Assembly: GCA_025408445.1 (NCBI GenBank)
Contig: JANYIZ010000013.1
Coordinates: 1 to 64,000, forward strand
DNA: 64,000 nt
Direction: 5' to 3'
DNA from: Frigoribacterium sp.
Lineage (GTDB): Bacteria > Actinomycetota > Actinomycetes > Actinomycetales > Microbacteriaceae
How positions within the stretch are numbered: the stretch's first letter is position 1; each line of letters opens with the position of its first letter. Below the pieces are notes generated by a model. That model ran no database searches and had not been told where the DNA came from. It saw only the letters and a program-made list of their open reading frames with translations. The translations under genes were made by a program, and so were the position numbers. Below, piece by piece: positions 1 to 64,000 of the stretch.

Positions 1-1
1 G

Positions 2-613
2 ATCATGCTCCAGGCCAACACCTTCGAGCGTCTCTGCCTCGGCCAGCTGCACGAGACGATCGGCCCGCGCGACGGCGAAGACCCGATCGACCACTACATC
101 CAGGTACTCGCCGACAAGACCGGATCGCTCATTGCCGCCGCAGCGGAGATGGGCATAATGTTCGGCAATGCCCCGGAGGAATATCGCACCCCGGTGAAGG
201 TTTTTGGCGAGAAGATCGGCGTCGCGTTCCAGCTGATCGACGACGTGATCGACTTGGCGGCCGGCGAGGAGGAGACAGGCAAAACCCCCGGAACCGACCT
301 GCGGTCCGGGGTCGCTACTCTCCCGCTGCTGTACCTGCGCGATCTCGCGAAGACCGATGTGGATTCCGCCGACCTGCTTACCCGCCTCGAGCGCGACGTC
401 AACGCGGCGCACTACTCGCCCGAAAATGACGATGAGGCGGAGCTCGCCAACGCGATCGCCGAGTTGCGCGGCCACGAGGTGACGCAGAAGACTCTGGACG
501 AGGCACACCGATGGGCGCGGGAGGCCGTGGAAGCGCTCGTCCCGCTGCCAGCCGGCCCCGTGAAGAAGGCCCTCACCCGCTTTGCCGAGAGCGTCGTCGA
601 ACGCTCCAACTAA
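2..613 (+). CDS. Polyprenyl diphosphate synthase, C-terminal part (5' end outside window)
   Basis: This is the C-terminal ~203 residues of a trans-isoprenyl diphosphate synthase. These enzymes condense isopentenyl diphosphate onto an allylic diphosphate to make long-chain prenyl diphosphates for menaquinone or carotenoid synthesis. The second aspartate-rich motif is visible (AFQLIDDVIDLAAG), followed by the usual GKTPGTDLRSG stretch. The frame is open to the left edge, so the start and the first Asp-rich motif lie outside the window, and the Met codon at 5 is internal. Chain length cannot be told from this part. fprA follows 60 bp downstream on the same strand; the linkage to quinone or redox metabolism is inference. 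Confidence 0.9.
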   Translation: MMLQANTFERLCLGQLHETIGPRDGEDPIDHYIQVLADKTGSLIAAAAEMGIMFGNAPEEYRTPVKVFGEKIGVAFQLIDDVIDLAAGEEETGKTPGTDLRSGVATLPLLYLRDLAKTDVDSADLLTRLERDVNAAHYSPENDDEAELANAIAELRGHEVTQKTLDEAHRWAREAVEALVPLPAGPVKKALTRFAESVVERSN

Positions 614-673
614 CCGCAGCGCCATCCCGCGGGTCGAGACAGTCGAGATCTGCTGCAGACCAACAAGGAACCC

Positions 674-2026
674 ATGACGAAACTGAGACTTGCCATTGTC
701 GGTGCCGGTCCCGCAGGAATATATGCGGCCGACATCCTACTGAAGGCGGAGAAGAACTTCGAGGTGTCGATCGACCTGTTCGAGCAGCTTCCGGCTCCGT
801 ACGGACTGGTTCGCTACGGCGTCGCCCCCGACCATCCGCGGATCAAGGGAATTATCACGGCGCTGCGCGAAGTGCTCGACACCGGTCGTATTCGTCTCTT
901 CGGTAACGTGCTCTACGGTCAAGACATCACCCTCGACGATCTCAAGGCCCACTACAACGCCGTGATTTTCTCCACCGGTGCGGTGCGCGATGCCGATCTG
1001 GACATCCCGGGGATCGATCTCGACGGCAGCTACGGTGCCGCCGAGTTCGTGAGCTGGTACGACGGGCATCCCGACGTGCCGCGCGGATGGCCGCTCGAGG
1101 CAAAGCAAGTGGCGGTGATCGGCAACGGCAACGTGGCCCTCGATGTGGCTCGCATTCTCGCGAAGCACGCGGACGACCTGCTGCCGACCGAGATCCCGGC
1201 CAACGTCTACGAGGCCCTCGCCGCCTCTCCAGTGACCGACGTCCACGTCTTCGGGCGCCGCGGACCAATGCAGGTGAAGTTCACACCGCTAGAGTTGCGC
1301 GAACTCGGCGAGTTGCGAGATGTGGACATGATCGTGCACGACGAGGACTTCGACTACGACGAGGCGTCGAAGGCCGCGATCGCGAGCAATAAGCAGGTGT
1401 TCGTGATCGATAAGGTGTTCACCGGGTGGCGCGCACGGGAGGCTGGCACCGCATCCCGACGGCTGCACCTGCATTTCCACGCGAACCCGGTGGCGGTCAC
1501 CGGAGACGGGCGGGTGGAGGGATTCCGCTACGAACGCACTGCCCCCGACGGGCAGGGTGGAGTCGTCGGCACCGGCGAAGTCCGCGAACTGCCGGTTCAG
1601 GCCGTGTATCGCGCGGTCGGATACTTCGGGTCGCCCCTGCCGGGGATCCCCTTCGACGAGAGGCGCGGCATCATTCCCAACCGTGAAGGCCAGGTTTTGG
1701 ATGATACGGACCACCCGGTGCCCGGTGTCTACGCCACGGGCTGGATCAAGCGCGGACCGGTTGGACTGATCGGACACACCAAGAGCGATGCGATGGAGAC
1801 CATCAAGCATGTTGTGAACGACCAGGCGAATTGGTGGGCACCGTCGCATCCCGACGAGCAGTCCGTGGTCGACCTCCTTCAGGAGCGGGGAGTGGAATAC
1901 ACCGACCTCAGCGGCTGGCATCGTCTCGATGAGCACGAGAAAGCGCTGGGCGAACCAGTCGGCCGCCTGCGTATTAAGATCGTGCCTCGCGTCGAGATGG
2001 TCGCGGTGTCGCGCTCCGAGGCCTGA
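674..2026 (+). CDS. fprA: FAD-dependent ferredoxin--NADP+ reductase (adrenodoxin-reductase type)
   Basis: The 450-residue flavoprotein transfers electrons between NADPH and ferredoxin in the cytoplasm. The N-terminal FAD Rossmann motif is VGAGPAGIYAA (about residues 8-18). It is followed by LPAPYGLVRYGVAPDHP, a hallmark of the FprA/adrenodoxin reductase family. The second, NADP-binding Rossmann motif is VIGNGNVALDVAR near residue 150, and the C-terminal GWIKRGPVGLIGHTKSDA block closes the FAD site. The length is typical of mycobacterial FprA. The ATG at 674 is preceded by AAGGA at good spacing. The gene converges on the cardiolipin synthase gene, with 33 bp between stops and no clear terminator. 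Confidence 0.95.
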   Translation: MTKLRLAIVGAGPAGIYAADILLKAEKNFEVSIDLFEQLPAPYGLVRYGVAPDHPRIKGIITALREVLDTGRIRLFGNVLYGQDITLDDLKAHYNAVIFSTGAVRDADLDIPGIDLDGSYGAAEFVSWYDGHPDVPRGWPLEAKQVAVIGNGNVALDVARILAKHADDLLPTEIPANVYEALAASPVTDVHVFGRRGPMQVKFTPLELRELGELRDVDMIVHDEDFDYDEASKAAIASNKQVFVIDKVFTGWRAREAGTASRRLHLHFHANPVAVTGDGRVEGFRYERTAPDGQGGVVGTGEVRELPVQAVYRAVGYFGSPLPGIPFDERRGIIPNREGQVLDDTDHPVPGVYATGWIKRGPVGLIGHTKSDAMETIKHVVNDQANWWAPSHPDEQSVVDLLQERGVEYTDLSGWHRLDEHEKALGEPVGRLRIKIVPRVEMVAVSRSEA

Positions 2027-2059
2027 TCCACCGCTGCACGGGACCAGTCAAGCCACGCG

Positions 2060-3535
2060 TTACTGAACTGCGGCGGTCAGCCGCGCGGTGTTGTCGAGCA
2101 CTTTCGAGCGGAGGGGTCGGGTTAGCCAGTCGTCGAGCAGCAGTTCCGTGCTGTGCTCGCGATAGGTCTCCTCTATTTCACGCAGTTGGGCCACGATCTG
2201 ACGACCGTGCACCATGATCGATATCTCGTAGTTGAGGGTGAACGAGCGCATGTCCATATTGCTTGACCCGATCACCGCCACCTCATCATCGATCGTGAAA
2301 TGCTTCGCGTGCAGCACCGTCGGCGACGTGTACAACCAGATGCGCACGCCGGCTCGCAGCAGCGCCTCGTAGTAACTGCGCTGGGCGTGGAAGACCACGG
2401 GTTGGTCGGCCACGGCTGAGCAAAAGAGCTGCACGTCGAGCCCGCGGTAGGCGGCGTTGGTGATCGCGTAGAGCATCGAATCGTCTGGCACGAAATACGG
2501 ACTCGTGATGATCACCCGGCGTCGTGCGTTGTACACGAGCGAGTCGAAAAGCCGAAGGTTGTTCTCGAGGTCAAACCCCGGCCCACTCGGCACCACCTGG
2601 GCATCGATCGCACCCACGATTTTCGCATCGGGAAAGCGGTCGGTCTCCCGCAGGAGCAACTCGTCGGTCTCGCTATACCAGTCCGTGACGAAAAGTGCGT
2701 TGATGCCGGCGACGACCGGTCCCTCGAATCGCACCATCAGGTCCTTCCACTGCAGGCCGCGACGGATGTTGCCGCGCTTGTTGTAGCTGCGATCGATCAT
2801 GTTCTGCGATCCGGTGAACGCGACGGTGCGATCGATCACGAGCAGCTTGCGGTGGTTACGCAGGTCGGGACGCTGCCAGCGTCCGCGCCAGGGCTGCACC
2901 GGCAGCATCAGCTGCCACAGCGCTCCGATGCGCTTCAGCCGACGAATGGTGCGCAGGTAGCCGGGGGAGCGTATCGACGCGATGTGGTCGAGCAACACCC
3001 GCACGGTCACCCCTCGCGACACCGCGGCCTCGAGCGCATCGAAGAACGGCTTCGTTGTCTGGTCGTACGACAGGATGTAGAACTCCGCGTGCACGAATCG
3101 CTTCGCCTGGCCCACCGCCTCGGTCATTGCGGCGAGGGACCCGGCATAGTCGGTGTACAGCTTCGCCGTGTTGCCCCCGACCAGGGGCATCGAGCCCAGA
3201 GTGCGATTCTGTTCCACGATCGGTTCGAGCCACGACGGAAAGTCGATTTCCTTCTCCACCCGGTCCATTCCCTCGGTCGTCTCGAGGATGAAGGCGTTGA
3301 TCTCGACCTGTTTCTCCCTCCGGCGCTTCGGCAACTTCGTGCTGCCGAAGAGCAGGAACAGGAGGATCCCGACGTACGGGATGAGGAAGATCGCGAGCAA
3401 CCACGCCATAGCGGTTTGCGGCTTGCGGTTCTGTGGAACCACAATCACCGCGATCACCCGGATCGAAATGTCGACTACCAGAGCGATCGTGGCGAAGAGG
3501 GAGCTGGCGAAGAAATTGACGACGAACGAAATCAT
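2060..3535 (-). CDS. cls: Cardiolipin synthase (phospholipase D family)
   Basis: The 491-residue membrane enzyme makes cardiolipin from phosphatidylglycerol by phosphatidyl transfer. Two hydrophobic N-terminal segments (about residues 5-32 and 43-64) anchor it. Both HKD catalytic motifs are intact: H228-K230-D235 in NHRKLLVIDRT and H409-K411-D416 in LHAKHFTIDDE, each followed by the GSQN/GSSN turn. Domain order and length match bacterial ClsA-like proteins. It lies 21 bp downstream of yajQ on the same strand, so co-transcription is likely. It lies outside the mirrored part of the window except for nothing: its mirror would fall beyond base 64000. Confidence 0.95.
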   Translation of the reverse strand: MISFVVNFFASSLFATIALVVDISIRVIAVIVVPQNRKPQTAMAWLLAIFLIPYVGILLFLLFGSTKLPKRRREKQVEINAFILETTEGMDRVEKEIDFPSWLEPIVEQNRTLGSMPLVGGNTAKLYTDYAGSLAAMTEAVGQAKRFVHAEFYILSYDQTTKPFFDALEAAVSRGVTVRVLLDHIASIRSPGYLRTIRRLKRIGALWQLMLPVQPWRGRWQRPDLRNHRKLLVIDRTVAFTGSQNMIDRSYNKRGNIRRGLQWKDLMVRFEGPVVAGINALFVTDWYSETDELLLRETDRFPDAKIVGAIDAQVVPSGPGFDLENNLRLFDSLVYNARRRVIITSPYFVPDDSMLYAITNAAYRGLDVQLFCSAVADQPVVFHAQRSYYEALLRAGVRIWLYTSPTVLHAKHFTIDDEVAVIGSSNMDMRSFTLNYEISIMVHGRQIVAQLREIEETYREHSTELLLDDWLTRPLRSKVLDNTARLTAAVQ

Positions 3536-3556
3536 TGGGTCGCGTGGACAGCAGGC

Positions 3557-4045
3557 TCAGCGGAAGTTGACGAACTGAAGGTCGATATCGAGATCCGCGC
3601 CCTTGAGGATTGCCATCGTCGACTGCAAATCGTCGCGGCTTTTCGAGGTGACCCGAAGTTCGTCGCCCTGGATTTGCGCCTTCACGCTCTTGGGTCCCTC
3701 GTCGCGGATGAGTTTTGAGACCTTTTTCGCATCCTCACTCGAGATTCCGTTTTTCAGCGAAATGTCGATGCGGTACTCCTTTCCTGACGGATAGGGTTCC
3801 CCGGTATCGAGGCTGCGCAGCGAGATGCCTCGCTTGATGAACTTGGCCTCGAGCACTTCGAGCACTGCCTTAACGCGATCCTCCGATGAGGCCTTGAGCA
3901 GCAGCTTCTCGCCACTCCAATTCACCTCTGCGCCCACATTCTTGAAGTCGTATCGCTGCGCGATTTCCTTCTGTGCCTGATGGAGCGCGTTGTCGGCCTC
4001 CATTTTGTCGACCTTGCTCACGATGTCAAAAGTTGGGTCAGCCAT
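3557..4045 (-). CDS. yajQ: YajQ family nucleotide-binding protein
   Basis: The 162-residue cytosolic protein starts with the family signature (M)ADPTFDIVSKVDKMEADNA and ends with LDIDLQFVNFR, both typical of YajQ/DUF520. Some members bind cyclic di-GMP, and RNA or nucleotide binding has been reported; the role in this organism is unknown. The length is normal and the frame intact. It is divergent from the lytic transglycosylase gene across 41 bp and is followed by cls. The palindrome arm, as far as this window shows it, begins inside this gene. Confidence 0.95.
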   Translation of the reverse strand: MADPTFDIVSKVDKMEADNALHQAQKEIAQRYDFKNVGAEVNWSGEKLLLKASSEDRVKAVLEVLEAKFIKRGISLRSLDTGEPYPSGKEYRIDISLKNGISSEDAKKVSKLIRDEGPKSVKAQIQGDELRVTSKSRDDLQSTMAILKGADLDIDLQFVNFR

Positions 4046-4086
4046 TCCAGCAGTTTAACGGGCCGGTCAGGCGAAGATAGGATCCG

Positions 4087-4860
4087 ATGTCGAATCTGCG
4101 AGTGGTCCTGATTTCCGCGGCCGGCGTACTGGCCACCGTTGCCGTGGTCGGGGCCATCGTGGCCTTCACGCTGCCGGGAGGGGTCGGACTACCGGGGCGT
4201 CCGGATGCCGAGAGCCCCTCGATCCCGCTCGCCCGGTTTGCGACGGCCGCGCCGGTCAGCGCAGCGCCAGATCCGGCCGGTCCCGCGCTCTCCGCCCTCG
4301 CCGACCCGGCCTGGGTCGTGGCCACCGCGAGGAAGACCGGTATTCCCCCGCGCGCGCTTGCTGCCTATGCCGGCGTCGCGATCTCGTTCGAGAGTCGCCC
4401 CTGTGGAATTGGTTGGAACACTCTCGCTGGCATCGGCGAGGTCGAATCCCGCCACGGCACCATCTTTGGAGGCAGAATCGCGGCCAATGGCTCTGCGATT
4501 CCGCCGATTTTCGGGATTCCGCTCAGCGGGGGTGCGGTGGCAAACATCCCCGACTCCGACAAGGGGGCGATCGACGGCGACGCAACGATCGACCGTGCGG
4601 TGGGTCCGATGCAGCTCATCCCCGAAACTTGGCGCAACTGGCATGCGGACGGCAACGCCGACGGGGTGCAGGATCCACAGAACATCGACGACGCAACTCT
4701 CGCTGCGGCGAGCTACCTATGCCGCGCGGGAGGAAAGGCCCTCGATACCGAGAGCGGCTGGCGCAAGGCAGTGCTCGCTTATAACGGGTCGAATCGGTAC
4801 CTCGCTGACGTGATTCGATATTCCACCGGCTACGCGAGGGACGTCGACCCTGTGCAGTAA
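4087..4860 (+). CDS. Membrane-anchored lytic murein transglycosylase (MltB/SLT_2-like)
   Basis: The 257-residue protein has an N-terminal hydrophobic segment (residues 7-30), a low-complexity Ala/Pro linker, and a transglycosylase domain from about residue 70. Family landmarks are GIGEVESRHG with the likely catalytic Glu120, AVGPMQLIPETW, the calcium-site-like DGNADGVQDPQNIDDA stretch, and AVLAYNGSNRYLADV. It should cleave peptidoglycan glycan strands with formation of 1,6-anhydro ends at the outer face of the membrane. The start fits the divergent 41-bp gap to yajQ. The stop codon is the first three bases of a 15-bp tandem repeat. Confidence 0.88.
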   Translation: MSNLRVVLISAAGVLATVAVVGAIVAFTLPGGVGLPGRPDAESPSIPLARFATAAPVSAAPDPAGPALSALADPAWVVATARKTGIPPRALAAYAGVAISFESRPCGIGWNTLAGIGEVESRHGTIFGGRIAANGSAIPPIFGIPLSGGAVANIPDSDKGAIDGDATIDRAVGPMQLIPETWRNWHADGNADGVQDPQNIDDATLAAASYLCRAGGKALDTESGWRKAVLAYNGSNRYLADVIRYSTGYARDVDPVQ

Positions 4861-4902
4861 CAGGCGGCGAAGTAACAGGCGGTGCACTAACAGGCGGTCA
4901 AA
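4858..4902 (+). repeat. Three tandem 15-bp units starting at the transglycosylase stop codon
   Basis: The units begin at 4858, 4873 and 4888, and each starts TAACAGGCGG with a variable last five bases. The first unit includes the TAA stop of the transglycosylase gene, so the repeat supplies three in-frame stops in a row. This looks like slippage duplication; a role in translation or transcript ending is speculative. Confidence 0.85.
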
Positions 4903-5065
4903 TGCGGCATCCGCAACCTCCTGGATGCCAGCCACGGCGCCTGCCCATCGCACCTGTCGTGCGACCAACTGAAACCTATTACCTCGGTCGTCGCTTACCC
5001 GATTTCGCGGAGGCCGTTCACCCTGTATCCTTACGATGCACCGTTGACCTATGGTTGGCGGGCAT

Positions 5066-5150
5066 GGCAAGTTACCCAAGTGGCCAAAGGGATCTGACTG
5101 TAAATCAGCCGTCTACGACTTCGTGAGTTCGAATCTCGCACTTGCCACCA
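5066..5150 (+). tRNA. tRNA-Tyr (GTA), CCA encoded
   Basis: The acceptor GGCAAGT (5066-5072) pairs with ACTTGCC (5140-5146), followed by discriminator A and an encoded CCA. The anticodon loop is CTGTAAA with anticodon GTA. The 85-nt length with a long variable arm is typical of bacterial tRNA-Tyr. The T arm contains GAGTTCGAATCTC. Confidence 0.96.
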
Positions 5151-5167
5151 TTACCAGCGCGAACACC

Positions 5168-5196
5168 GGCCCGCCTCGACACGAGACGGGCCTTTC
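5168..5196 (+). terminator. Rho-independent-like terminator after tRNA-Tyr
   Basis: GGCCCG-C-CTCG, loop ACA, CGAG-A-CGGGCC forms a GC-rich stem at 5168-5192 and is followed by TTT. It sits 18 bp after the tRNA, in the expected place. The T-run is short. Confidence 0.7.
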
Positions 5197-5199
5197 GCG

Positions 5200-5652
5200 T
5201 TTAAGCACCAGGGGAGATTTGTGCGGTAAGGGTGGGGCTTTTTTCGCGGGCACGCCGATTCGAGCCGGAGCGGCAATCGAAATTTCATCGGCACTGGATA
5301 GGCGCTGGTGGTTACCGGATTTTCGTATCTCGCCGCGACTTTTCAATGGCTGCTCCGCGAACGCTGAAGACAAATTCAGACTCTCGTGAACCACGGGTGT
5401 GGCCACCTCACGGACCCGACGTAATTGCCGTTTGGCACAGAGTGTCGTAGCCTTTACCCGTTCGTTATAATTTCCACGGGCTTCGGCCCGGGGATTTGCG
5501 GCATAGACCACGTCATTATCTGACATGCCAATTCCAGACCCACAGACGTACTCGAGTTCTCCATCTCGCTGTATTCGTTGTTGGAGGACCACCAGCTGTG
5601 ATCGTTTTTTGTTTGACGCCCGCTCGGCCGACGAAGTCGGAGAATCGCTAGC
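5200..5652 (+). promoter_or_regulatory. 450-bp intergenic leader of the first M23 gene with candidate promoter
   Basis: No convincing gene is present. A perfect -10 TATAAT lies at 5466-5471 with a weak TGTCGT 17 bp upstream (5443-5448). A compact hairpin CGGGC-TTCG-GCCCG (5477-5490) follows at once, in the predicted transcript. The leader would be about 175 nt. I looked for the c-di-AMP (ydaO) riboswitch found ahead of some actinobacterial cell-wall hydrolase genes and did not recognise it. Confidence 0.35.
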
Positions 5653-6594
5653 GTGGCGGATTTCAGCTGGAATCTCGACTCAGCAGATGTCGCGGGCCAC
5701 GCGGGCGCCACTCCCGACGCAGTACCGTTCATTTCGCGTCGCAACCTGAGGGCACAAGAGAACGCAGCACCGGCGTCCCGGGCACGAAAGGCCAGGGTTC
5801 CGCGGCGCTTGACGTCGGCGAGACCGACACCGGTGCGAGCCGCTCGGGTGAAGTCGGTTCCGGCAACGTCCGCACGGTCATCCACTCCCCGACGCGCGAA
5901 GGTAATCCGCAAATTCGTCACCTTCGGAGCGATGTTCGGGGCGGGTGCACTGCTCGTGGCGACCTCGCTGCCAGCGGTGGCTCTCCCCGGTAACTCGGCG
6001 AGTGCTTCAAGCGCGCAGTTCCCGACGCAGGCGAGCTCGGAGGTGCAGGGACTCGCTGTCGCCGGCACCGCCCTCGATGCGGCGACGACGCGGGATTCCT
6101 ACACGGTCGTCAACACCATCCAGCCGTCCCGTATGCAGCTCGGCAGTCAGAACTTCGAGTACACGAACGATGTGAACGGCACAATCCAGTGGCCCTTCCC
6201 CGCCCCGGTGCCAATCAGCTCCGGGTTTGGCGGGCGCGTGTCACCGTGCTCTGGATGCTCATCCTTCCATGAGGGGGTTGACTTCGTTCCTGGCTCTGGC
6301 ACGCCCATCGGCGCGGTTGCGAACGGCACGGTTACCTTTGCCGCGTACGACTCGAGCTTTGGCTATCACGTGATCGTCGACCACAACATCAATGGCCAGA
6401 AGGTGCAGAGCCTCTACGCCCACATGCTTGCGGGATCGATAAAGGTCGTAGTTGGCCAGCAGGTCACGGTGACCCAGGAAATCGGGCAGGTCGGCAGCAC
6501 CGGGCATTCCACCGGAGCGCATCTTCACCTCGAAATCCACCTCGATGGAACACCGGTCGACCCCTTCGCCTGGCTCAAGGCGAACGCGAACTGA
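5653..6594 (+). CDS. Secreted/anchored M23 family metallopeptidase, copy 1 of a tandem pair
   Basis: The 313-residue LytM-type endopeptidase is expected to cut peptidoglycan cross-bridges outside the membrane. A basic N-terminal region (residues 28-87, rich in Arg/Lys/Ala) precedes a hydrophobic segment (about 88-111) ending in PAVALPG. The peptidase domain is near residues 178-313. The zinc ligands are His206 and Asp210 in FHEGVDF and His292 in GAHLHLEIH. Cys199 and Cys202 (CSGC) lie just before the first ligand and could form a disulfide. The start is GTG at 5653. The long N-terminal extension before the membrane segment is unusual and may mean a later start. The neighbour at 6833 is a paralogue with the same layout. 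Confidence 0.9.
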   Translation: MADFSWNLDSADVAGHAGATPDAVPFISRRNLRAQENAAPASRARKARVPRRLTSARPTPVRAARVKSVPATSARSSTPRRAKVIRKFVTFGAMFGAGALLVATSLPAVALPGNSASASSAQFPTQASSEVQGLAVAGTALDAATTRDSYTVVNTIQPSRMQLGSQNFEYTNDVNGTIQWPFPAPVPISSGFGGRVSPCSGCSSFHEGVDFVPGSGTPIGAVANGTVTFAAYDSSFGYHVIVDHNINGQKVQSLYAHMLAGSIKVVVGQQVTVTQEIGQVGSTGHSTGAHLHLEIHLDGTPVDPFAWLKANAN

Positions 6595-6832
6595 AATCCG
6601 CCCCCGCATGCGGGGTGGTCTTCCGTGGTCTTTTTGGCTACTGTTAGCGAACTCGTTACTTACGCATGGAGCCAGCGGCGTCGCGAGCCCAAAGGACGTT
6701 TGTGGCCGTACCAGTCCACTGGTACCGCGCAGCGTCGCAAGGAGCACCTGTCATGTCGACTGCAGTCGCAAGCCTGTCCTGTGCATGTGGGAGCGCTCCA
6801 CTGGGAGTGCCGTTCGCTGGCTCGGGAGGCCT

Positions 6833-7696
6833 GTGACCGACGACATCGGGCTGCCCTCGGCGCGAAGCCGCCGAGAGTTGGCAGAACGCCGCGCCTCCGC
6901 ACCTCGTCTTCGCACCCGCCGAGCCCGAACAGTGGCGGTCGCGATTCGCCCCGCAGCACCGCTGCGACGCAATAGATTCAGACGCGTTCTGCGCAAGCTG
7001 ATGACCGTCGGAGCGATGGCCGGTGCCGGTGCACTGCTCATCTCCACGTCGCTGCCGGCCAGCGCGTTCCTCAACTCATCGGGCGTGTCCAGTGCCTCCG
7101 CGACCACCACATCAGCAAGCGCGGGGGTGCCAGTGCAAAACCTGAGGGTTGATGCCAACGCCGCAGTCGCCGCACCCCCTCGCGACGCCTACACGGTCGT
7201 CTCCCTCGTGCAGCAGATCGCTACGAAATACGCGTCGGCGGCGCGCAGTACTGCCTACACGAACGATCCGAACGGCACGATCCAGTGGCCCTTCCCCGTG
7301 CCGGTGCCGATCGCCTCCGGCTTCGGGCCCCGCCAGGTTGAAGGGTGCGGATTCTGCTCAACCTTCCACGAAGGTGTCGATTTCACTCCGGGCTCTGGCG
7401 TCCCCATCCAGGCCATCGCCAACGGCGTCGTGAGCAAGGTCGAATTCGACGGCGGCGGTCTCGGCAACAACGTGACAATCGACCACAACATCAACGGCCA
7501 GAAGGTGCAGAGCATCTATGGCCACATGCTTGCCGGGTCGGTGCGCATGGTCGTCGGCCAGATGGTGAAGGTGACCGACCAAGTGGGCCGGGTGGGCAGC
7601 AGCGGCGCCTCTACGGGCGCTCACCTCCACCTCGAGATCCACCTCAACAACACACCCGTTGATCCGTTCGCATGGCTCAAGGCCAACGCGAACTAA
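6833..7696 (+). CDS. Secreted/anchored M23 family metallopeptidase, copy 2 of a tandem pair
   Basis: A paralogue of the preceding gene, probably also a peptidoglycan endopeptidase. I chose GTG at 6833 because GGGAGG lies just upstream (6823-6828); the same frame is open further upstream but lacks protein-like character. The 287-residue product has a basic N terminus, a hydrophobic segment reading LMTVGAMAGAGALLISTSLPASA, and a C-terminal M23 domain. The domain has FHEGVDF, GAHLHLEIH, a CGFC pair before the first ligand, and the same WLKANAN ending as copy 1. The two genes are separated by 238 bp containing the CCCCGCATGCGGGG palindrome (6602-6615). It converges on the alpha-glucosidase gene with only 3 bp between the stops. 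Confidence 0.9.
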   Translation: MTDDIGLPSARSRRELAERRASAPRLRTRRARTVAVAIRPAAPLRRNRFRRVLRKLMTVGAMAGAGALLISTSLPASAFLNSSGVSSASATTTSASAGVPVQNLRVDANAAVAAPPRDAYTVVSLVQQIATKYASAARSTAYTNDPNGTIQWPFPVPVPIASGFGPRQVEGCGFCSTFHEGVDFTPGSGVPIQAIANGVVSKVEFDGGGLGNNVTIDHNINGQKVQSIYGHMLAGSVRMVVGQMVKVTDQVGRVGSSGASTGAHLHLEIHLNNTPVDPFAWLKANAN

Positions 7697-7699
7697 CAT

Positions 7700-9448
7700 T
7701 CAGGAGCGCAACCACACCGCAGTGTCACTCGGAAGCTGCCGCGCGTCGAACTCCTCGGAGGCCACAATGACCTCGCCAGCGGGCAACTCCACCGCGGCAT
7801 CGCCGGTGTTGGCGATCACCGTGACGGAGCCGTTGCGGAAGGCGACCACGGCAACCGGGTAGCCGTCGAGCCACTCGATATCGCCGAGTCCGAGATTTGC
7901 GCGCGACCGTGCTGCCAGCAGGGTGCGATAGAGCTCGAGGGTCGAGCCGGGCAGGCCGCGCTGCGCGTCGCGAGCGTAGGGCGCCCAGTCCTCCGGCTGC
8001 GGGAGCCAGCTTTTGCCACTCGAGCCGAACCCGTAGGCCGGCGCGTCCGCCTCCCAGGGGATCGGCACTCGGCATCCATCGCGCCCGTAGCGCTCGCCGC
8101 TGGTTCGGAACCAGGTGGGGTCTTGGCGTGCCTCGTCGGGGAGATCGATAACTTCGGGAAGGCCCAGCTCTTCGCCCTGGTAGATGTAGGCGCTGCCCGG
8201 CAGTGCGAGCATGAGCGTGGTCGCCGCGCGCGCACGGCGCAGTCCGAGAGAACGTACCGGCTGACCGGGGGATCGCGGCCCAATACCGTGCCCCTGTGGG
8301 TTCTCGGCCGTGACCGCGAGGCGCGAGGCGTGACGGACCACATCGTGGTTGGAGAGCACCCAGGTGCTCGGTGCGCCGACGCCGGTGAAGGCGGCAAGCG
8401 AAGCGTTAATGGTCGCCCGCATGGACGGGCCACTCCAGGGCGTCTCGAGGTAGGAAAAGTTGAATGCCTGCTGCATCTCGTCGGGGCGTACCCAGTGCGC
8501 GAGCTTGTCGAGTGGCTCGACCCAGGCCTCGGCGCAGAGCACGCGATCGCCCTCGTATTCCTCCAGCACGCAGTGCCAGTCGCGGTAGATCTCGTGCACG
8601 CCTTCTTGCGCCCAGTACGGTGGTGTGGTTTCGCCCCTTCCGAGATGGGCGTCGATTTCTGGCTCAAGCCCCAGGCTGCCGCTTCCGCCCATACTGCCGC
8701 CGCCGGCCGATGGCGTGTAATCGGGAAGGCCGGCCGCCTTGATTAGCCCGTGCGCGACATCCACTCGGAAGCCGTCGACGCCGCGGTCAAGCCAAAAGCG
8801 CAGGATGTGGCGGAACTGGTCGCGTACCCACGGGTTCTGCCAGTCGAGGTCGGGCTGCGAGGCGTCGAAGAGGTGAAGGTACCACTGGCCAGGGGTGCCA
8901 TCGGCTTTGGTGAGGCGGCTCCAGGCCGGTCCGCCGAAGACGGATTCCCAGTTGTTGGGTGGCAGCTCGCCGTCGACGCCCGCGCCGTCACGGAACAGGT
9001 AGCGCCCTCGTTCGGGGCTTCCCTCCGGCGAGGCGAGCGCGGATTGGAACCACGCGTGATGGTCTGAGGAGTGGTTGGGTACCAGGTCCACGATGAGCTT
9101 GAGCCCGAGTTCGTGCACGCGCTTCTCGAGCGCGTCGAAGTCGGCGAGGGTTCCGAAGATCGGGTCGACGTCGCAATAGTCGGCCACGTCGTATCCCGCG
9201 TCTTTCTGTGGCGACGTATAAAAGGGCGAGAGCCAGATCGCATCCACCCCGAGTTCCACTAGCGCGGGAAGGCGCTCGGTGACTCCGACGAGGTCGCCAA
9301 GGCCGTCGTCTCCCATGCCGTCGGCGAAGGAGCGAGGGTAAATCTGGTAGATCACCGCGGAGCGCCACCACTGAATTCCGGCGGCGCTGGAAAGGGTGAC
9401 GGACTCGGTTGAGGGCACGGAGGATCCCTGCAGAATGTCGAGGCTCAT
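7700..9448 (-). CDS. GH13 alpha-glucosidase (oligo-1,6-/maltose-type)
   Basis: The 582-residue cytoplasmic glycoside hydrolase probably frees glucose from the non-reducing ends of short alpha-glucans. The GH13 blocks are in order: DLVPNHSS near residue 121, GFRVDVAHG with nucleophile Asp230, CAEAW with acid/base Glu307, and LSNHDVVRH with Asp369. The start WWRSAVIYQIYPRSFADG and the absence of an N-terminal CBM domain fit the alpha-glucosidase subfamilies. No signal peptide is seen. The gene is divergent from a second GH13 gene (9588) across 139 bp that hold a GGAAGCGCTTCC operator-like palindrome. Exact substrate is not decidable from sequence. Confidence 0.92.
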   Translation of the reverse strand: MSLDILQGSSVPSTESVTLSSAAGIQWWRSAVIYQIYPRSFADGMGDDGLGDLVGVTERLPALVELGVDAIWLSPFYTSPQKDAGYDVADYCDVDPIFGTLADFDALEKRVHELGLKLIVDLVPNHSSDHHAWFQSALASPEGSPERGRYLFRDGAGVDGELPPNNWESVFGGPAWSRLTKADGTPGQWYLHLFDASQPDLDWQNPWVRDQFRHILRFWLDRGVDGFRVDVAHGLIKAAGLPDYTPSAGGGSMGGSGSLGLEPEIDAHLGRGETTPPYWAQEGVHEIYRDWHCVLEEYEGDRVLCAEAWVEPLDKLAHWVRPDEMQQAFNFSYLETPWSGPSMRATINASLAAFTGVGAPSTWVLSNHDVVRHASRLAVTAENPQGHGIGPRSPGQPVRSLGLRRARAATTLMLALPGSAYIYQGEELGLPEVIDLPDEARQDPTWFRTSGERYGRDGCRVPIPWEADAPAYGFGSSGKSWLPQPEDWAPYARDAQRGLPGSTLELYRTLLAARSRANLGLGDIEWLDGYPVAVVAFRNGSVTVIANTGDAAVELPAGEVIVASEEFDARQLPSDTAVWLRS

Positions 9449-9478
9449 GCGAAAACCCTATTGCATCCCCGCCAGACG

Positions 9479-9490
9479 GGAAGCGCTTCC
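9479..9490. promoter_or_regulatory. LacI-type operator-like palindrome between the divergent GH13 genes
   Basis: GGAAGCGCTTCC is a perfect 12-bp palindrome with the central CG and half-sites typical of LacI/GalR-family operators. It lies 31 bp before the alpha-glucosidase start and upstream of CATAAT (9499-9504), a possible -10 for the rightward gene. It could repress both directions. No maltose-type regulator gene is adjacent. Confidence 0.6.
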
Positions 9491-9587
9491 ACTGCTGGCA
9501 TAATTCGGATGCGACGGTGTTTCTGCAGTTTCTCCACTGACCTGCCGGGCCCAACGGCCCTTTCGCGTCGCACAAAAAAGGATCATC

Positions 9588-11504
9588 ATGGGCATCGTGC
9601 ACGAGCCGCATCACGACGGTTCTCCCCTCTACGTCTCCGACGCCACGCCCCGACTTGGCGATCGCGTGCGCGTGCGTGTGCGGATCCCGTCGGCTTTCGG
9701 TCCGGTCGATGTCGTACGCACGCGCTCCAATCCCAATCACGAACCGCGGTTCACGATGGCATCCCCCGTGGCGATAGTCGAGGGCTGGGAGTGGTGGGAA
9801 GCGGAGATCGAGGTGGAGAACCTGACCCACGGCTACCGCTTTCTCTTCACACTCGGCGACGGGTCCAACTGTTGGCTCAACGCCACGGGTCTTCACACGA
9901 TCGAGACTCTTGACTCGGAGGACTTCAAGATCCTCGCCCACCCTGCGCCGCCGGAGTGGGCGAAGGCCAGCGTGATGTACTAGGTGTTCCCTGACCGGTT
10001 CGCCCGATCTGCGGATGCCGCGGGGCGCGAACTGCCGGCCTGGGCAGAGCAGGCGCAGTGGAGCGATCCGGTGACGCACGTCGGGCCGCACACGTCGACC
10101 CAGTTTTACGGTAGCGATCTGAAGGGCATTGAGCAGCACCTCGATCACCTCGAGCGCCTCGGCGTCACCATGCCCTATCTCACCCCGGTCTTCCCCGCGC
10201 GGTCCAATCACCGCTACGACGCGCTCTCCTTCGATGAGGTCGATCCCCTTCTCGGCGGGGATGCGGCGCTTATTGCCCTGGTGCATTCGGCGCACGCTCG
10301 CGGTCTCCGGGTGATCGGCGACCTCACCTCGAATCACAGTGGCGACGCGCACGAATGGTTCGAGGCATCCCACCTCAGGCCCGGTACGCCAGAGAGCGCC
10401 TTCTACTACTGGCTGGATGCCGAGCAGCGCGACTACGCGTCGTGGCTGGGCGTGCCGAGCCTTCCCAAGTTCAATTGGAACTCGCCCGGACTGCGGGCTC
10501 GGTTCATCGAGGGACCGGACTCCATCGTGGCGAAGTGGCTGGCACCTCCCTATTCGCTCGACGGCTGGCGCATCGACGTCGCGAACATGACGGGACGCCA
10601 TCTGACCGACGATCTCAATGCCGAAGTACGGGGCATCATCCGGCGCACAATGATCGAGATCAACCCCGACACGATCCTGCTCGGTGAATCGACCAACGAT
10701 GCGACGAGCGATTTTCAGGGCGACGCATGGCACGGCGCGATGACCTACGCCAACTTCACCCGACCGGTGTGGGGCTGGCTGTCGGCCCAGGAGCGCGAAT
10801 CGTCGTACTTCGGTTTGCCGTTCGGCAGGATTCCGTCCTACTCCGGTGAGCAGGTCCTCGCGGCGCATCGCCAGTTTGCGCACGGCTTTCCCTGGCGTGT
10901 GCAGCTGAGCACGATGAACGCTCTCGACACGCATGACACCCCGCGCTTTCTCACGCACGCGATCGACGGCGCCCAGCCGGTGGCTGTCGGGCTGTCAATG
11001 ACGATGCCGGGCATCCCCGTGGTCTTCGCCGGCGACGAGTTCGGCCTGGTCGGTGACGACGGTGAGCACTCACGAACGCCCATACCGTGGGACCAGGTGG
11101 ATGCCGCGGCCCCCACGATCGATCTCTACTCCGATCTCATCCACCTGCGCACCGGACATCCGGCACTCAACGGTGGTGGTATGCGCTGGCTGCATGTCGG
11201 GCGAGAGGTGCTCGTTTTCATCCGAGAGATAGCCAAGGAGTCGGTCCTCGTGATCGCCGCCCGGGGCGCCTACGATGTGTCGCTTCCCGCGCATGCCTTC
11301 GCCGGGATGCCGCGGCCGCTCTACGGGCACGCGACGGCCGAGCGCGGCGGCGCCGGCATCCGCCTGTCTGGAAGTGGTCCGTCGTTCAGCGCGTTCGCGC
11401 TGCCTGGCCTCGCGCTGCCCGACTTCTCTGCGACGGGACCGGTGCTCGAAGTCGAGCCGGAACGTTCACTCCGGCGTACGAAAGGGGTGGCGCGCGGATG
11501 CTAG
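9588..11504 (+). pseudogene. GH13 glycosidase (cyclomaltodextrinase/neopullulanase-like) split by an in-frame amber codon
   Basis: One continuous frame encodes a GH13 enzyme of about 638 residues, interrupted only by TAG at 9981-9983. The first part (9588-9980) is the N-terminal beta-sandwich domain typical of neopullulanase-type enzymes and ends KASVMY. The second part begins VFPDRFA. In the family this junction reads MYQVFPDRF, so TAG replaces a Gln codon (CAG) by one C-to-T change. Downstream catalytic blocks are intact: GWRIDVANM (nucleophile Asp), LLGESTND (Glu) and DTHDTPRF (Asp). The GTG at 9984 could restart translation, but without the N domain. The frame is otherwise undamaged, so the change is recent, a sequencing error, or a readthrough codon. 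Confidence 0.85.
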
Positions 11505-11595
11505 TCTCTTACGGTGCCAGACGGCGCCGTGCTGTTCGCAGCGCCGTGCAACCGACGTGGTTCGATAGACGCAATTGGTGTGATTGACATTTCAC

Positions 11596-11667
<72 letters not shown>

Positions 11668-11695
11668 CGCGCAGCCCCTCGTCGGGCCGCGTCCC

Positions 11696-11769
11696 GGCGG
11701 GGTAGCTCAGGTGGTTAGAGCACACGGCTCATAATCGTGGTGTCGCGGGTTCAAGTCCCGCTCCCGCTA
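11696..11769 (+). tRNA. tRNA-Met (CAT), elongator type
   Basis: The acceptor GGCGGGG pairs with TCCCGCT (11762-11768). The D arm is GCTC/GAGC, the anticodon loop CTCATAA with anticodon CAT, and the T arm GCGGG-TTCAAGT-CCCGC. The G1-T72 pair and lack of the initiator three-G-C stem argue for elongator Met; tRNA-Ile2 (CAT) is the alternative. It lies 28 bp after tRNA-Thr, probably in one transcript. Confidence 0.93.
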
Positions 11770-11916
11770 CATCATTTCCGTGAGGAATCAGCCTTGCCGC
11801 GGGCAGGCAACCTGTCGACGTCATCCTCGCGCTCGCTTGTACTGACCGGTCAAGTTGGGCGCCGCCGCCGGAGCAGCCGACGCTGATTGCACTTGGGCGC
11901 TGACGGAGACGCGGGC

Positions 11917-12696
11917 CTATTCGGTGGGTTTGATGGCGACGCGTCCGCTGCCTGTGCGGGCAAGGTAGAGGCGGGCACCGGTGCGGGCGATGAACTCGTC
12001 GACGGCCTCGCGGGAGCCTTGCCACCAGCCGTAGTCGTCGAGCAGGAGAACACCGCCCGGAATAAGCCGGTCATACAGGTGCGCCAGCTCGTGTGCGGTC
12101 GATTCGTACCAATCCGTGTCAAGCCGAAGTATGGCAATGCGTTCGGGTGCCATGCCGGGGATGGTCTGCTCGACCGGTCCCTTGACGAAATGCAGCTTCT
12201 CTTGCGGGTAGGGGACCTGACGGAAGCCTTCCTGCACATCCTCGAGGGAGGCATACGCCCATACGCGGGATGTCTTGTCGGAAGAGGCCAACAGCTCGGC
12301 CGCGGGTCGACCGTCGGTCCGCCGGTCCCGCGGACCGGGCGCGGGCATGCCCTCGTACGTGTCGAACAGGTAAAGGTCGCGGTCGTGTGCGCCCGCAGCG
12401 TCGAGCGCCCGGGCAATCGCGTGCATGCTCCCGCCGCGCCACACGCCGCATTCCACGACCGCCCCTGGGATGTTGTGCCGGGTGACGTAGCGGGCTGCCA
12501 TGATCACCGCGTACAGCTTCTCGAAGCTCGTCATCGTGTACGGCCGCACCAGGCCGATGATCGCCGCGGCTTCCTCATCGATATCCTGCGGAATCTTCGC
12601 CGCAGAGGTCCCGCCGCCTGTGCGCGGGCGGGCACGCCGTACTTCGTATCCGGTCAGTTGGGAAAGGGCAGCATTGAGACGTTTGTGCACCGACAT
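11917..12696 (-). CDS. TylF/MycF-like class I SAM-dependent methyltransferase
   Basis: The ~259-residue protein resembles TylF/MycF sugar O-methyltransferases. It has the SAM-site motif VVECGVWRGGSM and FDTYEGMPAP. Two acidic metal-site stretches, ILRLDTDWYEST and VLLLDDYGWW, match the Mg-binding Asp pair in MycF. The protein is soluble. I used ATG at 12696; an in-frame TTG at 12705 has AAGG at better spacing and is a real alternative. Such enzymes also occur in surface glycan and non-ribosomal product pathways, and no such cluster is visible here. It is a lone gene just past a tRNA pair, so horizontal gain is possible but unproven. Confidence 0.88.
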   Translation of the reverse strand: MSVHKRLNAALSQLTGYEVRRARPRTGGGTSAAKIPQDIDEEAAAIIGLVRPYTMTSFEKLYAVIMAARYVTRHNIPGAVVECGVWRGGSMHAIARALDAAGAHDRDLYLFDTYEGMPAPGPRDRRTDGRPAAELLASSDKTSRVWAYASLEDVQEGFRQVPYPQEKLHFVKGPVEQTIPGMAPERIAILRLDTDWYESTAHELAHLYDRLIPGGVLLLDDYGWWQGSREAVDEFIARTGARLYLARTGSGRVAIKPTE

Positions 12697-13010
12697 AATC
12701 CACAAAGTACCTTACCGGGGGCGAGATGAGTGATTCCGGGGGTGTTGGTGCGCCTTCGTGAGGGGAGGGTGTCCAGGATGTGGTCGCAACGATCGATCGG
12801 GGCGTGGAGGCGCTGCTGGACGCCGGCCTCGACACTCCGGCCACCGTACTTTAGGTGAGAACGGACGACTTCACCCTGGAATGACGGTGGCTGCGGCACG
12901 CCCGCCAGCACTATGCCGGGCCGTTCCCGTTTCGACCCGGCCGATGGCGCCGATCACCAGCTTGGCCCCGACACTGCCTTCGGGGCACACTGCCTTCGCT
13001 TCGGCTCCCC
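12697..13010. other. Intergenic stretch without recognisable gene
   Basis: This stretch holds no supported gene. A short frame (about 12764-12854, +) reads DVVATIDRGVEALLDAGLDT before a TAG and looks like the tail of a decayed gene, but I cannot name it. No promoter or terminator stands out. Confidence 0.4.
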
Positions 13011-13460
13011 TTATGCCGCTGCAGCCAGGATGATCGCCTGTTCGCCAGCAACCCAGGCGAGCATCGCGCATTTGACTCGCGCCGCATATCGGGACACCCC
13101 ACCGAGGGCGACAGCATCGCCGAGCAGTTCTTCATCGGGCTCGATCGTGCCACGTGACCGCATCGCGACGCGGAAGAGCTCGATGCGGGCCGCGAGATCG
13201 GCCGGTGTCAGACCCGGCGCGAGATCGGAGAAGAGCGAAGCGGAGGCCTGGGAGATAGCGCAGCCATGACCCTCCCACCGAATGGCGCGGATGCGATCCG
13301 TTCCAGGCTCCAAGTGCAGTTGCAGAGTGATCTCGTCACCGCAGGTGGGATTGATCTGGTGCGATTCAGCGGCCGCGTGATCTTCAAGGCCGCGACCGTG
13401 CGGGCGGCGCGACAGGTCGAGAATCACTTCCTGGTAGAGGGATTCCATCGCAGAACTCAC
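13011..13460 (-). CDS. sufU: SufU-type Fe-S cluster assembly sulfur-transfer protein
   Basis: The 149-residue protein accepts persulfide sulfur from SufS through a Zn-bound active-site Cys and passes it to the SufBCD scaffold. Conserved residues are Cys40 and Asp42 (NPTCGDE), Cys67 (GHGCAISQAS) and Cys131 (RVKCAMLAW). The region between the last two is long, as in SufU rather than IscU. Its start overlaps the sufS stop by four bases, which indicates translational coupling. The other suf genes (sufBCD) are not in the window. Confidence 0.93.
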   Translation of the reverse strand: MSSAMESLYQEVILDLSRRPHGRGLEDHAAAESHQINPTCGDEITLQLHLEPGTDRIRAIRWEGHGCAISQASASLFSDLAPGLTPADLAARIELFRVAMRSRGTIEPDEELLGDAVALGGVSRYAARVKCAMLAWVAGEQAIILAAAA

Positions 13461-14764
13461 GCGTTCACACCGAAGAACTTTGTCGCATCGGCGAGCGCAT
13501 TGAGAAAATCGTCAATCTCGTTTTCAGTGGTGTAGAGGTAGCCGCTTGCCCTTGTTGACGAGGTGACACCCAACCTGCGATGGAGGGGTTGAGTGCAGTG
13601 ATGGCCGACACGAACCGCGATCGATCGGTCGTCGAGGAACTGGCCGATGTCGTGGGAGTGAACACCCTCGACGTCAAAGCTTGCCAAGCCGACTCGAGCC
13701 TGCCCGATACCCGGGCCGAGGACGGTCACCCCCGGTATCTCGTTCAGCCCGACAACAAGATGCTGCCCGAGAGTCGCTTCGTGCTGGGCGATGCGGTCGA
13801 TTCCGATGTGGTCGAGGTAGTCGACGGCGCTCGCCAGCGCTATCGCCTGCGAAACGCGTTGGGTACCGGCCTCGAACCGATGCGGGGATGGCAGATATTC
13901 TGCGCTGTCCATAGTGACGGTGGTGATCATCGATCCTCCGGTGAGGAATGGCGGCAATGCATTGAGCAGTTCGCTGCGGCCGAATAGCACGCCGATGCCG
14001 GTTGGACCGAGCATCTTATGCCCGGAGAATGCTGCGAAGTCAACATCCAGGGCGGCAAGATCGAGCGGAAGATGCGGCGCAGACTGGCATGCGTCGAGAA
14101 CGGTAAGAGCGCCGACCGAGCGCGCCAGAGCGACCAGTTCCTGCACGGGGTTGATGACGCCGAGCACGTTGGAGACATGTGTGAAGGCAAGGATTCGCGT
14201 GCGCGAGGTGATGAGGCGGGCCGCCTCGTCCATTCGCAGCGTGCCATCTGCGGAAATGGGAATGAAGCGCAACACCGCTCCGGTTCTTGCCGCGAGTTCC
14301 TGCCACGGCACCAGATTGGCGTGGTGCTCCATTTCGGTGACGACGATCTCGTCGCCGGATGCGAGGCGAAATCGCTCCGCTGCCGGTCCACCGCGGCCAG
14401 CGGTCGCGTTACCGATCGCATAGGCGACCAGATTCAGTGCCTCGGTGGCATTGGAGGTCCAGACGATCTCGTCTTCACGCGCACCGACAAAACGAGCGAC
14501 CGTGGCTCGCGCATCCTCGAAACGCTCGGTCGCGAGCGCAGCCAGTGTGTGGGCTCCGCGATGGACCGCCGCATTCTCGCGCTCGTAATATTCGCGTTCG
14601 ACCTCGATGACGGAGCGAGGTTTCTGGGATGTCGCGCCGGAGTCGAGGTAGACGAGGGGGCGCCCATTCACCTCCCGATGAAGGATAGGGAAATCGGCCC
14701 GGAGGGCAGCGATCTCCGAAGAGGTTAGTGTGCGTGGTGATGTTAGCGCGGGGAAGGTTGGCAT
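13457..14764 (-). CDS. sufS: SufS-type cysteine desulfurase
   Basis: The 435-residue PLP enzyme removes sulfur from L-cysteine and forms an enzyme persulfide for Fe-S cluster synthesis. The PLP-binding Lys250 lies in FSGHKMLGPTGIG and the persulfide Cys390 in VRVGHHCTQP. The N-terminal LDSGATSQKP and TSNATEALNLVA blocks are standard for class V aminotransferases. The length is slightly above the usual ~405 because of a short N-terminal extension and an insert near residues 120-133. It is first in a two-gene operon with sufU. The upstream 866 bp have no intact gene. Confidence 0.95.
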   Translation of the reverse strand: MPTFPALTSPRTLTSSEIAALRADFPILHREVNGRPLVYLDSGATSQKPRSVIEVEREYYERENAAVHRGAHTLAALATERFEDARATVARFVGAREDEIVWTSNATEALNLVAYAIGNATAGRGGPAAERFRLASGDEIVVTEMEHHANLVPWQELAARTGAVLRFIPISADGTLRMDEAARLITSRTRILAFTHVSNVLGVINPVQELVALARSVGALTVLDACQSAPHLPLDLAALDVDFAAFSGHKMLGPTGIGVLFGRSELLNALPPFLTGGSMITTVTMDSAEYLPSPHRFEAGTQRVSQAIALASAVDYLDHIGIDRIAQHEATLGQHLVVGLNEIPGVTVLGPGIGQARVGLASFDVEGVHSHDIGQFLDDRSIAVRVGHHCTQPLHRRLGVTSSTRASGYLYTTENEIDDFLNALADATKFFGVNA

Positions 14765-15424
14765 GATGACGGCCTCAAATTTCTGTACCGTTCCATGCTA
14801 ACCGCGTGCTGTCGAGCGAATTCAAATGTGAGCTTTTTGCCCCGTCGAAGTATTTCTTCGGATGGCCGGGGGTATTCAGCCGGGCATTGCGAAACTTCCT
14901 CTCCGTTGTCGCAGAGCACGCGACGGATGCTCGCGTCGACGCCTATCGAGTGCCGGAGCTCGAGAAGGGGCTACGCAGTGGTGCCGTGAATGTCACGCCC
15001 GATGTGATGGGTCTCACTGGTCATTCGAAGCCGCCCCGACAAACACCACACCGTCCGCGATGGCCTCCTCAAGGGAAAAGAACTTCACCCGTAGGTGCGC
15101 AGCGGCGAAGCTCGACATCGTGGGGTCGTCGCCTTCGCGTTCCGTACCGTGACGACGGCCGCCGCTGTAGTCACTGGTCGCTGTTAGGCACGGGACTACA
15201 TCGTCACGAATCGGTGGATGCTTGGCCGTGCGACGCGCGCTCCCGGGGCATTCGCGAAGTTCGGTGGCGCGAGTATCGAGTTTGCGAATCTCACTCGAAA
15301 CAGAACTCGTGTGAGTCAGCCACGATCGAATTCCGCTCTGACTCTTTCGAGGAGGACCGGTCGCTTCGGACGGGGCCTGAGGGTCTGATCAGAACGGTTT
15401 CGAATGACCAGCGAGACCCATCTC
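14765..15424. other. Gene-poor stretch with decayed sequence
   Basis: No intact gene is supported. A + frame at 14806-15432 covers the region but changes character midway and runs through both inverted repeats, so I treat it as spurious. On the minus strand two short pieces look protein-like: one near 14945-14880 reading RRVLCDNGEEVSQ, reminiscent of an IS481/IS3 transposase core, and one near 15125-15020 ending GVVFVGAASNDQ at a stop inside the left repeat. Confidence 0.4.
15006..15422. mobile_element. Possible insertion-sequence remnant with 24-bp inverted ends
   Basis: The ends 15006-15029 (GATGGGTCTC...CATTCGAA) and 15399-15422 are inverted copies that differ at one base. The similarity continues a few bases inward. 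Outside the left copy the sequence TGTCACGCCCGATGT is of the type seen at IS481-family ends. The 370 bp between them carry no intact transposase, so this would be an internally deleted, non-autonomous copy. No target duplication was identified. The family assignment is inference. Confidence 0.45.
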
Positions 15425-15491
15425 ATAGGTAAAACCTATGTAAATAGAAGCAAACCGACTGGTTGTTCGTTATCGGAGGCGACCCTAGGCT
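15425..15491 (+). promoter_or_regulatory. LysR box plus promoter of the ABC transporter operon
   Basis: The box ATAG-GTAAAAC-CTAT (15425-15439) fits the LysR T-N11-A rule and sits in the longer palindrome CATAGGT-AAA-ACCTATG. After 23 bp comes -35 TTGTTC (15463-15468), then 17 bp, then -10 TAGGCT (15486-15491). The box centre lies 66 bp before the predicted start of transcription at about 15498, which is the classical activator position. The leader to the TTG start is ~133 nt. The same geometry occurs at two other promoters of the island. Confidence 0.65.
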
Positions 15492-15630
15492 CTGGCTAAC
15501 CCTCTCCCGATGGGGAGAGTCATGGTGGACACATCTTGGAATTGTGGCAGGGACCGGAGGCGGCCGAGCTGCCCCTGCGTCTCATTCACAGATCTGCGAC
15601 CGTCTTGCGGTCAATCCTGAGAGGAAGATT

Positions 15631-16386
15631 TTGACTCATCTACTGGAAGCCCGGGGTCTCGTCAAGAACTACGGTCACGTCGAAGTGCTGCGAGGCACGG
15701 ACTTTGTAGTCGATGCAGGCCAGGTCGTGGCCCTCATAGGCGACAACGGTGCCGGCAAGAGCACACTGGTCAAAATCCTCTCGGGAGTGATTCAACCCGA
15801 CGGCGGCGAAATTCTGCTGAACGGCAATCCGGTCGTTTTTAAGTCTCCGATCCACGCCCGCAAGTTCGGCATCGAGACGGTTTACCAGGATCTAGCCCTC
15901 GCACCGGACCTCGGTCCAGCCGAAAATGCCTACATCGGTCGTGAATTGCTCAGGCCTGGCTTCCTCGGCAAGCTTGGTGTTCTCGATAAGGCGCGCATGC
16001 TGCGGGAAGCGGCGGAGACCTTCACCTCGTTGGGGACCGACGTGAAAGACCTCGATGCGCCGGTCGCAGCCCTTTCGGGTGGCCAACGACAGAGCGTCGC
16101 CATCTGCCGCGCGGTCATGTGGGCAAAGGGTCTCGTATTCATGGATGAACCGACGGCTGCTCTCGGCGTGCGACAGACGCGGCGAGTTCTCGACCTCATC
16201 CGGCGGGTCGCCGACAGCGGCATCGCCGTCGTACTCATCAGCCACAACATGCCTGAAGTCATGGAGGTCGCCGACAGTATCCAGGTGCTGCGTCTCGGTA
16301 AGACCGCAGCCCATTTCACGGCAGAAGACGCGGACCTCGACAAACTGGTCGGCGCCATGACCGGTTCGATTGAGGTAATCGCATGA
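15631..16386 (+). CDS. Ribose-type sugar ABC transporter, ATP-binding protein (single NBD)
   Basis: The ~251-residue ATPase drives uptake by the permease encoded next. Walker A is GDNGAGKST, the Q-loop region VYQDLALAPDL, the signature LSGGQRQS, Walker B VFMDEPTAAL, and the switch His is in ISHNM. A single nucleotide-binding domain resembles the FrcA/short RbsA type rather than the duplicated RbsA. I chose the TTG at 15631 because GAGGAAG lies just upstream and homology starts there (THLLEARGLVKNYG); the frame upstream is open but not protein-like. It overlaps the permease gene by four bases (ATGA). Confidence 0.9.
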   Translation: MTHLLEARGLVKNYGHVEVLRGTDFVVDAGQVVALIGDNGAGKSTLVKILSGVIQPDGGEILLNGNPVVFKSPIHARKFGIETVYQDLALAPDLGPAENAYIGRELLRPGFLGKLGVLDKARMLREAAETFTSLGTDVKDLDAPVAALSGGQRQSVAICRAVMWAKGLVFMDEPTAALGVRQTRRVLDLIRRVADSGIAVVLISHNMPEVMEVADSIQVLRLGKTAAHFTAEDADLDKLVGAMTGSIEVIA

Positions 16387-17459
16387 GCAATATCGATGAA
16401 CTAAAGACGGCATCGACCGATGCCACCGCCCCAACCGCGTCGAGCACCGCGACTCCGCTCGATACGGTTGGCGCCACGATGTCGCCCCGGTCGAGAACCA
16501 TCCGGCGGATGACGTCGTCGTCTCCGTTTTATATGTCGATTGTGCTGTTGGTGCTCATCGCCGTGTTCAGCATCGTCGCCCCCGGAGCGTTTCCCTCCAT
16601 CGCGAATGCACGCAATATCATCACTGACGCCTCGACCCTGATGGTGATGGCTGTCGGGATGACGTTTGTGATGGTCGCCGCAGGCTTCGACCTGTCGATC
16701 GGCTCTGTGCTCGTCTTCGGCGGGGTGTGCGGCTCAATGGCGATGACCTGGATGGGAACCGACAACATCGGTACCGTACTGGTCGGCTTGCTCGTCTCGA
16801 TGCTCGGCGGACTGGCCTGGGGCCTGTTCAACGGTTTCGTCATCACCCGGCTACGGGTTCCGGCGCTCATCGCGACACTGGGCTCGCTTGGGGCGGCTTT
16901 GGGCGTCGCACAGATCTTCACCAATGGAAACGACGTCCGGGACGTCCCGCTCACGCTCATCCATATCTCGACGGCGAGCTTTCTCGGACTTAGCTACCTC
17001 TTCTGGGTGGCGCTCGTAGTGGTGATTATCGGAGCCCTGGTGTTGCGAACGACGAAGTTTGGACGGCATACCTACATTGTGGGATCGAACGAGGAAGCGG
17101 CCCGCCGCGCCGGGATCAATGTGCGTCGCCAACTGATGATGCTTTACGCCATCAGTGGCACGCTCGCCGGGCTTGCCGGCATGATGTCCCTCACCCGATT
17201 CGCGACCACCACGATCGGTGGACACTCGCAGGACGCACTCACTGTCATCACCGGTGTCGTGCTCGGTGGCACGAGCCTCTACGGGGGTATCGGCACGATC
17301 CTCGGAACCGTTATCGGCATCTTCATTCCGGCCGTGCTGCAAAACGGCTTCGTCGTGATGAATATCCAACCGTTCTGGCAGCAGGTGGCAATCGGTCTGA
17401 TTCTGATCGGCGCCGTCTTCATCGACCAGCTCAAGCGACGCGCCCGCGATCGCGCATGA
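16383..17459 (+). CDS. Ribose-type sugar ABC transporter, permease
   Basis: The 358-residue inner-membrane protein has the RbsC/FrcB architecture with about ten hydrophobic segments after a ~45-residue polar N terminus. The family landmark VAAGFDLSIGSVLVFGGV is near residue 100, and the cytoplasmic coupling region GSNEEAARRAGINV is near residue 235. GVVLGGTSLYGGIGTILGTVIG follows. It starts inside the ATPase stop region (ATGA) and overlaps the binding-protein frame, so the three genes form one operon. The substrate class is inferred to be a monosaccharide, polyol or similar small hydroxylated compound. Confidence 0.93.
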   Translation: MSNIDELKTASTDATAPTASSTATPLDTVGATMSPRSRTIRRMTSSSPFYMSIVLLVLIAVFSIVAPGAFPSIANARNIITDASTLMVMAVGMTFVMVAAGFDLSIGSVLVFGGVCGSMAMTWMGTDNIGTVLVGLLVSMLGGLAWGLFNGFVITRLRVPALIATLGSLGAALGVAQIFTNGNDVRDVPLTLIHISTASFLGLSYLFWVALVVVIIGALVLRTTKFGRHTYIVGSNEEAARRAGINVRRQLMMLYAISGTLAGLAGMMSLTRFATTTIGGHSQDALTVITGVVLGGTSLYGGIGTILGTVIGIFIPAVLQNGFVVMNIQPFWQQVAIGLILIGAVFIDQLKRRARDRA

Positions 17460-17491
17460 CCCATCACCAAGAGAACGAGAGTGTGAAACAT

Positions 17492-18487
17492 ATGAACCGA
17501 CGCATCAAAATCGGATCGACAGTAGCCGCGGGGCTGCTCATCATCTCTGCAGTCGCAGGATGCTCCAGCACGTCGACCGGCACAGCAGCCGGCACGTCGG
17601 GCAAGATCGGCAAAATCGTTTACATCCCTGGTCTGACCGGCAACCCCTTCTATTCCACGGTGAGCTGCGGAGCATCCGGAGCAGCCAAGAAAGCCGGAGT
17701 CGACTTCGCCACCCAGGGTTCGGCGACGTTCGACGTGGCTAAGCAGACCGAAATCGTGAACGCTGTCGTCGCAAGCAAGCCCGGTGCGATCATGATCTCC
17801 ATCACCGATCCCAAGGCCATGATCATCCCGCTCACCAAAGCGAAGGAAGCAGGGATCCCGGTCATCGGGATCGACGGCGACCTCGAAGACGAATCGGTCA
17901 TGGTCAGCAACATTCAGGCTGACGGCATCGCGGGTGGCGAGCTGGCTGGCGACGCTCTCGCCAAGCTCGTCGGGGAGAAGGGCTCGGTGATGACGATCGA
18001 CAACGCGACGGGCTCGCTCGTGTCGAAGGCTCGCACCGATGGCTTTGCAAAGGCCATCTCGAAATATCCGAATATGAAATTCCTCGGAATCCAGTACTCG
18101 GCGAATGACACCGCCAAGGCCGCATCGTTCGCCTCGACCGTCTCGACGACCAACCCGGATCTCGTCGGAATTTTCTCGGCCGAGACGAACAACACCGAGG
18201 GTGCAATCACCGGTCTTCGTGAGGCGGGCAAGACCGGAAAGGTCAAGCTGGTCGGCTACGACACCTCCGACCCGATCATTGCCGCGCTGGCGAATAAGAC
18301 GCTCGACGGCACCGTCGTACAGAATCCGCGCGGCGAGGGTGCGCTCGGTGTTACCTCAGCTATCGCCGCCATGAAAGGCGAAAAGGTCAAGCGCCAGCAG
18401 TCGGCTGCCCAGGTTTTCGCCACCCCCGAGAACTACACCACTGACAATGTCAAGCAGTATATTTACGACGCAAACTGCTCCGCCTAG
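17492..18487 (+). CDS. Sugar ABC transporter substrate-binding lipoprotein
   Basis: The ~331-residue periplasmic-binding-protein family member (RbsB type 1 fold) is anchored outside the membrane. The lipobox is SAVAGC with Cys24, after a hydrophobic signal segment and basic MNRRIK. The mature part begins GKIGKIVYIPGLTGNPFY and has two alternating domains, ending with ENYTTDNVKQYIYD. I chose ATG at 17492 because the signal peptide starts there; ATG at 17456 and GTG at 17483 are also in frame. It overlaps or follows the permease closely and is followed by a strong hairpin, a common way to raise binding-protein mRNA over downstream genes. Confidence 0.92.
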   Translation: MNRRIKIGSTVAAGLLIISAVAGCSSTSTGTAAGTSGKIGKIVYIPGLTGNPFYSTVSCGASGAAKKAGVDFATQGSATFDVAKQTEIVNAVVASKPGAIMISITDPKAMIIPLTKAKEAGIPVIGIDGDLEDESVMVSNIQADGIAGGELAGDALAKLVGEKGSVMTIDNATGSLVSKARTDGFAKAISKYPNMKFLGIQYSANDTAKAASFASTVSTTNPDLVGIFSAETNNTEGAITGLREAGKTGKVKLVGYDTSDPIIAALANKTLDGTVVQNPRGEGALGVTSAIAAMKGEKVKRQQSAAQVFATPENYTTDNVKQYIYDANCSA

Positions 18488-18512
18488 TCCAACGTGACAG
18501 GATTCACAGAAT

Positions 18513-18542
18513 CGGTGGGGGCGCCTCAGAGCACCCCCACCG
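18513..18542 (+). terminator. Strong intercistronic hairpin after the binding-protein gene
   Basis: CGGTGGGGG (18513-18521) pairs with CCCCCACCG (18534-18542) across a 12-nt loop. No T-run follows, so it is better read as an mRNA-stabilising or partial-termination element than a full terminator. The next gene's ribosome site AGGAG is 14 bp downstream. Confidence 0.65.
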
Positions 18543-18565
18543 AGGTACCCCAACCAGGAGTAAAA

Positions 18566-19738
18566 ATGTCCGCCGAAGACCCCCAGCCGTTTGCCTCACC
18601 GATCATCGGTGCCTTTCTTACGGACGGCCCGTCAGGTCGCGCAATGCCGACCGACTACTCGATCGCCGTGCGCCCCGCCACAGGAACGGACACCGAACGC
18701 GCCGGCCGGGAGCGCGGGGCGCGCCGTCAGTCTCTCAACGGTTTCGAAGACACCTATGTCGACATCATCGACTACATCATCAGGGTCACTCATCGCATCT
18801 GGGAGGACCAGGACGTGGGCTACATCTACGACACTTACGCTCCGGGCTGCTTCGTCTACGACGACAGCGGAGCACATTACGGAGTCGAGCGCGTCGTCGA
18901 GGGCACGGTGCAGGGTATACATGCCTTTCCCGACACCCGCTCGTACGCCGACGAGGTCATCTGGGCGGGTAATGACGAGCAGGGATTCGTTACTTCGCAC
19001 CGCTACATCACAACGGGCCACCACCTTGCACCCTGGCGCTGGGGACCGGCAACCGGTCGGAGGGTGGACATGTGGGGCATCGCCAACTGCGTCATCCGCG
19101 ACAATGAGATCTTCGAAGAGTGGGTGCTCTACAACATGGTGTCGAAGTTCACCCAACTGGGTATCGACCCGGCCTGGGCGGCGCGCCAGTATGGCAACGA
19201 ACTCATCGAGTCCAAGGTGCAATGTCACCAGCCCGAGGTTCAGCGCCTCGCGGGCGGTCGGCTCCCCGAGTATTTCCCGGTCGCGGCAGACTCCTCGGTG
19301 TTCGACGTCGAGAACTTCGTGCGTGGGCTATTTCATAACGTATACAACCGACGGGACTTCTCTGCGGTCGACCGCGCTTATGCGCAGTCAGTGCGATGGA
19401 AGGGCGCCTCGAATCGCTCCGGCTACGGACGCCAGGACGTCAAAGCCATGGCTCGTTCCCTTCTGGCTACCTTCCCCGACCTGGGGATGCAGGTCGACGA
19501 GGTCTACTGGATGGGCAACGAGACCGAAGGCTTTCGCGCCTCCGTGCGATGGACCGCGACCGGCACGCATCGGGGCTACGGACTCTACGGCGCCCCCAGC
19601 AATCGTCGGGTTCATATCTGGGGGATTAACCAGCTTTACATCGCTGGTGGCCGGATCACCGAGGACTGGATGATGTTCAACGAATTCGACGTGATGGCGC
19701 AGATCCTCAGCGAAGAGCCTCGGCCGCTCGTCGGCTGA
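18566..19738 (+). CDS. Tandem SnoaL/NTF2-like domain protein, function unknown
   Basis: The 390-residue soluble protein has two NTF2-fold repeats. Repeat 1 (about residues 75-192) and repeat 2 (about 253-375) align at ADEVIWAGNDEQGF and VDEVYWMGNETEGF, and again at VDMWGIANCVI and VHIWGINQLYI. SnoaL-like proteins include cyclases, isomerases and dehydratases on small hydrophobic or carbonyl substrates. ATG at 18566 has AGGAG five bases upstream; an in-frame ATG/GTG-rich stretch earlier is part of the hairpin. It lies in the transporter operon ahead of the HisD-like gene, so a catabolic isomerase or lyase role is plausible. No specific reaction can be assigned. Confidence 0.82.
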   Translation: MSAEDPQPFASPIIGAFLTDGPSGRAMPTDYSIAVRPATGTDTERAGRERGARRQSLNGFEDTYVDIIDYIIRVTHRIWEDQDVGYIYDTYAPGCFVYDDSGAHYGVERVVEGTVQGIHAFPDTRSYADEVIWAGNDEQGFVTSHRYITTGHHLAPWRWGPATGRRVDMWGIANCVIRDNEIFEEWVLYNMVSKFTQLGIDPAWAARQYGNELIESKVQCHQPEVQRLAGGRLPEYFPVAADSSVFDVENFVRGLFHNVYNRRDFSAVDRAYAQSVRWKGASNRSGYGRQDVKAMARSLLATFPDLGMQVDEVYWMGNETEGFRASVRWTATGTHRGYGLYGAPSNRRVHIWGINQLYIAGGRITEDWMMFNEFDVMAQILSEEPRPLVG

Positions 19739-19794
19739 ATACGCCCTACCCCTGCCGGAAAAGCCGGCGCGTTTCGACGAAGGAGTCAACAACC

Positions 19795-21123
19795 ATGATC
19801 AACAATCTCAAAAATGCGCCCGGAACCGGGAAACTCGCCGCCGGTCGGACTGACGTCGCTGAGGTCGTCAGCGGCATCCTTACGGATGTCCGTCTGCGTG
19901 GCGATATCGCCGTGCGGGAAGCGTCCGAGCGTTTTGACAAGTGGACGCCGGAAAGCTTCCGGCTGTCGCCGGAGGAGATCGTTGCGATCGTCGCCGGTGT
20001 TCCGCAGCAGGTGATCGACGACATCGCGTTCGTGCAGGCCAATGTTCGTCGCTTCGCCGAGCACCAGCGGGCATCGCTCACCGACTTCGAGGTGGAGACG
20101 ATGCCCGGGGTATTCCTCGGCCAGCGAAATATTCCGGTGTCGGCCGTCGGTGCCTACGTACCCGGCGGTCGATATCCGCTCACCGCCTCCGCCCATATGA
20201 CGATCGTTACAGCGAAGGTGGCTGGAGTACCCCGCGTGATCGCCTGCACGCCGCCCATTCGCGGTGAGATTCCCGCGGCGACGGTGGCGGCCATGGTCAT
20301 GGCTGGCGCGGACGAGATCTATCTACTCGGCGGGGTACAGGCGATGGCTGCCATGGCCATCGGCACCGAGACGATGACGCGGGTGGATATGATTGCCGGC
20401 CCTGGGAACGCCTATGTCGCTGAGGCGAAGCGACAGTTGTTCGGTGAGGTCGGAATCGACCTTTTCGCCGGCCCCACCGAGATCCTCGTGATTGCCGACG
20501 ACTCGGCAGATCCATTCGTGGTGGCGGTCGACCTGCTGAGCCAGGCGGAGCACGGCCCCGATTCTCCCGCGATCCTGGTGACGACGAGTGAACCACTCGC
20601 CCGGGATGCGCTCACTCACATCGATACCTTGCTAGTTGACATGCCGACCCGCGACTTCGCGGCTCCGGCCTGGAATGACCACGGCCAGGTGCTGGTCGTC
20701 GACTCTCTCGACGAGGCCTTTGAGGTCGCGAATAGCTTCGCCTCCGAGCACGTGCAGGTGCTCACTCGTGATCCGCGCCAGGCGCTCGAGAAGATGCACG
20801 ACTTCGGGGCGCTCTTCCTCGGCGAGGGCACCTGCGTCTCCTACGGCGACAAGGTTATCGGCACCAACCACGTTCTGCCCACCCGTGGCAGTTCCCGTTT
20901 TACCGGTGGACTCTGGGTCGGTAAATACCTAAAGACCGTCACGTACCAGGAAGTCACCGATCGTGCATCGAGTGCTCTTCTCGGTGAGGTTTGTGGACGA
21001 GCTGCCCGAATCGAGCTGTTCGAGGGCCACGCCCGCTCAGGAGACGTGCGCGCCGCGAAGTACGCGGGAGCCGCCCTTTCGTGGAGCGAGCACCAATTCG
21101 AACTCGAGCCCGAAGGTGCCTAA
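19795..21123 (+). CDS. Histidinol dehydrogenase family protein, catabolic paralogue 1
   Basis: The 442-residue Zn- and NAD-dependent dehydrogenase is of the HisD fold. HisD oxidises a primary alcohol to a carboxylate in two NAD+ steps. Family residues are retained: Gln and His in LSQAEHGPDSP, the catalytic Glu-His in SEHVQVLT, and Asp in SYGDKVIGTNHVLP. A C-terminal His is in FEGHARSGD. No other his gene is nearby; it follows the transporter and SnoaL genes and precedes an SDR, so it should act on an imported alcohol rather than histidinol. HpsN, which oxidises dihydroxypropanesulfonate, is a known precedent for such paralogues. A second paralogue is at 26842. Confidence 0.9.
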   Translation: MINNLKNAPGTGKLAAGRTDVAEVVSGILTDVRLRGDIAVREASERFDKWTPESFRLSPEEIVAIVAGVPQQVIDDIAFVQANVRRFAEHQRASLTDFEVETMPGVFLGQRNIPVSAVGAYVPGGRYPLTASAHMTIVTAKVAGVPRVIACTPPIRGEIPAATVAAMVMAGADEIYLLGGVQAMAAMAIGTETMTRVDMIAGPGNAYVAEAKRQLFGEVGIDLFAGPTEILVIADDSADPFVVAVDLLSQAEHGPDSPAILVTTSEPLARDALTHIDTLLVDMPTRDFAAPAWNDHGQVLVVDSLDEAFEVANSFASEHVQVLTRDPRQALEKMHDFGALFLGEGTCVSYGDKVIGTNHVLPTRGSSRFTGGLWVGKYLKTVTYQEVTDRASSALLGEVCGRAARIELFEGHARSGDVRAAKYAGAALSWSEHQFELEPEGA

Positions 21124-21145
21124 AACCCCGCGCATCCGTTCGTCG

Positions 21146-21919
21146 ATGCCCCTTCCTTTCCTCGGGCGCACCGCCCTGGTCAGCGGGGGCGGTACCGGGC
21201 TCGGCAGGGAGATAGCCCTCGCCCTGCTCTGTCACGGAGCTCGGGTGATCATCGCTGGGAGGCGGGCAGCGCCACTCGCCGAGACGATCACCGTTATGGA
21301 GAGCGGGGCAACCATGTGCCGGGCCGCTCTCGTTGATGTCGCGGACTGGAGATCCGTCGACGCACTCGCCATCGAGCTTGCCGACGAGAGCATCTCGATT
21401 CTCGTAAACAACGCTGGGATCGGTGGGCCGGTGGCACCGCTGATCGACATTGAGCCTGGGGACTGGGACGACGTCTTCGCGACCAATGTGCGCGGCATGT
21501 ATCTCATGTGCCGAGCGTTCCTTCCGGCGATGATCGAGCGCGGCTCAGGAGACGTGATCAATCTCGCTTCGGTAAGCGGCAAGCGGCCGCTGGCGATGCG
21601 CACGCCATATACGGCGTCGAAGATGGCAGTGATCGGTCTCACCACCACCCTCGCCGCAGAGGTCGGACCGCTTGGGATTACGGTCAACAGCTTGTCGCCG
21701 GGCCCGGTGAGAGGCGAGCGGATGTCGCGCAACTTCCGCCTCGAGTCGGAACGGCTCGGTATCACCGAGGCCGCCGCCGAAAGAGCATTCGTGTCACGCG
21801 GCACCCTTGGGCGAATGATCGAAGAGGACGAGGTCGGGCAGGCCGTCGTCTCGATGCTGCAAATGAGCGGCCTGCACGCCGCCGACATCGACCTGTCGGC
21901 CGGAATGGTCGGGCGCTGA
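21146..21919 (+). CDS. SDR family oxidoreductase
   Basis: The ~257-residue classical short-chain dehydrogenase uses NAD(P). The cofactor motif is SGGGTGLGREIA and NNAG follows at the usual distance. The catalytic Ser, Tyr and Lys are in NLASVSG and YTASKMA, and SPGPVRGERM follows. It probably oxidises a secondary alcohol or reduces a carbonyl in the island's pathway. I used ATG at 21146, which places the motif near the N terminus; it has no clear ribosome site, and GTG at 21116, overlapping the hisD-like stop, is the coupled alternative. Confidence 0.9.
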   Translation: MPLPFLGRTALVSGGGTGLGREIALALLCHGARVIIAGRRAAPLAETITVMESGATMCRAALVDVADWRSVDALAIELADESISILVNNAGIGGPVAPLIDIEPGDWDDVFATNVRGMYLMCRAFLPAMIERGSGDVINLASVSGKRPLAMRTPYTASKMAVIGLTTTLAAEVGPLGITVNSLSPGPVRGERMSRNFRLESERLGITEAAAERAFVSRGTLGRMIEEDEVGQAVVSMLQMSGLHAADIDLSAGMVGR

Positions 21920-21941
21920 CGCTCGCCCGCGTTTGCCCGCA

Positions 21942-22643
21942 ATGAAAATGCCGAAACCGCTGGTTTTGCTGCCGGGAATGCTCGGAGACCACACCGTGTG
22001 GAGTGCGGTGACTGCTCTCCTCGACGTCGATATCGAGTTGCACTACGGCCGCATCGACCTCGACGATGACATCGGGTCGGTCGCACGTTCAGTTCTCGAG
22101 GCCGCGCCCGCAACGTTCTCGCTCGCGGGACACTCGCTTGGCGCGATCGTCGCTCTCGAGATTCTGCGCCAGGCTCCGCACCGCGTTGTGCGCCTCGCTT
22201 CGCTGAATGCGAGTGCGATGGGACCGACCAGCGATCAACGCGCATCGTGGTCTGCGTTGCGAGAGAGGGTCGTCTCAGGGGGTTTCGCGTCGATTGCGAG
22301 CTCGTTCGCCCGCGCGTCTCTCGCTCCGAGCAGACGCATGGACGAGGGCCTCACGGCGCACGGCGAGCTAATGGCAGGCCGGGTGGGTGCTGAAGGACTG
22401 CTGCGCCAGCTCGCTGTCCAACAGAGCAGGCCGGACTACCGGGCCGACCTGGCAGACATTCGAGTCACGACGATCGTCATCGGGGGGCACCTGGACGAAC
22501 TTGCGACAGAAGCCAGGCAGCTCGAACTCGCAGCGGGGATAGCCGGCAGTCGGCTTGTCACACTAACCGGCTGCGGGCACATGTCCCCGATCGAGCGCCC
22601 CGATGCCGTGGCCAGGGCATTCAAGCGCTGGCTGGCCCGATGA
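21942..22643 (+). CDS. Alpha/beta hydrolase
   Basis: The ~233-residue hydrolase has the nucleophile elbow AGHSLGAIVA, a likely acid Asp in IGGHLDELA, and the catalytic His in LTGCGHMSPIERP. The start of the domain is PLVLLPGMLGDHTVW. It is soluble. It could hydrolyse an ester, lactone or C-C bond of a pathway intermediate; the substrate is unknown. It is the last gene of the rightward transporter operon, 22 bp after the SDR gene, and its stop directly abuts the stop of the convergent lacI-type gene. Start chosen at ATG 21942; TTG 21933 is also in frame. Confidence 0.87.
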   Translation: MKMPKPLVLLPGMLGDHTVWSAVTALLDVDIELHYGRIDLDDDIGSVARSVLEAAPATFSLAGHSLGAIVALEILRQAPHRVVRLASLNASAMGPTSDQRASWSALRERVVSGGFASIASSFARASLAPSRRMDEGLTAHGELMAGRVGAEGLLRQLAVQQSRPDYRADLADIRVTTIVIGGHLDELATEARQLELAAGIAGSRLVTLTGCGHMSPIERPDAVARAFKRWLAR

Positions 22644-23639
22644 CTAATCCCCATGGGTCGAGCGCAGCACCGGATAGACCGGGTGAATCACTCGCCGACC
22701 GAGGCCCGTGCGGCCGGCGATTCGCTCCATGAGCATCGTGACGGCGCTGTGGAGCATGTCATCGAAGGGCACGTGGACAGTCGAGAGCGAAAGAGTGGCC
22801 CAGGAGGCTTGTTCGAGGTCGTCGAAGCCGACGATGGCTAAATCGCCAGGCACGGCGATGCCGAGTTCGCAAGCACGATTGAGCGCTCCGAATGCGATGC
22901 TGTCGTTCGAGCAGAACAGGGCGGTGGGTGACTCTGTCTCTCCAGAAAACAGCCCACTCACCGACTCGTAGCCGTGGGAGAAGTCGAACGACCCCATTCG
23001 CACAAGCGCTTCATCGAGCTCTATTCCTGCGTCGGCCAGACACTCGCGAAAGCCAGCTTCGCGGTCGCGGCCAGTACTTGTGTTTCGCGGTCCCAGTAAG
23101 GCGCCGATACGCCGATGGCCCGCGTCGAGCAGAATTTGGGCGGAGGCTGCTCCTCCAGCCCTATCGTCGGCGACACTCGAGTCGAGCTCTCCGCCCTCGG
23201 TATACCGCTGTAGAAGCACCGTCGGCACACTCCGGCGCTGCAGGATTGCGGGCAGCGTCGAGTCGAGCGCGACTGTCGACAAGATCACGCCGTCGATTCC
23301 GCCGCCAAGCAGAGCAGGGTCGAGCACCTCGGAGTCGGGATGTCCGGCAATGAGTGTTAGGTGATAACTGAGGTCGGCGAGCAGATCGTGAAGCCGCCCT
23401 ACGAGTAGCGACCAGAGGGGGTTTTCGAGGTCGACAACCATGGCGATTCGTTTTGTTGTGCCGCGAGAGAGGTCGCGCGCACGATCGCTCGGCACGTAGT
23501 CGAGTGCGGCGGCGGCAGCGACAATTCGCGCCACCGTCTCGGTGCCGATGCTTGGTTCGCCGCGAAGTGCCCGCGACACCGTTGACTGGGAGACACCCGC
23601 GGCTTCGGCCACATCGAAGCTGGTCACGCGTCCTGTCAC
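22644..23639 (-). CDS. LacI family transcriptional regulator
   Basis: The ~331-residue regulator has an N-terminal helix-turn-helix and hinge, VTSFDVAEAAGVSQSTVSRALRG, then a periplasmic-binding-like sensor domain from IAMVVDLENPLW to the C terminus (VGFDDLEQASWATLSLSTV). Sensor domains of this type bind sugars or related small molecules. The gene follows the aldolase gene on the same strand. I used GTG at 23639, just ahead of the HTH and downstream of GGAAG; GTG at 23678 would overlap the aldolase stop. It probably controls the operator pair at 24470-24602. Confidence 0.92.
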   Translation of the reverse strand: MTGRVTSFDVAEAAGVSQSTVSRALRGEPSIGTETVARIVAAAAALDYVPSDRARDLSRGTTKRIAMVVDLENPLWSLLVGRLHDLLADLSYHLTLIAGHPDSEVLDPALLGGGIDGVILSTVALDSTLPAILQRRSVPTVLLQRYTEGGELDSSVADDRAGGAASAQILLDAGHRRIGALLGPRNTSTGRDREAGFRECLADAGIELDEALVRMGSFDFSHGYESVSGLFSGETESPTALFCSNDSIAFGALNRACELGIAVPGDLAIVGFDDLEQASWATLSLSTVHVPFDDMLHSAVTMLMERIAGRTGLGRRVIHPVYPVLRSTHGD

Positions 23640-23667
23640 TGCGCGGTATCTTCCGCGCGCGCCAGGC

Positions 23668-24459
23668 TCAGTAGCCACTTCCGCCACCCTGTCGAGGAGC
23701 CGAGTCACGAATTGCAGCCACTCGATCTTCAACCGCCGCACGAAGGATGCTTACGTCGGTTCCCGGTGTCAGAAGATCGAAACCGAGCTCGGCGAGGGCG
23801 CGAGCCGACTCCGCATCAACGCAAAAGATCCCGGCCTTAATTCCCGCCGAATGGGATGCCGAGACGATCCGCTCAAGGGCTGCCCAAACCGTCGCGGGCA
23901 GCGGCCACTGGCCCGGACGTTCGCCGAGCGAGAGAGCAAGGTCGTTGGGACCGACGAAGACACCGCTGAGGCCGGGGACGGCCACGATCTCGTCGAGGTT
24001 GGCCAGCGCGGTCACCGACTCGATCATTGCCCAGGAGAGGATGGTCGAGTCGGCCGCGGTCACATAGTCGCTTCCACCGTAGAGAAGGCCGCGGGCAGGG
24101 CCGAAGCTCCGGACTCCGCGTGGAGGATAGCGACACGCGGCCACGAGCGCGCGCGCCTGCTCGACAGTGTCGATCGCCGGGCAGATGATGCCGTAGGCGC
24201 CCGCATCCAGCAGCTTCCCAATCGTCGCACTGTCGAGGGTAACGCAGCGGGCCATTGGTGTTGCAGGGCCTGCGGACACTCCCTGCAGCAGTCCGACTGC
24301 GGCGCCGAAACCGAACATTCCATGCTGAAGATCGACCGTCACGGAGTTGAGGCCACTGTAGGAAAGTACTTCGGAAAGATACGGACTGTCGACCGAGACC
24401 CAGCCGTTGATGGTTGTCGAGTTGTCTTCGAGCAGCCTTTTCAGTAGGTTTTCGCGCAC
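23668..24459 (-). CDS. HpcH/HpaI family aldolase
   Basis: The ~263-residue class II, metal-dependent aldolase usually splits 4-hydroxy-2-oxo acids to pyruvate and an aldehyde. Landmarks are the N-terminal NGWVSVDSP, VDLQHGMFG, PPRGVRSFGPAR, AMIESVTAL with the metal-ligand Glu, and GPNDLALSLG with the metal-ligand Asp. GTG at 24459 follows AGGGAG at good spacing; the frame is open further upstream but contains the promoter and operator. It is divergent from the bicupin gene and heads an operon with the LacI regulator. In the island it is the likely carbon-chain cleaving step. Confidence 0.9.
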   Translation of the reverse strand: MRENLLKRLLEDNSTTINGWVSVDSPYLSEVLSYSGLNSVTVDLQHGMFGFGAAVGLLQGVSAGPATPMARCVTLDSATIGKLLDAGAYGIICPAIDTVEQARALVAACRYPPRGVRSFGPARGLLYGGSDYVTAADSTILSWAMIESVTALANLDEIVAVPGLSGVFVGPNDLALSLGERPGQWPLPATVWAALERIVSASHSAGIKAGIFCVDAESARALAELGFDLLTPGTDVSILRAAVEDRVAAIRDSAPRQGGGSGY

Positions 24460-24469
24460 GGTTCTCCCT

Positions 24470-24513
24470 AATACGTATGCATTGATTCTACGGATATCCG
24501 CGAGATTAGCCAA
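24470..24513 (-). promoter_or_regulatory. Promoter and LacI-type operator of the aldolase-lacI operon
   Basis: Reading leftward: -35 TTGGCT (24513-24508), 17 bp, -10 TAGAAT (24490-24485), then the near-palindrome AATGCATACGTATT (24483-24470) across the start point. A repressor there would block initiation. The core TGCATACGTAT is shared with the operator ahead of the bicupin gene. Confidence 0.65.
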
Positions 24514-24552
24514 AAATCCCGAGATATTTCGATCCAACTCCTAAATAAATAG

Positions 24553-24602
24553 TTGACATCTATCAAATCAAGCGGCAGATTATGTTGTGCATACGCATGC
24601 AC
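24553..24602 (+). promoter_or_regulatory. Promoter and LacI-type operator of the bicupin gene
   Basis: A consensus -35 TTGACA (24553-24558) is followed by GATTAT at 19-bp spacing (24578-24583), a somewhat wide gap. The inverted repeat GTGCATACGCATGCAC (24587-24602) covers the start point. It shares TGCATACG(C/T)AT with the aldolase operator, so one regulator, most simply the adjacent LacI protein, should control both directions. Confidence 0.6.
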
Positions 24603-24619
24603 GATAAAAGGAGTATTCC

Positions 24620-25744
24620 GTGTCCCACGTAACCACTGTCACCGCCGCCGAATTGACGAATCGTACGATCCTGCGAAAGGACCTGGTCGCCGATAAGGCT
24701 GCGTTCCTCGACACTAAAATTCCCGGTTCCGAACGAAAAGTGAACTATCCCCTGATCGGATCGGGAGTGTCCGAGAATCCCGATCAGGTCGTTCCGGTCA
24801 CCGAGCCGCACGGATTCGCGTTGGGCGGCGCAGTTATGCCAAGCGGCGTGATCAACAACCTGCACCTGCATTTCACCGCCGAAGTATTCTTCTGTTTTGC
24901 CGGCGAATGGCAGTTCCGCTGGGGGGTGAACGGCACCGATGGTGAGGCGATCGTCAGGGCTGGTGATGTGATTTCCATTCCTACTTGGATCTTCCGCGGC
25001 TTTACAAGCCTTACTGACGACGCCTGGCTCTACACCGCACTCGGACGTGACGAGAGCGGAGGCCTGATCTGGGCACCGTCCGTAATGGCCGAATCAGCCA
25101 AGCACGGAAACTTTCTCGGTAGCGACAACAAGATCATCGAGACCGAGCCCGGGGAGTTCCCGCCGGCCGGAACGGCATTGGCGAAGCCGCTTTCTGAAGC
25201 CCAGCTTGCTGCCCTTCAGGTCGTGTCGGTTGCCGAGATGCGGGAGCGCCTCACTACGCCCGATGACCTCGCCTGGTACTCCGACTCCTTCCTCGACTCC
25301 GGTCTTCCCTCCGGCGGCGCGCAACTCGCGCTTGTCATCGGCTACGGAATCACCGAGCACCGCTTTCAGGCTCCGCGTCTCACCTCACCGCATGGATTCA
25401 GTGTCTCGTGGCTGCGTGCGGCTCCGGGCCTCGGTATGTCAGCTCACCGTATCGAGGACACCCAGGTGCTCATCGTCCGTAGCGGATCCGTGCGGGTGAC
25501 CCTCAATGTTGATGCGCCAGTGAGCACTGTGCTCGGACCGTACGACACCCTCTCTGTCCCGGTCGGCGCTTGGCGCACGATCGAAAGTATCGGAATCGAG
25601 GACGCCGACATCATCGTCATCACCGGCAACGAGGGGAGGAGCTACATCGAATGGGCTCCCGGTGTGATCGCGGACGCGCGCAAACTCGACGTTGCAATCG
25701 ATCCCAACGGATACCTGGCACCTGCCAGTCTCCTCAACGACTGA
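24620..25744 (+). CDS. Bicupin (two cupin domains), probable dioxygenase or isomerase
   Basis: The 374-residue soluble protein has two cupin barrels. The first is near residues 60-140 with INNLHLHFTAEVFFCFAGEW, which holds the His-x-His and Glu metal ligands. The second is near 240-345 with MSAHRIEDTQVLIVRSG. This arrangement occurs in gentisate/homogentisate-type ring-cleaving dioxygenases and in sugar isomerases; the second barrel keeps fewer metal ligands. GTG at 24620 is set by AAAAGGAG six bases upstream. It is transcribed alone, divergent from the aldolase and controlled by the same operator type. No sharper function can be given. Confidence 0.82.
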   Translation: MSHVTTVTAAELTNRTILRKDLVADKAAFLDTKIPGSERKVNYPLIGSGVSENPDQVVPVTEPHGFALGGAVMPSGVINNLHLHFTAEVFFCFAGEWQFRWGVNGTDGEAIVRAGDVISIPTWIFRGFTSLTDDAWLYTALGRDESGGLIWAPSVMAESAKHGNFLGSDNKIIETEPGEFPPAGTALAKPLSEAQLAALQVVSVAEMRERLTTPDDLAWYSDSFLDSGLPSGGAQLALVIGYGITEHRFQAPRLTSPHGFSVSWLRAAPGLGMSAHRIEDTQVLIVRSGSVRVTLNVDAPVSTVLGPYDTLSVPVGAWRTIESIGIEDADIIVITGNEGRSYIEWAPGVIADARKLDVAIDPNGYLAPASLLND

Positions 25745-25844
25745 CCCGTTGTCCCGCCGCCTGTTTTCGGTTCGCTGCCGTCGACAGCCGGCGGGGTGGC
25801 TGCCCTCCAGCCCCCCGTCAAAGGCGTATGAGTCGGGTGGGATC

Positions 25845-25859
25845 ATAGACTTGACCTAT
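25845..25859 (+). promoter_or_regulatory. LysR box covering the -10 and start codon of lysR
   Basis: ATAG-ACTTGAC-CTAT matches the ATAG-N7-CTAT boxes at 15425, 26769 and 30693. It overlaps a possible -10 TAGACT (25846-25851) and ends in the ATG at 25858. Binding here should repress lysR, the usual autoregulation in this family. TCATAGACT-N6-start is shared with the hisD-like gene at 26842, which suggests both transcripts are leaderless. Confidence 0.6.
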
Positions 25860-26772
25860 GACTCTCATTCAGCTCCGCGTGTTTCTTGCGGCCGCGAGAC
25901 TCGGTTCCTTCACGGCTGCTGCGGCAGCGATGCACATGGCGCAGCCGTCGGTATCCGAATTCGTCAAACGTATCGAGCAGGCGTATGGCATGCGCCTGTT
26001 CGTTCGCGGCGGCCGCCGATTGGTGCTTACCCCCGCGGGCGAGGAACTCTTGCCCCTCGCCCAACAGACGGTGGCCAGCGCAGATGCCGCGGATCGCGCC
26101 CTGCGCGCGGTGGCGTCGCTGAGCGGCGGAGTGGCGAGCTTCGGCCTCTTGCGCAATGCCAACTATTACTCGCTGGCCCAGCTGCTCATTGATTTTACCG
26201 AGCAGCACCCCGACGTGCGGCTACGTGTGGTCGGCCTTAATTCCGTGGAGGTGGCGCGTTCGGTGGCGATGGGGGAGCTGGAGGCCGGGCTCGTCGTCCT
26301 CCCGATCGATAGTGAGGGGCTTCGAGTGACGCCACTGAGGCGAGACGAAGTGCTCTATGCGAGCGCAGATCCCACCCACACCGCCGTGCCCGTGACGATT
26401 CACGACCTCGCCGAGCGAAACCTCATCCTCTACGACGCGCACTACGGCTGGAGGGACCCAACCCGTCGCCAGGTCGCAGAGCGCGCCCAGCTCGAAGGAA
26501 TTGTGCTGGAGCCGCGTATCGAGGTGGAGCACGTCGAATCGGCGCTCGCCCTCGTCTCGGCTGGAAGCGGAGATACTTTCGTCGCCCGGGCCGTCTCCGA
26601 GAGCGGCATTTGCCCGCCGAACGTGGGCTTCGTCTCTTTCGCCGAGCCGCTGTACGACACAGTCGCGCTCATCCAAAAAGAGAATGCAGTGCTGTCGCCC
26701 GCGACGAGTGAGCTCATCCGATTTGCTCGCCGAATGGTCACGGAGCCGTCCCAGGCTCTCCTTCAGGCATAG
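25858..26772 (+). CDS. LysR family transcriptional regulator
   Basis: The 304-residue regulator has an N-terminal winged helix-turn-helix (LIQLRVFLAAARLGSFTAAAAAMHMAQPSVSEFVKR in part) and a two-lobed effector domain from about residue 90. It starts at ATG 25858 without a leader ribosome site. The T-N11-A boxes at its own start, at hisD-like 2, at the permease operon and at the ABC operon make it the natural activator of the island. The inducer is unknown; by analogy it should be a pathway substrate or intermediate. hisD-like 2 starts 69 bp downstream. Confidence 0.93.
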   Translation: MTLIQLRVFLAAARLGSFTAAAAAMHMAQPSVSEFVKRIEQAYGMRLFVRGGRRLVLTPAGEELLPLAQQTVASADAADRALRAVASLSGGVASFGLLRNANYYSLAQLLIDFTEQHPDVRLRVVGLNSVEVARSVAMGELEAGLVVLPIDSEGLRVTPLRRDEVLYASADPTHTAVPVTIHDLAERNLILYDAHYGWRDPTRRQVAERAQLEGIVLEPRIEVEHVESALALVSAGSGDTFVARAVSESGICPPNVGFVSFAEPLYDTVALIQKENAVLSPATSELIRFARRMVTEPSQALLQA

Positions 26773-26835
26773 CTAAACCCTATCTAAGCTGTGGAAACTC
26801 CCCCCGTTGTCATAGGGTGAGGCAATTCATAGACT
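26769..26835 (+). promoter_or_regulatory. LysR box plus leaderless promoter of hisD-like gene 2
   Basis: Box ATAG-CTAAACC-CTAT (26769-26783), 23 bp, -35 TTGTCA (26807-26812), 17 bp, -10 TAGACT (26830-26835). The predicted start of transcription, seven bases on, coincides with the GTG start codon at 26842, so the mRNA would be leaderless. The box centre is 66 bp upstream, as at the ABC operon. Confidence 0.68.
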
Positions 26836-26841
26836 CTCACT

Positions 26842-28176
26842 GTGCTACATACCGACGCAGTTCTTGCCCGTCTCGACGGCCAGTTTTCCGTATACAAATC
26901 ACCGAGCGTCATCGCTCCGGCCGCCCAGCGAAACCCTGCTGTCATCGAGAAAGTCACTTCGATGCTCGCCGACATCCAGATCGAGGGCCTCGACGCGGTG
27001 CGCCGTTACGCGGCAGAGCTTGACCGGTGGGACGGCACCGACTTTGAAATCTCGGCCGGGGAGATCGCCTCGAGTGGAGGCCTACTTGCCCCCGAACTGA
27101 AGACTGCGATTGAACTCGGCGCAGAGCGGACCCGTGCGTTCGCCGAGGCGCAGCGCAACCGTCTGCACGACTTCGAGGTGGAGCTGGTTCCCGGCGTTAT
27201 CACCGGGCAACGCTACATACCCGTGGGTTCGGTGGGCGCGTACCTCCCGGCCGGCCAATTCCCTCTTACCGCCAGCGCATTCATGACCATTGGGGTGGCG
27301 AAGGCCGCGGGGGTGCCGAACGTTATCGCCTGCACCCCTCCCGGGCTGGACGGTAAGCCGAACGCCGCTGTGCTCTACGCCGCGTACGTTTCCGGTGTTG
27401 ACCGCGTCTTCTGCCTCGGCGGTGTACAGGCCCTCGCCTCCATGGCGTACGGGCTTTTCACCGGGGTGCCGGTCGACATGCTCGTCGGCGCGGGGAACGC
27501 ATTCGTTGCGGAAGCGAAACGCCAGCTCTTCGGTATTGTGACGATAGACCTTCTCGCCGGACCCTCCGAGGTCGCGGTGATCGCCGACGAGAGCGCAGAC
27601 GCCGAGATCGTCGCCGCCGATCTGCTCGGCCAGGCCGAGCACGGTGTCAACTCTCCCGCCGCGCTCATCACAACGTCGCCGGAGCTCGCCGCGGCTGTGT
27701 TGACCGCCGTGGAAAAGCAGCTCGAAACCCTGTCGACTGCGCACATCACGGGTCCGGCCTGGCGGGACTTCGGATCGATCACCGTTGCGGACAACGCCGA
27801 TGTCGCCATCGAACTCATGGACGATCTGGCGCCAGAACACCTCGAACTCATCACGAAGGACGATGACTACTATTTCGAGCGTCTTCGCAACTACGGCTCG
27901 CTTTTCATTGGAGCATGGAGCACCGTCGCTTACTCGGACAAAGGAATGGCTGGTACGAACCACGTGCTGCCGACCGCGGGTGGCGCCAAACACAGTGCGG
28001 GCCTCTCGGTTTCGCGCTTCCTCAAGCCCCTTACCTTCCAACGCGTGTCGCGCGAGGCCACGCCTGCTCTCGCCGAGGCGGTAGCGGTGATCTCTGCATC
28101 CGAGGGGATGTCAGCCCACCAGGCCACCGCGACGATGCGCCTCGACAGGTTCCAGCCCGATCCTCTCGCCGACTAA
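26842..28176 (+). CDS. Histidinol dehydrogenase family protein, catabolic paralogue 2
   Basis: The 444-residue HisD-fold enzyme keeps the family residues: GQAEHGVNSP, PEHLELITKDD, AYSDKGMAGTNHVLP and GMSAHQATA for the Zn and catalytic sites. It clearly differs from paralogue 1 at 19795, so the two may handle different alcohols or form a hetero-oligomer. Neither is near his biosynthesis genes. It has its own LysR-dependent promoter and GTG start with no ribosome site, in keeping with a leaderless message. It converges on the carbon-nitrogen hydrolase gene with 28 bp between stops. Confidence 0.9.
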   Translation: MLHTDAVLARLDGQFSVYKSPSVIAPAAQRNPAVIEKVTSMLADIQIEGLDAVRRYAAELDRWDGTDFEISAGEIASSGGLLAPELKTAIELGAERTRAFAEAQRNRLHDFEVELVPGVITGQRYIPVGSVGAYLPAGQFPLTASAFMTIGVAKAAGVPNVIACTPPGLDGKPNAAVLYAAYVSGVDRVFCLGGVQALASMAYGLFTGVPVDMLVGAGNAFVAEAKRQLFGIVTIDLLAGPSEVAVIADESADAEIVAADLLGQAEHGVNSPAALITTSPELAAAVLTAVEKQLETLSTAHITGPAWRDFGSITVADNADVAIELMDDLAPEHLELITKDDDYYFERLRNYGSLFIGAWSTVAYSDKGMAGTNHVLPTAGGAKHSAGLSVSRFLKPLTFQRVSREATPALAEAVAVISASEGMSAHQATATMRLDRFQPDPLAD

Positions 28177-28204
28177 CGGACTCTGACAGCACCCTCGCCA
28201 GGAC

Positions 28205-29035
28205 TCAGGATGGCTGTTCTACGACCATCGCGTAAAGGTCGGGGCGGCGATCCGTGAACACCCCGGACAGTTCCGCGAGTTGCTTTTTGCGTGAATCGGA
28301 GGCATCGAGGTCGGCCCAGGCCACGCCATCTCCTGGTCCAACGGTGCTGACTACCCAGCCATCCGCGTCGACGATAGTGGTGCCCTCGTTCCATGCGACA
28401 CCGCGCTCTGTGCCGGCGCGATCCGAGCAAATGATCGACATCCGGTTCACACGCGCCGCAGCCATTGCGATCTGAACCTCCGGGGGCCGCTCGCCGGCGG
28501 GGCGATCCACGTATGGCCAATTCGTCGGGACGGCGAGCATCTTCGCCCCGGCGAGGGCGGCGATCCGGGTCCATTCTGGAAACTCCAGGTCGAAACAGAT
28601 CATGACGCCGAGACGCCCATGGGCGGTCTCGACGATGAGCGGAGCGTCAGAGCCGGGGGTGAAGAATCGCTTCTCCTGGTCCCACAGGTGCACTTTCCGG
28701 TAGATGCCGAGCACGCCGGCGGCAGTGACCACGGCGGCACTGTTGTAGACGGCTCCATCGGCACCGGCCTCCGCGAAGCCGGCCACGATGACGCTGCTCG
28801 GGCGGGTGGAGGCCAGCGCTGCCCATTCGTCGAACAGGGCCCCATCTGCCGGAATCGCGACGGACCGCAATTCCTCCATGTTCTGGAAAACGTAGCCGGA
28901 TGTTGCCAGTTCCGGCAGTACGACGATGTCGGCGCCTTCGCGTAGCGCCCCGGCGATTGCTGCTCCTACCGTCCCCCGATTCACCATCAGGTTCGCGATG
29001 ACCGGGGACATCTGCACGGCGGCGATTCGTGTCAT
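28205..29035 (-). CDS. Carbon-nitrogen hydrolase (nitrilase superfamily)
   Basis: The 276-residue cytosolic amidase-like enzyme has the Glu-Lys-Cys triad: Glu42 in VLPELATSG, Lys114 in YRKVHLWD, and Cys147 in MICFDLEFPE. It hydrolyses a C-N bond, most likely in an amide or a carbamoyl compound; subfamily not resolved. Its ATG overlaps the stop of the upstream permease gene (TGATG), so the two are translationally coupled. It is probably the step that acts on the compound brought in by that permease. Confidence 0.92.
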   Translation of the reverse strand: MTRIAAVQMSPVIANLMVNRGTVGAAIAGALREGADIVVLPELATSGYVFQNMEELRSVAIPADGALFDEWAALASTRPSSVIVAGFAEAGADGAVYNSAAVVTAAGVLGIYRKVHLWDQEKRFFTPGSDAPLIVETAHGRLGVMICFDLEFPEWTRIAALAGAKMLAVPTNWPYVDRPAGERPPEVQIAMAAARVNRMSIICSDRAGTERGVAWNEGTTIVDADGWVVSTVGPGDGVAWADLDASDSRKKQLAELSGVFTDRRPDLYAMVVEQPS

Positions 29036-30507
29036 CAGATCACAATCTCTTTAGCGGAATCAGCAGGGAACTCTTCTGGCTCGGAGCTCATCTTCTTCAA
29101 ACTGATGGCGATGTTATCGGTCAGACCCTTTCGGAAAGAGAGCGCGAGACCGATCAGCAGCCAGACCGCGACAATGTACGGGAAATAGCTGTACGGCGCT
29201 TCCAGGCCGACGGCGTTCTTGTAAAGGGTGTAAAGAACGAGGACCAACGCCAGGATCGGAACGACAATCTGCCATGGGGGTGTCCTTATCTTCTTATTGA
29301 AGAACAGGAATCGGATCGCGCCGACCGTCGCGAGGACGTACGCGACAAGCAGAGCGATCGTTCCGATGGTGAGTGCCCAGAACGTGGCATCGAGAACTGC
29401 AGCGCCGGTCAGTCGCTCGATCACGATCACGATCAGGGCAAGCACGGCGACGACGGACAGGGCGGTGGTGGGAGAGCCGCTGGGGCTGATGCGGGAAAGC
29501 CGACTATTGCTCCCGGTGTCGCGGGCGAGAGCGAACAGCACCCGGGACGCCCCGGATAAGGTGCCGACAAAGATCGCGAACAGGCTGATGGTCGCAGCCA
29601 CGGTGAGTACGTTAGCGAGCCAAGTACCGACGTACGCTCCGGCTAGTTCCCCGTATGGCGCGCTGGAACTCCCAAACGCCTTCACGCCGGCCGCATCTAA
29701 CCCATAGCCGAGGGACTGGGCCACGATGGAAAGAAGGTAAAACACGCCGACCACGAAGATTGCAATCTTCAGCGCACGAGGAATATCCCGCTTCGGATCG
29801 GAAGTTTCCTCACCGAGAGTCGCAGCACCTTCGAAGCCGGCGAAGGCCAGGAACCCGAACACTGCGGCCGCCGCAATGATCCCGATGTCGGTGCCCGCCG
29901 GAAGCTGGAGGAACTTCCATGAGAATAACTTGCCCCCCGGGGCGGTGCCGGTGCCGACTCGAATCAGGATGACAATGTCGAGGAATACGACGAATACCGC
30001 GCCGATCAGCTCCGCGTAAAGAAGAATTCGGGTGATCACGTGCACTTCTCTACGGCCAAGCAGCACCACAAGCGCGAGGGCGACGAGGGTGACCCAGACC
30101 CAGTCCGGGTCGATGCTCGTGCCGAAGCTCTTCAGCAATTGGGTGACGAACAGCCCAATCTCAATGCCGGAGCCAGCTCCGATTGTCACGTAGCCGAGAA
30201 ACAGGGACCACCCGGCGAGAAAGCCGGCTCGGGGGCCGAGCGTAAGCCCGACTGTTGCATAGACAGATCCCGTGTGTGAGATGTGGCGGGACAGCTTGAC
30301 GAAGCCGTAGGCGACCAGCGCGACAGCGATGAGGGCGAAGATGAATGCCCAGGTGGCGCCTCCGCCGAGGATGCTCGCTGCACCAGCGCCAAGGAGTGCC
30401 ATCACCCCCACCGGACCGATCAAGCCGACAGAAAAAGCTGCCGCGTCGGCGACTTTCAATTCGCGCTTCAGGGTTCCCTGGGGCGTCACTACGGGGGAAT
30501 TGGCCAA
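29035..30507 (-). CDS. APC family amino acid/polyamine-type permease
   Basis: The ~490-residue secondary transporter has about twelve hydrophobic segments. It begins with KRELKVADAAAFSVGLIGPVGVMALLGAG, where the unwound first helix of the APC fold lies, and has GFEGAATLGEETSDPKRDIPRAL near residue 220, a family hallmark. I chose TTG at 30507, six bases after AAGGAG; an upstream ATG at 30570 has no ribosome site and adds a very basic stretch. Co-transcribed with the carbon-nitrogen hydrolase gene from a LysR-type promoter. Substrate: a cationic or neutral amine/amino acid is inferred. Confidence 0.92.
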   Translation of the reverse strand: MANSPVVTPQGTLKRELKVADAAAFSVGLIGPVGVMALLGAGAASILGGGATWAFIFALIAVALVAYGFVKLSRHISHTGSVYATVGLTLGPRAGFLAGWSLFLGYVTIGAGSGIEIGLFVTQLLKSFGTSIDPDWVWVTLVALALVVLLGRREVHVITRILLYAELIGAVFVVFLDIVILIRVGTGTAPGGKLFSWKFLQLPAGTDIGIIAAAAVFGFLAFAGFEGAATLGEETSDPKRDIPRALKIAIFVVGVFYLLSIVAQSLGYGLDAAGVKAFGSSSAPYGELAGAYVGTWLANVLTVAATISLFAIFVGTLSGASRVLFALARDTGSNSRLSRISPSGSPTTALSVVAVLALIVIVIERLTGAAVLDATFWALTIGTIALLVAYVLATVGAIRFLFFNKKIRTPPWQIVVPILALVLVLYTLYKNAVGLEAPYSYFPYIVAVWLLIGLALSFRKGLTDNIAISLKKMSSEPEEFPADSAKEIVI

Positions 30508-30640
30508 TGTGGTCTCCTTGCGGCGGGAAGATTTTCTCAGAATGCGGCGCCTTTTTTCACAATGCGACATCCGCCACGAGGTCGACGGGCGAGCCGCACA
30601 CTACAAGACTGGGCCCCCTATTGGGCACAAGGGTACTCAC

Positions 30641-30707
30641 ACGATAGAGACCGGCGTCACCCCGAACAAGAGAGCATATTCCGAGTTCTCCCATCGGATA
30701 TACCTAT
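30641..30707 (-). promoter_or_regulatory. LysR box plus promoter of the permease-hydrolase operon
   Basis: Reading leftward: ATAG-GTATATC-CGAT (30707-30693), 23 bp, -35 TTGTTC (30669-30664), 17 bp, -10 TATCGT (30646-30641). The box has one mismatch to ATAG-N7-CTAT. All spacings equal those of the ABC and hisD-like 2 promoters. The leader to the TTG start is ~127 nt. Confidence 0.6.
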
Positions 30708-31259
30708 AGCTTTTTTCTTAGCCCGAGCGGGTCTGTCGGCGAGCGGGAGAGAGTAAAAGCCAGGAGAGCGCTCCCCACCGGTCGGTTATCGCCTCCGTTC
30801 ACTCCGGCGAATGCCGCCGATCATTGAGCCATCGAGGGTTGCGATGGCGGGAAAAAACTTGCTGGAGCGCATCGAAGTAGTGGGCCTTATGCGCAGGGGG
30901 CTTCCGAACGGCGCTCAATGTCATAACCACGCTAGCCACGATTCACCACACGCCCTGCGAGCGCAGACCCATCGCACGCTCCGAGACGATACCGGGGAGG
31001 GAACGAGGGGTCGTCGGGCTATGGCGATATGGTTCGACCCGAGGTTTCGTGCTGGAGAATCACGGGGCCGAGCGGAATTCCCCCTCACCGTGCGGGACAT
31101 TGCTGGGGGGCGCAAAACGCTCAGCGGAACCGAGGCCGAAGTCTGGCCCGGCCAGCGACCTGGATCGCGGGTGCGATGAATATGATTCATCGATCCGGAT
31201 GGCAAATCCCGGGCGCCGCAGCCGGGCTCCCGCTGGTTCCTGCCGACCATCGAGGAACT
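30708..31259. other. 550-bp intergenic stretch without supported gene
   Basis: Several short open frames exist on both strands but none has protein-like composition or a recognisable motif. The only clear structures are the LysR-type promoter at its left border and the 19-bp palindrome at 31174. Confidence 0.5.
31174..31192. promoter_or_regulatory. Perfect 8-3-8 palindrome, operator-like
   Basis: CGATGAAT-ATG-ATTCATCG has eight-base arms with no mismatch. This size and AT-rich core resemble TetR- or MarR-type operators. It lies about 70 bp before the DUF2316 remnant; the cognate regulator is not identifiable. Confidence 0.5.
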
Positions 31260-31490
31260 ATGACGGACGCCAAACGCTCACAAACGCATCCGCACCAGCG
31301 AAGAGTTGATGGCCAGCCTCCGCCTCAGTGGTCTTACGCTCGAGAAAGTCGGGGAAGTCCTGGGCTTCTCAGCGGGGCAAATCGAGGATACCCTGCACGT
31401 TCGCGACGGATCCCTCGCCGAGCAGTACAACGCCGTCCAGTGGTCCTCGTGCAGGCGGCGCAGGCCACCGAGGGGCCGGGTTCGCACTGC
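31260..31490 (+). pseudogene. DUF2316 family gene remnant with two frameshifts
   Basis: The piece HKRIRTSEELMASLRLSG (31280 on) and the following TLEKVGEVLGFSAGQIEDTL look like the DNA-binding-like core of DUF2316. The start MTDAKR at 31260 is in another frame, joined if one T near 31279 is removed. The tail VLVQAAQATEGPGS continues in a third frame after about 31440. Two shifts and no ribosome site argue that it is dead. It runs into the convergent gene ending at 31499. Confidence 0.5.
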
Positions 31491-31498
31491 GGCCGTCG

Positions 31499-32146
31499 CT
31501 ACTTCAGTGACTGGTGCGGCGCGGTGAAGGCGATCGAGTTCGCGGTGACTCCGACCAGTCCGAGGTTAACCCTGAGCATCGTCGGGGGCAGTTCGTTTCC
31601 CGGCGGAGGCGTCGCCGCCCCGAGCGCGAGGGCCGTGCCATCGAGCAGGGTAGCCGTGAGCGAGTCGAGGTAGACCGTCACGGCGCCGCGAAGCTGCATC
31701 CGCGTCGCATTGGTCACAAGTGATGGCCCGGTGGCCTTGCGCACATCGAGCAGGAAGTCTTCCACGGTCACCCCGTCGGCGACGATCTTGAGAGCGGTGG
31801 TGCGCGTACCGTCCGCCAATGGAACCGTGACTACGCTCACGGAATGAAGGCCCGAGATCGAGATCGAGGAGCCGCCGAGCTGGGCGGCCGGCAGCGTGAA
31901 TATCGGGGCTTCGGTATCCGGCGCTCCCACAACCGACGAGCCGGGCGCTGCCGGCGCGGAGCCAATTCCACCGGGGATGGGGATGGCCGGGAACGTCGGA
32001 ATCGACCCGGGCGCCGGCGCCAGGGTCGAAGTCGGAGTCGGTGCCGGGGACGGCTGTGCCGAGCCGCACTGCATCAGCAGTGGGATGCACATCCCAGCGC
32101 CGGGAACCCGCGCGGCGCTGATACCCGACAGGGCAGCGATGAGCAC
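31499..32146 (-). CDS. Proline-rich exported protein, third gene of the DUF6230 operon
   Basis: The 215-residue product is not a family I can name. It begins with a short hydrophobic stretch (LIAALSGISAA), then CIPLLMQC, a Pro/Thr/Ala-rich linker (residues 30-75), and a beta-rich C-terminal part (about 80-215) with repeated hydrophobic alternation. The start is unsure: GTG at 32146 is the first start codon in a frame open back to the previous gene, yet it lies inside what looks like a signal peptide. The frame upstream reads RRRTAGAPGTLALAAV, so a CTG start near 32214 is conceivable. It follows the DUF6114 gene closely. Confidence 0.7.
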   Translation of the reverse strand: MLIAALSGISAARVPGAGMCIPLLMQCGSAQPSPAPTPTSTLAPAPGSIPTFPAIPIPGGIGSAPAAPGSSVVGAPDTEAPIFTLPAAQLGGSSISISGLHSVSVVTVPLADGTRTTALKIVADGVTVEDFLLDVRKATGPSLVTNATRMQLRGAVTVYLDSLTATLLDGTALALGAATPPPGNELPPTMLRVNLGLVGVTANSIAFTAPHQSLK

Positions 32147-32214
32147 TGCGGCCAGGGCGAGCGTGCCAGGGGCTCCGGCGGTGCGACGGCGCGACGCACG
32201 CCGTGTCGGGCCGG

Positions 32215-32658
32215 TCAGGACCGGCCCGGTACTAAAGGAGCCGGCTCCACCGGGGCGGGATCGGCAGGGGCTTCGGCCGGATCATGGCTCGTGGCGTGGG
32301 CGGCTTTCTTCGGCATCCACGCGACGATCAGGATGCCGCCGATCGCGCCGAGCAACATTCCGATGAAGAAGCCGCCGAGATTTACGCCGATAAGGGAGTA
32401 GACCGACAGCACGAGAACGATCACGCCGTAAAAGATGCGGTGCACCGGCATGAGCATCGCGAGGATGCCGAGCAGGACCATCAGAACGGGGATGATCGTG
32501 GCCTGCAGTCCCTCGATTCCGACCTGAACGTGGATATTGCCGACGTCGAGCTGCCCCGAGAAGAACATCTCCACCCCGGCAAGGGCGGCGAGAATACCGC
32601 CGACAAAGGGCCGCTGGCATCGCCAGGCAGAGAACATAGCGAGACGGGAGGAGGCCAT
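32215..32658 (-). CDS. DUF6114 family membrane protein
   Basis: The 147-residue membrane protein has four hydrophobic segments with the family start RCQRPFVGGILAALAGVEMF and a charged, Pro/Ala-rich C-terminal tail. The ATG at 32658 overlaps the upstream DUF6230 stop (TGATG), so translation is coupled. DUF6114 and DUF6230 genes are commonly paired in actinobacteria; function unknown. A role in the cell envelope is inference. Confidence 0.85.
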   Translation of the reverse strand: MASSRLAMFSAWRCQRPFVGGILAALAGVEMFFSGQLDVGNIHVQVGIEGLQATIIPVLMVLLGILAMLMPVHRIFYGVIVLVLSVYSLIGVNLGGFFIGMLLGAIGGILIVAWMPKKAAHATSHDPAEAPADPAPVEPAPLVPGRS

Positions 32659-33254
32659 CAGAAGCATCCCTTGCTGCCGTCCGTGAGCTGGAGGTGCATG
32701 CCGGTGAGTGTGAACACCGAGGCCTGGGTCGACCATGCGGTCTGCTGGAGTCCGACGATCTTGAGCGAGTCGGCATCCTGGGCGAAGTCACCGGCCGTGC
32801 CCTTGTGGCTCGTGTTCACCGTTGACGCATCGACACCGATGCGGATGTTGTTGAAGGTCGAGTCACCCTTAAGGTCGGTCATGCCGATCTGCAGGTCGGT
32901 CGCCTTTGCGGGCTTGCCGCCGCCGCCCGCCGTGATGAGCAGCCCCACTCTGCCCAGCGGAGTGTCCGTGACGACCGACTGGCAGAGGTCGGCGAGGTTG
33001 GCCGATGCGATGTTGGCGATCGCGACCTGGTGCGGCTTACCGGCCGTGTCGTTGGTTACACCCGCGTACTGCGAGAACCCGGTGCCGTCGAGCTGAGAGG
33101 CGCTGATCTGGAATTGGCTGCCCGATACCGCAAACGAGACGGGTACGGCGCCGTTCGCCACTCCGCCCATGAGCGCGGTGGCGACAACGGCCACGGGAAC
33201 CGCGGTGAGCACGATGCGTCCGGCGTGTGTTCCTGTCAGAGTTCGGAACTTCAT
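32658..33254 (-). CDS. DUF6230 family exported protein
   Basis: The 198-residue protein has a signal-like segment after basic residues (RIVLTAVPVAVVATALMGGVANG) and a beta-rich body. The family landmarks are SGSQFQISASQLDGTGFSQYAG near residue 39 and the C-terminal LQLTDGSKGCF; database entries sometimes call such proteins cholesterol esterase without proof. ATG at 33254 has a near-perfect AAGGAGG ribosome site. It is the first gene of a DUF6230-DUF6114-exported protein operon and has the CAAATG-N3-CATTTG palindrome ahead of it. Confidence 0.87.
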   Translation of the reverse strand: MKFRTLTGTHAGRIVLTAVPVAVVATALMGGVANGAVPVSFAVSGSQFQISASQLDGTGFSQYAGVTNDTAGKPHQVAIANIASANLADLCQSVVTDTPLGRVGLLITAGGGGKPAKATDLQIGMTDLKGDSTFNNIRIGVDASTVNTSHKGTAGDFAQDADSLKIVGLQQTAWSTQASVFTLTGMHLQLTDGSKGCF

Positions 33255-33274
33255 AGATCCTCCTTGATCCAGAC

Positions 33275-33289
33275 CAAATGGCTCATTTG
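33275..33289 (-). promoter_or_regulatory. Operator-like palindrome ahead of the DUF6230 gene
   Basis: CAAATG-GCT-CATTTG has perfect six-base arms and ends about 9 bp before the ribosome site of the DUF6230 gene. A repressor of TetR or similar type is plausible; none is encoded next to it. Confidence 0.45.
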
Positions 33290-33519
33290 ATCACTCTTGC
33301 TGATACGTCCTAACAGGAGCGACGCGCTCGGAAGGGAACTATGACGCGGATCTGGAAAAACTTCTTCACCTTCGAGGCATCCGATCCGCCCCTCACGATG
33401 GCTAGGCAGCCCAGAGTGCCCGTCGAAGCGAGCATGCGAAACGACGCGTGCGTCACCGCCCATCCTGCTGTGGATCGTTGTAGTCCACCGGCTCACAGCC
33501 CGCAGAGGGAGGAGAGAGG

Positions 33520-33841
33520 CCTGATGTTCCGGCAATGTGGTGTCGATCTGGTGCGCCCCGGTGAGGTGGGCGAGCTGGATGAGGATGCCGCCAACGTCTC
33601 CATTCGCGCCGTGCAATAGGCTCGTCTGACCGATCTTCCGGGGAATTATCCTTTCGGTGGGTGCGGTGAGACCACCCGTCACAACGCTGGGGTCCGCGGG
33701 CTGCGCCAACCGAGCACGATGAACACGAGAACGTTCGGGTCGATCGCATGAGGTACCCCGGCGGGCGCACCTCCCCCTCCTTGCGCCCCCGCCACGTCAC
33801 GAAACGCTCGCGGCGGCAAGATCACCTCGCGGAGGGAGTCA
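33520..33841 (-). pseudogene. Decayed quinone oxidoreductase (MDR superfamily), cut at the palindrome centre
   Basis: A frame at 33709-33540 reads IGQTSLLHGANGDVGG and ILIQLAHLTGAHQIDTT, the nucleotide-binding start of zeta-crystallin-like quinone reductases (usual form HGAxGGVGxxAVQLAK). In another frame nearer the centre LPPRAFRDVAGA resembles the substrate-domain segment that should precede it. Frames change, the glycine motif is altered, and everything N-terminal is missing because the sequence folds back at 33841. After about 33520 the similarity ends. Confidence 0.5.
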
Positions 33842-34163
33842 TGACTCCCTCCGCGAGGTGATCTTGCCGCCGCGAGCGTTTCGTGACGTGGCGGGGGCGC
33901 AAGGAGGGGGAGGTGCGCCCGCCGGGGTACCTCATGCGATCGACCCGAACGTTCTCGTGTTCATCGTGCTCGGTTGGCGCAGCCCGCGGACCCCAGCGTT
34001 GTGACGGGTGGTCTCACCGCACCCACCGAAAGGATAATTCCCCGGAAGATCGGTCAGACGAGCCTATTGCACGGCGCGAATGGAGACGTTGGCGGCATCC
34101 TCATCCAGCTCGCCCACCTCACCGGGGCGCACCAGATCGACACCACATTGCCGGAACATCAGG
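33842..34163 (+). pseudogene. Mirror copy: decayed quinone oxidoreductase
   Basis: Exact mirror of 33520-33841. The two remnants meet head to head at the symmetry axis, so each lacks the same N-terminal part. Confidence 0.5.
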
Positions 34164-34393
34164 CCTCTCTCCTCCCTCTGCGGGCTGTGAGCCGGTGGAC
34201 TACAACGATCCACAGCAGGATGGGCGGTGACGCACGCGTCGTTTCGCATGCTCGCTTCGACGGGCACTCTGGGCTGCCTAGCCATCGTGAGGGGCGGATC
34301 GGATGCCTCGAAGGTGAAGAAGTTTTTCCAGATCCGCGTCATAGTTCCCTTCCGAGCGCGTCGCTCCTGTTAGGACGTATCAGCAAGAGTGAT

Positions 34394-34408
34394 CAAATGA
34401 GCCATTTG
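34394..34408 (+). promoter_or_regulatory. Mirror copy: operator-like palindrome ahead of DUF6230 gene
   Basis: CAAATG-AGC-CATTTG on this strand, mirror of 33275-33289. Confidence 0.45.
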
Positions 34409-34428
34409 GTCTGGATCAAGGAGGATCT

Positions 34429-35025
34429 ATGAAGTTCCGAACTCTGACAGGAACACACGCCGGACGCATCGTGCTCACCGCGGTTCCCGTGGCCGTTGTC
34501 GCCACCGCGCTCATGGGCGGAGTGGCGAACGGCGCCGTACCCGTCTCGTTTGCGGTATCGGGCAGCCAATTCCAGATCAGCGCCTCTCAGCTCGACGGCA
34601 CCGGGTTCTCGCAGTACGCGGGTGTAACCAACGACACGGCCGGTAAGCCGCACCAGGTCGCGATCGCCAACATCGCATCGGCCAACCTCGCCGACCTCTG
34701 CCAGTCGGTCGTCACGGACACTCCGCTGGGCAGAGTGGGGCTGCTCATCACGGCGGGCGGCGGCGGCAAGCCCGCAAAGGCGACCGACCTGCAGATCGGC
34801 ATGACCGACCTTAAGGGTGACTCGACCTTCAACAACATCCGCATCGGTGTCGATGCGTCAACGGTGAACACGAGCCACAAGGGCACGGCCGGTGACTTCG
34901 CCCAGGATGCCGACTCGCTCAAGATCGTCGGACTCCAGCAGACCGCATGGTCGACCCAGGCCTCGGTGTTCACACTCACCGGCATGCACCTCCAGCTCAC
35001 GGACGGCAGCAAGGGATGCTTCTGA
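34429..35025 (+). CDS. Mirror copy: DUF6230 family exported protein
   Basis: Identical 198-residue protein to 32658-33254. In this orientation the AAGGAGG ribosome site precedes ATG 34429. Its stop overlaps the DUF6114 start (TGATG). If the palindrome is an artefact this is the same locus, not a second gene. Confidence 0.87.
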   Translation: MKFRTLTGTHAGRIVLTAVPVAVVATALMGGVANGAVPVSFAVSGSQFQISASQLDGTGFSQYAGVTNDTAGKPHQVAIANIASANLADLCQSVVTDTPLGRVGLLITAGGGGKPAKATDLQIGMTDLKGDSTFNNIRIGVDASTVNTSHKGTAGDFAQDADSLKIVGLQQTAWSTQASVFTLTGMHLQLTDGSKGCF

Positions 35026-35468
35026 TGGCCTCCTCCCGTCTCGCTATGTTCTCTGCCTGGCGATGCCAGCGGCCCTTTGTCGGCGGTATTCTCGCCGCCC
35101 TTGCCGGGGTGGAGATGTTCTTCTCGGGGCAGCTCGACGTCGGCAATATCCACGTTCAGGTCGGAATCGAGGGACTGCAGGCCACGATCATCCCCGTTCT
35201 GATGGTCCTGCTCGGCATCCTCGCGATGCTCATGCCGGTGCACCGCATCTTTTACGGCGTGATCGTTCTCGTGCTGTCGGTCTACTCCCTTATCGGCGTA
35301 AATCTCGGCGGCTTCTTCATCGGAATGTTGCTCGGCGCGATCGGCGGCATCCTGATCGTCGCGTGGATGCCGAAGAAAGCCGCCCACGCCACGAGCCATG
35401 ATCCGGCCGAAGCCCCTGCCGATCCCGCCCCGGTGGAGCCGGCTCCTTTAGTACCGGGCCGGTCCTGA
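35025..35468 (+). CDS. Mirror copy: DUF6114 family membrane protein
   Basis: Identical to 32215-32658: 147 residues, four hydrophobic segments, charged Pro/Ala-rich tail, start coupled to the preceding DUF6230 stop. Confidence 0.85.
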   Translation: MASSRLAMFSAWRCQRPFVGGILAALAGVEMFFSGQLDVGNIHVQVGIEGLQATIIPVLMVLLGILAMLMPVHRIFYGVIVLVLSVYSLIGVNLGGFFIGMLLGAIGGILIVAWMPKKAAHATSHDPAEAPADPAPVEPAPLVPGRS

Positions 35469-35536
35469 CCGGCCCGACACGGCGTGCGTCGCGCCGTCGC
35501 ACCGCCGGAGCCCCTGGCACGCTCGCCCTGGCCGCA

Positions 35537-36184
35537 GTGCTCATCGCTGCCCTGTCGGGTATCAGCGCCGCGCGGGTTCCCGGCGCTGGGATGTGCATCC
35601 CACTGCTGATGCAGTGCGGCTCGGCACAGCCGTCCCCGGCACCGACTCCGACTTCGACCCTGGCGCCGGCGCCCGGGTCGATTCCGACGTTCCCGGCCAT
35701 CCCCATCCCCGGTGGAATTGGCTCCGCGCCGGCAGCGCCCGGCTCGTCGGTTGTGGGAGCGCCGGATACCGAAGCCCCGATATTCACGCTGCCGGCCGCC
35801 CAGCTCGGCGGCTCCTCGATCTCGATCTCGGGCCTTCATTCCGTGAGCGTAGTCACGGTTCCATTGGCGGACGGTACGCGCACCACCGCTCTCAAGATCG
35901 TCGCCGACGGGGTGACCGTGGAAGACTTCCTGCTCGATGTGCGCAAGGCCACCGGGCCATCACTTGTGACCAATGCGACGCGGATGCAGCTTCGCGGCGC
36001 CGTGACGGTCTACCTCGACTCGCTCACGGCTACCCTGCTCGATGGCACGGCCCTCGCGCTCGGGGCGGCGACGCCTCCGCCGGGAAACGAACTGCCCCCG
36101 ACGATGCTCAGGGTTAACCTCGGACTGGTCGGAGTCACCGCGAACTCGATCGCCTTCACCGCGCCGCACCAGTCACTGAAGTAG
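35537..36184 (+). CDS. Mirror copy: proline-rich exported protein
   Basis: Identical to 31499-32146, third gene of the DUF6230 operon. The same doubt about the GTG start applies, since a signal-like stretch continues upstream in frame. Confidence 0.7.
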   Translation: MLIAALSGISAARVPGAGMCIPLLMQCGSAQPSPAPTPTSTLAPAPGSIPTFPAIPIPGGIGSAPAAPGSSVVGAPDTEAPIFTLPAAQLGGSSISISGLHSVSVVTVPLADGTRTTALKIVADGVTVEDFLLDVRKATGPSLVTNATRMQLRGAVTVYLDSLTATLLDGTALALGAATPPPGNELPPTMLRVNLGLVGVTANSIAFTAPHQSLK

Positions 36185-36192
36185 CGACGGCC

Positions 36193-36423
36193 GCAGTGCG
36201 AACCCGGCCCCTCGGTGGCCTGCGCCGCCTGCACGAGGACCACTGGACGGCGTTGTACTGCTCGGCGAGGGATCCGTCGCGAACGTGCAGGGTATCCTCG
36301 ATTTGCCCCGCTGAGAAGCCCAGGACTTCCCCGACTTTCTCGAGCGTAAGACCACTGAGGCGGAGGCTGGCCATCAACTCTTCGCTGGTGCGGATGCGTT
36401 TGTGAGCGTTTGGCGTCCGTCAT
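36193..36423 (-). pseudogene. Mirror copy: DUF2316 remnant
   Basis: Carries the same two frameshifts as 31260-31490. Independent copies would be expected to have diverged. Confidence 0.5.
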
Positions 36424-36490
36424 AGTTCCTCGATGGTCGGCAGGAACCAGCGGGAGCCCGGCTGCGGCGCCCGGGATTTGCCATCCGGAT

Positions 36491-36509
36491 CGATGAATCA
36501 TATTCATCG
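36491..36509. promoter_or_regulatory. Mirror copy: 8-3-8 palindrome
   Basis: Mirror of 31174-31192, eight-base perfect arms, operator-like. Confidence 0.5.
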
Positions 36510-36975
36510 CACCCGCGATCCAGGTCGCTGGCCGGGCCAGACTTCGGCCTCGGTTCCGCTGAGCGTTTTGCGCCCCCCAGCAATGTCCCGCACGGTGAGG
36601 GGGAATTCCGCTCGGCCCCGTGATTCTCCAGCACGAAACCTCGGGTCGAACCATATCGCCATAGCCCGACGACCCCTCGTTCCCTCCCCGGTATCGTCTC
36701 GGAGCGTGCGATGGGTCTGCGCTCGCAGGGCGTGTGGTGAATCGTGGCTAGCGTGGTTATGACATTGAGCGCCGTTCGGAAGCCCCCTGCGCATAAGGCC
36801 CACTACTTCGATGCGCTCCAGCAAGTTTTTTCCCGCCATCGCAACCCTCGATGGCTCAATGATCGGCGGCATTCGCCGGAGTGAACGGAGGCGATAACCG
36901 ACCGGTGGGGAGCGCTCTCCTGGCTTTTACTCTCTCCCGCTCGCCGACAGACCCGCTCGGGCTAAGAAAAAAGCT
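36510..36975. other. Mirror of the gene-free stretch 30708-31173
   Basis: No supported gene or motif is seen here. Confidence 0.5.
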
Positions 36976-37042
36976 ATAGGTATATCCGATGGGAGAACTC
37001 GGAATATGCTCTCTTGTTCGGGGTGACGCCGGTCTCTATCGT
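36976..37042 (+). promoter_or_regulatory. Mirror copy: LysR box and promoter of permease operon
   Basis: In this orientation the order reads directly: box 36976-36990, -35 TTGTTC 37014-37019, -10 TATCGT 37037-37042. Confidence 0.6.
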
Positions 37043-37175
37043 GTGAGTACCCTTGTGCCCAATAGGGGGCCCAGTCTTGTAGTGTGCGGCTCGCCCGTCG
37101 ACCTCGTGGCGGATGTCGCATTGTGAAAAAAGGCGCCGCATTCTGAGAAAATCTTCCCGCCGCAAGGAGACCACA

Positions 37176-38648
37176 TTGGCCAATTCCCCCGTAGTGACGC
37201 CCCAGGGAACCCTGAAGCGCGAATTGAAAGTCGCCGACGCGGCAGCTTTTTCTGTCGGCTTGATCGGTCCGGTGGGGGTGATGGCACTCCTTGGCGCTGG
37301 TGCAGCGAGCATCCTCGGCGGAGGCGCCACCTGGGCATTCATCTTCGCCCTCATCGCTGTCGCGCTGGTCGCCTACGGCTTCGTCAAGCTGTCCCGCCAC
37401 ATCTCACACACGGGATCTGTCTATGCAACAGTCGGGCTTACGCTCGGCCCCCGAGCCGGCTTTCTCGCCGGGTGGTCCCTGTTTCTCGGCTACGTGACAA
37501 TCGGAGCTGGCTCCGGCATTGAGATTGGGCTGTTCGTCACCCAATTGCTGAAGAGCTTCGGCACGAGCATCGACCCGGACTGGGTCTGGGTCACCCTCGT
37601 CGCCCTCGCGCTTGTGGTGCTGCTTGGCCGTAGAGAAGTGCACGTGATCACCCGAATTCTTCTTTACGCGGAGCTGATCGGCGCGGTATTCGTCGTATTC
37701 CTCGACATTGTCATCCTGATTCGAGTCGGCACCGGCACCGCCCCGGGGGGCAAGTTATTCTCATGGAAGTTCCTCCAGCTTCCGGCGGGCACCGACATCG
37801 GGATCATTGCGGCGGCCGCAGTGTTCGGGTTCCTGGCCTTCGCCGGCTTCGAAGGTGCTGCGACTCTCGGTGAGGAAACTTCCGATCCGAAGCGGGATAT
37901 TCCTCGTGCGCTGAAGATTGCAATCTTCGTGGTCGGCGTGTTTTACCTTCTTTCCATCGTGGCCCAGTCCCTCGGCTATGGGTTAGATGCGGCCGGCGTG
38001 AAGGCGTTTGGGAGTTCCAGCGCGCCATACGGGGAACTAGCCGGAGCGTACGTCGGTACTTGGCTCGCTAACGTACTCACCGTGGCTGCGACCATCAGCC
38101 TGTTCGCGATCTTTGTCGGCACCTTATCCGGGGCGTCCCGGGTGCTGTTCGCTCTCGCCCGCGACACCGGGAGCAATAGTCGGCTTTCCCGCATCAGCCC
38201 CAGCGGCTCTCCCACCACCGCCCTGTCCGTCGTCGCCGTGCTTGCCCTGATCGTGATCGTGATCGAGCGACTGACCGGCGCTGCAGTTCTCGATGCCACG
38301 TTCTGGGCACTCACCATCGGAACGATCGCTCTGCTTGTCGCGTACGTCCTCGCGACGGTCGGCGCGATCCGATTCCTGTTCTTCAATAAGAAGATAAGGA
38401 CACCCCCATGGCAGATTGTCGTTCCGATCCTGGCGTTGGTCCTCGTTCTTTACACCCTTTACAAGAACGCCGTCGGCCTGGAAGCGCCGTACAGCTATTT
38501 CCCGTACATTGTCGCGGTCTGGCTGCTGATCGGTCTCGCGCTCTCTTTCCGAAAGGGTCTGACCGATAACATCGCCATCAGTTTGAAGAAGATGAGCTCC
38601 GAGCCAGAAGAGTTCCCTGCTGATTCCGCTAAAGAGATTGTGATCTGA
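37176..38648 (+). CDS. Mirror copy: APC family permease
   Basis: Identical to 29035-30507. TTG 37176 follows AAGGAG; the stop overlaps the hydrolase ATG by one base. About twelve membrane segments and the GFEGAATLGEE hallmark. Confidence 0.92.
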   Translation: MANSPVVTPQGTLKRELKVADAAAFSVGLIGPVGVMALLGAGAASILGGGATWAFIFALIAVALVAYGFVKLSRHISHTGSVYATVGLTLGPRAGFLAGWSLFLGYVTIGAGSGIEIGLFVTQLLKSFGTSIDPDWVWVTLVALALVVLLGRREVHVITRILLYAELIGAVFVVFLDIVILIRVGTGTAPGGKLFSWKFLQLPAGTDIGIIAAAAVFGFLAFAGFEGAATLGEETSDPKRDIPRALKIAIFVVGVFYLLSIVAQSLGYGLDAAGVKAFGSSSAPYGELAGAYVGTWLANVLTVAATISLFAIFVGTLSGASRVLFALARDTGSNSRLSRISPSGSPTTALSVVAVLALIVIVIERLTGAAVLDATFWALTIGTIALLVAYVLATVGAIRFLFFNKKIRTPPWQIVVPILALVLVLYTLYKNAVGLEAPYSYFPYIVAVWLLIGLALSFRKGLTDNIAISLKKMSSEPEEFPADSAKEIVI

Positions 38649-39478
38649 TGACACGAATCGCCGCCGTGCAGATGTCCCCGGTCATCGCGAACCTGATGGT
38701 GAATCGGGGGACGGTAGGAGCAGCAATCGCCGGGGCGCTACGCGAAGGCGCCGACATCGTCGTACTGCCGGAACTGGCAACATCCGGCTACGTTTTCCAG
38801 AACATGGAGGAATTGCGGTCCGTCGCGATTCCGGCAGATGGGGCCCTGTTCGACGAATGGGCAGCGCTGGCCTCCACCCGCCCGAGCAGCGTCATCGTGG
38901 CCGGCTTCGCGGAGGCCGGTGCCGATGGAGCCGTCTACAACAGTGCCGCCGTGGTCACTGCCGCCGGCGTGCTCGGCATCTACCGGAAAGTGCACCTGTG
39001 GGACCAGGAGAAGCGATTCTTCACCCCCGGCTCTGACGCTCCGCTCATCGTCGAGACCGCCCATGGGCGTCTCGGCGTCATGATCTGTTTCGACCTGGAG
39101 TTTCCAGAATGGACCCGGATCGCCGCCCTCGCCGGGGCGAAGATGCTCGCCGTCCCGACGAATTGGCCATACGTGGATCGCCCCGCCGGCGAGCGGCCCC
39201 CGGAGGTTCAGATCGCAATGGCTGCGGCGCGTGTGAACCGGATGTCGATCATTTGCTCGGATCGCGCCGGCACAGAGCGCGGTGTCGCATGGAACGAGGG
39301 CACCACTATCGTCGACGCGGATGGCTGGGTAGTCAGCACCGTTGGACCAGGAGATGGCGTGGCCTGGGCCGACCTCGATGCCTCCGATTCACGCAAAAAG
39401 CAACTCGCGGAACTGTCCGGGGTGTTCACGGATCGCCGCCCCGACCTTTACGCGATGGTCGTAGAACAGCCATCCTGA
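38648..39478 (+). CDS. Mirror copy: carbon-nitrogen hydrolase
   Basis: Identical to 28205-29035, with the Glu42-Lys114-Cys147 triad intact; second gene of the permease operon. Confidence 0.92.
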   Translation: MTRIAAVQMSPVIANLMVNRGTVGAAIAGALREGADIVVLPELATSGYVFQNMEELRSVAIPADGALFDEWAALASTRPSSVIVAGFAEAGADGAVYNSAAVVTAAGVLGIYRKVHLWDQEKRFFTPGSDAPLIVETAHGRLGVMICFDLEFPEWTRIAALAGAKMLAVPTNWPYVDRPAGERPPEVQIAMAAARVNRMSIICSDRAGTERGVAWNEGTTIVDADGWVVSTVGPGDGVAWADLDASDSRKKQLAELSGVFTDRRPDLYAMVVEQPS

Positions 39479-39506
39479 GTCCTGGCGAGGGTGCTGTCAG
39501 AGTCCG

Positions 39507-40841
39507 TTAGTCGGCGAGAGGATCGGGCTGGAACCTGTCGAGGCGCATCGTCGCGGTGGCCTGGTGGGCTGACATCCCCTCGGATGCAGAGATCACCGCT
39601 ACCGCCTCGGCGAGAGCAGGCGTGGCCTCGCGCGACACGCGTTGGAAGGTAAGGGGCTTGAGGAAGCGCGAAACCGAGAGGCCCGCACTGTGTTTGGCGC
39701 CACCCGCGGTCGGCAGCACGTGGTTCGTACCAGCCATTCCTTTGTCCGAGTAAGCGACGGTGCTCCATGCTCCAATGAAAAGCGAGCCGTAGTTGCGAAG
39801 ACGCTCGAAATAGTAGTCATCGTCCTTCGTGATGAGTTCGAGGTGTTCTGGCGCCAGATCGTCCATGAGTTCGATGGCGACATCGGCGTTGTCCGCAACG
39901 GTGATCGATCCGAAGTCCCGCCAGGCCGGACCCGTGATGTGCGCAGTCGACAGGGTTTCGAGCTGCTTTTCCACGGCGGTCAACACAGCCGCGGCGAGCT
40001 CCGGCGACGTTGTGATGAGCGCGGCGGGAGAGTTGACACCGTGCTCGGCCTGGCCGAGCAGATCGGCGGCGACGATCTCGGCGTCTGCGCTCTCGTCGGC
40101 GATCACCGCGACCTCGGAGGGTCCGGCGAGAAGGTCTATCGTCACAATACCGAAGAGCTGGCGTTTCGCTTCCGCAACGAATGCGTTCCCCGCGCCGACG
40201 AGCATGTCGACCGGCACCCCGGTGAAAAGCCCGTACGCCATGGAGGCGAGGGCCTGTACACCGCCGAGGCAGAAGACGCGGTCAACACCGGAAACGTACG
40301 CGGCGTAGAGCACAGCGGCGTTCGGCTTACCGTCCAGCCCGGGAGGGGTGCAGGCGATAACGTTCGGCACCCCCGCGGCCTTCGCCACCCCAATGGTCAT
40401 GAATGCGCTGGCGGTAAGAGGGAATTGGCCGGCCGGGAGGTACGCGCCCACCGAACCCACGGGTATGTAGCGTTGCCCGGTGATAACGCCGGGAACCAGC
40501 TCCACCTCGAAGTCGTGCAGACGGTTGCGCTGCGCCTCGGCGAACGCACGGGTCCGCTCTGCGCCGAGTTCAATCGCAGTCTTCAGTTCGGGGGCAAGTA
40601 GGCCTCCACTCGAGGCGATCTCCCCGGCCGAGATTTCAAAGTCGGTGCCGTCCCACCGGTCAAGCTCTGCCGCGTAACGGCGCACCGCGTCGAGGCCCTC
40701 GATCTGGATGTCGGCGAGCATCGAAGTGACTTTCTCGATGACAGCAGGGTTTCGCTGGGCGGCCGGAGCGATGACGCTCGGTGATTTGTATACGGAAAAC
40801 TGGCCGTCGAGACGGGCAAGAACTGCGTCGGTATGTAGCAC
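39507..40841 (-). CDS. Mirror copy: histidinol dehydrogenase family protein 2
   Basis: Identical 444-residue protein to 26842-28176; GTG start at the predicted transcription start. Confidence 0.9.
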   Translation of the reverse strand: MLHTDAVLARLDGQFSVYKSPSVIAPAAQRNPAVIEKVTSMLADIQIEGLDAVRRYAAELDRWDGTDFEISAGEIASSGGLLAPELKTAIELGAERTRAFAEAQRNRLHDFEVELVPGVITGQRYIPVGSVGAYLPAGQFPLTASAFMTIGVAKAAGVPNVIACTPPGLDGKPNAAVLYAAYVSGVDRVFCLGGVQALASMAYGLFTGVPVDMLVGAGNAFVAEAKRQLFGIVTIDLLAGPSEVAVIADESADAEIVAADLLGQAEHGVNSPAALITTSPELAAAVLTAVEKQLETLSTAHITGPAWRDFGSITVADNADVAIELMDDLAPEHLELITKDDDYYFERLRNYGSLFIGAWSTVAYSDKGMAGTNHVLPTAGGAKHSAGLSVSRFLKPLTFQRVSREATPALAEAVAVISASEGMSAHQATATMRLDRFQPDPLAD

Positions 40842-40847
40842 AGTGAG

Positions 40848-40914
40848 AGTCTATGAATTGCCTCACCCTATGACAACGGGGGGAGTTTCCACAGCTTAGA
40901 TAGGGTTTAGCTAT
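40848..40914 (-). promoter_or_regulatory. Mirror copy: LysR box and promoter of hisD-like 2
   Basis: Mirror of 26769-26835: box 40914-40900, TTGTCA 40876-40871, TAGACT 40853-40848. Confidence 0.68.
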
Positions 40915-41825
40915 GCCTGAAGGAGAGCCTGGGACGGCTCCGTGACCATTCGGCGAGCAAATCGGATGAGCTCACTCGTCGCGGGCGACAGCACTGCATT
41001 CTCTTTTTGGATGAGCGCGACTGTGTCGTACAGCGGCTCGGCGAAAGAGACGAAGCCCACGTTCGGCGGGCAAATGCCGCTCTCGGAGACGGCCCGGGCG
41101 ACGAAAGTATCTCCGCTTCCAGCCGAGACGAGGGCGAGCGCCGATTCGACGTGCTCCACCTCGATACGCGGCTCCAGCACAATTCCTTCGAGCTGGGCGC
41201 GCTCTGCGACCTGGCGACGGGTTGGGTCCCTCCAGCCGTAGTGCGCGTCGTAGAGGATGAGGTTTCGCTCGGCGAGGTCGTGAATCGTCACGGGCACGGC
41301 GGTGTGGGTGGGATCTGCGCTCGCATAGAGCACTTCGTCTCGCCTCAGTGGCGTCACTCGAAGCCCCTCACTATCGATCGGGAGGACGACGAGCCCGGCC
41401 TCCAGCTCCCCCATCGCCACCGAACGCGCCACCTCCACGGAATTAAGGCCGACCACACGTAGCCGCACGTCGGGGTGCTGCTCGGTAAAATCAATGAGCA
41501 GCTGGGCCAGCGAGTAATAGTTGGCATTGCGCAAGAGGCCGAAGCTCGCCACTCCGCCGCTCAGCGACGCCACCGCGCGCAGGGCGCGATCCGCGGCATC
41601 TGCGCTGGCCACCGTCTGTTGGGCGAGGGGCAAGAGTTCCTCGCCCGCGGGGGTAAGCACCAATCGGCGGCCGCCGCGAACGAACAGGCGCATGCCATAC
41701 GCCTGCTCGATACGTTTGACGAATTCGGATACCGACGGCTGCGCCATGTGCATCGCTGCCGCAGCAGCCGTGAAGGAACCGAGTCTCGCGGCCGCAAGAA
41801 ACACGCGGAGCTGAATGAGAGTCAT
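40911..41825 (-). CDS. Mirror copy: LysR family regulator
   Basis: Identical 304-residue protein to 25858-26772, presumed regulator of the island. Confidence 0.93.
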   Translation of the reverse strand: MTLIQLRVFLAAARLGSFTAAAAAMHMAQPSVSEFVKRIEQAYGMRLFVRGGRRLVLTPAGEELLPLAQQTVASADAADRALRAVASLSGGVASFGLLRNANYYSLAQLLIDFTEQHPDVRLRVVGLNSVEVARSVAMGELEAGLVVLPIDSEGLRVTPLRRDEVLYASADPTHTAVPVTIHDLAERNLILYDAHYGWRDPTRRQVAERAQLEGIVLEPRIEVEHVESALALVSAGSGDTFVARAVSESGICPPNVGFVSFAEPLYDTVALIQKENAVLSPATSELIRFARRMVTEPSQALLQA

Positions 41826-41838
41826 AGGTCAAGTCTAT
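41824..41838 (-). promoter_or_regulatory. Mirror copy: LysR box at the lysR start
   Basis: Mirror of 25845-25859, overlapping the start codon. Confidence 0.6.
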
Positions 41839-41938
41839 GATCCCACCCGACTCATACGCCTTTGACGGGGGGCTGGAGGGCAGCCACCCCGCCGGCTGTC
41901 GACGGCAGCGAACCGAAAACAGGCGGCGGGACAACGGG

Positions 41939-43063
41939 TCAGTCGTTGAGGAGACTGGCAGGTGCCAGGTATCCGTTGGGATCGATTGCAACGTCGAGTT
42001 TGCGCGCGTCCGCGATCACACCGGGAGCCCATTCGATGTAGCTCCTCCCCTCGTTGCCGGTGATGACGATGATGTCGGCGTCCTCGATTCCGATACTTTC
42101 GATCGTGCGCCAAGCGCCGACCGGGACAGAGAGGGTGTCGTACGGTCCGAGCACAGTGCTCACTGGCGCATCAACATTGAGGGTCACCCGCACGGATCCG
42201 CTACGGACGATGAGCACCTGGGTGTCCTCGATACGGTGAGCTGACATACCGAGGCCCGGAGCCGCACGCAGCCACGAGACACTGAATCCATGCGGTGAGG
42301 TGAGACGCGGAGCCTGAAAGCGGTGCTCGGTGATTCCGTAGCCGATGACAAGCGCGAGTTGCGCGCCGCCGGAGGGAAGACCGGAGTCGAGGAAGGAGTC
42401 GGAGTACCAGGCGAGGTCATCGGGCGTAGTGAGGCGCTCCCGCATCTCGGCAACCGACACGACCTGAAGGGCAGCAAGCTGGGCTTCAGAAAGCGGCTTC
42501 GCCAATGCCGTTCCGGCCGGCGGGAACTCCCCGGGCTCGGTCTCGATGATCTTGTTGTCGCTACCGAGAAAGTTTCCGTGCTTGGCTGATTCGGCCATTA
42601 CGGACGGTGCCCAGATCAGGCCTCCGCTCTCGTCACGTCCGAGTGCGGTGTAGAGCCAGGCGTCGTCAGTAAGGCTTGTAAAGCCGCGGAAGATCCAAGT
42701 AGGAATGGAAATCACATCACCAGCCCTGACGATCGCCTCACCATCGGTGCCGTTCACCCCCCAGCGGAACTGCCATTCGCCGGCAAAACAGAAGAATACT
42801 TCGGCGGTGAAATGCAGGTGCAGGTTGTTGATCACGCCGCTTGGCATAACTGCGCCGCCCAACGCGAATCCGTGCGGCTCGGTGACCGGAACGACCTGAT
42901 CGGGATTCTCGGACACTCCCGATCCGATCAGGGGATAGTTCACTTTTCGTTCGGAACCGGGAATTTTAGTGTCGAGGAACGCAGCCTTATCGGCGACCAG
43001 GTCCTTTCGCAGGATCGTACGATTCGTCAATTCGGCGGCGGTGACAGTGGTTACGTGGGACAC
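41939..43063 (-). CDS. Mirror copy: bicupin
   Basis: Identical 374-residue two-cupin protein to 24620-25744; GTG start after AAAAGGAG. Confidence 0.82.
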   Translation of the reverse strand: MSHVTTVTAAELTNRTILRKDLVADKAAFLDTKIPGSERKVNYPLIGSGVSENPDQVVPVTEPHGFALGGAVMPSGVINNLHLHFTAEVFFCFAGEWQFRWGVNGTDGEAIVRAGDVISIPTWIFRGFTSLTDDAWLYTALGRDESGGLIWAPSVMAESAKHGNFLGSDNKIIETEPGEFPPAGTALAKPLSEAQLAALQVVSVAEMRERLTTPDDLAWYSDSFLDSGLPSGGAQLALVIGYGITEHRFQAPRLTSPHGFSVSWLRAAPGLGMSAHRIEDTQVLIVRSGSVRVTLNVDAPVSTVLGPYDTLSVPVGAWRTIESIGIEDADIIVITGNEGRSYIEWAPGVIADARKLDVAIDPNGYLAPASLLND

Positions 43064-43080
43064 GGAATACTCCTTTTATC

Positions 43081-43130
43081 GTGCATGCGTATGCACAACA
43101 TAATCTGCCGCTTGATTTGATAGATGTCAA
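43081..43130 (-). promoter_or_regulatory. Mirror copy: bicupin promoter and operator
   Basis: Mirror of 24553-24602: TTGACA 43130-43125, operator 43096-43081. Confidence 0.6.
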
Positions 43131-43169
43131 CTATTTATTTAGGAGTTGGATCGAAATATCTCGGGATTT

Positions 43170-43213
43170 TTGGCTAATCTCGCGGATATCCGTAGAATCA
43201 ATGCATACGTATT
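43170..43213 (+). promoter_or_regulatory. Mirror copy: aldolase promoter and operator
   Basis: TTGGCT 43170-43175, 17 bp, TAGAAT 43193-43198, operator AATGCATACGTATT 43200-43213. Confidence 0.65.
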
Positions 43214-43223
43214 AGGGAGAACC

Positions 43224-44015
43224 GTGCGCGAAAACCTACTGAAAAGGCTGCTCGAAGACAACTCGACAACCATCAACGGCTGGGTCTCGGTCGACAGTCC
43301 GTATCTTTCCGAAGTACTTTCCTACAGTGGCCTCAACTCCGTGACGGTCGATCTTCAGCATGGAATGTTCGGTTTCGGCGCCGCAGTCGGACTGCTGCAG
43401 GGAGTGTCCGCAGGCCCTGCAACACCAATGGCCCGCTGCGTTACCCTCGACAGTGCGACGATTGGGAAGCTGCTGGATGCGGGCGCCTACGGCATCATCT
43501 GCCCGGCGATCGACACTGTCGAGCAGGCGCGCGCGCTCGTGGCCGCGTGTCGCTATCCTCCACGCGGAGTCCGGAGCTTCGGCCCTGCCCGCGGCCTTCT
43601 CTACGGTGGAAGCGACTATGTGACCGCGGCCGACTCGACCATCCTCTCCTGGGCAATGATCGAGTCGGTGACCGCGCTGGCCAACCTCGACGAGATCGTG
43701 GCCGTCCCCGGCCTCAGCGGTGTCTTCGTCGGTCCCAACGACCTTGCTCTCTCGCTCGGCGAACGTCCGGGCCAGTGGCCGCTGCCCGCGACGGTTTGGG
43801 CAGCCCTTGAGCGGATCGTCTCGGCATCCCATTCGGCGGGAATTAAGGCCGGGATCTTTTGCGTTGATGCGGAGTCGGCTCGCGCCCTCGCCGAGCTCGG
43901 TTTCGATCTTCTGACACCGGGAACCGACGTAAGCATCCTTCGTGCGGCGGTTGAAGATCGAGTGGCTGCAATTCGTGACTCGGCTCCTCGACAGGGTGGC
44001 GGAAGTGGCTACTGA
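43224..44015 (+). CDS. Mirror copy: HpcH/HpaI family aldolase
   Basis: Identical to 23668-24459; GTG 43224 after AGGGAG. Confidence 0.9.
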   Translation: MRENLLKRLLEDNSTTINGWVSVDSPYLSEVLSYSGLNSVTVDLQHGMFGFGAAVGLLQGVSAGPATPMARCVTLDSATIGKLLDAGAYGIICPAIDTVEQARALVAACRYPPRGVRSFGPARGLLYGGSDYVTAADSTILSWAMIESVTALANLDEIVAVPGLSGVFVGPNDLALSLGERPGQWPLPATVWAALERIVSASHSAGIKAGIFCVDAESARALAELGFDLLTPGTDVSILRAAVEDRVAAIRDSAPRQGGGSGY

Positions 44016-44043
44016 GCCTGGCGCGCGCGGAAGATACCGCGCA

Positions 44044-45039
44044 GTGACAGGACGCGTGACCAGCTTCGATGTGGCCGAAGCCGCGGGTGTCTCCCAGTCA
44101 ACGGTGTCGCGGGCACTTCGCGGCGAACCAAGCATCGGCACCGAGACGGTGGCGCGAATTGTCGCTGCCGCCGCCGCACTCGACTACGTGCCGAGCGATC
44201 GTGCGCGCGACCTCTCTCGCGGCACAACAAAACGAATCGCCATGGTTGTCGACCTCGAAAACCCCCTCTGGTCGCTACTCGTAGGGCGGCTTCACGATCT
44301 GCTCGCCGACCTCAGTTATCACCTAACACTCATTGCCGGACATCCCGACTCCGAGGTGCTCGACCCTGCTCTGCTTGGCGGCGGAATCGACGGCGTGATC
44401 TTGTCGACAGTCGCGCTCGACTCGACGCTGCCCGCAATCCTGCAGCGCCGGAGTGTGCCGACGGTGCTTCTACAGCGGTATACCGAGGGCGGAGAGCTCG
44501 ACTCGAGTGTCGCCGACGATAGGGCTGGAGGAGCAGCCTCCGCCCAAATTCTGCTCGACGCGGGCCATCGGCGTATCGGCGCCTTACTGGGACCGCGAAA
44601 CACAAGTACTGGCCGCGACCGCGAAGCTGGCTTTCGCGAGTGTCTGGCCGACGCAGGAATAGAGCTCGATGAAGCGCTTGTGCGAATGGGGTCGTTCGAC
44701 TTCTCCCACGGCTACGAGTCGGTGAGTGGGCTGTTTTCTGGAGAGACAGAGTCACCCACCGCCCTGTTCTGCTCGAACGACAGCATCGCATTCGGAGCGC
44801 TCAATCGTGCTTGCGAACTCGGCATCGCCGTGCCTGGCGATTTAGCCATCGTCGGCTTCGACGACCTCGAACAAGCCTCCTGGGCCACTCTTTCGCTCTC
44901 GACTGTCCACGTGCCCTTCGATGACATGCTCCACAGCGCCGTCACGATGCTCATGGAGCGAATCGCCGGCCGCACGGGCCTCGGTCGGCGAGTGATTCAC
45001 CCGGTCTATCCGGTGCTGCGCTCGACCCATGGGGATTAG
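44044..45039 (+). CDS. Mirror copy: LacI family regulator
   Basis: Identical to 22644-23639; GTG 44044 chosen ahead of the HTH, GTG 44005 is the alternative that overlaps the aldolase stop. Confidence 0.92.
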   Translation: MTGRVTSFDVAEAAGVSQSTVSRALRGEPSIGTETVARIVAAAAALDYVPSDRARDLSRGTTKRIAMVVDLENPLWSLLVGRLHDLLADLSYHLTLIAGHPDSEVLDPALLGGGIDGVILSTVALDSTLPAILQRRSVPTVLLQRYTEGGELDSSVADDRAGGAASAQILLDAGHRRIGALLGPRNTSTGRDREAGFRECLADAGIELDEALVRMGSFDFSHGYESVSGLFSGETESPTALFCSNDSIAFGALNRACELGIAVPGDLAIVGFDDLEQASWATLSLSTVHVPFDDMLHSAVTMLMERIAGRTGLGRRVIHPVYPVLRSTHGD

Positions 45040-45741
45040 TCATCGGGCCAGCCAGCGCTTGAATGCCCTGGCCACGGCATCGGGGCGCTCGATCGGGGAC
45101 ATGTGCCCGCAGCCGGTTAGTGTGACAAGCCGACTGCCGGCTATCCCCGCTGCGAGTTCGAGCTGCCTGGCTTCTGTCGCAAGTTCGTCCAGGTGCCCCC
45201 CGATGACGATCGTCGTGACTCGAATGTCTGCCAGGTCGGCCCGGTAGTCCGGCCTGCTCTGTTGGACAGCGAGCTGGCGCAGCAGTCCTTCAGCACCCAC
45301 CCGGCCTGCCATTAGCTCGCCGTGCGCCGTGAGGCCCTCGTCCATGCGTCTGCTCGGAGCGAGAGACGCGCGGGCGAACGAGCTCGCAATCGACGCGAAA
45401 CCCCCTGAGACGACCCTCTCTCGCAACGCAGACCACGATGCGCGTTGATCGCTGGTCGGTCCCATCGCACTCGCATTCAGCGAAGCGAGGCGCACAACGC
45501 GGTGCGGAGCCTGGCGCAGAATCTCGAGAGCGACGATCGCGCCAAGCGAGTGTCCCGCGAGCGAGAACGTTGCGGGCGCGGCCTCGAGAACTGAACGTGC
45601 GACCGACCCGATGTCATCGTCGAGGTCGATGCGGCCGTAGTGCAACTCGATATCGACGTCGAGGAGAGCAGTCACCGCACTCCACACGGTGTGGTCTCCG
45701 AGCATTCCCGGCAGCAAAACCAGCGGTTTCGGCATTTTCAT
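45040..45741 (-). CDS. Mirror copy: alpha/beta hydrolase
   Basis: Identical to 21942-22643 with GHSLG elbow and GCGHMSP His. Confidence 0.87.
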   Translation of the reverse strand: MKMPKPLVLLPGMLGDHTVWSAVTALLDVDIELHYGRIDLDDDIGSVARSVLEAAPATFSLAGHSLGAIVALEILRQAPHRVVRLASLNASAMGPTSDQRASWSALRERVVSGGFASIASSFARASLAPSRRMDEGLTAHGELMAGRVGAEGLLRQLAVQQSRPDYRADLADIRVTTIVIGGHLDELATEARQLELAAGIAGSRLVTLTGCGHMSPIERPDAVARAFKRWLAR

Positions 45742-45763
45742 TGCGGGCAAACGCGGGCGAGCG

Positions 45764-46537
45764 TCAGCGCCCGACCATTCCGGCCGACAGGTCGATGTCG
45801 GCGGCGTGCAGGCCGCTCATTTGCAGCATCGAGACGACGGCCTGCCCGACCTCGTCCTCTTCGATCATTCGCCCAAGGGTGCCGCGTGACACGAATGCTC
45901 TTTCGGCGGCGGCCTCGGTGATACCGAGCCGTTCCGACTCGAGGCGGAAGTTGCGCGACATCCGCTCGCCTCTCACCGGGCCCGGCGACAAGCTGTTGAC
46001 CGTAATCCCAAGCGGTCCGACCTCTGCGGCGAGGGTGGTGGTGAGACCGATCACTGCCATCTTCGACGCCGTATATGGCGTGCGCATCGCCAGCGGCCGC
46101 TTGCCGCTTACCGAAGCGAGATTGATCACGTCTCCTGAGCCGCGCTCGATCATCGCCGGAAGGAACGCTCGGCACATGAGATACATGCCGCGCACATTGG
46201 TCGCGAAGACGTCGTCCCAGTCCCCAGGCTCAATGTCGATCAGCGGTGCCACCGGCCCACCGATCCCAGCGTTGTTTACGAGAATCGAGATGCTCTCGTC
46301 GGCAAGCTCGATGGCGAGTGCGTCGACGGATCTCCAGTCCGCGACATCAACGAGAGCGGCCCGGCACATGGTTGCCCCGCTCTCCATAACGGTGATCGTC
46401 TCGGCGAGTGGCGCTGCCCGCCTCCCAGCGATGATCACCCGAGCTCCGTGACAGAGCAGGGCGAGGGCTATCTCCCTGCCGAGCCCGGTACCGCCCCCGC
46501 TGACCAGGGCGGTGCGCCCGAGGAAAGGAAGGGGCAT
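45764..46537 (-). CDS. Mirror copy: SDR family oxidoreductase
   Basis: Identical to 21146-21919; same uncertainty between ATG 46537 and GTG 46567 as start. Confidence 0.9.
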   Translation of the reverse strand: MPLPFLGRTALVSGGGTGLGREIALALLCHGARVIIAGRRAAPLAETITVMESGATMCRAALVDVADWRSVDALAIELADESISILVNNAGIGGPVAPLIDIEPGDWDDVFATNVRGMYLMCRAFLPAMIERGSGDVINLASVSGKRPLAMRTPYTASKMAVIGLTTTLAAEVGPLGITVNSLSPGPVRGERMSRNFRLESERLGITEAAAERAFVSRGTLGRMIEEDEVGQAVVSMLQMSGLHAADIDLSAGMVGR

Positions 46538-46559
46538 CGACGAACGGATGCGCGGGGTT

Positions 46560-47888
46560 TTAGGCACCTTCGGGCTCGAGTTCGAATTGGTGCTCGCTCC
46601 ACGAAAGGGCGGCTCCCGCGTACTTCGCGGCGCGCACGTCTCCTGAGCGGGCGTGGCCCTCGAACAGCTCGATTCGGGCAGCTCGTCCACAAACCTCACC
46701 GAGAAGAGCACTCGATGCACGATCGGTGACTTCCTGGTACGTGACGGTCTTTAGGTATTTACCGACCCAGAGTCCACCGGTAAAACGGGAACTGCCACGG
46801 GTGGGCAGAACGTGGTTGGTGCCGATAACCTTGTCGCCGTAGGAGACGCAGGTGCCCTCGCCGAGGAAGAGCGCCCCGAAGTCGTGCATCTTCTCGAGCG
46901 CCTGGCGCGGATCACGAGTGAGCACCTGCACGTGCTCGGAGGCGAAGCTATTCGCGACCTCAAAGGCCTCGTCGAGAGAGTCGACGACCAGCACCTGGCC
47001 GTGGTCATTCCAGGCCGGAGCCGCGAAGTCGCGGGTCGGCATGTCAACTAGCAAGGTATCGATGTGAGTGAGCGCATCCCGGGCGAGTGGTTCACTCGTC
47101 GTCACCAGGATCGCGGGAGAATCGGGGCCGTGCTCCGCCTGGCTCAGCAGGTCGACCGCCACCACGAATGGATCTGCCGAGTCGTCGGCAATCACGAGGA
47201 TCTCGGTGGGGCCGGCGAAAAGGTCGATTCCGACCTCACCGAACAACTGTCGCTTCGCCTCAGCGACATAGGCGTTCCCAGGGCCGGCAATCATATCCAC
47301 CCGCGTCATCGTCTCGGTGCCGATGGCCATGGCAGCCATCGCCTGTACCCCGCCGAGTAGATAGATCTCGTCCGCGCCAGCCATGACCATGGCCGCCACC
47401 GTCGCCGCGGGAATCTCACCGCGAATGGGCGGCGTGCAGGCGATCACGCGGGGTACTCCAGCCACCTTCGCTGTAACGATCGTCATATGGGCGGAGGCGG
47501 TGAGCGGATATCGACCGCCGGGTACGTAGGCACCGACGGCCGACACCGGAATATTTCGCTGGCCGAGGAATACCCCGGGCATCGTCTCCACCTCGAAGTC
47601 GGTGAGCGATGCCCGCTGGTGCTCGGCGAAGCGACGAACATTGGCCTGCACGAACGCGATGTCGTCGATCACCTGCTGCGGAACACCGGCGACGATCGCA
47701 ACGATCTCCTCCGGCGACAGCCGGAAGCTTTCCGGCGTCCACTTGTCAAAACGCTCGGACGCTTCCCGCACGGCGATATCGCCACGCAGACGGACATCCG
47801 TAAGGATGCCGCTGACGACCTCAGCGACGTCAGTCCGACCGGCGGCGAGTTTCCCGGTTCCGGGCGCATTTTTGAGATTGTTGATCAT
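46560..47888 (-). CDS. Mirror copy: histidinol dehydrogenase family protein 1
   Basis: Identical 442-residue protein to 19795-21123. Confidence 0.9.
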   Translation of the reverse strand: MINNLKNAPGTGKLAAGRTDVAEVVSGILTDVRLRGDIAVREASERFDKWTPESFRLSPEEIVAIVAGVPQQVIDDIAFVQANVRRFAEHQRASLTDFEVETMPGVFLGQRNIPVSAVGAYVPGGRYPLTASAHMTIVTAKVAGVPRVIACTPPIRGEIPAATVAAMVMAGADEIYLLGGVQAMAAMAIGTETMTRVDMIAGPGNAYVAEAKRQLFGEVGIDLFAGPTEILVIADDSADPFVVAVDLLSQAEHGPDSPAILVTTSEPLARDALTHIDTLLVDMPTRDFAAPAWNDHGQVLVVDSLDEAFEVANSFASEHVQVLTRDPRQALEKMHDFGALFLGEGTCVSYGDKVIGTNHVLPTRGSSRFTGGLWVGKYLKTVTYQEVTDRASSALLGEVCGRAARIELFEGHARSGDVRAAKYAGAALSWSEHQFELEPEGA

Positions 47889-47944
47889 GGTTGTTGACTC
47901 CTTCGTCGAAACGCGCCGGCTTTTCCGGCAGGGGTAGGGCGTAT

Positions 47945-49117
47945 TCAGCCGACGAGCGGCCGAGGCTCTTCGCTGAGGATCTGCGCCATCACGTCGAATT
48001 CGTTGAACATCATCCAGTCCTCGGTGATCCGGCCACCAGCGATGTAAAGCTGGTTAATCCCCCAGATATGAACCCGACGATTGCTGGGGGCGCCGTAGAG
48101 TCCGTAGCCCCGATGCGTGCCGGTCGCGGTCCATCGCACGGAGGCGCGAAAGCCTTCGGTCTCGTTGCCCATCCAGTAGACCTCGTCGACCTGCATCCCC
48201 AGGTCGGGGAAGGTAGCCAGAAGGGAACGAGCCATGGCTTTGACGTCCTGGCGTCCGTAGCCGGAGCGATTCGAGGCGCCCTTCCATCGCACTGACTGCG
48301 CATAAGCGCGGTCGACCGCAGAGAAGTCCCGTCGGTTGTATACGTTATGAAATAGCCCACGCACGAAGTTCTCGACGTCGAACACCGAGGAGTCTGCCGC
48401 GACCGGGAAATACTCGGGGAGCCGACCGCCCGCGAGGCGCTGAACCTCGGGCTGGTGACATTGCACCTTGGACTCGATGAGTTCGTTGCCATACTGGCGC
48501 GCCGCCCAGGCCGGGTCGATACCCAGTTGGGTGAACTTCGACACCATGTTGTAGAGCACCCACTCTTCGAAGATCTCATTGTCGCGGATGACGCAGTTGG
48601 CGATGCCCCACATGTCCACCCTCCGACCGGTTGCCGGTCCCCAGCGCCAGGGTGCAAGGTGGTGGCCCGTTGTGATGTAGCGGTGCGAAGTAACGAATCC
48701 CTGCTCGTCATTACCCGCCCAGATGACCTCGTCGGCGTACGAGCGGGTGTCGGGAAAGGCATGTATACCCTGCACCGTGCCCTCGACGACGCGCTCGACT
48801 CCGTAATGTGCTCCGCTGTCGTCGTAGACGAAGCAGCCCGGAGCGTAAGTGTCGTAGATGTAGCCCACGTCCTGGTCCTCCCAGATGCGATGAGTGACCC
48901 TGATGATGTAGTCGATGATGTCGACATAGGTGTCTTCGAAACCGTTGAGAGACTGACGGCGCGCCCCGCGCTCCCGGCCGGCGCGTTCGGTGTCCGTTCC
49001 TGTGGCGGGGCGCACGGCGATCGAGTAGTCGGTCGGCATTGCGCGACCTGACGGGCCGTCCGTAAGAAAGGCACCGATGATCGGTGAGGCAAACGGCTGG
49101 GGGTCTTCGGCGGACAT
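47945..49117 (-). CDS. Mirror copy: tandem SnoaL/NTF2-like protein
   Basis: Identical 390-residue protein to 18566-19738, two NTF2-fold repeats. Confidence 0.82.
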   Translation of the reverse strand: MSAEDPQPFASPIIGAFLTDGPSGRAMPTDYSIAVRPATGTDTERAGRERGARRQSLNGFEDTYVDIIDYIIRVTHRIWEDQDVGYIYDTYAPGCFVYDDSGAHYGVERVVEGTVQGIHAFPDTRSYADEVIWAGNDEQGFVTSHRYITTGHHLAPWRWGPATGRRVDMWGIANCVIRDNEIFEEWVLYNMVSKFTQLGIDPAWAARQYGNELIESKVQCHQPEVQRLAGGRLPEYFPVAADSSVFDVENFVRGLFHNVYNRRDFSAVDRAYAQSVRWKGASNRSGYGRQDVKAMARSLLATFPDLGMQVDEVYWMGNETEGFRASVRWTATGTHRGYGLYGAPSNRRVHIWGINQLYIAGGRITEDWMMFNEFDVMAQILSEEPRPLVG

Positions 49118-49140
49118 TTTTACTCCTGGTTGGGGTACCT

Positions 49141-49170
49141 CGGTGGGGGTGCTCTGAGGCGCCCCCACCG
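49141..49170 (-). terminator. Mirror copy: intercistronic hairpin
   Basis: Mirror of 18513-18542, nine-base-pair GC-rich stem. Confidence 0.65.
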
Positions 49171-49195
49171 ATTCTGTGAATCCTGTCACGTTGGA

Positions 49196-50191
49196 CTAGG
49201 CGGAGCAGTTTGCGTCGTAAATATACTGCTTGACATTGTCAGTGGTGTAGTTCTCGGGGGTGGCGAAAACCTGGGCAGCCGACTGCTGGCGCTTGACCTT
49301 TTCGCCTTTCATGGCGGCGATAGCTGAGGTAACACCGAGCGCACCCTCGCCGCGCGGATTCTGTACGACGGTGCCGTCGAGCGTCTTATTCGCCAGCGCG
49401 GCAATGATCGGGTCGGAGGTGTCGTAGCCGACCAGCTTGACCTTTCCGGTCTTGCCCGCCTCACGAAGACCGGTGATTGCACCCTCGGTGTTGTTCGTCT
49501 CGGCCGAGAAAATTCCGACGAGATCCGGGTTGGTCGTCGAGACGGTCGAGGCGAACGATGCGGCCTTGGCGGTGTCATTCGCCGAGTACTGGATTCCGAG
49601 GAATTTCATATTCGGATATTTCGAGATGGCCTTTGCAAAGCCATCGGTGCGAGCCTTCGACACGAGCGAGCCCGTCGCGTTGTCGATCGTCATCACCGAG
49701 CCCTTCTCCCCGACGAGCTTGGCGAGAGCGTCGCCAGCCAGCTCGCCACCCGCGATGCCGTCAGCCTGAATGTTGCTGACCATGACCGATTCGTCTTCGA
49801 GGTCGCCGTCGATCCCGATGACCGGGATCCCTGCTTCCTTCGCTTTGGTGAGCGGGATGATCATGGCCTTGGGATCGGTGATGGAGATCATGATCGCACC
49901 GGGCTTGCTTGCGACGACAGCGTTCACGATTTCGGTCTGCTTAGCCACGTCGAACGTCGCCGAACCCTGGGTGGCGAAGTCGACTCCGGCTTTCTTGGCT
50001 GCTCCGGATGCTCCGCAGCTCACCGTGGAATAGAAGGGGTTGCCGGTCAGACCAGGGATGTAAACGATTTTGCCGATCTTGCCCGACGTGCCGGCTGCTG
50101 TGCCGGTCGACGTGCTGGAGCATCCTGCGACTGCAGAGATGATGAGCAGCCCCGCGGCTACTGTCGATCCGATTTTGATGCGTCGGTTCAT
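49196..50191 (-). CDS. Mirror copy: sugar-binding lipoprotein
   Basis: Identical to 17492-18487; lipobox Cys24. Confidence 0.92.
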   Translation of the reverse strand: MNRRIKIGSTVAAGLLIISAVAGCSSTSTGTAAGTSGKIGKIVYIPGLTGNPFYSTVSCGASGAAKKAGVDFATQGSATFDVAKQTEIVNAVVASKPGAIMISITDPKAMIIPLTKAKEAGIPVIGIDGDLEDESVMVSNIQADGIAGGELAGDALAKLVGEKGSVMTIDNATGSLVSKARTDGFAKAISKYPNMKFLGIQYSANDTAKAASFASTVSTTNPDLVGIFSAETNNTEGAITGLREAGKTGKVKLVGYDTSDPIIAALANKTLDGTVVQNPRGEGALGVTSAIAAMKGEKVKRQQSAAQVFATPENYTTDNVKQYIYDANCSA

Positions 50192-50223
50192 ATGTTTCAC
50201 ACTCTCGTTCTCTTGGTGATGGG

Positions 50224-51300
50224 TCATGCGCGATCGCGGGCGCGTCGCTTGAGCTGGTCGATGAAGACGGCGCCGATCAGAATCAGACCGATTGCCACCT
50301 GCTGCCAGAACGGTTGGATATTCATCACGACGAAGCCGTTTTGCAGCACGGCCGGAATGAAGATGCCGATAACGGTTCCGAGGATCGTGCCGATACCCCC
50401 GTAGAGGCTCGTGCCACCGAGCACGACACCGGTGATGACAGTGAGTGCGTCCTGCGAGTGTCCACCGATCGTGGTGGTCGCGAATCGGGTGAGGGACATC
50501 ATGCCGGCAAGCCCGGCGAGCGTGCCACTGATGGCGTAAAGCATCATCAGTTGGCGACGCACATTGATCCCGGCGCGGCGGGCCGCTTCCTCGTTCGATC
50601 CCACAATGTAGGTATGCCGTCCAAACTTCGTCGTTCGCAACACCAGGGCTCCGATAATCACCACTACGAGCGCCACCCAGAAGAGGTAGCTAAGTCCGAG
50701 AAAGCTCGCCGTCGAGATATGGATGAGCGTGAGCGGGACGTCCCGGACGTCGTTTCCATTGGTGAAGATCTGTGCGACGCCCAAAGCCGCCCCAAGCGAG
50801 CCCAGTGTCGCGATGAGCGCCGGAACCCGTAGCCGGGTGATGACGAAACCGTTGAACAGGCCCCAGGCCAGTCCGCCGAGCATCGAGACGAGCAAGCCGA
50901 CCAGTACGGTACCGATGTTGTCGGTTCCCATCCAGGTCATCGCCATTGAGCCGCACACCCCGCCGAAGACGAGCACAGAGCCGATCGACAGGTCGAAGCC
51001 TGCGGCGACCATCACAAACGTCATCCCGACAGCCATCACCATCAGGGTCGAGGCGTCAGTGATGATATTGCGTGCATTCGCGATGGAGGGAAACGCTCCG
51101 GGGGCGACGATGCTGAACACGGCGATGAGCACCAACAGCACAATCGACATATAAAACGGAGACGACGACGTCATCCGCCGGATGGTTCTCGACCGGGGCG
51201 ACATCGTGGCGCCAACCGTATCGAGCGGAGTCGCGGTGCTCGACGCGGTTGGGGCGGTGGCATCGGTCGATGCCGTCTTTAGTTCATCGATATTGCTCAT
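50224..51300 (-). CDS. Mirror copy: sugar ABC permease
   Basis: Identical 358-residue RbsC-like permease to 16383-17459. Confidence 0.93.
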   Translation of the reverse strand: MSNIDELKTASTDATAPTASSTATPLDTVGATMSPRSRTIRRMTSSSPFYMSIVLLVLIAVFSIVAPGAFPSIANARNIITDASTLMVMAVGMTFVMVAAGFDLSIGSVLVFGGVCGSMAMTWMGTDNIGTVLVGLLVSMLGGLAWGLFNGFVITRLRVPALIATLGSLGAALGVAQIFTNGNDVRDVPLTLIHISTASFLGLSYLFWVALVVVIIGALVLRTTKFGRHTYIVGSNEEAARRAGINVRRQLMMLYAISGTLAGLAGMMSLTRFATTTIGGHSQDALTVITGVVLGGTSLYGGIGTILGTVIGIFIPAVLQNGFVVMNIQPFWQQVAIGLILIGAVFIDQLKRRARDRA

Positions 51301-52052
51301 GCGATTACCTCAATCGAACCGGTCATGGCGCCGACCAGTTTGTCGAGGTCCGCGTCTTCTGCCGTGAAATGGGCTGCGGTCTTACCGAGACGCAGCACCT
51401 GGATACTGTCGGCGACCTCCATGACTTCAGGCATGTTGTGGCTGATGAGTACGACGGCGATGCCGCTGTCGGCGACCCGCCGGATGAGGTCGAGAACTCG
51501 CCGCGTCTGTCGCACGCCGAGAGCAGCCGTCGGTTCATCCATGAATACGAGACCCTTTGCCCACATGACCGCGCGGCAGATGGCGACGCTCTGTCGTTGG
51601 CCACCCGAAAGGGCTGCGACCGGCGCATCGAGGTCTTTCACGTCGGTCCCCAACGAGGTGAAGGTCTCCGCCGCTTCCCGCAGCATGCGCGCCTTATCGA
51701 GAACACCAAGCTTGCCGAGGAAGCCAGGCCTGAGCAATTCACGACCGATGTAGGCATTTTCGGCTGGACCGAGGTCCGGTGCGAGGGCTAGATCCTGGTA
51801 AACCGTCTCGATGCCGAACTTGCGGGCGTGGATCGGAGACTTAAAAACGACCGGATTGCCGTTCAGCAGAATTTCGCCGCCGTCGGGTTGAATCACTCCC
51901 GAGAGGATTTTGACCAGTGTGCTCTTGCCGGCACCGTTGTCGCCTATGAGGGCCACGACCTGGCCTGCATCGACTACAAAGTCCGTGCCTCGCAGCACTT
52001 CGACGTGACCGTAGTTCTTGACGAGACCCCGGGCTTCCAGTAGATGAGTCAA
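51297..52052 (-). CDS. Mirror copy: sugar ABC ATPase
   Basis: Identical to 15631-16386; TTG start at 52052 with GAGGAAG upstream. Confidence 0.9.
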   Translation of the reverse strand: MTHLLEARGLVKNYGHVEVLRGTDFVVDAGQVVALIGDNGAGKSTLVKILSGVIQPDGGEILLNGNPVVFKSPIHARKFGIETVYQDLALAPDLGPAENAYIGRELLRPGFLGKLGVLDKARMLREAAETFTSLGTDVKDLDAPVAALSGGQRQSVAICRAVMWAKGLVFMDEPTAALGVRQTRRVLDLIRRVADSGIAVVLISHNMPEVMEVADSIQVLRLGKTAAHFTAEDADLDKLVGAMTGSIEVIA

Positions 52053-52191
52053 AATCTTCCTCTCAGGATTGACCGCAAGACGGTCGCAGATCTGTGAATG
52101 AGACGCAGGGGCAGCTCGGCCGCCTCCGGTCCCTGCCACAATTCCAAGATGTGTCCACCATGACTCTCCCCATCGGGAGAGGGTTAGCCAG

Positions 52192-52258
52192 AGCCTAGGG
52201 TCGCCTCCGATAACGAACAACCAGTCGGTTTGCTTCTATTTACATAGGTTTTACCTAT
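52192..52258 (-). promoter_or_regulatory. Mirror copy: LysR box and promoter of ABC operon
   Basis: Mirror of 15425-15491: box 52258-52244, TTGTTC 52220-52215, TAGGCT 52197-52192. Confidence 0.65.
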
Positions 52259-52260
52259 GA

Positions 52261-52677
52261 GATGGGTCTCGCTGGTCATTCGAAACCGTTCTGATCAGAC
52301 CCTCAGGCCCCGTCCGAAGCGACCGGTCCTCCTCGAAAGAGTCAGAGCGGAATTCGATCGTGGCTGACTCACACGAGTTCTGTTTCGAGTGAGATTCGCA
52401 AACTCGATACTCGCGCCACCGAACTTCGCGAATGCCCCGGGAGCGCGCGTCGCACGGCCAAGCATCCACCGATTCGTGACGATGTAGTCCCGTGCCTAAC
52501 AGCGACCAGTGACTACAGCGGCGGCCGTCGTCACGGTACGGAACGCGAAGGCGACGACCCCACGATGTCGAGCTTCGCCGCTGCGCACCTACGGGTGAAG
52601 TTCTTTTCCCTTGAGGAGGCCATCGCGGACGGTGTGGTGTTTGTCGGGGCGGCTTCGAATGACCAGTGAGACCCATC
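52261..52677. mobile_element. Mirror copy: possible insertion-sequence remnant
   Basis: Mirror of 15006-15422, inverted ends at 52261-52284 and 52654-52677, no intact transposase. Confidence 0.45.
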
Positions 52678-52918
52678 ACATCGGGCGTGACATTCACGGC
52701 ACCACTGCGTAGCCCCTTCTCGAGCTCCGGCACTCGATAGGCGTCGACGCGAGCATCCGTCGCGTGCTCTGCGACAACGGAGAGGAAGTTTCGCAATGCC
52801 CGGCTGAATACCCCCGGCCATCCGAAGAAATACTTCGACGGGGCAAAAAGCTCACATTTGAATTCGCTCGACAGCACGCGGTTAGCATGGAACGGTACAG
52901 AAATTTGAGGCCGTCATC
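52678..52918. other. Mirror of the gene-free stretch upstream of sufS
   Basis: Mirror of 14765-15005. The transposase-like fragment reading RRVLCDNGEEVSQ lies here on the + strand; otherwise nothing is supported. Confidence 0.35.
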
Positions 52919-54226
52919 ATGCCAACCTTCCCCGCGCTAACATCACCACGCACACTAACCTCTTCGGAGATCGCTGCCCTCCGGGCCGATTTCCCTATCC
53001 TTCATCGGGAGGTGAATGGGCGCCCCCTCGTCTACCTCGACTCCGGCGCGACATCCCAGAAACCTCGCTCCGTCATCGAGGTCGAACGCGAATATTACGA
53101 GCGCGAGAATGCGGCGGTCCATCGCGGAGCCCACACACTGGCTGCGCTCGCGACCGAGCGTTTCGAGGATGCGCGAGCCACGGTCGCTCGTTTTGTCGGT
53201 GCGCGTGAAGACGAGATCGTCTGGACCTCCAATGCCACCGAGGCACTGAATCTGGTCGCCTATGCGATCGGTAACGCGACCGCTGGCCGCGGTGGACCGG
53301 CAGCGGAGCGATTTCGCCTCGCATCCGGCGACGAGATCGTCGTCACCGAAATGGAGCACCACGCCAATCTGGTGCCGTGGCAGGAACTCGCGGCAAGAAC
53401 CGGAGCGGTGTTGCGCTTCATTCCCATTTCCGCAGATGGCACGCTGCGAATGGACGAGGCGGCCCGCCTCATCACCTCGCGCACGCGAATCCTTGCCTTC
53501 ACACATGTCTCCAACGTGCTCGGCGTCATCAACCCCGTGCAGGAACTGGTCGCTCTGGCGCGCTCGGTCGGCGCTCTTACCGTTCTCGACGCATGCCAGT
53601 CTGCGCCGCATCTTCCGCTCGATCTTGCCGCCCTGGATGTTGACTTCGCAGCATTCTCCGGGCATAAGATGCTCGGTCCAACCGGCATCGGCGTGCTATT
53701 CGGCCGCAGCGAACTGCTCAATGCATTGCCGCCATTCCTCACCGGAGGATCGATGATCACCACCGTCACTATGGACAGCGCAGAATATCTGCCATCCCCG
53801 CATCGGTTCGAGGCCGGTACCCAACGCGTTTCGCAGGCGATAGCGCTGGCGAGCGCCGTCGACTACCTCGACCACATCGGAATCGACCGCATCGCCCAGC
53901 ACGAAGCGACTCTCGGGCAGCATCTTGTTGTCGGGCTGAACGAGATACCGGGGGTGACCGTCCTCGGCCCGGGTATCGGGCAGGCTCGAGTCGGCTTGGC
54001 AAGCTTTGACGTCGAGGGTGTTCACTCCCACGACATCGGCCAGTTCCTCGACGACCGATCGATCGCGGTTCGTGTCGGCCATCACTGCACTCAACCCCTC
54101 CATCGCAGGTTGGGTGTCACCTCGTCAACAAGGGCAAGCGGCTACCTCTACACCACTGAAAACGAGATTGACGATTTTCTCAATGCGCTCGCCGATGCGA
54201 CAAAGTTCTTCGGTGTGAACGCGTGA
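52919..54226 (+). CDS. sufS: Mirror copy: SufS cysteine desulfurase
   Basis: Identical to 13457-14764; Lys250 and Cys390 intact. Confidence 0.95.
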   Translation: MPTFPALTSPRTLTSSEIAALRADFPILHREVNGRPLVYLDSGATSQKPRSVIEVEREYYERENAAVHRGAHTLAALATERFEDARATVARFVGAREDEIVWTSNATEALNLVAYAIGNATAGRGGPAAERFRLASGDEIVVTEMEHHANLVPWQELAARTGAVLRFIPISADGTLRMDEAARLITSRTRILAFTHVSNVLGVINPVQELVALARSVGALTVLDACQSAPHLPLDLAALDVDFAAFSGHKMLGPTGIGVLFGRSELLNALPPFLTGGSMITTVTMDSAEYLPSPHRFEAGTQRVSQAIALASAVDYLDHIGIDRIAQHEATLGQHLVVGLNEIPGVTVLGPGIGQARVGLASFDVEGVHSHDIGQFLDDRSIAVRVGHHCTQPLHRRLGVTSSTRASGYLYTTENEIDDFLNALADATKFFGVNA

Positions 54227-54672
54227 GTTCTGCGATGGAATCCCTCTACCAGGAAGTGATTCTCGACCTGTCGCGCCGCCCGCACGGTCGCGGCCTTGAA
54301 GATCACGCGGCCGCTGAATCGCACCAGATCAATCCCACCTGCGGTGACGAGATCACTCTGCAACTGCACTTGGAGCCTGGAACGGATCGCATCCGCGCCA
54401 TTCGGTGGGAGGGTCATGGCTGCGCTATCTCCCAGGCCTCCGCTTCGCTCTTCTCCGATCTCGCGCCGGGTCTGACACCGGCCGATCTCGCGGCCCGCAT
54501 CGAGCTCTTCCGCGTCGCGATGCGGTCACGTGGCACGATCGAGCCCGATGAAGAACTGCTCGGCGATGCTGTCGCCCTCGGTGGGGTGTCCCGATATGCG
54601 GCGCGAGTCAAATGCGCGATGCTCGCCTGGGTTGCTGGCGAACAGGCGATCATCCTGGCTGCAGCGGCATAA
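54223..54672 (+). CDS. sufU: Mirror copy: SufU
   Basis: Identical to 13011-13460; Cys40, Cys67 and Cys131 present; four-base overlap with sufS. Confidence 0.93.
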   Translation: MSSAMESLYQEVILDLSRRPHGRGLEDHAAAESHQINPTCGDEITLQLHLEPGTDRIRAIRWEGHGCAISQASASLFSDLAPGLTPADLAARIELFRVAMRSRGTIEPDEELLGDAVALGGVSRYAARVKCAMLAWVAGEQAIILAAAA

Positions 54673-54986
54673 GGGGAGCCGAAGCGAAGGCAGTGTGCCC
54701 CGAAGGCAGTGTCGGGGCCAAGCTGGTGATCGGCGCCATCGGCCGGGTCGAAACGGGAACGGCCCGGCATAGTGCTGGCGGGCGTGCCGCAGCCACCGTC
54801 ATTCCAGGGTGAAGTCGTCCGTTCTCACCTAAAGTACGGTGGCCGGAGTGTCGAGGCCGGCGTCCAGCAGCGCCTCCACGCCCCGATCGATCGTTGCGAC
54901 CACATCCTGGACACCCTCCCCTCACGAAGGCGCACCAACACCCCCGGAATCACTCATCTCGCCCCCGGTAAGGTACTTTGTGGATT
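54673..54986. other. Mirror of the gene-free stretch 12697-13010
   Basis: No supported gene. Confidence 0.4.
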
Positions 54987-55766
54987 ATGTCGGTGCACAA
55001 ACGTCTCAATGCTGCCCTTTCCCAACTGACCGGATACGAAGTACGGCGTGCCCGCCCGCGCACAGGCGGCGGGACCTCTGCGGCGAAGATTCCGCAGGAT
55101 ATCGATGAGGAAGCCGCGGCGATCATCGGCCTGGTGCGGCCGTACACGATGACGAGCTTCGAGAAGCTGTACGCGGTGATCATGGCAGCCCGCTACGTCA
55201 CCCGGCACAACATCCCAGGGGCGGTCGTGGAATGCGGCGTGTGGCGCGGCGGGAGCATGCACGCGATTGCCCGGGCGCTCGACGCTGCGGGCGCACACGA
55301 CCGCGACCTTTACCTGTTCGACACGTACGAGGGCATGCCCGCGCCCGGTCCGCGGGACCGGCGGACCGACGGTCGACCCGCGGCCGAGCTGTTGGCCTCT
55401 TCCGACAAGACATCCCGCGTATGGGCGTATGCCTCCCTCGAGGATGTGCAGGAAGGCTTCCGTCAGGTCCCCTACCCGCAAGAGAAGCTGCATTTCGTCA
55501 AGGGACCGGTCGAGCAGACCATCCCCGGCATGGCACCCGAACGCATTGCCATACTTCGGCTTGACACGGATTGGTACGAATCGACCGCACACGAGCTGGC
55601 GCACCTGTATGACCGGCTTATTCCGGGCGGTGTTCTCCTGCTCGACGACTACGGCTGGTGGCAAGGCTCCCGCGAGGCCGTCGACGAGTTCATCGCCCGC
55701 ACCGGTGCCCGCCTCTACCTTGCCCGCACAGGCAGCGGACGCGTCGCCATCAAACCCACCGAATAG
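54987..55766 (+). CDS. Mirror copy: TylF/MycF-like methyltransferase
   Basis: Identical to 11917-12696; ATG 54987 used, TTG 54978 is the alternative. Confidence 0.88.
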   Translation: MSVHKRLNAALSQLTGYEVRRARPRTGGGTSAAKIPQDIDEEAAAIIGLVRPYTMTSFEKLYAVIMAARYVTRHNIPGAVVECGVWRGGSMHAIARALDAAGAHDRDLYLFDTYEGMPAPGPRDRRTDGRPAAELLASSDKTSRVWAYASLEDVQEGFRQVPYPQEKLHFVKGPVEQTIPGMAPERIAILRLDTDWYESTAHELAHLYDRLIPGGVLLLDDYGWWQGSREAVDEFIARTGARLYLARTGSGRVAIKPTE

Positions 55767-55913
55767 GCCCGCGTCTCCGTCAGCGCCCAAGTGCAATCAG
55801 CGTCGGCTGCTCCGGCGGCGGCGCCCAACTTGACCGGTCAGTACAAGCGAGCGCGAGGATGACGTCGACAGGTTGCCTGCCCGCGGCAAGGCTGATTCCT
55901 CACGGAAATGATG

Positions 55914-55987
55914 TAGCGGGAGCGGGACTTGAACCCGCGACACCACGATTATGAGCCGTGTGCTCTAACCACCTGAGCTACCCCGCC
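55914..55987 (-). tRNA. Mirror copy: tRNA-Met (CAT)
   Basis: Mirror of 11696-11769. Confidence 0.93.
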
Positions 55988-56015
55988 GGGACGCGGCCCG
56001 ACGAGGGGCTGCGCG

Positions 56016-56087
<72 letters not shown>

Positions 56088-56178
56088 GTGAAATGTCAAT
56101 CACACCAATTGCGTCTATCGAACCACGTCGGTTGCACGGCGCTGCGAACAGCACGGCGCCGTCTGGCACCGTAAGAGA

Positions 56179-58095
56179 CTAGCATCCGCGCGCCACCCCT
56201 TTCGTACGCCGGAGTGAACGTTCCGGCTCGACTTCGAGCACCGGTCCCGTCGCAGAGAAGTCGGGCAGCGCGAGGCCAGGCAGCGCGAACGCGCTGAACG
56301 ACGGACCACTTCCAGACAGGCGGATGCCGGCGCCGCCGCGCTCGGCCGTCGCGTGCCCGTAGAGCGGCCGCGGCATCCCGGCGAAGGCATGCGCGGGAAG
56401 CGACACATCGTAGGCGCCCCGGGCGGCGATCACGAGGACCGACTCCTTGGCTATCTCTCGGATGAAAACGAGCACCTCTCGCCCGACATGCAGCCAGCGC
56501 ATACCACCACCGTTGAGTGCCGGATGTCCGGTGCGCAGGTGGATGAGATCGGAGTAGAGATCGATCGTGGGGGCCGCGGCATCCACCTGGTCCCACGGTA
56601 TGGGCGTTCGTGAGTGCTCACCGTCGTCACCGACCAGGCCGAACTCGTCGCCGGCGAAGACCACGGGGATGCCCGGCATCGTCATTGACAGCCCGACAGC
56701 CACCGGCTGGGCGCCGTCGATCGCGTGCGTGAGAAAGCGCGGGGTGTCATGCGTGTCGAGAGCGTTCATCGTGCTCAGCTGCACACGCCAGGGAAAGCCG
56801 TGCGCAAACTGGCGATGCGCCGCGAGGACCTGCTCACCGGAGTAGGACGGAATCCTGCCGAACGGCAAACCGAAGTACGACGATTCGCGCTCCTGGGCCG
56901 ACAGCCAGCCCCACACCGGTCGGGTGAAGTTGGCGTAGGTCATCGCGCCGTGCCATGCGTCGCCCTGAAAATCGCTCGTCGCATCGTTGGTCGATTCACC
57001 GAGCAGGATCGTGTCGGGGTTGATCTCGATCATTGTGCGCCGGATGATGCCCCGTACTTCGGCATTGAGATCGTCGGTCAGATGGCGTCCCGTCATGTTC
57101 GCGACGTCGATGCGCCAGCCGTCGAGCGAATAGGGAGGTGCCAGCCACTTCGCCACGATGGAGTCCGGTCCCTCGATGAACCGAGCCCGCAGTCCGGGCG
57201 AGTTCCAATTGAACTTGGGAAGGCTCGGCACGCCCAGCCACGACGCGTAGTCGCGCTGCTCGGCATCCAGCCAGTAGTAGAAGGCGCTCTCTGGCGTACC
57301 GGGCCTGAGGTGGGATGCCTCGAACCATTCGTGCGCGTCGCCACTGTGATTCGAGGTGAGGTCGCCGATCACCCGGAGACCGCGAGCGTGCGCCGAATGC
57401 ACCAGGGCAATAAGCGCCGCATCCCCGCCGAGAAGGGGATCGACCTCATCGAAGGAGAGCGCGTCGTAGCGGTGATTGGACCGCGCGGGGAAGACCGGGG
57501 TGAGATAGGGCATGGTGACGCCGAGGCGCTCGAGGTGATCGAGGTGCTGCTCAATGCCCTTCAGATCGCTACCGTAAAACTGGGTCGACGTGTGCGGCCC
57601 GACGTGCGTCACCGGATCGCTCCACTGCGCCTGCTCTGCCCAGGCCGGCAGTTCGCGCCCCGCGGCATCCGCAGATCGGGCGAACCGGTCAGGGAACACC
57701 TAGTACATCACGCTGGCCTTCGCCCACTCCGGCGGCGCAGGGTGGGCGAGGATCTTGAAGTCCTCCGAGTCAAGAGTCTCGATCGTGTGAAGACCCGTGG
57801 CGTTGAGCCAACAGTTGGACCCGTCGCCGAGTGTGAAGAGAAAGCGGTAGCCGTGGGTCAGGTTCTCCACCTCGATCTCCGCTTCCCACCACTCCCAGCC
57901 CTCGACTATCGCCACGGGGGATGCCATCGTGAACCGCGGTTCGTGATTGGGATTGGAGCGCGTGCGTACGACATCGACCGGACCGAAAGCCGACGGGATC
58001 CGCACACGCACGCGCACGCGATCGCCAAGTCGGGGCGTGGCGTCGGAGACGTAGAGGGGAGAACCGTCGTGATGCGGCTCGTGCACGATGCCCAT
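56179..58095 (-). pseudogene. Mirror copy: GH13 gene split by an amber codon
   Basis: Identical to 9588-11504, including the TAG (57702-57700 on this strand) that replaces the Gln codon of MYQVFPDRF. Confidence 0.85.
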
Positions 58096-58192
58096 GATGA
58101 TCCTTTTTTGTGCGACGCGAAAGGGCCGTTGGGCCCGGCAGGTCAGTGGAGAAACTGCAGAAACACCGTCGCATCCGAATTATGCCAGCAGT

Positions 58193-58204
58193 GGAAGCGC
58201 TTCC
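58193..58204. promoter_or_regulatory. Mirror copy: LacI-type operator palindrome
   Basis: GGAAGCGCTTCC, mirror of 9479-9490. Confidence 0.6.
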
Positions 58205-58234
58205 CGTCTGGCGGGGATGCAATAGGGTTTTCGC

Positions 58235-59983
58235 ATGAGCCTCGACATTCTGCAGGGATCCTCCGTGCCCTCAACCGAGTCCGTCACCCTTTCCAGCGCC
58301 GCCGGAATTCAGTGGTGGCGCTCCGCGGTGATCTACCAGATTTACCCTCGCTCCTTCGCCGACGGCATGGGAGACGACGGCCTTGGCGACCTCGTCGGAG
58401 TCACCGAGCGCCTTCCCGCGCTAGTGGAACTCGGGGTGGATGCGATCTGGCTCTCGCCCTTTTATACGTCGCCACAGAAAGACGCGGGATACGACGTGGC
58501 CGACTATTGCGACGTCGACCCGATCTTCGGAACCCTCGCCGACTTCGACGCGCTCGAGAAGCGCGTGCACGAACTCGGGCTCAAGCTCATCGTGGACCTG
58601 GTACCCAACCACTCCTCAGACCATCACGCGTGGTTCCAATCCGCGCTCGCCTCGCCGGAGGGAAGCCCCGAACGAGGGCGCTACCTGTTCCGTGACGGCG
58701 CGGGCGTCGACGGCGAGCTGCCACCCAACAACTGGGAATCCGTCTTCGGCGGACCGGCCTGGAGCCGCCTCACCAAAGCCGATGGCACCCCTGGCCAGTG
58801 GTACCTTCACCTCTTCGACGCCTCGCAGCCCGACCTCGACTGGCAGAACCCGTGGGTACGCGACCAGTTCCGCCACATCCTGCGCTTTTGGCTTGACCGC
58901 GGCGTCGACGGCTTCCGAGTGGATGTCGCGCACGGGCTAATCAAGGCGGCCGGCCTTCCCGATTACACGCCATCGGCCGGCGGCGGCAGTATGGGCGGAA
59001 GCGGCAGCCTGGGGCTTGAGCCAGAAATCGACGCCCATCTCGGAAGGGGCGAAACCACACCACCGTACTGGGCGCAAGAAGGCGTGCACGAGATCTACCG
59101 CGACTGGCACTGCGTGCTGGAGGAATACGAGGGCGATCGCGTGCTCTGCGCCGAGGCCTGGGTCGAGCCACTCGACAAGCTCGCGCACTGGGTACGCCCC
59201 GACGAGATGCAGCAGGCATTCAACTTTTCCTACCTCGAGACGCCCTGGAGTGGCCCGTCCATGCGGGCGACCATTAACGCTTCGCTTGCCGCCTTCACCG
59301 GCGTCGGCGCACCGAGCACCTGGGTGCTCTCCAACCACGATGTGGTCCGTCACGCCTCGCGCCTCGCGGTCACGGCCGAGAACCCACAGGGGCACGGTAT
59401 TGGGCCGCGATCCCCCGGTCAGCCGGTACGTTCTCTCGGACTGCGCCGTGCGCGCGCGGCGACCACGCTCATGCTCGCACTGCCGGGCAGCGCCTACATC
59501 TACCAGGGCGAAGAGCTGGGCCTTCCCGAAGTTATCGATCTCCCCGACGAGGCACGCCAAGACCCCACCTGGTTCCGAACCAGCGGCGAGCGCTACGGGC
59601 GCGATGGATGCCGAGTGCCGATCCCCTGGGAGGCGGACGCGCCGGCCTACGGGTTCGGCTCGAGTGGCAAAAGCTGGCTCCCGCAGCCGGAGGACTGGGC
59701 GCCCTACGCTCGCGACGCGCAGCGCGGCCTGCCCGGCTCGACCCTCGAGCTCTATCGCACCCTGCTGGCAGCACGGTCGCGCGCAAATCTCGGACTCGGC
59801 GATATCGAGTGGCTCGACGGCTACCCGGTTGCCGTGGTCGCCTTCCGCAACGGCTCCGTCACGGTGATCGCCAACACCGGCGATGCCGCGGTGGAGTTGC
59901 CCGCTGGCGAGGTCATTGTGGCCTCCGAGGAGTTCGACGCGCGGCAGCTTCCGAGTGACACTGCGGTGTGGTTGCGCTCCTGA
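58235..59983 (+). CDS. Mirror copy: GH13 alpha-glucosidase
   Basis: Identical 582-residue enzyme to 7700-9448; Asp230, Glu307, Asp369 present. Confidence 0.92.
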   Translation: MSLDILQGSSVPSTESVTLSSAAGIQWWRSAVIYQIYPRSFADGMGDDGLGDLVGVTERLPALVELGVDAIWLSPFYTSPQKDAGYDVADYCDVDPIFGTLADFDALEKRVHELGLKLIVDLVPNHSSDHHAWFQSALASPEGSPERGRYLFRDGAGVDGELPPNNWESVFGGPAWSRLTKADGTPGQWYLHLFDASQPDLDWQNPWVRDQFRHILRFWLDRGVDGFRVDVAHGLIKAAGLPDYTPSAGGGSMGGSGSLGLEPEIDAHLGRGETTPPYWAQEGVHEIYRDWHCVLEEYEGDRVLCAEAWVEPLDKLAHWVRPDEMQQAFNFSYLETPWSGPSMRATINASLAAFTGVGAPSTWVLSNHDVVRHASRLAVTAENPQGHGIGPRSPGQPVRSLGLRRARAATTLMLALPGSAYIYQGEELGLPEVIDLPDEARQDPTWFRTSGERYGRDGCRVPIPWEADAPAYGFGSSGKSWLPQPEDWAPYARDAQRGLPGSTLELYRTLLAARSRANLGLGDIEWLDGYPVAVVAFRNGSVTVIANTGDAAVELPAGEVIVASEEFDARQLPSDTAVWLRS

Positions 59984-59986
59984 ATG

Positions 59987-60850
59987 TTAGTTCGCGTTGG
60001 CCTTGAGCCATGCGAACGGATCAACGGGTGTGTTGTTGAGGTGGATCTCGAGGTGGAGGTGAGCGCCCGTAGAGGCGCCGCTGCTGCCCACCCGGCCCAC
60101 TTGGTCGGTCACCTTCACCATCTGGCCGACGACCATGCGCACCGACCCGGCAAGCATGTGGCCATAGATGCTCTGCACCTTCTGGCCGTTGATGTTGTGG
60201 TCGATTGTCACGTTGTTGCCGAGACCGCCGCCGTCGAATTCGACCTTGCTCACGACGCCGTTGGCGATGGCCTGGATGGGGACGCCAGAGCCCGGAGTGA
60301 AATCGACACCTTCGTGGAAGGTTGAGCAGAATCCGCACCCTTCAACCTGGCGGGGCCCGAAGCCGGAGGCGATCGGCACCGGCACGGGGAAGGGCCACTG
60401 GATCGTGCCGTTCGGATCGTTCGTGTAGGCAGTACTGCGCGCCGCCGACGCGTATTTCGTAGCGATCTGCTGCACGAGGGAGACGACCGTGTAGGCGTCG
60501 CGAGGGGGTGCGGCGACTGCGGCGTTGGCATCAACCCTCAGGTTTTGCACTGGCACCCCCGCGCTTGCTGATGTGGTGGTCGCGGAGGCACTGGACACGC
60601 CCGATGAGTTGAGGAACGCGCTGGCCGGCAGCGACGTGGAGATGAGCAGTGCACCGGCACCGGCCATCGCTCCGACGGTCATCAGCTTGCGCAGAACGCG
60701 TCTGAATCTATTGCGTCGCAGCGGTGCTGCGGGGCGAATCGCGACCGCCACTGTTCGGGCTCGGCGGGTGCGAAGACGAGGTGCGGAGGCGCGGCGTTCT
60801 GCCAACTCTCGGCGGCTTCGCGCCGAGGGCAGCCCGATGTCGTCGGTCAC
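59987..60850 (-). CDS. Mirror copy: M23 metallopeptidase 2
   Basis: Identical to 6833-7696; GTG start at 60850 after GGGAGG. Confidence 0.9.
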   Translation of the reverse strand: MTDDIGLPSARSRRELAERRASAPRLRTRRARTVAVAIRPAAPLRRNRFRRVLRKLMTVGAMAGAGALLISTSLPASAFLNSSGVSSASATTTSASAGVPVQNLRVDANAAVAAPPRDAYTVVSLVQQIATKYASAARSTAYTNDPNGTIQWPFPVPVPIASGFGPRQVEGCGFCSTFHEGVDFTPGSGVPIQAIANGVVSKVEFDGGGLGNNVTIDHNINGQKVQSIYGHMLAGSVRMVVGQMVKVTDQVGRVGSSGASTGAHLHLEIHLNNTPVDPFAWLKANAN

Positions 60851-61088
60851 AGGCCTCCCGAGCCAGCGAACGGCACTCCCAGTGGAGCGCTCCCACATGC
60901 ACAGGACAGGCTTGCGACTGCAGTCGACATGACAGGTGCTCCTTGCGACGCTGCGCGGTACCAGTGGACTGGTACGGCCACAAACGTCCTTTGGGCTCGC
61001 GACGCCGCTGGCTCCATGCGTAAGTAACGAGTTCGCTAACAGTAGCCAAAAAGACCACGGAAGACCACCCCGCATGCGGGGGCGGATT

Positions 61089-62030
61089 TCAGTTCGCGTT
61101 CGCCTTGAGCCAGGCGAAGGGGTCGACCGGTGTTCCATCGAGGTGGATTTCGAGGTGAAGATGCGCTCCGGTGGAATGCCCGGTGCTGCCGACCTGCCCG
61201 ATTTCCTGGGTCACCGTGACCTGCTGGCCAACTACGACCTTTATCGATCCCGCAAGCATGTGGGCGTAGAGGCTCTGCACCTTCTGGCCATTGATGTTGT
61301 GGTCGACGATCACGTGATAGCCAAAGCTCGAGTCGTACGCGGCAAAGGTAACCGTGCCGTTCGCAACCGCGCCGATGGGCGTGCCAGAGCCAGGAACGAA
61401 GTCAACCCCCTCATGGAAGGATGAGCATCCAGAGCACGGTGACACGCGCCCGCCAAACCCGGAGCTGATTGGCACCGGGGCGGGGAAGGGCCACTGGATT
61501 GTGCCGTTCACATCGTTCGTGTACTCGAAGTTCTGACTGCCGAGCTGCATACGGGACGGCTGGATGGTGTTGACGACCGTGTAGGAATCCCGCGTCGTCG
61601 CCGCATCGAGGGCGGTGCCGGCGACAGCGAGTCCCTGCACCTCCGAGCTCGCCTGCGTCGGGAACTGCGCGCTTGAAGCACTCGCCGAGTTACCGGGGAG
61701 AGCCACCGCTGGCAGCGAGGTCGCCACGAGCAGTGCACCCGCCCCGAACATCGCTCCGAAGGTGACGAATTTGCGGATTACCTTCGCGCGTCGGGGAGTG
61801 GATGACCGTGCGGACGTTGCCGGAACCGACTTCACCCGAGCGGCTCGCACCGGTGTCGGTCTCGCCGACGTCAAGCGCCGCGGAACCCTGGCCTTTCGTG
61901 CCCGGGACGCCGGTGCTGCGTTCTCTTGTGCCCTCAGGTTGCGACGCGAAATGAACGGTACTGCGTCGGGAGTGGCGCCCGCGTGGCCCGCGACATCTGC
62001 TGAGTCGAGATTCCAGCTGAAATCCGCCAC
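61089..62030 (-). CDS. Mirror copy: M23 metallopeptidase 1
   Basis: Identical to 5653-6594; zinc ligands His206, Asp210, His292. Confidence 0.9.
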   Translation of the reverse strand: MADFSWNLDSADVAGHAGATPDAVPFISRRNLRAQENAAPASRARKARVPRRLTSARPTPVRAARVKSVPATSARSSTPRRAKVIRKFVTFGAMFGAGALLVATSLPAVALPGNSASASSAQFPTQASSEVQGLAVAGTALDAATTRDSYTVVNTIQPSRMQLGSQNFEYTNDVNGTIQWPFPAPVPISSGFGGRVSPCSGCSSFHEGVDFVPGSGTPIGAVANGTVTFAAYDSSFGYHVIVDHNINGQKVQSLYAHMLAGSIKVVVGQQVTVTQEIGQVGSTGHSTGAHLHLEIHLDGTPVDPFAWLKANAN

Positions 62031-62483
62031 GCTAGCGATTCTCCGACTTCGTCGGCCGAGCGGGCGTCAAACAAAAAACGATCACAGCTGGTGGTCCTCC
62101 AACAACGAATACAGCGAGATGGAGAACTCGAGTACGTCTGTGGGTCTGGAATTGGCATGTCAGATAATGACGTGGTCTATGCCGCAAATCCCCGGGCCGA
62201 AGCCCGTGGAAATTATAACGAACGGGTAAAGGCTACGACACTCTGTGCCAAACGGCAATTACGTCGGGTCCGTGAGGTGGCCACACCCGTGGTTCACGAG
62301 AGTCTGAATTTGTCTTCAGCGTTCGCGGAGCAGCCATTGAAAAGTCGCGGCGAGATACGAAAATCCGGTAACCACCAGCGCCTATCCAGTGCCGATGAAA
62401 TTTCGATTGCCGCTCCGGCTCGAATCGGCGTGCCCGCGAAAAAAGCCCCACCCTTACCGCACAAATCTCCCCTGGTGCTTAAA
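62031..62483 (-). promoter_or_regulatory. Mirror copy: intergenic leader of M23 gene 1
   Basis: Mirror of 5200-5652 with TATAAT at 62217-62212 and the CGGGC-TTCG-GCCCG hairpin at 62206-62193. Confidence 0.35.
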
Positions 62484-62486
62484 CGC

Positions 62487-62515
62487 GAAAGGCCCGTCTC
62501 GTGTCGAGGCGGGCC
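62487..62515 (-). terminator. Mirror copy: terminator after tRNA-Tyr
   Basis: Mirror of 5168-5196. Confidence 0.7.
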
Positions 62516-62532
62516 GGTGTTCGCGCTGGTAA

Positions 62533-62617
62533 TGGTGGCAAGTGCGAGATTCGAACTCACGAAGTCGTAGACGGCTGATTTACAGTCAGATCCCTTTGGC
62601 CACTTGGGTAACTTGCC
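62533..62617 (-). tRNA. Mirror copy: tRNA-Tyr (GTA)
   Basis: Mirror of 5066-5150, CCA encoded. Confidence 0.96.
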
Positions 62618-62780
62618 ATGCCCGCCAACCATAGGTCAACGGTGCATCGTAAGGATACAGGGTGAACGGCCTCCGCGAAATCGGGTAAGCGACGACCGAG
62701 GTAATAGGTTTCAGTTGGTCGCACGACAGGTGCGATGGGCAGGCGCCGTGGCTGGCATCCAGGAGGTTGCGGATGCCGCA

Positions 62781-62825
62781 TTTGACCGCCTGTTAGTGCA
62801 CCGCCTGTTACTTCGCCGCCTGTTA
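62781..62825 (-). repeat. Mirror copy: three 15-bp tandem units
   Basis: Mirror of 4858-4902. Confidence 0.85.
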
Positions 62826-63596
62826 CTGCACAGGGTCGACGTCCCTCGCGTAGCCGGTGGAATATCGAATCACGTCAGCGAGGTACCGATTCGACCCGTT
62901 ATAAGCGAGCACTGCCTTGCGCCAGCCGCTCTCGGTATCGAGGGCCTTTCCTCCCGCGCGGCATAGGTAGCTCGCCGCAGCGAGAGTTGCGTCGTCGATG
63001 TTCTGTGGATCCTGCACCCCGTCGGCGTTGCCGTCCGCATGCCAGTTGCGCCAAGTTTCGGGGATGAGCTGCATCGGACCCACCGCACGGTCGATCGTTG
63101 CGTCGCCGTCGATCGCCCCCTTGTCGGAGTCGGGGATGTTTGCCACCGCACCCCCGCTGAGCGGAATCCCGAAAATCGGCGGAATCGCAGAGCCATTGGC
63201 CGCGATTCTGCCTCCAAAGATGGTGCCGTGGCGGGATTCGACCTCGCCGATGCCAGCGAGAGTGTTCCAACCAATTCCACAGGGGCGACTCTCGAACGAG
63301 ATCGCGACGCCGGCATAGGCAGCAAGCGCGCGCGGGGGAATACCGGTCTTCCTCGCGGTGGCCACGACCCAGGCCGGGTCGGCGAGGGCGGAGAGCGCGG
63401 GACCGGCCGGATCTGGCGCTGCGCTGACCGGCGCGGCCGTCGCAAACCGGGCGAGCGGGATCGAGGGGCTCTCGGCATCCGGACGCCCCGGTAGTCCGAC
63501 CCCTCCCGGCAGCGTGAAGGCCACGATGGCCCCGACCACGGCAACGGTGGCCAGTACGCCGGCCGCGGAAATCAGGACCACTCGCAGATTCGACAT
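62823..63596 (-). CDS. Mirror copy: lytic murein transglycosylase
   Basis: Identical 257-residue protein to 4087-4860. Confidence 0.88.
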   Translation of the reverse strand: MSNLRVVLISAAGVLATVAVVGAIVAFTLPGGVGLPGRPDAESPSIPLARFATAAPVSAAPDPAGPALSALADPAWVVATARKTGIPPRALAAYAGVAISFESRPCGIGWNTLAGIGEVESRHGTIFGGRIAANGSAIPPIFGIPLSGGAVANIPDSDKGAIDGDATIDRAVGPMQLIPETWRNWHADGNADGVQDPQNIDDATLAAASYLCRAGGKALDTESGWRKAVLAYNGSNRYLADVIRYSTGYARDVDPVQ

Positions 63597-63637
63597 CGGA
63601 TCCTATCTTCGCCTGACCGGCCCGTTAAACTGCTGGA

Positions 63638-64000
63638 ATGGCTGACCCAACTTTTGACATCGTGAGCAAGGTCGACAAAATGGAGGCCGACAACGCGCTC
63701 CATCAGGCACAGAAGGAAATCGCGCAGCGATACGACTTCAAGAATGTGGGCGCAGAGGTGAATTGGAGTGGCGAGAAGCTGCTGCTCAAGGCCTCATCGG
63801 AGGATCGCGTTAAGGCAGTGCTCGAAGTGCTCGAGGCCAAGTTCATCAAGCGAGGCATCTCGCTGCGCAGCCTCGATACCGGGGAACCCTATCCGTCAGG
63901 AAAGGAGTACCGCATCGACATTTCGCTGAAAAACGGAATCTCGAGTGAGGATGCGAAAAAGGTCTCAAAACTCATCCGCGACGAGGGACCCAAGAGCGTG
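63638..64000 (+). CDS. yajQ: Mirror copy: YajQ family protein, cut by the window edge
   Basis: The first 121 codons match 4045-3683 exactly; the rest lies beyond the window. Whether the mirror continues into cls would show how far the palindrome reaches. Confidence 0.93.
   Translation, partial: MADPTFDIVSKVDKMEADNALHQAQKEIAQRYDFKNVGAEVNWSGEKLLLKASSEDRVKAVLEVLEAKFIKRGISLRSLDTGEPYPSGKEYRIDISLKNGISSEDAKKVSKLIRDEGPKSV

Follow-up and report, generated by a model that had tools for sequence, protein, structure and literature searches.

The window analysed here is a stretch of 64,000 bases, corresponding to bases 1-64000 of the 67,682-base contig C13 in a draft genome of 3.05 Mb (220 contigs, 89% complete). 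On its forward strand, an ATG codon at 9588 opens a gene of the GH13 family whose frame extends over 638 codons and is open apart from an in-frame TAG at codon 132 (9981..9983), which is included in that count. The amber codon lies exactly where the preliminary description had placed it. It separates an N-terminal part of 131 codons (9588..9980), which covers the N domain, runs into the start of barrel strand 1, and corresponds to positions 12-125 of the PRK10785 model, from a catalytic part of 506 codons (9984..11501, or 9984-11504 as an open stretch including the terminal stop). The catalytic part opens with a GTG (Val) codon at 9984-9986, directly after the premature stop. A divergent GH13 gene next to it, on the reverse strand (7700..9448), is intact and served as a control.

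The 3′ end of the gene has probably shifted as well. Counted from the FPDRF anchor, the stop comes after 506 codons here and after 488-497 in 14 relatives (two with identical sequence), and the sister species G006 has a TAA where the gene described here has GAA. Because of these two differences, the last 14 codons (window 11460-11504) probably lie past its former end, in which case the present terminal TAG (11502..11504) replaced an older stop that was lost.

The GH13 enzyme and its relatives

When the amber codon is read through, the translated protein falls within the GH13 alpha-amylase family: residues 132-503 match the Pfam model Alpha-amylase (PF00128) at 1.9e-40, with 139.9 bits against a curated cut-off of 22, and the part after the stop still matches by itself at 8.6e-40. 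Among NCBIfam models, PRK10785 (maltodextrin glucosidase) scores best, covering residues 22-571 with 393.4 bits, short of its equivalog cut-off of 568; the N and C parts, searched separately, match adjoining pieces of it. A chance open reading frame was ruled out by the scores for the two models and by this division of PRK10785 between the two parts. The motifs GDLTSNHSG, DGWRIDVANM, LLGEST, and LDTHD, which we take to be those of the GH13 catalytic regions, are all present, and D330, E367, and D450, presumably the catalytic residues, are invariant in an alignment of 36 sequences, in agreement with the earlier statement that the catalytic residues are retained. Judged by its sequence, the gene belongs with the maltodextrin glucosidases and neopullulanases of the GH13 family.

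The best solved relatives by sequence are two structures of Escherichia coli MalZ (7vt9 and 5bn7, at 6.1e-81 and 7.2e-81), with the Klebsiella acarbose hydrolase also among the nearest. MalZ matches the AlphaFold2 model of the protein in fold (TM 0.79/0.84 at 31% identity), whereas the gene described here stays under the cut-off of the MalZ family model (393 versus 568 bits) and is interrupted by TAG. The top structural matches are the Klebsiella grimontii acarbose hydrolase Apg and the Thermoactinomyces vulgaris alpha-amylase I (neopullulanase 1), with TM values of 0.77-0.85; identity to these enzymes is 24-29%.

In the same model, which was built from 36 sequences and has a mean pLDDT of 83.7, barrel strand 1 is predicted to span residues 129-133, with residue 132 inside it. 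All 36 aligned sequences share Tyr131, and the 35 that come from relatives all have Gln132. This placement bears on the suggestion that, after termination at the TAG, the adjacent GTG could start a separate catalytic polypeptide. The GTG indeed adjoins the stop, the C part alone keeps its Alpha-amylase match, and the lacI amber is reportedly a precedent for such a restart. Prokaryotic re-initiation is discussed in PMC5972666. However, the GTG simply encodes Val and is found in the sister species too, after an intact Gln codon; the anti-Shine-Dalgarno duplex before it amounts to -2.0 kcal/mol, compared with -5.6 kcal/mol at the true start; and the product, according to the model, would begin inside strand 1, miss the N domain, and could be a damaged enzyme at best. 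Thus, although the adjacency is real and re-initiation is possible in principle, we regard it as highly improbable at this site, given the start inside strand 1 and the poor Shine-Dalgarno-like pairing.

Glutamine, which the preliminary description had named as the replaced residue, is present at codon 132 in each of the 77 other alignment rows (75 distinct sequences). The G006 gene, 90% identical, has CAG at this codon, and CAA occupies it in three of the loci compared. Searches flagged stops within many orthologues of relatives, but these proved to be terminal wherever the sequence was examined, a check that covered 20 rows from the family, all with stops at the end only, and five members of the genus, in each of which the stop closes the gene and codon 132 encodes Gln. 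Full-length orthologues are lacking from 3 of the 13 genomes of the genus (one of the three being only 64% complete), and 135 of the 199 family genomes sampled yielded no match at the strict threshold of E <= 1e-120. Because it is so often absent, the gene is, on its distribution, dispensable and patchily kept. Pseudogenes are recognized by a disabling change within a frame that otherwise retains its homology, and the amber codon is such a change.

The palindromic contig

Contig C13 is identical to its own reverse complement: its two halves, of 33,841 bases each, form a perfect palindrome, and every gene beyond 33,842 has its mirror image on the left arm. Consequently, the GH13 gene reappears on the reverse strand at 56179..58095, with its stop at 57700-57702. 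At the contig center lies a perfect palindrome of 44 bases (33820..33863), one copy of a dispersed repeat. Searches with the 22-base core of this repeat at up to 3 mismatches found seven sites in the present genome, five in G006, and six in the near-complete genome G003, whereas a reversed control of the core had no match in any of 13 genomes. The repeat, located also at L157 1-43, occurs in several genomes of the genus, where longer matches extend over about 75 bases.

Another contig of the same genome, C171, begins with the first 43 bases of the central palindrome and continues into different sequence. G003 has the last genes of the arm and C171-like sequence in one direction, with about 3 kb between them; in G006, a palindrome copy and, after it, C171-like sequence come next to the aminotransferase gene of the arm (12983-14833), whereas the 19 kb that separate the aminotransferase gene from the palindrome on the arm here are absent from that place. 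G006 thus loosely backs an order running from the arm through the palindrome to C171-like sequence. The best explanation of these sequence comparisons is that the assembly folded back at a short dispersed palindrome and so produced the second half of the contig, and the mirror copy of the gene consequently provides no independent support for the stop; we rejected it as confirmation. A literature search on palindromic contigs with MEGAHIT produced no match. The lesson for readers of this window is that any gene seen twice in it is a single sequence that the assembly has mirrored. The same arm also carries two histidinol-dehydrogenase-like paralogues (window 19795-21120 and 26842-28173), the former near ABC-transporter, binding-protein, and SnoaL-like genes.

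A contig misjoined at its center, in a draft assembly of 220 pieces, lends some credit to the view that the amber codon is a consensus or strain-mixing error and that the gene is intact in the living population. Nevertheless, a fold-back affects a join rather than base calls, and none of the nine neighboring genes compared with G006 has a broken frame.

Interrupted genes elsewhere in the genome

The single stop in the GH13 gene has to be viewed against the frequency of such stops in the whole genome. In a comparison with G006 orthologues, 4 of 109 genes contain an internal stop, in all cases TAG: the GH13 gene (in place of Gln), a flavohaemoglobin gene (Gln), an MFS transporter gene (Tyr), and a methyltransferase-like gene (Glu), the last with a one-base deletion about 26 bases further on. 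Two of the 109 genes carry a frameshift pair. The reverse comparison, from G006 genes, gave no frameshifts and one stop in 102 genes, which is the old terminal one of the GH13 gene. With that terminal stop set aside, the contrast (4/109 versus 0/102; one-sided p 0.07, focal gene included) favors an error in the assembly; however, the base errors needed to produce these stops would, by a rough estimate, amount to several in 10,000 bases, which is high for an assembly.

A codon-usage scan combined with Pfam searches widened the set. The scan produced 42 candidates in the present genome, of which 37 were tested against Pfam and five dropped since G006 shares the stop. A single domain spans the stop in 5 of the 37, always a TAG: the flavohaemoglobin and MFS genes were recovered, and genes for an NRAMP-like transporter, an acyl-CoA dehydrogenase, and a mutator-type transposase were newly found. 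Among these 37 candidates, no TGA or TAA falls within a domain, and no domain spans any stop in the controls (10 of 17 candidates tested in G006, 20 of 23 in G003). On the assumption that the remaining control candidates are negative, the difference of 5 versus 0 spanned stops in 832 and 845 kb has a p value of 0.03. Because the scan misses the GH13 gene, it undercounts. Together with the methyltransferase-like gene and its added deletion, six further TAG-interrupted genes are thus known, at L216 4230 (-), L215 19434 (+), L217 7469 (+), L205 3548 (+), L248 17752 (+), and L254 3835 (+).

Unfiltered tblastn searches returned numerous TAG, TGA, and TAA stops in this genome as well as in G003 and G006, mostly in frames judged to be non-coding; a codon-usage filter of our own removed these. 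After filtering, G006 compared with G003 retained one TAG with weak flanks (5 and 5 of 15 residues identical) over 24 genes, and the present genome compared with G003 retained the GH13 stop only, plus one frameshift pair, over 44 genes. Three of 41 matches in an MFS search contain stops. One is the TAG-interrupted gene, and another, with a TGA on contig C110, was read as part of a frameshifted gene; the third, with a TGA and a TAA on C137, was rejected, having turned out on translation to be an intact gene beside another. No stops were found in 42 PF00528 matches, nor in PF00005 matches among the matches listed. Two genes of the same genome show apparent frameshifts, near 5560 of L249 and in L201 (C110 14900-17200), one of them an MFS transporter gene. 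Read plainly, these data point to an increased number of broken genes, or of erroneous bases, in the draft genome.

All seven accepted interruptions, in 832 kb, are TAG, with no accepted TGA or TAA among them. This uniformity, along with the normal constraint on the GH13 gene, speaks for amber readthrough or suppression, that is, for UAG being decoded as an amino acid often enough to yield the full-length enzyme. The excess is mild, though: about 57% of nonsense mutations are expected to give TAG in the codon usage of this genome, so that six of six, leaving out the GH13 gene, has a probability of 0.034 (0.57^6) for a pattern found after looking. In the four genes interrupted relative to G006, the residues replaced are not of one kind (Gln, Gln, Tyr, Glu), and frameshifts occur in the same genome too. 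On the arm, 23 genes contain 227 Gln codons, none of them TAG, but this count was set aside as circular, the genes having been picked as open frames.

The translation machinery also argues against readthrough. The RF1 protein is whole (463.8 against a cut-off of 423.25) and has PAT and GGQ motifs, which we take to be its functional ones. The preliminary description had proposed looking for suppressor tRNA genes: no CTA anticodon was found among 38 tRNA matches (35 without mirror copies) in this 89% complete genome, whose tRNA list is incomplete, since ARAGORN, run on part of the genome, found one Leu tRNA outside the list and one tRNA of unsettled anticodon. A CTA-tRNA pattern likewise matched nothing in this genome, in G003, or in G006. 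TAG is a normal terminator, ending 179 of 548 genes here (33%) compared with 84 of 277 in G003 (30%) and 94 of 306 in G006 (31%), and back-up stops are no commoner after TAG than after TGA (31/179 versus 64/302). Relative to the nearer G006, TAG is not avoided, with five of 86 pairs having TAG here and another stop there and three the reverse. Only the comparison with the more distant G003 leans towards avoidance, TAG terminators appearing lost more often than gained (another stop here and TAG there in eight of 31 pairs, the reverse in four). In a recoded or amber-suppressing genome, RF1 would be lost or damaged, or TAG avoided as terminator; here RF1 is intact and TAG terminates genes at the usual rate.

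Known stop reassignments in bacteria concern UGA, according to PMC8629427, whose part on yeast ascribes some inferred stop reassignments to stops in pseudogenes. The GH13 gene shares with such systems an in-frame stop at a conserved position; in contrast to them, the tests described above give no support for reassignment. Recoding or efficient suppression is unlikely, and readthrough sufficient for a full-length GH13 enzyme very unlikely. We give similarly little credence to a milder version, in which UAG termination would be leaky in this lineage while UAG remains the normal stop, and several genes, including those for the GH13 enzyme, flavohaemoglobin, the NRAMP-like and MFS transporters, acyl-CoA dehydrogenase, and the transposase, would tolerate single in-frame ambers.

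Age and origin of the amber codon

The GH13 gene otherwise looks to be under selection. Compared with G006, dN/dS is 0.214 for the N part and 0.144 for the C part, with 0.053-0.255 for the nine neighboring genes. Of the amino acid replacements, 11 were placed on the lineage studied here, 14 on that of G006, and 23 on neither; by a rough estimate, a neutral gene would have gained about 190 on one branch, so that the constraint-free share of the branch is at most about 5-6%. Large-effect replacements at otherwise fixed sites number five here versus one in the sister, and at least as many are found in 5 of 50 other close pairs. Changes at residues 176, 196, and 301 looked suggestive of decay after the stop, but the overall asymmetry is not significant (p 0.19), and with those 5 of 50 pairs, decay was not accepted. 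The neighbor-gene control gave 7 versus 9 changes, with 19 unassigned (only 9 outgroups). No excess indicating relaxed constraint after loss was thus seen in dN/dS, in the placed replacements, or in the fixed-site changes, so that a loss, if real, would have to be very recent. Because the gene otherwise appears constrained, the stop would be either very recent or not real.

The lack of decay beyond the stop is also what an assembly error would produce, and an error of consensus or strain mixing, leaving an intact gene in the living population, is a possible though rather doubtful explanation. On balance, we consider it probable, from comparison of sequences, that an ordinary recent nonsense mutation inactivated a dispensable GH13 gene of the maltodextrin-glucosidase/neopullulanase kind. 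We infer that the TAG base is true in the cell, although it is known from one draft assembly. The presence of other disabled genes in the genome, frameshifts among them, favors the mutation, whereas the restriction of accepted interruptions to TAG and the misjoined contig count against it. Of the three options offered at the outset, null mutation and base error both fit the data; readthrough is not supported, with RF1 whole, no CTA tRNA found in an incomplete tRNA list, and TAG serving as a normal terminator. Recent nonsense pseudogenes of bacteria share with this gene the single stop, the open remainder, and the patchy presence, but differ in that the base here is known from a draft assembly only.

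In this reading, a recent single-base mutation in the source bacterium would have inactivated a dispensable enzyme; translation would end at the TAG, releasing a fragment of 131 residues, and neither piece of the enzyme would be active. More generally, anyone who considers recoding on the strength of single in-frame stops in a draft genome should first set them against the genome-wide rate of such stops. Should the cluster of genes interrupted by amber codons prove real and expressed, leaky UAG termination in a free-living bacterium would become testable. If the stop is a true null allele, it would be a further case in which a sugar-use gene of patchy occurrence has been lost.
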